Source: a virus
DNA: 29,405 bases
IMG/VR virus record: IMGVR_UViG_3300047297_000085
Coordinates: 1-29,405 of that record
Strand: one strand, 5' to 3'
The translations under genes and the position numbers were made by a program. Below, piece after piece: positions 1-29,405 of the stretch. Positions within the stretch are counted from its first letter, which is position 1, and every line of letters begins with the position of its first letter. Below the pieces are notes generated by a model. That model ran no database searches, had not been told where the DNA came from, and was given only the letters and a program-made list of their open reading frames with translations.

Positions 1-96
1 ATGCAGATCTTAGGTGATCTAAAGATATTCAAGGTATTCAACTCAAAGAAAAGATTCTTCAATGAATTCAAGGACTTAGAAGATCTTGAATACTGA
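1..96 (+). CDS. Short ORF at left edge, possibly the 3' end of a longer gene
   Basis: An open frame begins at the first base (ATG) and ends with TGA at 94-96, coding 31 residues rich in Phe, Lys and Asp/Glu. No upstream sequence is visible, so it may be the tail of a longer gene whose internal Met coincides with the edge, or a genuine small gene. No family is recognised. It is followed by about 440 bases without a convincing gene. Confidence 0.3.
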   Translation: MQILGDLKIFKVFNSKKRFFNEFKDLEDLEY

Positions 97-159
97 TTCA
101 AAATCGGTTCTCAAGGTCAAAAACCGTTATAAAAAGTAACGATATTTTGAGCCATGAAC

Positions 160-172
160 CTCTCTTCGAGAG
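160..172 (+). repeat. Small hairpin CTCTC-TTC-GAGAG
   Basis: Five perfect base pairs (160-164 with 168-172) enclose a 3-base loop; pairing can also be drawn as a 4-bp stem with a CTTCG loop. There is no following T-tract, so it is not an intrinsic terminator. Confidence 0.35.
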
Positions 173-226
173 TCGGTATATCCATCAACCCTTTTTAACC
201 GATACCACCCTCTGAAATTGTCCTAG

Positions 227-339
227 TTATCAACACCAAAACCAAAGTTATCCACAACCTCCAAAAGCCAAGTTATCCACAGCACAACACTGGGTTATCC
301 ACAACATCTCAAATTGCGATATTAACAAACTGTGGATAA
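227..339. promoter_or_regulatory. Array of DnaA boxes (candidate replication origin)
   Basis: Three exact copies of TTATCCACA lie at 248-256, 273-281 and 295-303, an exact inverted copy TGTGGATAA lies at 331-339, and a one-mismatch copy TTATCAACA lies at 227-235. The first two exact copies share the 12-mer AAGTTATCCACA. Start-to-start spacings of direct copies are 21, 25 and 22 bases, near two helical turns, so DnaA would bind roughly the same face. AT-rich DNA with an inverted repeat follows at once, as in origins with an unwinding element. TTATCCACA is the established high-affinity DnaA site of E. coli and many proteobacteria; use as a phage origin is inference. Confidence 0.7.
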
Positions 340-349
340 GTCTCTATTA

Positions 350-418
350 CTTCCTATATTTATAATCGCATTTTTATGACAACTATGTTGGCATTAAAAA
401 ATGCTTAAATATAGGAAG
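350..418. repeat. AT-rich inverted repeat, 13-bp perfect arms
   Basis: The arm CTTCCTATATTTA at 350-362 is the exact complement of 406-418. A second pairing, GCATTTTT (368-375) with AAAAATGC (397-404), nests inside, leaving a loop of about 20 bases. The element sits directly after the DnaA boxes, where a DNA unwinding element would be expected. It could equally act as an RNA stem-loop. Confidence 0.55.
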
Positions 419-441
419 ATCTGCGTATACATGCCCGATCC

Positions 442-528
442 CATGTCTTTCATTTAACAAAGAAACTATCCTTTTCACTTTAGTGAGAAAAGGAAATAGT
501 TTCTTTTCTTAGTTAAATGAAAGACATG
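442..528. repeat. Long hairpin (87 bases, about 34 paired positions per arm)
   Basis: Arms of 17 bp (442-458 with 512-528), 10 bp (460-469 with 496-505) and 7 bp (470-476 with 487-493) are each perfect and separated by small bulges, with a loop around 477-486. It ends one base before the ribosome-binding site of the gene at 540. There is no T-tract directly after it, so a classical terminator is not clear. Alternatives are a replication element, an mRNA 5' stabiliser or a processing site. Confidence 0.65.
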
Positions 529-539
529 AAGGAAGAAAA

Positions 540-794
540 ATGACCGATGCCGATACAGTTCAATTTCTCATTTCAACCTCTGTAGTGCTTAGCACTATTA
601 GTTTAGCCCTCCTTTGGGAAGATCAGATTAAACTGATCTTATGCAAAGCTTTCGGTTACAAAGTAACTGGTGTCGGATTCAAGAAATCCCACTACACTCT
701 CAGCAAAGCTGAGGCAATGCAGTGGATGGGATGTTATGACGAGGCACTGTTGTTCAAGGGTAAAACCCTTGTTGGCTCTAGAAAAGCCCTTTGA
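540..794 (+). CDS. Small membrane-anchored protein, unknown function
   Basis: This 84-residue protein has a hydrophobic segment at about residues 8-27, suggesting a single N-terminal membrane helix, followed by a basic soluble region. The start ATG has a purine-rich ribosome-binding site (GAAGGAAG) just outside the long hairpin. It is the first gene after the origin-like region and lies before the consensus promoter at 795, so it must be read from another promoter. I do not recognise a family. Small membrane proteins at the start of early regions are common in phages, but no specific role can be assigned. Confidence 0.7.
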   Translation: MTDADTVQFLISTSVVLSTISLALLWEDQIKLILCKAFGYKVTGVGFKKSHYTLSKAEAMQWMGCYDEALLFKGKTLVGSRKAL

Positions 795-823
795 TTGACA
801 GGGTTATTGATCATCGTTATAAT
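795..823 (+). promoter_or_regulatory. Consensus sigma70-type promoter
   Basis: A perfect -35 box TTGACA (795-800) and a perfect -10 box TATAAT (818-823) are separated by exactly 17 bases. Transcription would begin near 830, about 40 bases before the gp88-like gene. This is the strongest promoter visible in the window and should be read by the unmodified host RNA polymerase, fitting an early promoter for the following small-gene cluster. Confidence 0.85.
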
Positions 824-833
824 TAAGGCTCTC

Positions 834-865
834 CGGCAATTTTGCCACATCATTACCAAAGGTAA
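834..865 (+). promoter_or_regulatory. Leader hairpins, second one holding the Shine-Dalgarno
   Basis: Two short stems lie in the leader made from the 795-823 promoter: GGCA/TGCC around 834-845, and TTACC (853-857) with GGTAA (861-865) around an AAA loop. The AAAGG ribosome-binding site for the gene at 871 falls in the loop and 3' arm of the second stem. Similar hairpin-plus-SD leaders recur upstream of 1942, 2163 and 3255. Confidence 0.4.
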
Positions 866-870
866 ACAAA

Positions 871-1587
871 ATGTTCAAGTCTAAAGCTCTGCTTTCTGTA
901 TCGTCCGATGCCAAAACTATCAAGGGTGAAACCTTAGGTTTCTTAACTGGCATCCTCTATCTAGCTCCGGCAAACACTACCAAGTGGAACACTTGTCCTA
1001 TGGCTCAGAAGGCTCAATGTGATGTGGCTTGCCTCAACACTGCAGGACGGGGAGCTTTTAGCTCTGTTCAAACGGCTCGAATCAACAAAACCACATGGTT
1101 TTTCACTGAGCGAAACACTTTTATGCAACAACTTGTTGTTGATATTGCAAAGCTTATCAAGAAGGCTAACAAGCAGGGCTTAAAGCCCTTGGTTAGATTG
1201 AATGGCACTAGTGATATTCGGTGGGAAACCGTAGGTTTTACTGATGTTGATGGCATTGAATATGTAAACATATTTGCTGCTTTTCCTGAGATTCAATTCT
1301 ACGATTACACAAAAAGAGGTAATCGTACTGAGTTGCCAAGCAACTATGATTTGACATTCAGTTACTCCGGTGTCGAAGGCTTTCAGCCTTATGTCGAAAA
1401 TGCTTTGCTTAACAACATGAGAATGGCGGTGGTTTTCCGTAAGGAAAAGGATATCCCAATGACATTCATGGGAATCCCTGTTGTCTCTGGAGACAACTCT
1501 GATGTTCGTCACCTTGATGACAAGGTCATTGTCGGACTGTATGCCAAAGGTAAAGCGAAGCTTGATACCACTGGTTTTGTGGTGTAA
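871..1587 (+). CDS. Gp88-like phage protein (cysteine-motif family), unknown function
   Basis: The 238-residue product has a cysteine cluster C42-x7-C50-x3-C54 inside the segment CPMAQKAQCDVACLNTAGRG, followed by a basic and aromatic stretch with conserved-looking RxNKT and RLNGTSDIRWE motifs. This resembles the phage 'gene product 88' family known from mycobacteriophages and many other phages, whose biochemical function is not established. The cysteines could bind metal. The gene is the first behind the consensus promoter at 795-823 and is likely strongly expressed early. Family assignment is from motif recall and is moderately sure; an unrelated cysteine-rich phage family is the alternative. 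Confidence 0.7.
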   Translation: MFKSKALLSVSSDAKTIKGETLGFLTGILYLAPANTTKWNTCPMAQKAQCDVACLNTAGRGAFSSVQTARINKTTWFFTERNTFMQQLVVDIAKLIKKANKQGLKPLVRLNGTSDIRWETVGFTDVDGIEYVNIFAAFPEIQFYDYTKRGNRTELPSNYDLTFSYSGVEGFQPYVENALLNNMRMAVVFRKEKDIPMTFMGIPVVSGDNSDVRHLDDKVIVGLYAKGKAKLDTTGFVV

Positions 1588-1714
1588 GCAAAGCTTAGTT
1601 GATAGCCTTGCGTAAAGCCTTAGGGCTTTGCAGAATGTTATCTAGCGTTCTCCATAGGGTGAAGCCCTGCTGTGAAGCAAAGCTTCAGTCGTTATGTTCT
1701 TTAACAATTGATAC

Positions 1715-1762
1715 TAGTGTCGGTGAGGATGCTTGCTATTAGCAAGGCAAGCGTCATCACTA
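1715..1762 (+). ncRNA. Stem-loop with alternative pairing, candidate RNA element
   Basis: GATGCTTGC (1728-1736) pairs with GCAAGCGTC (1747-1755) using one G-U pair, and TAGTG (1715-1719) pairs with CACTA (1758-1762) outside it. The same CTTGC (1732-1736) can instead pair with GCAAG at 1742-1746, because GCAAG is present twice in tandem. Two mutually exclusive stems are the hallmark of a switch, but no ligand or expression platform is recognised. Confidence 0.35.
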
Positions 1763-1882
1763 TGGACTAGCCCAGTCTATGCAGGGTGAATGCATAGGAC
1801 ATGCTTACATATCATGTTGATAATATGTGTGAGAGACATTCTCCATTGTGGCACTGGGGTCGGTGCTAGACAGTGGGTTTCT

Positions 1883-1913
1883 GAGAGGGGGTTAATTACA
1901 TTAACCTTCTCTC
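1883..1913 (+). promoter_or_regulatory. Leader stem-loop before the 1942 gene
   Basis: GAGAGGGGGTTAAT (1883-1896) pairs with ATTAACCTTCTCTC (1900-1913) over 14 positions, two of them G-U, with a 3-base loop. It lies 29 bases before the start codon at 1942, with no T-tract, and is better read as a 5' mRNA structure than as a terminator. Confidence 0.5.
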
Positions 1914-1941
1914 TCAAGCAACTATTCCTAAAGGAAACAAC

Positions 1942-2142
1942 ATGGACTATTTTGTTATCAAACAAGCGAAGCTTGTATCAAAAGATGATTTCATAAAGCG
2001 TAAACCCGAAGCACGAAAAGTGTATAAGGCACTGGGTTATTGCCGTACCAATAAAGCTTATGGCTTTATGGACACCGAAGATATTTGCCGTGTCTTCTAC
2101 CTTAAAGGTAGTAAAGAAGTGGTGACTGAGTTTACTTACTAA
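1942..2142 (+). CDS. Small hypothetical protein (66 aa)
   Basis: A 66-residue basic, aromatic-rich protein with no membrane segment or recognised domain. The start is set by AAAGGAA 5 bases upstream, within the TTCC-TAAA-GGAA mini-hairpin leader. It opens a run of small plus-strand genes and lies behind the structured leader at 1588-1941. No function can be assigned. Confidence 0.7.
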   Translation: MDYFVIKQAKLVSKDDFIKRKPEARKVYKALGYCRTNKAYGFMDTEDICRVFYLKGSKEVVTEFTY

Positions 2143-2144
2143 TC

Positions 2145-2162
2145 TTCCTGAAAGGAAACAAC
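2145..2162 (+). promoter_or_regulatory. Recurrent hairpin Shine-Dalgarno leader
   Basis: TTCC (2145-2148) can pair with GGAA (2154-2157) around the loop TGAAA, placing the ribosome-binding site in the 3' arm. Nearly the same leader occurs before the genes at 1942 (1925-1936), 3255 (3237-3249) and 3834 (3815-3826). The shared core is TTCCTGAAAGGAAACA. It may tune translation or may be copied with mobile gene cassettes. Confidence 0.45.
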
Positions 2163-2567
2163 ATGAGAGTGTTCGTATATTTCAACCTTCACAAGAAATG
2201 CTTCAGCATTAAGGCACTGGAAGGTGACCGAAAGGGTAGAGTTGTTGCTCACAGCAACACTGTGTTGCTTGAGAGTTGCAAGTTCAAGGTGTCCGAATCA
2301 GGGCGACAGAGGGTGCTTCGAGAGAAGCGAAAGAATGTCCATGCCGGAGTCACTGGGGTGTGGATCAATGGCGACAGAGCCGAGAGCCACTATGAATTCC
2401 TTAGCATGGTAGGCAGACAAGTTACTTATAACCCTTATAAGTATTCGAGCTTCATCATCAAAGCCACTGAGCAAACAGTGGATAAGGCTGATGTTGTGGC
2501 AATGAAGGTGTTCGCTGATGCCGAAGGCATTAAGCGTGGTGCAATTTACATGAGGGACTTTGTATGA
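2163..2567 (+). CDS. Conserved phage protein of unknown function (134 aa)
   Basis: The N-terminal half has the pattern VYFNLHKKCFSIKAL, later KFKVSESGRQRVLREKRKNV, and a GVWINGD motif. I recognise this arrangement as a protein recurring in many tailed phages, without a known role. The basic RQRVLREKRKNVH stretch (about residues 48-60) could contact nucleic acid. The start is decided by the AAAGGAA site in the recurrent hairpin leader, and the stop overlaps the next start (ATGA), implying translational coupling. Confidence 0.75.
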   Translation: MRVFVYFNLHKKCFSIKALEGDRKGRVVAHSNTVLLESCKFKVSESGRQRVLREKRKNVHAGVTGVWINGDRAESHYEFLSMVGRQVTYNPYKYSSFIIKATEQTVDKADVVAMKVFADAEGIKRGAIYMRDFV

Positions 2568-2917
2568 TTCCCGAGTGGCTTGACGATGACCAACATAAAG
2601 AATTTATGTTTAAGTATGCAGTGATGGGGTTGTTATCTGACAACCACCCTGCAGAACTAGCCCGACTCACTAGAGATAGTGATGAGAGGTGCAAGAAGAT
2701 TTGCCATGAGATTTATCTCAAAGATTGGGCATTGAATGAGGTGAGTGATTGGTATGTGGAACACATTGATGATGATCAATATGTACTGTTTGCCAAGACT
2801 GTGTCTTGTGAATGGATAGATGAGGATGGTGAGTACCGATGCTTCGACACTGAGGCTGAGGCACTGGAATATTTAACTAAATATTTGGAGAAATACAATG
2901 CGGAAAATCCTTGCTAA
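2564..2917 (+). CDS. Acidic hypothetical protein (117 aa)
   Basis: A 117-residue, strongly acidic protein, rich in Asp, Glu, Trp and Tyr, with no signal or membrane segment. The ATGA overlap with the upstream gene and 20-base overlap with the next gene place it in a tightly coupled operon. Acidic early phage proteins often mimic DNA or bind host proteins, but nothing specific supports that here. Confidence 0.7.
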   Translation: MIPEWLDDDQHKEFMFKYAVMGLLSDNHPAELARLTRDSDERCKKICHEIYLKDWALNEVSDWYVEHIDDDQYVLFAKTVSCEWIDEDGEYRCFDTEAEALEYLTKYLEKYNAENPC

Positions 2918-3092
2918 GAAGGGCTACGAAGTGTGGGCTAGATGGGAAGAGCAAGCAGAAGTGTTTGAGCTTTTCTCAGATTCAGATGCAGTGGGTTACA
3001 TTGGCTTTGCCGAGTCGATAGCAGAGGCTATCAAGATAGGCACTTGGCATATTGAAGAACAACATTCGGAGGCAACATGGAACGGATCATGA
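2898..3092 (+). CDS. Small acidic hypothetical protein (64 aa)
   Basis: A 64-residue protein starting inside the end of the preceding gene, with ribosome-binding site TTGGAG 7 bases before the ATG. The pattern of alternating aromatic and acidic residues (YEVWARWEEQAEVFEL) suggests a beta strand and helix fold. The next small gene starts at 3077 within its last codons. Function unknown. Confidence 0.65.
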   Translation: MRKILAKKGYEVWARWEEQAEVFELFSDSDAVGYIGFAESIAEAIKIGTWHIEEQHSEATWNGS

Positions 3093-3235
3093 AGGCTAGA
3101 TACAAAGGTATCTGCTGTAAGACAGGGGCAATCATTAATGTCGGTGACATTATTGTATACAACTCATCCACTAGGAAGGCATGGCTGACAGTGGATGAAG
3201 ATCGTATGTTTGTTAATTGTGTAATGTGTAAGTAA
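3077..3235 (+). CDS. Small putative zinc-binding protein (52 aa)
   Basis: A 52-codon frame runs from ATG 3077 to TAA 3235. Its ribosome-binding site is a full GGAGG 6 bases upstream, one of the best in this region. Four cysteines occur as an adjacent pair near residues 13-14 (GICCKTG) and a CVMC pair near the C-terminus, around the segment INVGDIIVY; this resembles a small zinc-ribbon-like fold found in phage proteins. The role is unknown. Confidence 0.6.
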   Translation: MERIMKARYKGICCKTGAIINVGDIIVYNSSTRKAWLTVDEDRMFVNCVMCK

Positions 3236-3254
3236 TTTCCTGAAAGGAACTATC

Positions 3255-3635
3255 ATGGGTTTAGATATGTATGCATTCATTGTGGATGCTGACAAGGCAG
3301 GTGACAAAGCTACTGATGTGGCACTGGGTGATGGTGCTACTGAGATTTGTTACTGGCGTAAGTTCAATGCACTTCATGGATGGATGGAGGATTTGTACCG
3401 CCAAAAGGGTGGCTCTAAAGAGAGCTTCAACTGCACCACTGTGAGGCTCACTGCTGACGATCTTGATCGTTTAGAGATGGACACTGGCAACAACAAGTTG
3501 ATACCCCGCAATGGGTTCTTCTTCGGTGCTCAGGAAATAGACTCCGAAGATCTCGAAAGCGTAGCTACCTTCGTCAAGGTGGCAAGGCAAGCCATTGCCG
3601 ATGGCAAGGCAGTGTTCTACGACAGTTGGTGGTAA
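3255..3635 (+). CDS. Conserved phage/bacterial protein of the MGLDMY type
   Basis: The 126-residue protein begins MGLDMYAF and contains ICYWRKFNALHGWMEDLY, a combination widely conserved in phage and bacterial hypothetical proteins of unknown function. The start is fixed by the family N-terminus and by the AAAGGAA site in the recurrent hairpin leader at 3237-3249. Its C-terminal YDSWW is followed almost directly by the next start at 3640. It is likely soluble. I can name the family pattern but not a reaction. Confidence 0.8.
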   Translation: MGLDMYAFIVDADKAGDKATDVALGDGATEICYWRKFNALHGWMEDLYRQKGGSKESFNCTTVRLTADDLDRLEMDTGNNKLIPRNGFFFGAQEIDSEDLESVATFVKVARQAIADGKAVFYDSWW

Positions 3636-3639
3636 GCAT

Positions 3640-3837
3640 ATGAGATACAGATACAAATTCATTGTGTGCTACCCCAATAACACTAGCCCTGTTGCTACTT
3701 TCAAGACATTGAAAGCAGCGAGAGCACACTCAGACAAGATCGTTGAGGATCAATTGTTTGAGCATCAATTCTTTAGTAACAAGGTTTACCTTCCCCTCAT
3801 TAAGCGAGAACTAATCCTGAAAGGAAACACATTATGA
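3640..3837 (+). CDS. Small basic hypothetical protein (65 aa)
   Basis: I place the start at ATG 3640, giving MRYRYKF and avoiding a 41-base overlap with the MGLDMY gene that an upstream start would need. The product has a beta-rich N-terminus and a helix around residues 20-35. It ends in an ATGA overlap with the next gene. It resembles the protein at 4548 in layout (YxYK.., a 'LKxA' helix, FF/FFxN), so the two may be distant relatives. Function unknown. Confidence 0.6.
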   Translation: MRYRYKFIVCYPNNTSPVATFKTLKAARAHSDKIVEDQLFEHQFFSNKVYLPLIKRELILKGNTL

Positions 3838-4097
3838 TACGAATGAAAGTGAGTGAGAGGTTTGCTCTTGGTCAGTGGCTCTCTGACTACCCCGATGATA
3901 AGACATACGATGAGGTGTTATCTATGATAACAGAAGAGCATGAGGACATCGTCTTGTGGGAAACAATTGAGAATTACCCACCTGAAAGTGTCATTGAAAT
4001 TATTGAGGACACTCGAAGCTCATTCGAGAATAGTGCTGATGACTTATGCTTTGGTATCAAGCTGAGTGATGTAATGGAAGGAGCATGTGATGACTAA
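3834..4097 (+). CDS. Acidic hypothetical protein (87 aa)
   Basis: An 87-residue, Asp/Glu-rich protein. The ATG at 3834 follows AAAGGAA, with another Met at 3843 as an alternative. It shares ATGA with the upstream gene and overlaps the next start. No known domain is visible. Confidence 0.65.
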   Translation: MIRMKVSERFALGQWLSDYPDDKTYDEVLSMITEEHEDIVLWETIENYPPESVIEIIEDTRSSFENSADDLCFGIKLSDVMEGACDD

Positions 4098-4290
4098 GCA
4101 AGAAACTACAGCCAAGTTCTTTGGAGAACTTTATGTCATCACCTTCCCTAATTGGTCACGATATAGGGACATGAAGCACATAGCTGACAACTTCTACAGC
4201 CCCAAGACAAAGTCTTGGTATGCTTTCCTTAAAGGTATGGAGTATCAATCAATGAAGAATAAAATGCAGGAGCTTGCTAATGGCAAATAA
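4090..4290 (+). CDS. Small hypothetical protein (66 aa)
   Basis: GTG 4087 and ATG 4090 are adjacent candidate starts; AAGGAG upstream fits ATG 4090 better. The product has an alternating hydrophobic N-terminal strand (AKFFGELYVITFP), then a WSRYRDMKHIADNFYSPKTKSW segment, reminiscent of small single-domain DNA- or host-protein binders, but no family is certain. It overlaps its neighbours on both sides. Confidence 0.65.
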   Translation: MTKQETTAKFFGELYVITFPNWSRYRDMKHIADNFYSPKTKSWYAFLKGMEYQSMKNKMQELANGK

Positions 4291-4576
4291 GAAAACATTC
4301 ACCATCACTGTATACACCGATGCAGGACATGGATGGGGCAAGGTGAAGCGTAAGGTGTTAGAGAACTTGGGCATTGCCCCTGATGTAAGCAGCTACAGTT
4401 ACCAGTACAAGGACAATGTCTACCTTGAGGAAGACTGTGACTTGTCGTTGTTAATACAACGCTTACATTCTGACAATGTATCCATCAAGTGGGTCACTAA
4501 GAACACTGATGGTGACAGCAAGATCAGATCTTATGAAAGGTATGTACATGTACAAGATACAAACCAGACTGCGTGA
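4280..4576 (+). CDS. Hypothetical protein (98 aa)
   Basis: ATG 4280 lies 7 bases after AGGAG, giving MANKKTFTITVYTDAGHGWGKV. The N-terminal strand followed by DAGHGW and a basic helix, then YLEEDCD, is a pattern I have seen in conserved phage proteins of unknown function. It overlaps the previous gene by 11 bases and the next by 29. Confidence 0.7.
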   Translation: MANKKTFTITVYTDAGHGWGKVKRKVLENLGIAPDVSSYSYQYKDNVYLEEDCDLSLLIQRLHSDNVSIKWVTKNTDGDSKIRSYERYVHVQDTNQTA

Positions 4577-4742
4577 CAAGTGGCATTGCCTAGAGTTTGA
4601 GGTGACAGAGTATGGGTATAAGCCTAAGACCTATCACACATTGAAGGATGCTTCATTGGCACTGGAACGCTACCTCGATGGCTTATTCTTTGCCAATAGG
4701 GAACAGGTAGATGTAGGAAACTTTCGTTTTATTAAGGACTAA
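4548..4742 (+). CDS. Small hypothetical protein (64 aa)
   Basis: The start ATG 4548 is chosen because AAAGG lies 7 bases upstream; ATG 4542 is an alternative, and a start at 4476 would require a long overlap. The product (MYKIQTRLRDKWHCLEFEV...) has a strand-rich N-terminus, a KDASLALERYLDG helix and a short C-terminal strand. It resembles the gene at 3640 in layout. Function unknown. Confidence 0.6.
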   Translation: MYKIQTRLRDKWHCLEFEVTEYGYKPKTYHTLKDASLALERYLDGLFFANREQVDVGNFRFIKD

Positions 4743-4743
4743 T

Positions 4744-4911
4744 ATGAATACAAAGATGTTAAGACATGTTCGCACTCTGTTCAACACCGAAGGTGTAGAG
4801 AGGCATATCAACAGACACAATCAACGGCAGTGGGTGCGTAGCATTCGCTTCCTTGGTGACAAGTGGTTGTTAGCTACACCAGTAAAGCGGAAGGAGGCTG
4901 TACATGAGTGA
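4744..4911 (+). CDS. Small very basic protein (55 aa)
   Basis: A 55-codon frame from ATG 4744 to TGA 4911, rich in Arg, His and Lys (for example RHINRHNQRQWVRSIR), which suggests nucleic-acid binding. It starts one base after the upstream stop and contains the strong AAGGAGG ribosome-binding site for the next small gene near its end. There is no obvious SD of its own besides AAGGA at 4733-4737, within the preceding gene. Confidence 0.5.
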   Translation: MNTKMLRHVRTLFNTEGVERHINRHNQRQWVRSIRFLGDKWLLATPVKRKEAVHE

Positions 4912-4975
4912 TATGGAGATGTACATTTGGTTCTTTGCATGTTGGTGCATAGCAATGGTGGCTATATGGATGTAA
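4904..4975 (+). CDS. Tiny putative membrane peptide (23 aa)
   Basis: A 23-codon frame, ATG 4904 to TAA 4975, is preceded by AAGGAGG at ideal distance. The product is a short acidic head followed by a hydrophobic helix (IWFFACWCIAMVAIWM). Such single-helix peptides occur in phages and are often missed by annotation. The strong ribosome-binding site is the main support. Confidence 0.45.
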   Translation: MSDMEMYIWFFACWCIAMVAIWM

Positions 4976-5148
4976 GCTATAGCTTAGGCTTTGCTCATGG
5001 TCTGCGTAGTCTGCCCTTGTCTAAGCACTGGACAAATGCTATGTATGTCTTAGGCTATGCCGAAGGACAGAAAACAAAACGATTGTTTGTTAGACAAGAA
5101 CATGAAATGTTCTTTGAATATATAGAAAGGAATACCAATGCTGAGTGA
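4966..5148 (+). CDS. Small hypothetical protein (60 aa)
   Basis: The start ATG 4966 overlaps the end of the tiny membrane peptide gene. The product MDVSYSLGFAHGLRSLP... repeats a 'Y.LG(F/Y)A.G' pattern (YSLGFAHG and YVLGYAEG), similar to short repeats in Rmf-like phage proteins. Function unknown. It overlaps the next gene by 11 bases. Confidence 0.55.
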   Translation: MDVSYSLGFAHGLRSLPLSKHWTNAMYVLGYAEGQKTKRLFVRQEHEMFFEYIERNTNAE

Positions 5149-5353
5149 GGTGGACATTCGAGATTTTTATCCGCAACCAGTGACACCGCTGTATTCTGTG
5201 AAGCCTAAGAGCTATGTACAATGCCCAAGAACTGAAGCAGTTTATTATTTCGATCATGTAGATGGGATGTACAGTTACTGCCTAGATATGTTTGGGGAGG
5301 TAGTTCACCTAGTAGCATGGATGGATGTGATACCCTTGATTAGAAAACCCTGA
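5138..5353 (+). CDS. Small hypothetical protein (71 aa)
   Basis: ATG 5138 follows GAAAGGAA at good spacing. The 71-residue product is rich in Tyr, Val and Pro, with a likely beta structure (DGMYSYCLDMFGEVVHL). It is the last gene of the first small-gene run, and its stop codon lies in the loop of the AAAACC/GGTTTT hairpin at 5344-5359. Confidence 0.6.
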   Translation: MLSEVDIRDFYPQPVTPLYSVKPKSYVQCPRTEAVYYFDHVDGMYSYCLDMFGEVVHLVAWMDVIPLIRKP

Positions 5354-5488
5354 GGTTTTGTGATATAACTACAGACAGAACGCTATAGCTCGTCCCTATT
5401 AGCGTCACAGTGAAGCCTAGTTAGGCTACCAACGCAGTAATGCAGAAGACAACGGACGAGGTTGTCTTTGGTAGTCTATCTAGGCTTC
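5344..5488 (+). ncRNA. Structured intergenic element, candidate RNA
   Basis: On the plus strand, stems form at 5344-5349/5354-5359, at 5380-5388/5396-5405 (one bulge), and as a three-part nested stem: GAAGCCTAG (5412-5420) with CTAGGCTTC (5480-5488), CTACCAA (5426-5432) with TTGGTAG (5468-5474), and AGACAAC (5447-5453) with GTTGTCT (5461-5467). All arms of the nested stem are perfect. The last stem ends about 20 bases before the HNH gene start. It is not a tRNA. It may be a leader, an RNA element or a homing target. Confidence 0.5.
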
Positions 5489-5506
5489 TTTGTTTGTGGG
5501 ATTATT

Positions 5507-5956
5507 ATGCTGACAAAAGTTTGTACTAAATGTTTTGTAGAAAAATGTGTTAATGAATATCATAAATATAAAAACGGTAGGCATGGTGTGGTGGCAGTGT
5601 GTAAGCCTTGTGTTCTTCAGTACCGGCATGATCATTATGAAAAAACCAAAGAGTTAGAACTACAACGCAATCGAGTATATAAAAAAAATAATCCTCATAT
5701 TTTTAATGCTCGATCTGCTAGACGAAAAGCATCAAAGCTTCAAGCCACACCATCATGGGCTAACAAGGAACACATCGACAGCATTTACTTGCTGGCATCT
5801 ATTAATAGAAAGGCAGGATATGATGTGCAAGTTGATCACATAGTTCCTCTTCAAAGCAAGTTGGTATGTGGGTTACACTGCGAATCCAATCTACAATTGT
5901 TGCAAGGTAGCGACAACATATCCAAAGGAAACAGGCACTGGCCTGACCAATGGTAA
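5507..5956 (+). CDS. HNH endonuclease with two CxxC zinc pairs
   Basis: The 149-residue protein has zinc pairs C6-x2-C9 and C32-x2-C35 and an HNH core, D110-H111 (VDHIVPL), then N128 (ESNLQLL) and N137 (DNISKGNR), the usual catalytic and metal pattern. It would nick or cut DNA; such free-standing HNH genes are usually homing endonucleases or accessory nucleases. ATG 5507 is preferred over TTG 5462, because the zinc pair begins directly after it and the upstream bases form the nested RNA stem. It stands alone, with structured non-coding DNA before it and 129 bases after it, fitting a mobile insertion. Confidence 0.85.
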   Translation: MLTKVCTKCFVEKCVNEYHKYKNGRHGVVAVCKPCVLQYRHDHYEKTKELELQRNRVYKKNNPHIFNARSARRKASKLQATPSWANKEHIDSIYLLASINRKAGYDVQVDHIVPLQSKLVCGLHCESNLQLLQGSDNISKGNRHWPDQW

Positions 5957-5959
5957 CAT

Positions 5960-6056
5960 TGTTGGTTATAAAGACCAACTAATCTGTAGGGGTAAGTCGA
6001 TAGACATATTGACACTATCCCTAATTTTGTTTTAAACTGTAAGCGTCAGTTGCTGA
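5960..6056 (+). promoter_or_regulatory. Intergenic region with weak promoter and hairpins
   Basis: The gap between the HNH and DUF932 genes holds a GTTGGT/ACCAAC stem near 5963-5982, a GTCAG/CTGAC stem near 6045-6057, and a perfect -35 box TTGACA at 6009-6014 followed at 17 bases by a poor -10 (TTAAAC). It could be a promoter for the DUF932 operon; the weak -10 makes this uncertain. Confidence 0.3.
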
Positions 6057-6085
6057 CACTCATTCACTTTTCTTAAGGAAACATC

Positions 6086-6937
6086 ATGGCTAAACATGTA
6101 ATCTTCTCTCGCAATGTTAACAATTCTGCTCTCTCTACAGAGCGTATCCAACAACTTGCCCCTGCTGCTTTCAGCACTACCAAGGCTGACCGCCTTACAG
6201 ATCGTTATGTGTCATTGAACACAAGCGACATCATCCCTGTGATGCAAGACTATGGATATACACCAGTGCAAGCAGCACAAAAGCGTAGCCGTAAGAATGA
6301 CCCAGCCCACTCAGCCCACATGTTAGCCTTCGCTAAGACATGGGACATTGACTTTGGCACTGGTGACATTCGTCCTGAAATTATTCTTTACAATTCTCAC
6401 GATGGTACTGGCTCAGTGAAGTTGTTTGCAGGTTGCTTCCGCTTCATCTGCTCCAATGGCATCGTGGCAGGTGATGGTTTCCAGTCTCGCATCTATCACA
6501 GCAAGGCACTGAATGGCTTTGAAGAGATGCTTCGTAACACTGTAGCCACTCTACCCACCATGATGGAGCGTCTTGAGAGACTGCGTACTGTGCAACTCAA
6601 CCCAGTAAAAGCTTTGTTGATGGCACAGCGTGGTGTAGCCACTCGTTGGGACATGCTTGATGAGATTGATAACCCAACCAAGGGTGTGTATGCAACCATT
6701 CAAACTGCTGGTGATGTGCTCAAGGTTTCTCGTTATGAAGACATGCCGATGGATGCCTTCACAGTATTCAACCGCATTCAGGAAGGTGTTATCCGTGGCA
6801 ATGCATTCGTTAAGAGCCTGTCTGACAAGCACCCCAATGGTGTGATGCGTAAAGCAAGAGCTGTTAACAGTGTGAAAGAAAACATCCGCATCAACTCAGA
6901 GTTGTGGAACATTGCCGAAGACATTGCCTTCGCTTAA
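6086..6937 (+). CDS. DUF932 family protein (phage/plasmid-like protein)
   Basis: The 283-residue product carries the DUF932 signature: an N-terminal region with DRYVSLNTSDIIPVMQDYGYTP, then IILYNSHDGTGSVKLFAGCFRFICSNGIV (about residues 99-127) and a helical C-terminus. DUF932 proteins are common on phages, plasmids and mobile islands; their molecular role is not established. A clear AAGGAA site precedes the ATG. Expression may come from the weak promoter in the upstream gap. Its stop is followed by a hairpin at 6947-6966. Confidence 0.85.
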   Translation: MAKHVIFSRNVNNSALSTERIQQLAPAAFSTTKADRLTDRYVSLNTSDIIPVMQDYGYTPVQAAQKRSRKNDPAHSAHMLAFAKTWDIDFGTGDIRPEIILYNSHDGTGSVKLFAGCFRFICSNGIVAGDGFQSRIYHSKALNGFEEMLRNTVATLPTMMERLERLRTVQLNPVKALLMAQRGVATRWDMLDEIDNPTKGVYATIQTAGDVLKVSRYEDMPMDAFTVFNRIQEGVIRGNAFVKSLSDKHPNGVMRKARAVNSVKENIRINSELWNIAEDIAFA

Positions 6938-6946
6938 TCAACCAAG

Positions 6947-6966
6947 GCAGGGGCTTAGTCCCCTGC
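6947..6966 (+). repeat. GC-rich hairpin after the DUF932 gene
   Basis: GCAGGGG (6947-6953) pairs perfectly with CCCCTGC (6960-6966) around a 6-base loop. No T-tract follows, so it is more likely an mRNA 3' stabiliser or processing site than an intrinsic terminator. Confidence 0.45.
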
Positions 6967-6980
6967 ATAAGGAACTACAC

Positions 6981-7166
6981 ATGATAGTAGACACGACAAA
7001 GATAGTAGGTACATTCACTGGTGGACATGAGGTTGTCACTGTGAACATTGAGATGCTCTGCTCTAATGAGGCAGTGTTTAAAATCTGTGACATATTAAAA
7101 GGGGAAGCTAACAACTTAGGCGAAGCCCTTGACTTAACAGTCACAATTACTATGGAAGATATTTGA
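6981..7166 (+). CDS. Small acidic hypothetical protein (61 aa)
   Basis: ATG 6981 follows AAGGAA; an upstream in-frame ATG at 6912 would read through the DUF932 gene and hairpin and is rejected. The product alternates strands and helices (TKIVGTFTGGHEVVTVNIEML...). It overlaps the next start by one base (TGATG), which suggests coupling to the ADP-ribosylglycohydrolase gene. Function unknown. Confidence 0.6.
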   Translation: MIVDTTKIVGTFTGGHEVVTVNIEMLCSNEAVFKICDILKGEANNLGEALDLTVTITMEDI

Positions 7167-8005
7167 TGCATCAAGATAAAGCAATTGGTATGTTCATGGG
7201 CTTGTTCATTGGAGATGCACTGGGTGCTCCATTGGAATTCATGAGGCCACATGAGATGACACATACACTGACAGAGATGGAGGGTGGTGGTATGCACAAC
7301 ACTGCTGAGGGTGAGTGGACAGACGATGGTGCTATGGCTGTAGCAATTGCTGATGCATACATAAGCAGCAAACGCTTTGACCCTGAGGCTATCGCTATGA
7401 ACTTTAAGATGTGGAAGAAGACAGGTCACTTCGGTACTAGAGATTATGTCTTTGACATTGGCAGGACATGCAGTGAAGCCATCCATAGGATGGATGTTAC
7501 AAACCCTTATGCAGGTAGCTGTAGCTATAGTGCCAGTGGTAACGGATCTATCATGCGACTAGCCCCCATTGTGCTTGCTAATCACAACAACATGCCCAAT
7601 GCTGTGGCACAGAGCATTGCTGTGTCATTGATGACACATGGTAATGCAGACACTGTGCATTACATTGCAGGGTTTGTTGCTGAGCTTATGTCAGGCAAAG
7701 CAGAAGACAACTTCGACTATCTCAAACACTATCGTGATCCGTATGCCACAGGAACTATCATGTATACATACAACATGGCGTGGGAATGTGTTAGAGAAAC
7801 ATCAAGCTTTGAGAAAGCTTTGGTGATGGCAGTGAACATGGGCTTTGACGCTGACACTTTAGGGGCTGTCACTGGTATGTTAGCAGGGCGTAAGTATGGC
7901 TTGAAAGGTATACCAAATAGATGGCTAGAGAAACTAATGAAGAAGGATGAGTTGATTGATATGGCAGAGAAGCTCTATGCACTGGGAGGTGATGATGGCA
8001 ATTGA
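7166..8005 (+). CDS. ADP-ribosylglycohydrolase family protein (DraG-like)
   Basis: The 279-residue product matches the DraG/ARH family, which removes ADP-ribose from modified proteins or nucleic acids using a two-metal centre. Visible motifs are GDALGAPLEF (about 16-25), WTDDG (51-55, metal residues T52, D53, D54), GNGSIMRLAPI (126-136) and the C-terminal DADT (228-231, metal ligands). The usual WTDDT reads WTDDG here, but the three main metal ligands are kept, so activity is plausible. ATG 7166 is preferred over TTG 7163. It sits among early small genes and is translationally coupled on both sides. It could counter host ADP-ribosylation defences or reverse a modification made by the phage itself. 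Confidence 0.9.
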   Translation: MHQDKAIGMFMGLFIGDALGAPLEFMRPHEMTHTLTEMEGGGMHNTAEGEWTDDGAMAVAIADAYISSKRFDPEAIAMNFKMWKKTGHFGTRDYVFDIGRTCSEAIHRMDVTNPYAGSCSYSASGNGSIMRLAPIVLANHNNMPNAVAQSIAVSLMTHGNADTVHYIAGFVAELMSGKAEDNFDYLKHYRDPYATGTIMYTYNMAWECVRETSSFEKALVMAVNMGFDADTLGAVTGMLAGRKYGLKGIPNRWLEKLMKKDELIDMAEKLYALGGDDGN

Positions 8006-8204
8006 AGATAACAAAGACAACACTGTAGCTGTAGACACTGAATGCTTTTGGGAAGACATCGAGAGTTGTCCTCGCAGTAGGAAGGTGCAACTGCTAAGCA
8101 AGTATGGAGTGGCTGTGTATGGTGAATACTACGGCAACAATCAAGACAACTTTTGGACACACTGGGCAGCACTGCCTAAGAAAAGGAAACAAGATGACAA
8201 CTGA
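7995..8204 (+). CDS. Small acidic hypothetical protein (69 aa)
   Basis: ATG 7995 lies after GGGAGG within the end of the upstream gene; ATG 7992 is also possible. The product is acidic at the N-terminus, with a C-terminal WTHWAALPKKRKQ segment. It overlaps both neighbours by about 11 bases. The central part (CFWEDIESCPRSRKVQLLSKYGVAVYG) is reminiscent of small conserved phage proteins of unknown role. Confidence 0.6.
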   Translation: MAIEDNKDNTVAVDTECFWEDIESCPRSRKVQLLSKYGVAVYGEYYGNNQDNFWTHWAALPKKRKQDDN

Positions 8205-8391
8205 AACAGCATTCCCCGCTAAGGCTCTTGGTGGAATAGGTTATACAACAGGCATGACACTGCGTGACTACTTTGCAGCTAAGGCTATGGCTGTGTTGAT
8301 GACCAGTGCATGGAACATTCCACATGGTGAGTTGGCAAGCAAAGCTTATTGGTTTGCTGAAGAGATGATGAAGGCAAGGGAACAAGCATGA
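8194..8391 (+). CDS. Conserved small protein with GMTLRDYFAAKA motif
   Basis: ATG 8194 follows AAAAGGAAA; upstream in-frame codons overlap the previous gene and are rejected. The 65-residue product carries GMTLRDYFAAKAMAVLM and AYWFAEEMMKAREQA, a combination repeatedly found in phage and prophage small proteins of unknown function. It ends in an ATGA overlap with the integrase gene. Confidence 0.75.
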   Translation: MTTETAFPAKALGGIGYTTGMTLRDYFAAKAMAVLMTSAWNIPHGELASKAYWFAEEMMKAREQA

Positions 8392-9488
8392 GCCTACCCC
8401 GCTATGTCACCTTGGCTCAAGCTGCCGAAGGTGTAACCAAGTATCGCTACAACCCACCACAGGATGCAGTGGATGCAGGGGTGGTGGCTAGGTGTGTGCT
8501 TGGCACTGAGAAGGACAAAGCCTTTGCCTTAGCTGAAGAACTCAATGCTCAGCTAGACAACTGGCGTAAAGAGCTTAGATATCTTAAAGATATCTCTGAA
8601 GATACAAGGGTGCATGAGCTTATCAAGGCGTATAAGAACAACATCACCTTCACCAAGCTGAGCATCAAGGCACAACGTGACTACATGTATTACTTACAGG
8701 GATGGCGGGACAGCAAAGCCAATGGTGTTGCTCTGTATCAATGTAAGCTTGGTAGCTTAGTCACACCGCATTGTCAGAAGATATATGAAACACATGCTGA
8801 GCACAGTGTTAGCCTAGCTAACCACACCTTGGCAGTGTATCGATTGCTATTCAACTTCGCTATCCGTCATGGCTACATCACCCACAATCCATTCAGCAAG
8901 GTGCTGCGAAGAGCAGACAAACCTCGCAGAACTGTATGGAGTAGAGAAGATGTCAGAGCATTCATGAACACAGCATATGCCACATTCAAGTGGCGTAATG
9001 TAGGACTCATAGTGCAGATGGCATACGAATATGGACAGCGTATGGGGGATATGCGTAAGCTTAAGTGGGAACAGGTAGACCTAGAGAAGGGTGTGTTGCA
9101 CTTGGAACAAAGCAAGCGTAGGTCAAGGGTGACCATCCCAACAAGCACTGGTCTGCTAACTATGTTAAGGCAGCAGCATGCTGAGTTTGGTTGGCAGCAA
9201 TACATTGCACCATCTAATGTTCCTGATAGGAAGGGCGGCTTGCTACCTTACAGCCTATTTAATTTATCTAGAGTGGCTAAACAAATATTGGCTGATGCTT
9301 CTTTGCCTAGTGACTTGGTGTTGCAGGATTTGAGAAGGACAGCCATCACAGAAATGGTAGAGATTGGCATTCCAATAACTAACATTATGGCAGTGTCAGG
9401 TCATGCTACCCCGCAAAGCCTAACACCATACATCAAGAACACTTTGCGTAGTGCAACAGTGACACAAGAAATGAGAGGACTTACATGA
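8388..9488 (+). CDS. int: Tyrosine recombinase / integrase
   Basis: The 366-residue protein has an N-terminal helical core-binding region (about 80-175) and a C-terminal catalytic domain. Visible active-site residues are R218 (GQRMGD), K243 (SKRRSR), R316 (LQDLRRTA), H339 (SGHAT) and the nucleophile Y348 (TPYIK). The usual histidine of the HxLR box is Q313, a change seen in some active family members. It would catalyse site-specific recombination, for example phage integration, excision or multimer resolution. It is embedded in a coupled operon (ATGA overlaps on both sides) rather than lying beside an attachment site; no attP or tRNA fragment is visible next to it. Confidence 0.9.
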   Translation: MSLPRYVTLAQAAEGVTKYRYNPPQDAVDAGVVARCVLGTEKDKAFALAEELNAQLDNWRKELRYLKDISEDTRVHELIKAYKNNITFTKLSIKAQRDYMYYLQGWRDSKANGVALYQCKLGSLVTPHCQKIYETHAEHSVSLANHTLAVYRLLFNFAIRHGYITHNPFSKVLRRADKPRRTVWSREDVRAFMNTAYATFKWRNVGLIVQMAYEYGQRMGDMRKLKWEQVDLEKGVLHLEQSKRRSRVTIPTSTGLLTMLRQQHAEFGWQQYIAPSNVPDRKGGLLPYSLFNLSRVAKQILADASLPSDLVLQDLRRTAITEMVEIGIPITNIMAVSGHATPQSLTPYIKNTLRSATVTQEMRGLT

Positions 9489-10081
9489 AAGTTTATATAG
9501 GTGGTTACCCTAATTGGCTTGGGCCATATCAGCTTGCTGAACTAACAAAAAAGGTAGGTGTTAGTGAAGAGAGAGCACACAAGTGGGGTGAGTGGCTCAG
9601 TGAAACATGGGTGGGGGATATGCTGCAGTGGATGCATACGAAGAAGAAGCGCACTGTCATTGTGAAGCTTGATAGGTATGACACATGGGCTATGGATCAC
9701 ACACTATCCCTCATCATCTTGCCTATGCTCAAGCAGCTTAAGGCAACACAGCATGGTAGCCCTAATGTGGATGATGAAGATGTGCCTAAGGCTTTGCAAA
9801 GCAACTCTTGTTTGCCTAAGGAAAACAGTTGGGACATTGATGACAACCACTTCAAGAGGTGGGACTGGGTGCTAGATGAATTGATATGGGCATTTGGTGA
9901 ACTAGCTGATGACAACTCAACTGAGAAGTTCTATGATCATTCCGAAGTGGATAGTAAGGCAGGACTAGAAGAACAGATCAATAAGATTAAGGTTGATTGG
10001 CAAGGGTTAGAGGTACATGAAGAGCGAATGAAGAAAGCTTTCATGTTGTTTGGTAAATATTACAGAGGACTATGGGACTAA
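9485..10081 (+). CDS. Conserved phage protein of unknown function (198 aa)
   Basis: Key segments are KVYIGGYPNWLGPYQLAEL (2-20), KLDRYDTWAMDHTLSLIILPMLKQLKATQHGSPNVDDEDVP split over about residues 61-101, and an acidic, Trp-rich middle (FKRWDWVLDELIWAFGEL). This order is typical of a protein shared by cyanophages and other aquatic phages, with no known biochemical role. It is coupled to the integrase gene by an ATGA overlap and is followed after one base by the next start. Confidence 0.75.
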   Translation: MKVYIGGYPNWLGPYQLAELTKKVGVSEERAHKWGEWLSETWVGDMLQWMHTKKKRTVIVKLDRYDTWAMDHTLSLIILPMLKQLKATQHGSPNVDDEDVPKALQSNSCLPKENSWDIDDNHFKRWDWVLDELIWAFGELADDNSTEKFYDHSEVDSKAGLEEQINKIKVDWQGLEVHEERMKKAFMLFGKYYRGLWD

Positions 10082-10082
10082 T

Positions 10083-10238
10083 ATGACTGAATTAAACAGA
10101 GAAGAAATTGAAGCTGTGGTTGCAGAAGAACTTGAGTTTTTACTGCGGTGGGAAAGTAGTTTGCCTGAACCAACTCAAGACACTGAACTTATTAAAGCAG
10201 CTATGAGAGTGCTTCAAGAATTTAAGGTGATCAAATGA
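10083..10238 (+). CDS. Small acidic hypothetical protein (51 aa)
   Basis: ATG 10083 begins MTELNREEIEAVV..., a mostly helical acidic protein. AGAGGA lies about 10 bases upstream in the end of the preceding gene. It overlaps the next gene by ATGA. Function unknown. Confidence 0.55.
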   Translation: MTELNREEIEAVVAEELEFLLRWESSLPEPTQDTELIKAAMRVLQEFKVIK

Positions 10239-10381
10239 GTGCATGGCTTATCGCTGTTGTTGGTATTGTCTATACAGTGGTGGCAGTGGATCTGCTGCTC
10301 AAAGGTAACACTGGGCTAGGCATTGCCTTTGTAGGTTATGCACTGGGTAATGTTGGTTTGTATATGGAGGCTGCGAAATGA
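10235..10381 (+). CDS. Small membrane protein with two predicted helices (48 aa)
   Basis: A 48-codon frame lies exactly between two ATGA overlaps (10235 and 10378), which strongly supports it as real. The product has two hydrophobic segments, about 3-22 (AWLIAVVGIVYTVVAVDLLL) and 28-43, separated by KGNTGL. It would sit in the inner membrane. Function unknown; small superinfection-immunity or lysis-related membrane proteins are possibilities without direct support. Confidence 0.6.
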   Translation: MSAWLIAVVGIVYTVVAVDLLLKGNTGLGIAFVGYALGNVGLYMEAAK

Positions 10382-10650
10382 CTAAAGATGAAGCTCTAGA
10401 AAGAAAAGCAGAGAACGCTAGAGAGTTAGGTCTAGATTATGAGCCTGAACCACGTATGAATTTGTTATGTGATTGTGAGGCACGTAGCGTGGCTGAGTGT
10501 TGTTGCGGTGCTTGGTATGATTCAGAACAACAAACATGGATTGGGTTGACGGATGACGAGATATTTGAGATACATAAACAAGTTGACTCAATGCAGTATT
10601 TGACATTTGGGCGTGCCGTTGAAGCCGCATTAAGGAGTAAAAATACATGA
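10378..10650 (+). CDS. Cysteine-rich hypothetical protein with C-terminal helical motif (90 aa)
   Basis: The middle carries five cysteines (CDCEARSVAECCCGAWY), possibly metal-binding, followed by LTDDEIFEIHKQVDS and a C-terminal FGRAVEAALRSKN. The latter combination is common in small phage proteins, and the next gene ends with a similar pattern. Base composition and codon use look more GC-rich here than in the surrounding genes. It is coupled by ATGA on both sides. Function unknown. Confidence 0.65.
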   Translation: MTKDEALERKAENARELGLDYEPEPRMNLLCDCEARSVAECCCGAWYDSEQQTWIGLTDDEIFEIHKQVDSMQYLTFGRAVEAALRSKNT

Positions 10651-10958
10651 AACTAGAATGGCAACAAGCCCCTGTTAAGACACAGTGGGGCGATGAAATG
10701 GTTGTAGCAAGTGTTGCAATAGACAACGACCACACGGTCTGCTTGTACTGTGAGCGTGCCCAGACAGTTAAGGTTGAGGCAATGTTTGCACAGCGCAAGC
10801 CGCTGACGGATGAGGAGATTGGTAGTTGCATTGATGAAGTCAATTTGACGAGCCAATACGGACACCACCATTTTGGTTGGCATAAACAGTTTGCCCGAGC
10901 CATCGAAGCCGCACACGGCATAGGTTGTGAAACAACCCTTGTTAAGGGGGAAGCATGA
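10647..10958 (+). CDS. Hypothetical protein with LTDEEI...FARAIEAA motif (103 aa)
   Basis: The C-terminal half reads LTDEEIGSCIDEVN ... FARAIEAAHGI, matching the arrangement in the preceding gene, so the two are tandem relatives over this motif. The N-terminus has a CLYCERAQ pair. Codon use is again more GC-rich than average, which may mean recent acquisition. AAGGAG lies 12 bases upstream; the start shares ATGA with the upstream stop. Confidence 0.65.
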   Translation: MKLEWQQAPVKTQWGDEMVVASVAIDNDHTVCLYCERAQTVKVEAMFAQRKPLTDEEIGSCIDEVNLTSQYGHHHFGWHKQFARAIEAAHGIGCETTLVKGEA

Positions 10959-11170
10959 GCTACACAGAACAATACCTAGCCATATGGATAGTTGCCACCA
11001 TTAGTGGCTTTGGTTTCTATCATGTTGGTTATGACATGGCAGTACAAGAGCGTTACAAACCTGTCCACTTTAAGTGCCATGACGGTGTAGTCTATCGTGG
11101 TGTACATGACCATTGGGAAAGTACAGGGCAGAAGTGTTTAACACCTGAACAAATGAAGGGCGTAGTATGA
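10955..11170 (+). CDS. Small membrane-anchored protein (71 aa)
   Basis: A hydrophobic N-terminal segment at about 8-24 (AIWIVATISGFGFYHVG) suggests a signal anchor, followed by a soluble domain with two cysteines (C41 and C61), perhaps forming a disulphide in the periplasm. ATGA overlaps link it to both neighbours, and AAGGGGGAAG upstream is a strong ribosome-binding site. Function unknown. Confidence 0.65.
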   Translation: MSYTEQYLAIWIVATISGFGFYHVGYDMAVQERYKPVHFKCHDGVVYRGVHDHWESTGQKCLTPEQMKGVV

Positions 11171-11421
11171 AACTGCACGAACTTGAAGACCTCATCATGG
11201 CTGCTTGGATAACTAAGGAGGACATTGATTCCATCCTCTGGGTGTTATTGGACAGAGAGAAGAAGCCTGATGAAGACGAGCTTGCCAATTTATTAATTGG
11301 ACTACATAGCCTACACGATGCTAGAATGACTAAGCTATTCAAAGGGTACGACACAGTACTTAAGACCAACAAAATAACTTACAAGGGCTATGGCATTTCT
11401 AAAAACACACCTACCTTGTGA
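11167..11421 (+). CDS. Hypothetical helical protein upstream of primase-helicase (84 aa)
   Basis: A mostly helical 84-residue protein (LHELEDLIMAAWITKEDIDSILWVLLD...) with Leu-rich amphipathic segments. It overlaps the primase-helicase gene by 32 bases, so its C-terminal residues share DNA with the zinc-binding start of that gene. It is coupled upstream by ATGA. Function unknown. Confidence 0.65.
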   Translation: MKLHELEDLIMAAWITKEDIDSILWVLLDREKKPDEDELANLLIGLHSLHDARMTKLFKGYDTVLKTNKITYKGYGISKNTPTL

Positions 11422-13003
11422 GACATGTGGCAGCAGTGATGGCTTATCACTGAACGAAGACATGTCCACCAAATGTTTTGTATGTGATAAATATACACCC
11501 TCAACTAACAACGAAAGATTTGAAGTGATTGATATTGATACAGACAGTAAGGATACGAGCAGCTTTATCAAAGCCTACAATGAAGGACACAGTGTTAGTG
11601 TGTCAGACAGACGCATCAGCAAAGCAACAATGGAACGCTATGGCGTAGTCCGTAGCGATGGACATTACTACTTTCCTTATTACGACAGCAACTCACAGCT
11701 TGTTGCAGCTAAGCGTAGGGAAGTGAAGGACAAGAAATTCACAACAGTGGGTGGGTGGAGTAAGGGTACTCTGTTTGGACAGAACCTATACCCATCCAAT
11801 GGCAAGTACCTCACCATCACTGAAGGTGAGTTTGATGCACTGGCTGCATACCAATTGACAGGTAGTAAATATCCTGTGGTGTCTATACGCACAGGTGCAG
11901 GTAGTGCATTGAAGGATGCCAAAGCCAACTACGAATACATCAACAGCTTTGAAAACATTGTGCTGTGCTTTGATGGTGATGAGGCAGGACAGAAGGCAGC
12001 GAAGGAAGTTGCTGAATTGTTTGGCAGCAAGTGCAAGATATTTAAACCAGACCCTGAATATAAAGATGCATGCGAGTGGCTAAGTGATAACAAGGAAGCT
12101 GCCTTTGTTTCTAGGTGGTGGGCTGCTGAACCCTTCGTGCCTGATGGCATTGTGTGCGGGTCTAGCCTGTGGGAGTTGGTGTCTACACCAATGGAAGCAG
12201 CAGATTGTTTCTACCCTTGGAAGGGACTGAATGAAATTACCTATGGCATTAGAGCAGGTGAGCTAGTCACATTCACAGCAGGTAGTGGACTAGGTAAGAG
12301 TCAAACCCTAAGGGAAATTGTTTGGCATCTGCTACAGAATAGCAGTGACAACATTGGCTTGATGTTCTTGGAAGAGAGTGTGAGAAAGACTAGCCTGTCT
12401 ATGATGAGCCTAGCTGCTGATGCACCACTACACCTGCCTACATCTGTGGTGTCTGATGCTGTACGCAAGGACGCATTCGAGAAGACACTAGGCACTGGGC
12501 GTTTGTTCTTCTTCGATCACTTCGGGTCTACTGCCATCGAGAACATTGTCAATCGTGTGAAGTACATGGCTAAGGGACTGGGATGTAAGTATGTCTTCTT
12601 AGATCACTTAAGCATCATCGTATCCAGTCAGGACAATGGTGATGAGCGTAAGGCCATCGATGAAATCATGACCAAGCTTCGCATGCTTGTGCAGGAAACT
12701 AACATTGCTCTCATCATTGTTAGCCACCTCAAGCGTCCATCAGACAAGGGACACGAGGAAGGTGCAACCACTAGCCTAGCTCAGCTACGAGGCAGTGCTG
12801 CCATTGCACAACTAAGTGACATGGTGGTATCGCTAGAGAGGAATGGTCAGGCTGATGATCCTATTGAGCGTAACACCACCAAGGTGAGGGTCCTCAAAAA
12901 TCGTTTCGCAGGTTCCACTGGACCCGCCTGTTCACTTCTGTACAACAGGGATACAGGTAGGATGTTTGAGATTGATGATGCAATAGAAGGGGTGATGCTA
13001 TGA
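11390..13003 (+). CDS. T7 gp4-like DNA primase-helicase
   Basis: The 537-residue protein combines primase and replicative helicase. The N-terminal zinc ribbon has C10, C13, C29 and C32. The TOPRIM domain shows TEGEFDA (E145) and DGDEAG (D195, D197). A RecA-like helicase domain follows, with Walker A AGSGLGKSQT (297-306, K303), Walker B VFLDH (D405), the sensor IIVSHLKR (H446) and QLRGSAAIAQLSD (465-477). It would unwind the phage fork and lay down primers for the DNA polymerase encoded just downstream. Length is close to T7 gp4 (566). ATG 11390 is chosen because it puts the zinc ribbon at the expected distance. It is coupled by ATGA to the next gene. Confidence 0.95.
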   Translation: MAFLKTHLPCETCGSSDGLSLNEDMSTKCFVCDKYTPSTNNERFEVIDIDTDSKDTSSFIKAYNEGHSVSVSDRRISKATMERYGVVRSDGHYYFPYYDSNSQLVAAKRREVKDKKFTTVGGWSKGTLFGQNLYPSNGKYLTITEGEFDALAAYQLTGSKYPVVSIRTGAGSALKDAKANYEYINSFENIVLCFDGDEAGQKAAKEVAELFGSKCKIFKPDPEYKDACEWLSDNKEAAFVSRWWAAEPFVPDGIVCGSSLWELVSTPMEAADCFYPWKGLNEITYGIRAGELVTFTAGSGLGKSQTLREIVWHLLQNSSDNIGLMFLEESVRKTSLSMMSLAADAPLHLPTSVVSDAVRKDAFEKTLGTGRLFFFDHFGSTAIENIVNRVKYMAKGLGCKYVFLDHLSIIVSSQDNGDERKAIDEIMTKLRMLVQETNIALIIVSHLKRPSDKGHEEGATTSLAQLRGSAAIAQLSDMVVSLERNGQADDPIERNTTKVRVLKNRFAGSTGPACSLLYNRDTGRMFEIDDAIEGVML

Positions 13004-13230
13004 AACAATGGGACGATCTTGATGATGCCATCATTGGACAAGCTTCCATATGGAATGGTAATAAGAGAGTGGAAGTGTTAGTCTATGATGCTGATAAGAT
13101 GATTAAAGTATTTAAGGACAGAGATGGTATGACTGAGGACGAAGCTCATGAATATATTCTTTTTAACATTGAGAATTCATACATAGGAGAGGACACGCCT
13201 GTACTGGTGTGGCAAAGATATGACGAGTGA
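13000..13230 (+). CDS. Small acidic hypothetical protein (76 aa)
   Basis: A 76-residue acidic protein between primase-helicase and polymerase, with ATGA overlap upstream and an 11-base overlap downstream. The pattern WNGNKRVEVLVYDADKMIKVFKDRDGMTEDEAHEYILFNIENSYIGE is split between strands and a helix and is often seen in small phage proteins of unknown role. Its place suggests a replication-time role. Confidence 0.65.
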   Translation: MKQWDDLDDAIIGQASIWNGNKRVEVLVYDADKMIKVFKDRDGMTEDEAHEYILFNIENSYIGEDTPVLVWQRYDE

Positions 13231-13420
13231 TGGTGGTAAGGGACACACTCAGCGTCCTAAGTCAATAGCTGATGAGGAATGGGCTACCAGATGGAATGCC
13301 ATCTTTGGTAGAGATTCATTAGAAGATTACAAACAGTCGGAGAATGTTGATAATCTCCGACAAAATGATAAGGACAAGGACAATGATCTTCTTAGACATA
13401 GAGACAAACCTGAAACATGA
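13220..13420 (+). CDS. Small conserved phage protein with GGKGxxQRP start (66 aa)
   Basis: The N-terminal pattern SDGGKGHTQRPKS followed by WNAIFGRDS is typical of a short phage protein often found near replication genes, function unknown. The C-terminal third is highly charged and likely disordered (NDKDKDNDLLRHRDK). It overlaps the polymerase gene by 38 bases. Confidence 0.65.
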   Translation: MTSDGGKGHTQRPKSIADEEWATRWNAIFGRDSLEDYKQSENVDNLRQNDKDKDNDLLRHRDKPET

Positions 13421-15098
13421 CACCATATGGCTGTGTGTAACCAAGCACAGCACCACTGGTGAGGTGAGGCACTGGCGGGAAGCCGACAGCTTGCAGCAAT
13501 ACTTAGAGGGTGAGCAAGTGGTGGGCCACAACATCATTGGCTTTGATGCTCCCATCCTGAAGAAGGTATGGGGTGTTGGCATTTCTGACAACAGCCTAGT
13601 AGATACACTGGTGATGTCACGGCTGTACAAACCTGACATTGAGGTGGTGCTTCCTAAGGAAGGCAAAGCTCCCAAACCACACAGCTTAGAGGCATGGGGC
13701 TATCGCTTAGGCAGCTATAAGATTGGTTTCACTGACTTCGACAGTGGATGGACACAAGAGATGGCTACCTATTGTGAACAAGATGTTCAACTTTTAGAAA
13801 AACTGTACAACTTTCTGACAGTAACCATGACGAAAGAAGGGTTTTCCCAGCAAAGTATTCAGCTTGAGCATGAGGTTGCCATCATCTGCCGTGGCATGGA
13901 AGACAACGGCTTCATGCTTGATATGCCTAAGGCTATGGCGTTGCATGCCATACTTAGTGGACGCATGTCTGACATTGAAGAGGAGATGCAGAAGGTGTTT
14001 CTCCCTATCGTTGAGCAGCGTTTCTCTGAGAAGACAGGCAAGCAGCTTAAGGATAAGGTAACCATCTTCAATGTTGGAAGCAGACAACAGATTGGTGACA
14101 GACTTATTAAGCTAGGATGGAAGCCAACTAAGATGACCCCAACGGGTCAACCGATAGTGGATGAAACCACCTTGAAGGATGTTGTGTTCCCAGAGGCACA
14201 AATAATTGCTGAATACTTAATGATTCAAAAGCGTGTATCTCAGATAAGTAGTTGGCTTGAACTGGTGGGTGATGATGGTAGGGTGCATGGTAGAGTGACA
14301 ACCAATGGCGCAGTTACAGGAAGGGCGACACATAGCAGTCCTAATATGGCGCAGATCCCTGCAGTGGGTGGTCCATATGGTGCTGAGTGTAGAGAAGTAT
14401 GGACAGTGCCTAAGGGATATAAGCAGGTGGGTGTTGACCTGTCAGGCATTGAGCTACGCTGCTTAGGTCACTACCTGAATGATAAAGAATGGATGGATGA
14501 GTTGCTTAAAGGTGACATCCACTGGTTCAATGCACAGAGTTTTGGCTTAGTTGACAAAGGCACTGTCAAGGATGATAACAATCCTGAGCATAAGAAGGCT
14601 AGGAATGTTACCAAGACTCTGACATATGGGGTGCTCTACGGAGCAGGTGCAGCCAAGGCAGGTAGCATAGTAGGTGGTAACAGTAGCAAAGGCAAGAAAC
14701 TTATTGATAGCTTTATCAATAATACTCCCGGCCTTTCTGCCCTGAAGAAGAAGATATCTAGGCTGATGGCTAAGGGACATCTCCCTGCCTTAGATGGTAG
14801 AAGAGTGTGGGTTAGATCGGAGCATGCAGCATTGAACACATTGCTGCAAAGTGCAGGTGCTATCATTGCTAAACAATGGCTTGTTGAATCAACAAAGCTG
14901 TTGCAAGAGAAGGGAATAAATGCTAAACTGTTAGCGTTTGTTCATGACGAAACACAATGGGAAGTTAGAGAAGATCAGGCAGAGGAAGCAGCTAGACTCA
15001 TAGAGCAAGCAGCTACCAAAGCAGGAGAAGCTTTAGGTTTCCGGTGTCCAGTTGATGCCGAAGGTAAGGTTGGTAACAACTGGCGTGAGTGCCACTAA
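13383..15098 (+). CDS. T7-like family A DNA polymerase with 3'-5' exonuclease
   Basis: The 571-residue replicative polymerase has an exonuclease domain with DIE (D5, E7), GHNIIGFD (D55) and YxxxD (Y130, D134), and a polymerase domain with motif A VDLSGIELR (D352), the O-helix RNVTKTLTYGVLYG (R407, K411, Y415, Y419) and motif C HDE (521-523). Y415 aligns with E. coli Pol I F762 and T7 Y526. ATG 13383 is preferred over upstream starts because the exonuclease motif begins four residues later and AAGGA precedes it. It acts with the primase-helicase and the SSB. At 571 residues it is shorter than T7 gp5 (704), chiefly by compact thumb and exonuclease regions. Confidence 0.95.
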   Translation: MIFLDIETNLKHDTIWLCVTKHSTTGEVRHWREADSLQQYLEGEQVVGHNIIGFDAPILKKVWGVGISDNSLVDTLVMSRLYKPDIEVVLPKEGKAPKPHSLEAWGYRLGSYKIGFTDFDSGWTQEMATYCEQDVQLLEKLYNFLTVTMTKEGFSQQSIQLEHEVAIICRGMEDNGFMLDMPKAMALHAILSGRMSDIEEEMQKVFLPIVEQRFSEKTGKQLKDKVTIFNVGSRQQIGDRLIKLGWKPTKMTPTGQPIVDETTLKDVVFPEAQIIAEYLMIQKRVSQISSWLELVGDDGRVHGRVTTNGAVTGRATHSSPNMAQIPAVGGPYGAECREVWTVPKGYKQVGVDLSGIELRCLGHYLNDKEWMDELLKGDIHWFNAQSFGLVDKGTVKDDNNPEHKKARNVTKTLTYGVLYGAGAAKAGSIVGGNSSKGKKLIDSFINNTPGLSALKKKISRLMAKGHLPALDGRRVWVRSEHAALNTLLQSAGAIIAKQWLVESTKLLQEKGINAKLLAFVHDETQWEVREDQAEEAARLIEQAATKAGEALGFRCPVDAEGKVGNNWRECH

Positions 15099-15130
15099 CG
15101 ATAGAGGTGGGTTTTCATATGGAGAATATT

Positions 15131-15550
15131 ATGAGTGAAGAAAAGAAAGCGATTAAGCTGAAGGCTGATTTGTTCTGGTGTCAGCACAACAAGGTGAATG
15201 ACATGTCCGGTAAGTTTCAGTTGAACTTATGCAACCTGTCTGATGCTGCTGTTGAAGCACTGGAAGAGATGGGCATCAGTGTACAAACTGGTGAAGAGAA
15301 GAAGGCTGACATGGGCAGGTACATCACTTGCAAATCAGAGAAGCCTATTCGTATCTTTGATACGGACAATGATGAGATTACCGAAGCTATCGGTAATGGT
15401 AGCAAGGGCAAAGCTCTTGTGTCTTTTTACTCTTGGACATACAAGAACAAGAAAGGTGTTAGCCCTTCGTTGAAGAAGCTGGTTGTCACTGACTTGGTTG
15501 AATATGCTGCAGCCAGTGGTATCAGTGCAGACGATGAGGATGTGCTGTAA
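15131..15550 (+). CDS. Single-stranded DNA-binding protein, gp2.5-like (candidate)
   Basis: The 139-residue protein begins MSEEKKAIKLKADLFW and has a beta-rich body with GKFQLNLCNLSDAAVEAL, then IGNGSKGKALVSFYSWTYKNKKG, and an acidic C-terminus (SADDEDVL). An OB-like body plus acidic tail, located between polymerase and exonuclease, fits the phage SSB family related in role to T7 gp2.5. Acidic tails are used by SSBs to contact polymerase and helicase. ATG 15131 is chosen because GGAGA lies 6 bases upstream; ATG 15119 is an alternative. A different DNA-binding accessory protein remains possible. Confidence 0.75.
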   Translation: MSEEKKAIKLKADLFWCQHNKVNDMSGKFQLNLCNLSDAAVEALEEMGISVQTGEEKKADMGRYITCKSEKPIRIFDTDNDEITEAIGNGSKGKALVSFYSWTYKNKKGVSPSLKKLVVTDLVEYAAASGISADDEDVL

Positions 15551-16252
15551 GTGAAAGCAATCCTTGATGCGGATATTTTCTGTTACAGAGCCGCATCAGC
15601 ATGTGAGGACGAAGACGAAGCAACGGCACAGCGTACACTGGATCGTTTAATTGTTGATGTTCTCATGTGCGGTGTTGATAACATCTATCCTGATTGCTTC
15701 GTGGATAGTTGGAGTATGCACCTAACAGGTAAGAACAACTTCCGATACAAGATAGCTACCACTGTGCCTTACAAAGGGAACAGAGTGGACAAGCCTAAGC
15801 CAAAGCATCTAGCTTTCCTTAGAGACTATCTTGTTAAGGAGTGGGGTGCTTCTATATCTGAAGGTGAAGAAGCCGATGACACCATTGCCATTGAAGCTAC
15901 AAAGCTTGGTGACAATTGTGTCATTGTTTCTTTAGACAAAGACTTAGATCAGATTGTTGGTTGGCATTACAACTTTGTTAAACATCTAGGCTACTACATC
16001 AAACCAGAGGAAGCTCTGGTCAAGCTGTATACGCAGATGATTACGGGTGATGCTGCTGATAACATCAAAGGATTGTTCCGTGTTGGTCCAGTGAAAGCAG
16101 CCAAGATAATTGGGGACACAACAGATGAACTTGAGCTGTACAACAAAGTGTTGGAAGCTTACGAGGGTAATGCTGAGCGTGTGTTAGAGAATGCTCAGCT
16201 TCTTTTTTTACGCAGATATGAAGGACAGATATGGACTCCTCCACAAGCTTAA
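15551..16252 (+). CDS. 5'-3' exonuclease (FEN/T7 gp6-like)
   Basis: The 233-residue nuclease shows the conserved acidic residues of the PIN/FEN superfamily: LDADI (D6, D8), GEEADD (E107, D109, D110), SLDKDLDQ (D129, D131) and TGDAADNIKG (D167, D170), with a helix-hairpin-helix-like VGPVKAAKII after it. It would degrade RNA primers, recycle host DNA or prepare ends, as T7 gp6 does. It starts with GTG directly after the SSB stop; AUG is absent nearby and the first motif demands this start. Its end overlaps the next gene by 22 bases. Confidence 0.9.
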   Translation: MKAILDADIFCYRAASACEDEDEATAQRTLDRLIVDVLMCGVDNIYPDCFVDSWSMHLTGKNNFRYKIATTVPYKGNRVDKPKPKHLAFLRDYLVKEWGASISEGEEADDTIAIEATKLGDNCVIVSLDKDLDQIVGWHYNFVKHLGYYIKPEEALVKLYTQMITGDAADNIKGLFRVGPVKAAKIIGDTTDELELYNKVLEAYEGNAERVLENAQLLFLRRYEGQIWTPPQA

Positions 16253-16569
16253 AGCCAAACGACATTGCACTAATCCTCCGTCCTACTATCGTAGATGGTG
16301 TATATCAAAAACACTTTCAAGTGTTAGTCAGTGGCTTTGGACCACTCACTATCAGTGAAGATGATATTAATAATTTAATTGGTATGGCTACTATATTGGC
16401 AGCAACTGTACAGTATATGGAAGAAGATGAGCAGCTTGCTAATAAGCTTGTTGAGTATTGCGGTAAGATGTTTGGTGATGTTGGTGACTTCTCTTACAAC
16501 GCAGATCATGATAGCTTTGGTGATGGCAACTTCACCATTGACACCAAGACAATTGGAGGCATGCAATGA
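16231..16569 (+). CDS. Hypothetical protein (112 aa)
   Basis: A 112-residue protein with a strand-rich N-terminus (IALILRPTIVDGVYQKHFQVLVSGFGP) and an acidic helical middle. ATG 16231 follows AAGGA in the end of the exonuclease gene. It shares ATGA with the next gene. Function unknown; position suggests a role around replication or nucleotide metabolism. Confidence 0.65.
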   Translation: MDSSTSLKPNDIALILRPTIVDGVYQKHFQVLVSGFGPLTISEDDINNLIGMATILAATVQYMEEDEQLANKLVEYCGKMFGDVGDFSYNADHDSFGDGNFTIDTKTIGGMQ

Positions 16570-16829
16570 ACATAGATGACACATTGATACAACGAGGTGT
16601 TAGGTATGGCAACTACAAAGAAGATGTCTCTAGGGTTTCACAAGCCTTAAAAGAATCTGTTAGGTCTGGTGCTGAGTGGAAAGAGATGGATGATGATATG
16701 AAGGAAAGCCTTGATCTCATCTGTAACAAAATCTCTCGCATTGTGAATGGTGATCCTTGGTATCATGACTCATGGCATGACATCATTGGCTATGCTAGGT
16801 TGGTAGAAGAAAGACTGGAACGATTATGA
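16566..16829 (+). CDS. DUF6378-like protein (87 aa)
   Basis: The product reads DTLIQRGVRYGNYKEDV at its start and SLDLICNKISRIVNGDP...WHDIIGYARLVEERL at its end. This RG.RYG / KISRI..GDP / D.W.DI.GYA pattern is a widespread phage domain I associate with DUF6378, frequently found near nucleotide metabolism genes; a nucleotide-pyrophosphohydrolase-like helical fold has been suggested by resemblance only. It lies close to ThyX here. Coupled by ATGA on both sides. Confidence 0.75.
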   Translation: MNIDDTLIQRGVRYGNYKEDVSRVSQALKESVRSGAEWKEMDDDMKESLDLICNKISRIVNGDPWYHDSWHDIIGYARLVEERLERL

Positions 16830-17002
16830 TATCTGTGGACATTAGTTTAAAAGTATTCTTTAAACCGGAAGACCTACCTAGTGTCTATCTGAATGAAGAA
16901 GTGTTGAGCGAGTTGATAATTGAAAATCTCACAGCCTCATTGGAAAGAATAGATTCACATGAATTGGTGTTCCGTCATGTGGATGTGGAAGGACTAGAAT
17001 GA
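16826..17002 (+). CDS. Small acidic hypothetical protein (58 aa)
   Basis: A 58-codon frame exactly between two ATGA overlaps (16826 and 16999), which strongly supports it. The product (MISVDISLKVFFKPEDLPS...) is acidic with a predicted strand, then a helix, then a final strand (ELVFRHVDVEGLE). It may form a small alpha-beta domain. Function unknown. Confidence 0.6.
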   Translation: MISVDISLKVFFKPEDLPSVYLNEEVLSELIIENLTASLERIDSHELVFRHVDVEGLE

Positions 17003-17199
17003 AAGTTAATTCTGTAACCATTAGAGAAGCAAGCAATGGCTATGTTGTTGAGCATCTTGCTGAGTCCGACTACGATAAATTCATTTCTGAGTTTATTGCT
17101 TTGGATGTTGACGAAGCACTGGCAATAGCTAGGGATTTGTTTGTGCATTACGATGCTGCTGACATGTCGCACCTAGCAGATACACCAATTGGTAGATAA
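16999..17199 (+). CDS. Small acidic hypothetical protein (66 aa)
   Basis: ATG 16999 overlaps the upstream stop. The 66-residue product has a strand-strand-helix pattern (VTIREASNGYVVEHL, then DVDEALAIARDLFVHYD). It resembles many small phage proteins with a two-strand hairpin and a C-terminal helix. It overlaps the HNH gene start by 11 bases. Function unknown. Confidence 0.6.
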   Translation: MKVNSVTIREASNGYVVEHLAESDYDKFISEFIALDVDEALAIARDLFVHYDAADMSHLADTPIGR

Positions 17200-17569
17200 G
17201 AAAAGAAATGGTGGCGAGTGGACTGACTCTAGGTTCAGGAGCTTCGTCACCTCTGCACTACGAGCTGCGTCTAGGCGTTGGCCTCCTAAATACAAAGCAC
17301 TCAAAGAAGCTTTCGTAGGTAGGAAAGAAAACAAGAAGACTGGCAAGCTGGCAATGCATTACAAATGTGCCAAGTGTAAGAAACACTTTGTTGCTGCTGA
17401 TGTACAGGTAGATCATATACTACCCGTAGTATCACCAACAGAGGGCTTTGTTAGTTGGGACTTGTTCATTGATCGTATCTTCTGTGAGATAGAGAATCTA
17501 CAAGTGATGTGTAAGCCCTGTCATAAAGTGAAGACAGAACTAGAGAAGTTAGAAAGGAAAAAGAAATGA
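17189..17569 (+). CDS. HNH endonuclease (126 aa)
   Basis: The C-terminal half has zinc pair C60-x2-C63, VDHILPV (D75, H76), IENLQVMC (N103, C108) and CxxCH (C108, C111, H112), a classical HNH nuclease with structural zinc. The basic N-terminus (SRFRSFVTSALRAASRRWPPKY) likely contacts DNA. An in-frame stop at 17174 leaves TTG 17189 as the only reasonable start, unless translation begins at a rare codon further in. It is unlike the HNH gene at 5507 in sequence. It may be a homing enzyme beside nucleotide-metabolism genes or a packaging/recombination nuclease. Confidence 0.85.
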   Translation: MVDKKRNGGEWTDSRFRSFVTSALRAASRRWPPKYKALKEAFVGRKENKKTGKLAMHYKCAKCKKHFVAADVQVDHILPVVSPTEGFVSWDLFIDRIFCEIENLQVMCKPCHKVKTELEKLERKKK

Positions 17570-17799
17570 ATGTAATAATGTTAGAAGAACATGAAGATGG
17601 CAGTGCCACCTATTCATTTGATTTAACAATGGAAGAGCGTGACATCTTATTGAGCTTAGGTATAATGACAGCCATCAAGAATGGACTTGAAGAAGGAAAG
17701 AAATATGTCGGTAACACTGATCTGGGCTACACCAAATGCGGAACATCTGATAGCGTACATGGCGAGGGTGAGCAACCCAGAGAATCAGGACAACCCTGA
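17566..17799 (+). CDS. Small hypothetical protein overlapping thyX (77 aa)
   Basis: The first 47 residues (MNVIMLEEHEDGSATYSFDLTMEERDILLSLG split around residue 20, then a helix) look like a conserved small phage protein with a strand hairpin and helix. The last 30 residues run 95 bases into the thyX gene in another frame and are Gly/Ser/Pro-rich, as expected of an overprinted tail. It is coupled upstream by ATGA. Function unknown. Confidence 0.6.
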   Translation: MNVIMLEEHEDGSATYSFDLTMEERDILLSLGIMTAIKNGLEEGKKYVGNTDLGYTKCGTSDSVHGEGEQPRESGQP

Positions 17800-18316
17800 G
17801 ACAGCACCTAAGCTGCTGAAGTATTTGATGGACAACAAACACTGGAGTCCATTTGAGATGGTGAATGTGTGCATGGAAATAGAAACCACCCGTGACATTG
17901 CCCGTCAAATCCTACGACACAGAAGCTTTAGCTTCCAAGAATTCTCACAACGCTATGCCATTTCCTCACGCTATGAAACCAGTGAGGTGAGGCTACAGGA
18001 TAACAAGAACAGACAGAACTCTATAGCCGTTCAGGACCGAGAATTGATAGCGGTATGGGATGAGCTACAGACAGATGTTTTAGTGGCTGCAAAGCGGTCC
18101 TATGAGGCTGCATTGGGCATGGGCATAGCCAAGGAGGTAGCACGAAAGGTGTTGCCCGAAGGACTAACCACCAGTAGAATGTACATGAATGGTACACTGA
18201 GAAGTTGGATGCACTACGTTGATATTCGTTGTGACAAAGCAACACAGAAAGAACATCGTGATGTAGCAGACCAATGTAAGGTAGTGCTAACAAACTTATT
18301 TCCATCCTTGTTTTAA
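17705..18316 (+). CDS. thyX: Flavin-dependent thymidylate synthase ThyX
   Basis: ThyX converts dUMP to dTMP with methylene-tetrahydrofolate, FAD and NADPH. The signature RHRxxSxxxxSxR is exact at residues 71-83 (RHRSFSFQEFSQR). Further family residues are the N-terminal RVSNPENQ, HWSPFEM (46-52) and the C-terminal LRSWMHYVDIRCDKATQKEHRD, with the latter split in catalytic and FAD-binding parts. ATG 17705 is preferred over 17681 because GAAGGAAAG lies upstream at good distance; the protein is then 203 residues. It works with NrdA/NrdB encoded next to supply DNA precursors. A terminator follows it. Confidence 0.95.
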   Translation: MSVTLIWATPNAEHLIAYMARVSNPENQDNPETAPKLLKYLMDNKHWSPFEMVNVCMEIETTRDIARQILRHRSFSFQEFSQRYAISSRYETSEVRLQDNKNRQNSIAVQDRELIAVWDELQTDVLVAAKRSYEAALGMGIAKEVARKVLPEGLTTSRMYMNGTLRSWMHYVDIRCDKATQKEHRDVADQCKVVLTNLFPSLF

Positions 18317-18359
18317 TAGAGCAAGCAGTAGCCATCTGAGGTATAACTACCTTTCTTTC

Positions 18360-18383
18360 GGGAGCTTTGGCTCCCTTTTTTTC
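18360..18383 (+). terminator. Rho-independent terminator between thyX and nrdA
   Basis: GGGAGC (18360-18365) pairs with GCTCCC (18370-18375) around a TTTG loop and is followed directly by a run of eight T. This is the only classical intrinsic terminator found in the window. It sits inside the nucleotide-metabolism cluster, just 21 bases before the nrdA start, leaving no room for a promoter between, so it probably attenuates rather than ends transcription. Confidence 0.85.
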
Positions 18384-18403
18384 CACCACAGCAGGAGTAT
18401 TTT

Positions 18404-20185
18404 ATGGCAAAGTTTAAGGTCAACATTGACCTGTCTCGGGACGCATTGTTCGATGAACTAGGCATCCAGAGATTGAGAGAAAGTTATATGAAGGACGAAG
18501 AAGTTAGTCCTCAAGAAAGATTTGCTTATGTTTCGGAATCGTTTGCGTCTAATCAGGAACATGCTCAGCGACTGTATGACTACAGTAGTAAGCACTGGCT
18601 TAGCTACTCTACGCCTATCCTATCTTTTGGTCGCTCTAAGCGTGGCCTCCCTATTAGCTGTTTCCTTAATTACATGGATGATAGTGCAGAAGGCTTGGTC
18701 GATAACCTATCAGAAACTAACTGGCTATCCATGTATGGTGGTGGTGTTGGGGTTCATGTTGGTATCCGCAATGGTGACGATAAGTCTACTGGTGTTATGC
18801 CCCACCTCAAAATCTACGATGCCAGTTCCTTGGCCTATCGTCAAGGCCGTACAAGACGGGGTAGCTATGCTGCCTACCTAGACATTCACCACCCTGACAT
18901 CATCCAGTTTCTGGAGATGCGTAAGCCCACTGGTGATCAGAATGTACGCACACTAAACCTACATCACGGCATCAACATCACTGATGAATTCATGACCATC
19001 ATTGAGAAGGCCATGAAAGATCCTGACTTTGATGACAGCTTCCAACTTAAGAACCCTGCCAATGGTGAGGTGGTGGAGACAGTGTCTGCTAAATATCTGT
19101 GGCAGAAAATCCTAGACCTGCGTATGCAGACAGGTGAGCCATACTTGGTGTTCATTGATACAGCTAACAAGGCTATGCCTAAGTGGTTGAGTGACAAAGG
19201 ATTGAAGATTAATGGTAGCAATCTGTGTACAGAAATCTTCCTACCAACTAACGAGAAACGCACAGCAGTGTGTTGCTTGTCTTCACTCAACCTAGAATAC
19301 TATGATGATTGGAAAGATGACAAGCAATTCATCTTGGATGTTATGGAAATGCTAGACAATGTCTTGCAATATTTCATTGACAAAGCACCATCAACAATTG
19401 CAAGAGCTAAGTACAGCGCAATGATGGAGCGTAGCATTGGTGTTGGTACTCTAGGCTTCCATGCATTCTTACAAAAGAAAGGTGTAGCCATCGATGGAGT
19501 GATGGCTAAGAGTTATAACAATGAAATCTTTAAGCACATTCATTCTTCGTGTCTACTTGCTGACTCTGTCTTGGAGCAGCAGCGTGGTAGTTGTGTCGAT
19601 GCTGGTCACGGCAATATTAGTAGAAGGTTTAGTCATCACACTGCTATTGCCCCTAACGCTAGTAGCAGCCTTATCATGGGGAATACTAGCCCTTCGGTCG
19701 AGCCTTACAGAGCAAATGTATTTAGGCAGGACACACTCAGCGGAGCATTCGTATATAAGAATAGGTTCTTGAAAGCACAACTTGCTGCACTGGGTATGGA
19801 CGATGATGACACATGGGCATCCATCATCAGCAACGAAGGATCTGTACAGCACCTAGACATTCCTGACAACTTGAAGGAAGTGTTTAAGACTGCTATGGAG
19901 ATTGATCAGCGTTGGTTGGTTGAGCTTGCAGCAGACAGACAGAAATACATTGACCAAGGTCAGAGCATTAACTTGTTCTTCCATGCCAATGTATCCATTA
20001 AATATCTACATGCCATTCACTTCCTTGCTTGGAAGAGTGGACTAAAGAGCCTATACTATCTTCGTTCAGAGAAGGTGCGTAAGGCAGATAAGGTGGGTGC
20101 TCAGATCAAGCGTCAGAAGATTGAAGACGATATTGATTTGAAGCAGGTGGCAGAAGGTGAAACTTGTTTAGCATGTGAAGGTTGA
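18404..20185 (+). CDS. nrdA: Class I ribonucleotide reductase large subunit
   Basis: The 593-residue protein reduces ribonucleotides together with NrdB. Visible catalytic residues are C86 (PISCF) and C290 or C291 (TAVCCLSSLN) as the redox pair, the NLCTEI motif (N273, thiyl C275, E277), the phosphate-binding PNASSSLIMGNTSPS (417-431), the radical-transfer tyrosines Y551-Y552, and a C-terminal CLAC (588-591) redox tail. The N-terminal ATP-cone of E. coli NrdA (761 residues) is absent, so dATP feedback inhibition through it is unlikely. ATG 18404 has AGGAG upstream. The gene lies directly upstream of nrdB. Confidence 0.95.
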   Translation: MAKFKVNIDLSRDALFDELGIQRLRESYMKDEEVSPQERFAYVSESFASNQEHAQRLYDYSSKHWLSYSTPILSFGRSKRGLPISCFLNYMDDSAEGLVDNLSETNWLSMYGGGVGVHVGIRNGDDKSTGVMPHLKIYDASSLAYRQGRTRRGSYAAYLDIHHPDIIQFLEMRKPTGDQNVRTLNLHHGINITDEFMTIIEKAMKDPDFDDSFQLKNPANGEVVETVSAKYLWQKILDLRMQTGEPYLVFIDTANKAMPKWLSDKGLKINGSNLCTEIFLPTNEKRTAVCCLSSLNLEYYDDWKDDKQFILDVMEMLDNVLQYFIDKAPSTIARAKYSAMMERSIGVGTLGFHAFLQKKGVAIDGVMAKSYNNEIFKHIHSSCLLADSVLEQQRGSCVDAGHGNISRRFSHHTAIAPNASSSLIMGNTSPSVEPYRANVFRQDTLSGAFVYKNRFLKAQLAALGMDDDDTWASIISNEGSVQHLDIPDNLKEVFKTAMEIDQRWLVELAADRQKYIDQGQSINLFFHANVSIKYLHAIHFLAWKSGLKSLYYLRSEKVRKADKVGAQIKRQKIEDDIDLKQVAEGETCLACEG

Positions 20186-20186
20186 T

Positions 20187-21146
20187 ATGGTAAAGACTAA
20201 ATTAGATATTACGCAAGAGCGTACAACATTCAAACCCTTTAAATATCCTTGGGCTTATGATGCTTGGTTGCAGCATGAGCAGAGCCATTGGCTTCATACA
20301 GAAGTGCCTATGTCTGAGGATGTTAAAGACTACAAGAAACTGAGCAGCCATGAGCAGGAGTTTCTAACAAAGATTTTACGCTTCTTTGTACAGGGTGACT
20401 TGGATATTGGCAGTGGTTATCATGACCACTACATCCCTATATTCAAGCAGCCTGAGGTGAGGATGATGATGAGTGGCTTTGCCAGTAGGGAAGCTTTGCA
20501 TGTAGCAGCATACGCCCACCTCATTGAAACCTTAGGCTTGCCTGAGTCTACATACAATGAATTCCTACAGTATGGAGAGATGGTGCAGAAGCACGACTAC
20601 ATTAACAATCTTAGTGCAGCACCAATGGCTGAGAAAATTGCTGCCATCTCTGCCTTCGGTGAGGGCATGCAGCTATTCTCTAGCTTTGTTATGTTGCTTA
20701 ATTTTGCAAGGAATGGTAAGCTTAAAGGACTAGGTCAGATCATTGCTTGGTCCATAGTAGATGAGACACAGCATGCTGAAGGTATGATTAAGGTTTATCG
20801 TGAGTATGTTAAGCACCATCAGGATGAAACGACTTCGGATCGCATTAAAGAAATTGCAGATCAAATGGTGGGTCTGGAGGATCAGTTTGTGGATCTGGCT
20901 TTTTCGATGGTCGAGGTCGAGAAGCTTACGAAAGAAGAAGTGAAGCAGTACATCCGCTACATTGCAGATCGTAGACTCATCTCTATGGGGATGAAAGGCA
21001 TCTATAAGATTAAGAAGAACCCTCTGCCGTGGGTAGATGGTATGTTAGGTGTTAGCCACACCAACTTCTTTGAGCAGCGTGTAACAGACTACAGCAAGGG
21101 TGCTACCACTGGTACTTGGGATGATGTATGGGGGAAAGCTGCATGA
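20187..21146 (+). CDS. nrdB: Class I ribonucleotide reductase small subunit
   Basis: The 319-residue protein carries the diiron or dimetal centre that makes the radical for NrdA. Likely ligands are D71, E102 and H105 (REALHV), E159 (GEGMQ), and E193 and H196 (DETQHAE), with the radical tyrosine Y109 in the position of E. coli Y122. Total length is slightly below E. coli NrdB (376). ATG 20187, one base after the nrdA stop, is preferred over GTG 20175 because AAGG upstream is well placed. The two subunits are thus co-translated. Its stop overlaps the next start. Confidence 0.95.
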   Translation: MVKTKLDITQERTTFKPFKYPWAYDAWLQHEQSHWLHTEVPMSEDVKDYKKLSSHEQEFLTKILRFFVQGDLDIGSGYHDHYIPIFKQPEVRMMMSGFASREALHVAAYAHLIETLGLPESTYNEFLQYGEMVQKHDYINNLSAAPMAEKIAAISAFGEGMQLFSSFVMLLNFARNGKLKGLGQIIAWSIVDETQHAEGMIKVYREYVKHHQDETTSDRIKEIADQMVGLEDQFVDLAFSMVEVEKLTKEEVKQYIRYIADRRLISMGMKGIYKIKKNPLPWVDGMLGVSHTNFFEQRVTDYSKGATTGTWDDVWGKAA

Positions 21147-21349
21147 TAGTTGTAGAACTAAGGCAGGGCATTGGTTTTGATATTGAATTCAATGACACCA
21201 TCTGTCACATCGTAGATGATGGTGGACCACATGATAAATTGTTTTCTTATAGTGGTATACTAATCAAGTTGCCTTTTCTTAGTATCTATATTGGTGAGTT
21301 TGATGAGATAGGTGAACTCATTAAAGGCGATAAACCTACAGGGGAATAA
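21143..21349 (+). CDS. Small beta-rich hypothetical protein (68 aa)
   Basis: ATG 21143 shares ATGA with the nrdB stop, and GGGGAAAG upstream serves as ribosome-binding site. The product alternates short strands (MIVVELRQGIGFDIEF, then GILIKLPFLSIYIGEF), suggesting a small barrel or sandwich. Function unknown. The next gene starts two bases after its stop. Confidence 0.65.
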   Translation: MIVVELRQGIGFDIEFNDTICHIVDDGGPHDKLFSYSGILIKLPFLSIYIGEFDEIGELIKGDKPTGE

Positions 21350-21350
21350 C

Positions 21351-21539
21351 ATGCAAGTCAAGTCTGAACGATCTGCACCATTGCGTATTCAATTTGAACA
21401 GGGCTATAAAGCTTTCAGACATGGATGGTTGGTCAATCAATATGAACCATCATCTGTGGCAGGTAAAGAGTGGCAACGAGGATTTGATCGTGGCTACTTC
21501 GATAACATTGAAAGACTTAATGGCTACCAAGCGGTTTGA
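21351..21539 (+). CDS. Small Rmf-like protein (62 aa)
   Basis: The start ATG 21351 follows AGGGGAA. The sequence has GYKAFRHGW ... GKEWQRGFDRGYFD, the spacing of two G..(F/W)..G helices found in ribosome modulation factor and in phage Rmf-like small proteins. A role in binding ribosomes is possible but unproven. It overlaps the next gene by 20 bases. Confidence 0.55.
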   Translation: MQVKSERSAPLRIQFEQGYKAFRHGWLVNQYEPSSVAGKEWQRGFDRGYFDNIERLNGYQAV

Positions 21540-21978
21540 TAAAGAACTCCACGATACCTATGACAAGTTTGGAAGAGATGTAGTTAAAAGCTATGTCTCT
21601 TCTTTTTGGAATATGGAAGCTAGAGATAATCCTGACAGGTATGGGGTTGATCTGCATCTGTATAAAGACGACTTGTTGGTGGGATATGCTGAGGTAGAAG
21701 TCAGACTGTCATGGAAAACTGTAGAGTTTCCCTATGAAGATTTGAATGTACCTGCTAGGAAGAAGAAGCTCTTAACACAAGAGATGCCTACACACTTCTT
21801 CTCTATTAATAAAGATGGGACAGCATTGTTCCATTGCGAAGCCGCTGCTGTACTGGCTTCAGAAGTTAAAGAGTCTAGAAATAAATATGTCTACCAAGGA
21901 GAACTCTTTTACAAGGTTCCTCTTGATAGACTATCTTATGTTGTATTACCTACGACTGGCGAGGCCACCCTTAGCTAA
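21520..21978 (+). CDS. Hypothetical protein, possible PD-(D/E)xK-like fold (152 aa)
   Basis: The central part reads DRYGVDLHLYKDDLLVGYAEVEVRLSW, where a D followed by an ExE pattern recalls PD-(D/E)xK nucleases, and FFSINKDGTALFHC follows. I cannot confirm a nuclease from sequence alone. ATG 21520 is chosen because an earlier start at 21394 would overlap the Rmf-like gene by 146 bases. It is the last plus-strand gene and runs 33 bases tail-to-tail into the minus-strand giant gene. Confidence 0.6.
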   Translation: MATKRFDKELHDTYDKFGRDVVKSYVSSFWNMEARDNPDRYGVDLHLYKDDLLVGYAEVEVRLSWKTVEFPYEDLNVPARKKKLLTQEMPTHFFSINKDGTALFHCEAAAVLASEVKESRNKYVYQGELFYKVPLDRLSYVVLPTTGEATLS

Positions 21979-24900
21979 GCCAATTCTCTTTTTAGTTTCT
22001 TTATCTCTGTAGGTTCCACCTACTAAGTCTCTAATAGCATTCACTGCTTTATTTTGTTCACCAGTGATGCGGGTAATTTCTTCATTACCTCCCTTACTAC
22101 CAACTTGATATTTACGCAATTGATTAAATTGATTTTCTAATATCTTTAAAGCTTCTGCCTTATCTTTACTACCTACTTTTTCTAAAGAAGTAATAACCTT
22201 AGGAATAAAGTTAGCTATGTCTGGATTTATTTCTGTATCTTTTGAGAAGGCGTTGTCTGTAGCTATCTTACGAAGTCTTCCAAATGTTGTTTGAGATGTT
22301 TTTACTAGCCCTTTAGTTTCTGTAAACTCATTCCTAACAAGATCTCTAATAATCCTATAAGCTGTATTTGCTTGGACTTCTTCACTCCCCATCCCACCTT
22401 CTTTAATTGGCTTTAAAGAATCTGGAGTCAAGAAATTATCTCTAATGATAGTTAATCTTTTAAAACTGTCTCTGGATTTGTTGTCTTGTTTTATGACAAA
22501 GGGAATTTTAGATCCTACTTCTTTTGTCTTTCTTTCAAGCACTAGTTTATCACTCTCAACAAAAGCATCTTCAGTTTCTCTTAATCCAACAGACTGAGGT
22601 AGACCCAAAGGTCGGGCTACAGTAGGACTACCTGTGATGGAACGGGCAATGGTATTCATATCACCAAAGCTTTCCATTTCTTGGTATTTATTCATTGGCA
22701 TATTAATGCGTCTGAATTCATAATCAGCGTAAGGAATCCTAGTCTCTAAAATCTGTGAGGGATTCTTACCACCCTTAGCTCCAGCAAAGTTATATCTAAT
22801 ATCTTTAGTAAATGAGGTAGCTCCCACCGACATTTCTGAATGGCCCGTATCTCTGCTGGTGGGATCTGTAAAACCCTTAGCAAGAATGTCATCAGCGTCT
22901 CCTTTTGTACCATGATAGAGCACTACTGGTGGTTTATTTTTATAAACTTTTCTCAGACTGTTTAACTTTTCCTGTAAGGGAATAGCAAAGTTAATGAAAT
23001 CAGAAATAACTTCTGGATTATTAACATCCACTTCTTTATTTTTAGCTGCTCTATATTCCCCTTGAGCAACAGCAATAACATCATCTTCGAGCTTGGCTGT
23101 TACATTAGGCATATCAACCAGCTTATCAAAAGCGTTTGTTCTAATATCTCTTAACACTCCTAATGTTTTTTGTCTAGTTTCAAAATCAGAACCAAACTTA
23201 GGTTTATTAAGATTAGGGCTTTCAATCAGTGCTTGCCTATAAGGAGACATAGGAACAGGGGCCTCCATAGGAAGTTCTGTCTTAATCTCTGGAACCACCT
23301 CTGGCTCTACCTTAGGTGGTGGTGTGAAGGAGGCTTCAGCATCTGATACCAGCTTCTCCATCTCTGTATCAACAGGCTTAGGCTCAGAGAGAATAGGACT
23401 AGGCTTGCCTTTTTTAGCAATAGGTTGTGTTGGTATTGCTTTAGTTGTTAAGTCTGCTTTATCTAAAGCTTCTTCTACAACATTGTTAATTTCATTAGCA
23501 ACAATAGCCTCAGGATTCTTAACCTTTCTAATAAGGTTTAACATTCCTTCAGTGCCTGTGGTTGCAGCCTTGGCTCCTGCCTTAAAGACTTTCCCAGCAA
23601 CTACACCACCCTTAGCAAACTGAAGATCTTTAATCTTAGCTGCATACTCAGGTACTCTCATGTAGTCATTGGTTTCTTCCAGTGTCTTACCATTATTCTC
23701 AGTGGCATATCTATTATTAATAATCTTGCGGGTGTCTTCAGGAAGTTTATTAAACTTCATCTTATACACACGAACAAGATCTTCCTGCATAAACTTAGCA
23801 TCAGTAAGTTGTCTAGCTACGGGAAGAATGTTCTTAACTACATTCTCAATAGCTTTTTTCTGTTCAATCTCAGGCAAGTTTTGATAGCGAGGACTCATCA
23901 TCGCTCTATTAATAGAAGCAATGACTAATGGATTAGCTTCTTCTACATAAGCCCTGTCATATTCTTTATCACCTGATGATTGACCATACAGTTTATATGC
24001 TTCGATACCAAGGTAGACCAGTTCAGTTTCTTCTGGTGTCTTCTCTGGTGTGATACGGATACCAACTAAGTTGTTAAAGAATTCACCTTCTTTATATATT
24101 GGTCCTTGTCTTACACGGGGGATAGTTTCAGGTAGTTCTTCCTTCAACACAGGAAGCTTAGATTGAATTCTATTACCCGCTGCTTCTAATATTCTATCTG
24201 CTGGTTTCTCTGATTTAAGTACATTAGGATCTCTAGCAACAGAGCCACCCTCACGAATCAAATCAACAAGGTTGAAGATGTCTTTGACGATGAAGGGTGA
24301 TACAAACCTAGCACCAAAATCACCAGCCACTTTACCCATCTTATCAGCCCACTTCTCCACATCTCTTTCAGAAGAAAGAGCAGAGATAAGTTGATCCATA
24401 AATTGGTTCTGTGTACCTGCTGGCATCTTCATACCAATGACAGCTTCAAAGGCATCACCAGTCTTAGCAGATAAGCCACGCTTGTGCTTCACTGATACAT
24501 CAGCCATAGCCAACAGAGGACCAATAGGGAAAACACCACGCAGGTCTACTGTAGTACCATCATCTCTTTTCCACATGTTCCATTCAACATCCTGATTGTT
24601 CTCACGATAGTCAATGGCAGCAAGCAATGCTGATGTACCTACAATACCTTTAGCTGTGTTCTCTTGACCTTTTCTAATGAGAGCAGCACCTGTCTCATCA
24701 CCGTTAGCTAACATCTTAGAACCTCTAAGAATGTCCTCTGCACCAGAAATACCACCTAATGGGCTATAGCGATACTGGAATGCAATGGCATTGGTCATAA
24801 AGCGAGGGAAGGTAACAAACAAGCTACCACCGGGAACCTCTGCTGCTTTAACAAAGTAGTTACCCATAGCCTCAGCACCACCCTCAAATGTCTTAATACC

Positions 24901-26958
24901 ACCCTTAGGTATTTTAGGTGTGTAAGAGAAGGTAGCTTTCAATGTTTCATCTGCTGCTTCTTTAAGGATGTCAGCAGGAATAACTTTACCATCAGCAATA
25001 AGCTGATACATATCTAAGCCAACACCCTTAAGTTTCTTCTCCACTGAATTAGCAAAGATGGCCTTTCTAAAGAAAGCATCCTGTGCTACGTTCAATGAGT
25101 TAGCCATACGAGCTATCTTAGACAAGTCTGTATCACTCTCCTGCATAGCAGAAAGGATGTTACTTCTAATGGATGGGTTATGCTTGAGCAGCTCATCCGT
25201 CACTTCAGAAGCTAAATCATTCTTACGCAAGTAGCCCCATGTGCCAAAGGCATTCTCAATGGTGTCACCAATGCTTGTCTTTAATGTAGAAAGCCTAGCA
25301 CCCTTAGCTTCTGGTGCTAGTGTCTTTCCTATGGTCATCAACGAGCCTTCAAGTACAGAAGCTGCTGAGTTGAATGTCAAACCAATACCACTGCCCATCA
25401 CGTTACGAACAGTTGTACCAATACCACTGACAATGAGAGCTTTACTTTCTCTCTCAAGTCTATTGAATGCACCACCTAAGTAGCCAAGAGCAGATGTATA
25501 TTCATCAGGCTTACCATACAAAGCGTCCACTTGTTTAGCAACATCAGGATCAATTTGACGCAGACGATTCAAAGCCTTAGAAGCCGTAGAGTATTGCTGC
25601 ATAATCTGAGCAGCTTGTGTCACTGTCACTCTGTTAGCTTGGGCAAACTGTTCAGGACTTAGTCCTTCTTTTCTAATAGCTTGCTCTAACAAAGTGTCAT
25701 CAATAAGACCTTGGTCCATAGCAGAGAACACCTCAGCAATGGCTGTACTGGTTTTCTGTCCTGCCTTAACCTTGTATGTAGGATCATTCTCAATCACATT
25801 CATAGCCACACGAATGGCCCTCTGTGATAAGTCTCTGCGAATGGCTGGCTCTACCAGAGCAGCAGCAGGAGATATTTGATCTAATATCTTAGCACCCTCT
25901 TGCTTCATAAACTCTTCAGCAAGTAGGTCCATGTTCTCATCAACAGGAGATAACAAAGCTGTCTCTACCTTAGTTGGTGGAGCAGTAGGATCTGTTGGTG
26001 TTTTCTCTTTAGACTTCTTAAGCAAGTCAGCAAGCTGTTCTTTACCAGTCTTACCAAACTTAGTAACAGCAGCTTTAGCTTCTACCCCACCAAAGATACC
26101 ACTGATAATTCCGCTAACAGCCATTTGTGTTGTGCTAAGTTCTTCCGGCTCTTGACCAATACTTTTAGCAACTTCTTGATCTAAGCGTTGGCTAACAACA
26201 CTTTGGCCCACTCCCGATGCGGCTTCTAAACCAGCAACGCCAGCTACTACTTTACCTTTAGTTGGTGTAAGGATAGAAGCAAGCTTACCTTTAGCAACAG
26301 CCCCAGTAGCAAGCTGTGCAGCTTCTTGAGCAGCAGTTAATTTAACAACCTGTCCACCAATCTTACCTCCGACAAACCCAACATAGTTTAATGGGTCTGT
26401 AGCAATGGAGGTCATTGCATTCCAATAAGGAACTAAAGCATCGGCACTGCCATAGCCTTGACCACCGGGCTGGAATACACTTCGTGTTTGTTTGTATAGT
26501 TCTCTACCAAGCCCTAGTGTTTGAGCATCTTCAGGCTTAGCATTTCTAATTCTATTTAGTTCAGGAAGAGCACCAGTAAAGGTATTGAATTCAATATCCC
26601 TCATTGTTGCCATATACTTCTTAACAAAGTCTTCGTCTGTTTGTCCCTTCTCAGGAACAACATTACGACTAACTTTCATGTAGTCTTTAATTACAGTAAA
26701 TAGTTCTGGGTTTTTGTACAGCTCTTCAAAAGGAATGGTGGTTTCTAAGCTTTTCTTTTTTGCTTCCTCAATCTTAGCCTGTCTAGGCATAAGTTGTTTG
26801 GTGATGATGGCAGGTTTCTCTGCATCCTTAAGCTCAGCTTCTGTGGGAGGCTTAACAACAGCAGCCTCAATTTGCTGAGGCGTAGGCTTAGCTGGAATCA
26901 AATCATCAAACATCCCACCACTAGTTTTAGTAGGGATTAAGTCATCAAACATTCCCAT
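21946..26958 (-). CDS. Giant virion/ejection protein with ADP-ribosyltransferase-like C-terminal segment (1670 aa)
   Basis: This very large protein lies in the opposite-strand virion module. Its N-terminus holds a tandem motif GMFDDLIP at residues 3-10 and 15-22, found in phage ejection proteins. The middle contains amphipathic and hydrophobic helices (for example near YFVKAAEVPGGSLFVTF), fitting a DNA-ejection or internal core protein like T7 gp16 in role. At about residues 1340-1430, PPVVLYHGTKGDADDILAKG, then GHSEMSVGATSFTKD, resembles ADP-ribosyltransferases (His in YHGT and a downstream S/T strand). Injection of such an enzyme would modify host proteins at once. Start ATG 26958 directly follows the stop of the upstream gene. 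The ART call is moderate; the virion role is inferred from context. Confidence 0.75.
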   Translation of the reverse strand: MGMFDDLIPTKTSGGMFDDLIPAKPTPQQIEAAVVKPPTEAELKDAEKPAIITKQLMPRQAKIEEAKKKSLETTIPFEELYKNPELFTVIKDYMKVSRNVVPEKGQTDEDFVKKYMATMRDIEFNTFTGALPELNRIRNAKPEDAQTLGLGRELYKQTRSVFQPGGQGYGSADALVPYWNAMTSIATDPLNYVGFVGGKIGGQVVKLTAAQEAAQLATGAVAKGKLASILTPTKGKVVAGVAGLEAASGVGQSVVSQRLDQEVAKSIGQEPEELSTTQMAVSGIISGIFGGVEAKAAVTKFGKTGKEQLADLLKKSKEKTPTDPTAPPTKVETALLSPVDENMDLLAEEFMKQEGAKILDQISPAAALVEPAIRRDLSQRAIRVAMNVIENDPTYKVKAGQKTSTAIAEVFSAMDQGLIDDTLLEQAIRKEGLSPEQFAQANRVTVTQAAQIMQQYSTASKALNRLRQIDPDVAKQVDALYGKPDEYTSALGYLGGAFNRLERESKALIVSGIGTTVRNVMGSGIGLTFNSAASVLEGSLMTIGKTLAPEAKGARLSTLKTSIGDTIENAFGTWGYLRKNDLASEVTDELLKHNPSIRSNILSAMQESDTDLSKIARMANSLNVAQDAFFRKAIFANSVEKKLKGVGLDMYQLIADGKVIPADILKEAADETLKATFSYTPKIPKGGIKTFEGGAEAMGNYFVKAAEVPGGSLFVTFPRFMTNAIAFQYRYSPLGGISGAEDILRGSKMLANGDETGAALIRKGQENTAKGIVGTSALLAAIDYRENNQDVEWNMWKRDDGTTVDLRGVFPIGPLLAMADVSVKHKRGLSAKTGDAFEAVIGMKMPAGTQNQFMDQLISALSSERDVEKWADKMGKVAGDFGARFVSPFIVKDIFNLVDLIREGGSVARDPNVLKSEKPADRILEAAGNRIQSKLPVLKEELPETIPRVRQGPIYKEGEFFNNLVGIRITPEKTPEETELVYLGIEAYKLYGQSSGDKEYDRAYVEEANPLVIASINRAMMSPRYQNLPEIEQKKAIENVVKNILPVARQLTDAKFMQEDLVRVYKMKFNKLPEDTRKIINNRYATENNGKTLEETNDYMRVPEYAAKIKDLQFAKGGVVAGKVFKAGAKAATTGTEGMLNLIRKVKNPEAIVANEINNVVEEALDKADLTTKAIPTQPIAKKGKPSPILSEPKPVDTEMEKLVSDAEASFTPPPKVEPEVVPEIKTELPMEAPVPMSPYRQALIESPNLNKPKFGSDFETRQKTLGVLRDIRTNAFDKLVDMPNVTAKLEDDVIAVAQGEYRAAKNKEVDVNNPEVISDFINFAIPLQEKLNSLRKVYKNKPPVVLYHGTKGDADDILAKGFTDPTSRDTGHSEMSVGATSFTKDIRYNFAGAKGGKNPSQILETRIPYADYEFRRINMPMNKYQEMESFGDMNTIARSITGSPTVARPLGLPQSVGLRETEDAFVESDKLVLERKTKEVGSKIPFVIKQDNKSRDSFKRLTIIRDNFLTPDSLKPIKEGGMGSEEVQANTAYRIIRDLVRNEFTETKGLVKTSQTTFGRLRKIATDNAFSKDTEINPDIANFIPKVITSLEKVGSKDKAEALKILENQFNQLRKYQVGSKGGNEEITRITGEQNKAVNAIRDLVGGTYRDKETKKRIGLAKGGLASRR

Positions 26959-28380
26959 TTATAAATCCTCACCATATGTTTCTTTAAATCGTTTAGCTAC
27001 ATCAGCAGCCTTTGCACCACCAGCTATAGCTGCTGTGGCTTGTGATCTAGCTGTTGCTTTATCAATAGGCGCAGATGCAGCAGGTGCTACAGAAGCTGGC
27101 TTAGCCATAGGCCCACCTCTTGGTCTTGGTGTTTGTGCTGCTGCTGGAGGAGGAGCAGCTTCCCCACCATAATTTATTTTAGGATTTACAGCATTACCAT
27201 CTTTATCAAACTGAACACCAGCAGAGAGCAGAGCATTCTTATGCATCTCAGATCTAGGCTTACCATTGGTAGTCATCTCTTTAATCAACACTTCTCTACC
27301 AGCAGCATAGCCTTTAGCTGCCTTGTCTGAGGAAGCCAAGTCTTTAACTTCAATGTTAGTTGTACCATCTTGGTTAGCTGTTGTAATGAAGCTTCCGGGT
27401 GGGAGGTAGTTAGACATCGTAGACACCATTGTCCTAGAAGCAGCAGTGATAAGATTGGCCTGAGAAATCTTATCAGCATCTGTCTTACCAGCCAACACAG
27501 GAGAGGCCACAAGCTTTTGCCACCTTCTAAGTTCGGCTTCTTTATTAGCAGCTTCCTTAGGTTTGTTTGCTTTCTGCAAAGCAATAACTTCATTAGCGTA
27601 ATCAGCTTCAATCTGTGATTGTGTCTTATCTTTCTTCTTACCAAACTCTTCAATAAACTCTACATGGCCTAAGTTGGCAGCAGCTTTAGCTTGCTCATCA
27701 TCTGTACCAGTTTGCTTTGCGTTATACATAGCAATCTGTGCATCATCTTTAATCTTCTTGAAGTCTGGTTTGTCTTTAAGCTTAGCGTAGTCCACTTCAA
27801 GCAAAGAAGGTAAAGACTTACTATCTCTACCTGCACCTGAAGAATAAAGCTCTTCTGCTGTAACACCATACTTGGCAGCAGCAGCTTGAATCTTCTGAAC
27901 ATTCTTACCATACACCATCTTATTCAAGAAGCCTTCATCTCTAGTGCCAACAGCAGCAGCAAGCTGCTCAGAACTCATCTTAGCTGTCTTACCATACTGA
28001 TCAACATAGTCACTGAAGGTCATGCCTTCTGGAACTTTATCTTTTGCTTTAATGAATGACTTAGACAAGCCTTCAAACTTCTCAGGATTTTTTGTTAACA
28101 GCTCAGCAATAGCTTTAGATGTTGGTATATCAGAAGCAAGAGCAATAAGTTCCTTCTCATCTAAAGGACCATCAGCAAACTTAAAGGAACGAAGAGATCC
28201 TACAACATCTCTCATCTCTGTCTTCTTCTTATCAGTTTCTTTTTTGTACTCAGAATAGTTGTGGTACATGTTCTTAATGCTCTCTTTAATCTGAAGAGCA
28301 TTCTCTTTCTCTCTCTCTTCAATTAAGTCTGTAGCACCTTTAGCAACACCACCAAGAAATGCACCTAGTTTAAATCCCAT
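26959..28380 (-). CDS. Putative internal virion/ejection protein (473 aa)
   Basis: The N-terminus MGFKLGAFLGGVAKGATDLIEERE is amphipathic with a glycine-rich stretch, followed by a long, Lys/Glu-rich, helical body. The C-terminus has a Pro/Ala-rich linker (about 406-440), then TARSQATAAIAGGAKAADV, similar to a short motif (A..AI..GA....V..RF) recurring at the ends of phage ejection proteins. It lies between the giant gene and the smaller virion genes, with its stop adjacent to the giant gene's ATG. Its own start touches the stop of the upstream gene. Exact function is unproven; a gp15-like role is the best guess. Confidence 0.65.
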   Translation of the reverse strand: MGFKLGAFLGGVAKGATDLIEEREKENALQIKESIKNMYHNYSEYKKETDKKKTEMRDVVGSLRSFKFADGPLDEKELIALASDIPTSKAIAELLTKNPEKFEGLSKSFIKAKDKVPEGMTFSDYVDQYGKTAKMSSEQLAAAVGTRDEGFLNKMVYGKNVQKIQAAAAKYGVTAEELYSSGAGRDSKSLPSLLEVDYAKLKDKPDFKKIKDDAQIAMYNAKQTGTDDEQAKAAANLGHVEFIEEFGKKKDKTQSQIEADYANEVIALQKANKPKEAANKEAELRRWQKLVASPVLAGKTDADKISQANLITAASRTMVSTMSNYLPPGSFITTANQDGTTNIEVKDLASSDKAAKGYAAGREVLIKEMTTNGKPRSEMHKNALLSAGVQFDKDGNAVNPKINYGGEAAPPPAAAQTPRPRGGPMAKPASVAPAASAPIDKATARSQATAAIAGGAKAADVAKRFKETYGEDL

Positions 28381-28853
28381 TATGCTACTCCTTTAGCCAT
28401 CAAACCTTTACGCTCTACCACAGCTTCAGGACTCTTCTCTACTTTGTTTTTAGCTTCTTCAATCAATTGTTTAATGATTGCTGGACTTACGCTTCTACCT
28501 TTAGAGACATCTTCAGCAGATACTTTATAAGACACATCATTAAGTTCAGCAAGTGTCTTGATAATTTCTACAATGATTGGGGTGACTAAGAAACCAGTAT
28601 CAATAGTGTGATAGCCCTTCATGAGAGAAGCTTTAATCATTGTGTTAACAATGGTAAGAATGGGAGTGCCTCTCTCTAGTAAAGACATCAACTCATTAAT
28701 AGCTTCTGGATTGTCCAGCTTTTCTGAATAGAAAGAAGCTACATCATCTATGGTGACATACTGAGGAGGTTTCTCCCAAGGAAAATTACCCGGCTCACCT
28801 GTTAATGATTGACCGGGAATAGGAGCCGTAAAGAACATTGAATTATCTGCCAT
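28380..28853 (-). CDS. Conserved phage virion-module protein (157 aa)
   Basis: The N-terminus FTAPIPGQSLTGEPGNFPWE (residues 8-27) is a pattern I recognise from conserved structural-region proteins of marine T7-like and T4-like phages; the body is helical (ELMSLLERGTPILTIVNTMIKASLMKGYHTIDTGFL, split). The biochemical role is unknown. A strong GAGGAG site lies 7 bases upstream, inside the preceding gene, which overlaps it by 11 bases. Its stop overlaps the next start by one base. Confidence 0.75.
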   Translation of the reverse strand: MADNSMFFTAPIPGQSLTGEPGNFPWEKPPQYVTIDDVASFYSEKLDNPEAINELMSLLERGTPILTIVNTMIKASLMKGYHTIDTGFLVTPIIVEIIKTLAELNDVSYKVSAEDVSKGRSVSPAIIKQLIEEAKNKVEKSPEAVVERKGLMAKGVA

Positions 28854-29055
28854 TCATCAACTCCTCTTTTTGTTTTCTAATTGCTGCAATGTAGTTTGAT
28901 ACTTTCTCAAATACATCTTTAGAATCTTTAGTAGCTACCTCAGATTCACCAGATGTTTTAGATAACAAACCTTTGCCCTGATCTTTCTTTGGCTTAGACA
29001 ATTTAGCGTTAGCCATACCATCAAGCTTGCTATAATATTTATTAAAGTTTTTCAT
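28843..29055 (-). CDS. Small basic hypothetical protein (70 aa)
   Basis: A 70-residue Lys-rich, mostly helical protein with a likely disordered centre (KPKKDQGKGLLSKTSGE). It lies between two virion-module candidates and overlaps the downstream gene by 11 bases. Function unknown; a minor virion or chaperone role is only a guess. Confidence 0.6.
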   Translation of the reverse strand: MKNFNKYYSKLDGMANAKLSKPKKDQGKGLLSKTSGESEVATKDSKDVFEKVSNYIAAIRKQKEELMNGR

Positions 29056-29058
29056 ATA

Positions 29059-29405
29059 TTATCCAAATAATACTCTACCAACAAATGCACCAATGTCTGA
29101 AGCTGTATCACTATCAGCTTTAATTTCAGCACCAGCAACAGAAGCAGCAGCAGCAATCTCTGAAGCAGCTAATGTTGTAGCTCTGTTAGCATCATTCTCA
29201 GCAGAAGTCCAAGCATGAGTTACAGCATCACGATACATTTGAATTTCATTATTATATTCTGTAAGTGTCATTTGCTGTGCCATTTGAGCATTTGACAAGT
29301 TGATAGTGTTGATAGCACCAGTGTTAATAGTAGCAATCTCACGCTGCCACTGAGCATTAGACTGGTCAATCACCAATCGTTGTTGTGCATTAAACTGTTC
29401 TCTTT
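29059..29405 (-). CDS. Partial virion-module protein, Ala/Gln/Asn-rich, cut by right edge
   Basis: The frame is open to the window edge, so the 5' part is missing; a TTG at 29376 is not needed as a start. The visible part has repeats of Asn/Gln/Ala with heptad-like spacing (INTINLSNAQMAQQMTLTE) and ends with a Gly-rich IGAFVGRVLFG. It is likely coiled-coil and similar in style to internal virion proteins of podoviruses (T7 gp14 role). Assignment by context only. Confidence 0.65.
   Translation of the reverse strand, partial: REQFNAQQRLVIDQSNAQWQREIATINTGAINTINLSNAQMAQQMTLTEYNNEIQMYRDAVTHAWTSAENDANRATTLAASEIAAAASVAGAEIKADSDTASDIGAFVGRVLFG

Follow-up and report, generated by a model that had tools for sequence, protein, structure and literature searches.

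The window analysed here is the whole of an IMG/VR virus record (29,405 bases), and its source is a virus of freshwater bacteria, a phage of a freshwater podophage clade. An array of DnaA boxes sits at the start of the record, in non-coding DNA of the early region, ahead of the first rightward early open reading frame (540–794, + strand), which encodes 84 amino acids with no assigned function and differs between relatives at this place. In two relatives (G004 and L025) a leftward late operon starts on the other side of the array, making this a divergent early/late junction. Further along the + strand lie genes for a GP88-family protein (PF17338; 871–1587), a tyrosine integrase (8388–9488), a T7 gp4-like primase-helicase with Toprim and DnaB_C domains (11390–13003), a family A DNA polymerase (13344–15098) and a gp2.5-like single-stranded DNA-binding protein (SSB; 15089–15550). 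The integrase and the three replication proteins, which a preliminary description of this DNA had attributed to the phage, were thus all recognised. Upstream of the GP88 gene is a promoter-like site that agrees with the sigma-70 consensus at 12 of 12 positions (795–823, + strand; pattern match only). Other rightward genes encode an L5 gp82-like protein, a 5′-3′ exonuclease, ThyX and ribonucleotide reductase. The early region also holds a predicted ADP-ribosylglycohydrolase (7163–8005), and relative G004 has an ART-PolyVal domain in a protein of its virion region (L175:14813–16567).

The array consists of five boxes inside 113 bases of non-coding DNA, four exact and one with a single mismatch, just as they had been described. 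A pattern search locates the one-mismatch box, TTATCAACA, at 227–235 and exact copies of TTATCCACA at 248–256, 273–281 and 295–303, all on the + strand, followed by an exact inverted copy at 331–339 on the - strand. The direct boxes are spaced by 21, 25 and 22 bases, and a further 36 bases lead to the inverted box. The last three boxes make up a conserved core triplet, numbered 1 to 3 in this order; the third often reads TTGTCCACA in relatives. No exact TTATCCACA occurs in the window other than the four copies of the array. When the window was resampled 300 times with a second-order Markov model, the resamples had a mean of 0.4 exact boxes over the whole window, and the best 113-base stretch in any of them held at most two (two in one case) compared to four here, or at most three if one mismatch was allowed. 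A chance origin of the array is thus ruled out, in agreement with the earlier claim. The AT-rich DNA with strong inverted repeats said to follow the boxes is likewise present, at 350–418 and 442–528. On the left flank of the array (about 60–190 in the window) and in relatives, a stretch running from TTCAATGAATTCAAGGACTTAG to ACTGATTCAAAATCGGTT is strongly conserved, and the motif GGTATATCCAT is also found there.

Conservation of the boxes and of their spacing in related phages had been set beforehand as a check, and the result, from 23 distinct sequences, is strongly positive, so that a want of conservation can no longer be held against the array. We gathered 80 relatives through the GP88 gene, and boxes are found at the same place in most of those in which GP88 is above about 85% identity. 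A pattern for the second of the two inverted repeats (hairpin B, described below) retrieved on its own 57 contigs, 46 of which were left after orientation and dereplication, and the distance from the boxes to hairpin B is fixed in most of these 46. The core triplet (a direct box at +22, then an inverted one at +36) is seen in 24 loci representing the 23 distinct sequences. Among them mean column entropy is 0.13 bits in the boxes compared to 0.97 bits in the spacers (Mann-Whitney P=1e-8), a significance that is somewhat overstated because the sequences are mutually related and were picked for box-like sequence at the three places (at most two mismatches each). The contrast between boxes and spacers is, however, plainly visible in the alignment itself. 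Since box bases are nearly invariant while spacers vary, we read the alignment as showing that box bases and spacing are under purifying selection. Substitutions inside the boxes mostly yield TTATCAACA and TTGTCCACA, the latter being the form typical of actinobacterial DnaA.

Outer boxes are found in only part of the relatives. In a second subclade (L034, L220, L222 and L226) the boxes are 11 bases apart, and one contig (L194) carries four exact boxes as a 21-base tandem. Another (L224:1–540) shows an inverted duplication of roughly 106 bases around the intergenic region, with DnaA boxes in both arms, which is either real or an assembly artefact. The array is absent at this place from about five hairpin-bearing relatives (L193, L196, L198, L205 and L241), meaning either that replication has another start in these phages or that the array is not essential; the slot can evidently be filled by other means. 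Upstream of hairpin A, L196 and L193 have other direct repeats in the box slot (AAAAGTTTTACAGGGTTT in L196; also TCCCGATCAGGACAT), and binding arrays look as if they had been exchanged in the slot between relatives. A slot holding interchangeable binding arrays is what one would expect if a phage protein, and not DnaA, read the DnaA-box-like motif as an operator or iteron. We nevertheless consider this very improbable: the motif matches the general bacterial DnaA consensus exactly, unrelated phage lineages carry it as well, and the proteins scanned from the window and G004 included none recognised as Rep-like or DnaA-like.

Directly adjoining the boxes is hairpin A (350–418), an AT-rich structure with perfect arms of 13 nt and a candidate for either an unwinding or a leader-RNA element. 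Its bulge sizes and tip (ATGnCAnC...GnTGGCAT) are conserved while its stems change. Hairpin B (442–528) is a long imperfect palindrome with 40-nt arms that are 80% complementary and constant feet (TGTCTTTCATTT/AAATGAAAGACA); directly after its end, the first rightward early ORF follows with its ribosome-binding site and start codon. A stem search identified these two as the sole stems of at least 12 bp in the whole window, and folded together they give z = -9.6. Changes on both sides with pairing kept were seen at 32 of the 62 consensus pairs. G-U pairs are almost absent overall, and none occurs among the 143 pairs of hairpin A's outer stem in 11 distinct versions (13 rows minus two misframed by the search pattern). 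Such a near-absence is unusual for a selected RNA and hints that the hairpins may pair as DNA or undergo arm-to-arm correction; block exchange between phages would equally give few G-U pairs. Neither hairpin reached the gathering score of an Rfam family; the matches, to microRNA-type and other models, all scored far lower, and we rejected a known RNA family. Hairpin A is present in one copy per genome in all six near-complete relatives, and is absent from all marine relatives tested (including HMO-2011 and HTVC115P) and from the spring phage ctYwJ313. The position of the array relative to the hairpins is fixed among relatives carrying both. Hairpins were not found near the DnaA arrays of phages from other lineages, so that arrays and hairpins are separable modules. 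The idea of hairpins and boxes as one unit is weakened accordingly, both by those arrays without hairpins and by the hairpin-bearing relatives without boxes. We did not find a single promoter that accounts for both. As a pair, the hairpins constitute an unannotated conserved structure.

The setting invites an explanation in terms of transcription. DnaA is known to regulate transcription (PMC6015884, PMC5835720), and it could time the early and late operons from boxes that are intergenic between divergent leftward late and rightward early operons. The hairpins would then be a structured early-mRNA leader, serving as an RNase III site or in antitermination, consistent with their conservation with covariation and with hairpin B stopping right ahead of the ribosome-binding site. 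However, no conserved sigma-70 promoter was found to overlap the boxes, the sole strong promoter-like site being the one at 795, and five phased high-affinity boxes exceed what is typical of a DnaA-regulated promoter. Coupled with the scarcity of G-U pairs in hairpin A, this makes a role in transcription unlikely in our judgement.

The location of the array can also be viewed through GC skew. The minimum of the detrended cumulative skew lies about 30–320 bases from the array in six of the six near-complete relatives (56–58 kb, terminal repeats of 123–127 bases being present in two), and the maximum falls on or close to the convergent early/late junction. The array-less HMO-2011, HTVC115P and ctYwJ313 have their minimum in the same divergent region, and gene orientation also switches where the minimum lies. 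Skew does not therefore single out the boxes: it supports the location but not their role, and we dropped it as an independent proof of an origin. Near the convergent junction, or at contig ends, three relatives (G002, G005 and G006) carry tRNA-like 3′ halves that end in CCA; one such half has the anticodon TCT, and that of G005 lies inside the terminal repeat. An attP derived from a tRNA 3′ end was considered for these three and rejected, as the matches look like whole or partial phage tRNA genes and not an attP by the integrase.

The preliminary description had left the choice between an origin and a decoy for host DnaA. The high-affinity boxes would grow in number as the phage is copied, and could act as a DnaA sink or as a datA/DARS-like modifier of the DnaA-ATP/ADP balance, by which host initiation would be blocked or driven during phage synthesis. 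There is precedent in plasmids with DnaA boxes, which titrate DnaA, and in the ColE1 origin, which contains a three-box DARS (PMC5835720). A decoy, however, needs neither spacing nor orientation, both of which are kept here, and few exact boxes are found elsewhere in the genome. That the boxes form a single compact, phased array of fixed spacing at one place, rather than many scattered sites, makes the decoy less favoured, and we think a sink or modifier distinctly unlikely, more so than transcriptional control. Of the two options the origin is preferred, with the array conserved and placed at the divergent junction and at the (confounded) skew minimum. A third suggestion, a plasmid-like maintenance state, has no support. 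No Rep, ParA/B or repressor was recognised with Pfam and PHROGs among the scanned proteins of the window and relative G004 (including part of the small ORFs), and GTDB genomes yielded neither a prophage nor a plasmid copy, a host search there with the primase-helicase query and the hairpin-B pattern giving no match.

A DnaA origin had been called unexpected for a T7-like replicon. At its primary origin, T7 opens the DNA by transcribing it with an RNA polymerase of its own, and that enzyme, the mark of a transcription-opened T7-type origin, was found in 0 of 21 records (the window and 20 relatives) by a search that recovered T7 itself; the same search did not find it in ctYwJ313 or HTVC115P. 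A T7-style transcription origin is therefore not to be expected. The replicon is T7-like in its replisome genes only, and the surprise is lessened by the missing phage polymerase.

Taken as a fixed-phase, selected array beside AT-rich DNA, in a phage with its own fork proteins and no T7-type RNA polymerase, the locus points to an origin opened by host DnaA. On balance, the segment at about 227–440 is probably the main replication origin of the phage, a reading drawn from sequence comparison. Host DnaA would bind the phased boxes, the core being the two direct boxes 22 bases apart with the inverted box 36 bases further, and the resulting complex would open the adjoining AT-rich DNA (340–440), within which hairpin A lies. 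The phage primase-helicase would then load on the exposed strand, and forks would start, using the phage's polymerase and SSB. DnaA would in this way stand in for the opening step that T7 performs with an RNA polymerase whose gene these phages are without. We infer that DnaA binds, that the strands open at this place and that the phage helicase is loaded, as well as the part played by the hairpins; to our knowledge, no loader of the DnaB/DnaC type has been described that links DnaA to a T7-type helicase.

A similar array is found in the Limnohabitans phage DC31 (PQ492658; L246:3040–3157), where five exact boxes lie within 118 bases, in a gap of roughly 930 bases without annotated genes. As in our phage, the exact boxes occupy non-coding DNA with a GP88 gene downstream (65% identical), and they are preceded by iteron-like repeats (GACGGTTCAGTCAG..., TATATAAGCGTTTACTTATATAA). 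In contrast to our phage, DC31 is cultured, has a genome of 76 kb, belongs to another lineage and has no such hairpins near the boxes. The paper on DC31 does not mention DnaA (PMC12195039). Scanning viral contigs for three or more direct exact boxes gave at least 119 loci. Among the 119 listed, 17 encode homologues of the primase-helicase, PolA or GP88 of this phage (about 23–63% identity, mostly 32–63%), a plain count and not an enrichment test, and some of the remaining listed loci may be host chromosome. Where a listed locus also carries the primase, the array is often about 3–6 kb upstream of it. One contig (L268), with a related primase-helicase and GP88, has two arrays, at 5976–6124 (seven exact boxes) and 8696–8771 (three), and in another (L283) about 190 bases hold nine boxes.

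These arrays might represent a kind of phage origin that is widespread and has not been described, where DnaA opens the DNA for a T7-type replisome without a T7-type RNA polymerase, and in which the strictly Watson-Crick hairpins of the freshwater clade act as DNA and not RNA. Extruded or single-stranded hairpins would in that case place primers, as in ssDNA-hairpin promoters. We put this forward as a doubtful generalisation from the sequences. To the question of how replication starts in phages with a T7-like replisome and no phage RNA polymerase, the conserved arrays together with the similar one in DC31 offer a concrete and testable answer, with DC31 being a cultured phage where the origin idea can be tested. 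A host-DnaA origin, if true, would tie lytic growth to the host initiator and its ATP state.

In gene order the phage is the same as the HMO-2011-type and HTVC103P-type marine podophages (PMC8528129, PMC9038755), with GP88 and the gp82-like gene first, followed by integrase, primase-helicase, PolA and RNR, and then convergent late genes. Its primase is about 50–53% identical to those of ctYwJ313, HTVC115P, HTVC104P and HTVC103P, the values for the three HTVC phages being 50–51%. The box cluster is absent from HMO-2011, HTVC115P and ctYwJ313. HMO-2011-type morphogenesis modules are reported to be combined with replication modules of different types, that of HTVC103P among them (PMC8528129). Relative G004 has an SU10-like portal and adaptor.

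Origins with DnaA boxes are themselves already known. For one phage genome, that of the PolA-encoding Pseudomonas phage PseuGes_254, its report gives an Ori-Finder prediction from DnaA boxes and AT-rich DNA (PMC11512268), which as presented there concerns a single genome, whereas the array here is conserved across relatives. In open-licence PMC papers we found no description of conserved DnaA arrays in phages whose replisome is T7-like. Plasmids and phage-plasmids with DnaA-box origins are well known, for instance P1 oriR, pSC101, F ori2 and R6K. They resemble this locus in having a DnaA-box cluster beside AT-rich DNA in an extrachromosomal replicon. They need, however, a Rep protein of their own with iterons and load host DnaB, whereas in this phage no Rep was recognised among the scanned proteins, and the primase-helicase and polymerase are its own and T7-like. 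The bacterial datA, DARS and oriC similarly hold several high-affinity DnaA boxes in about 100 bases, though the array described here is in a phage. With T7 the phage shares its fork proteins, namely the gp4-like primase-helicase, family A polymerase and gp2.5-like SSB, but where the T7 origin is opened by the phage's own RNA polymerase, these phages are without that gene and have DnaA boxes.
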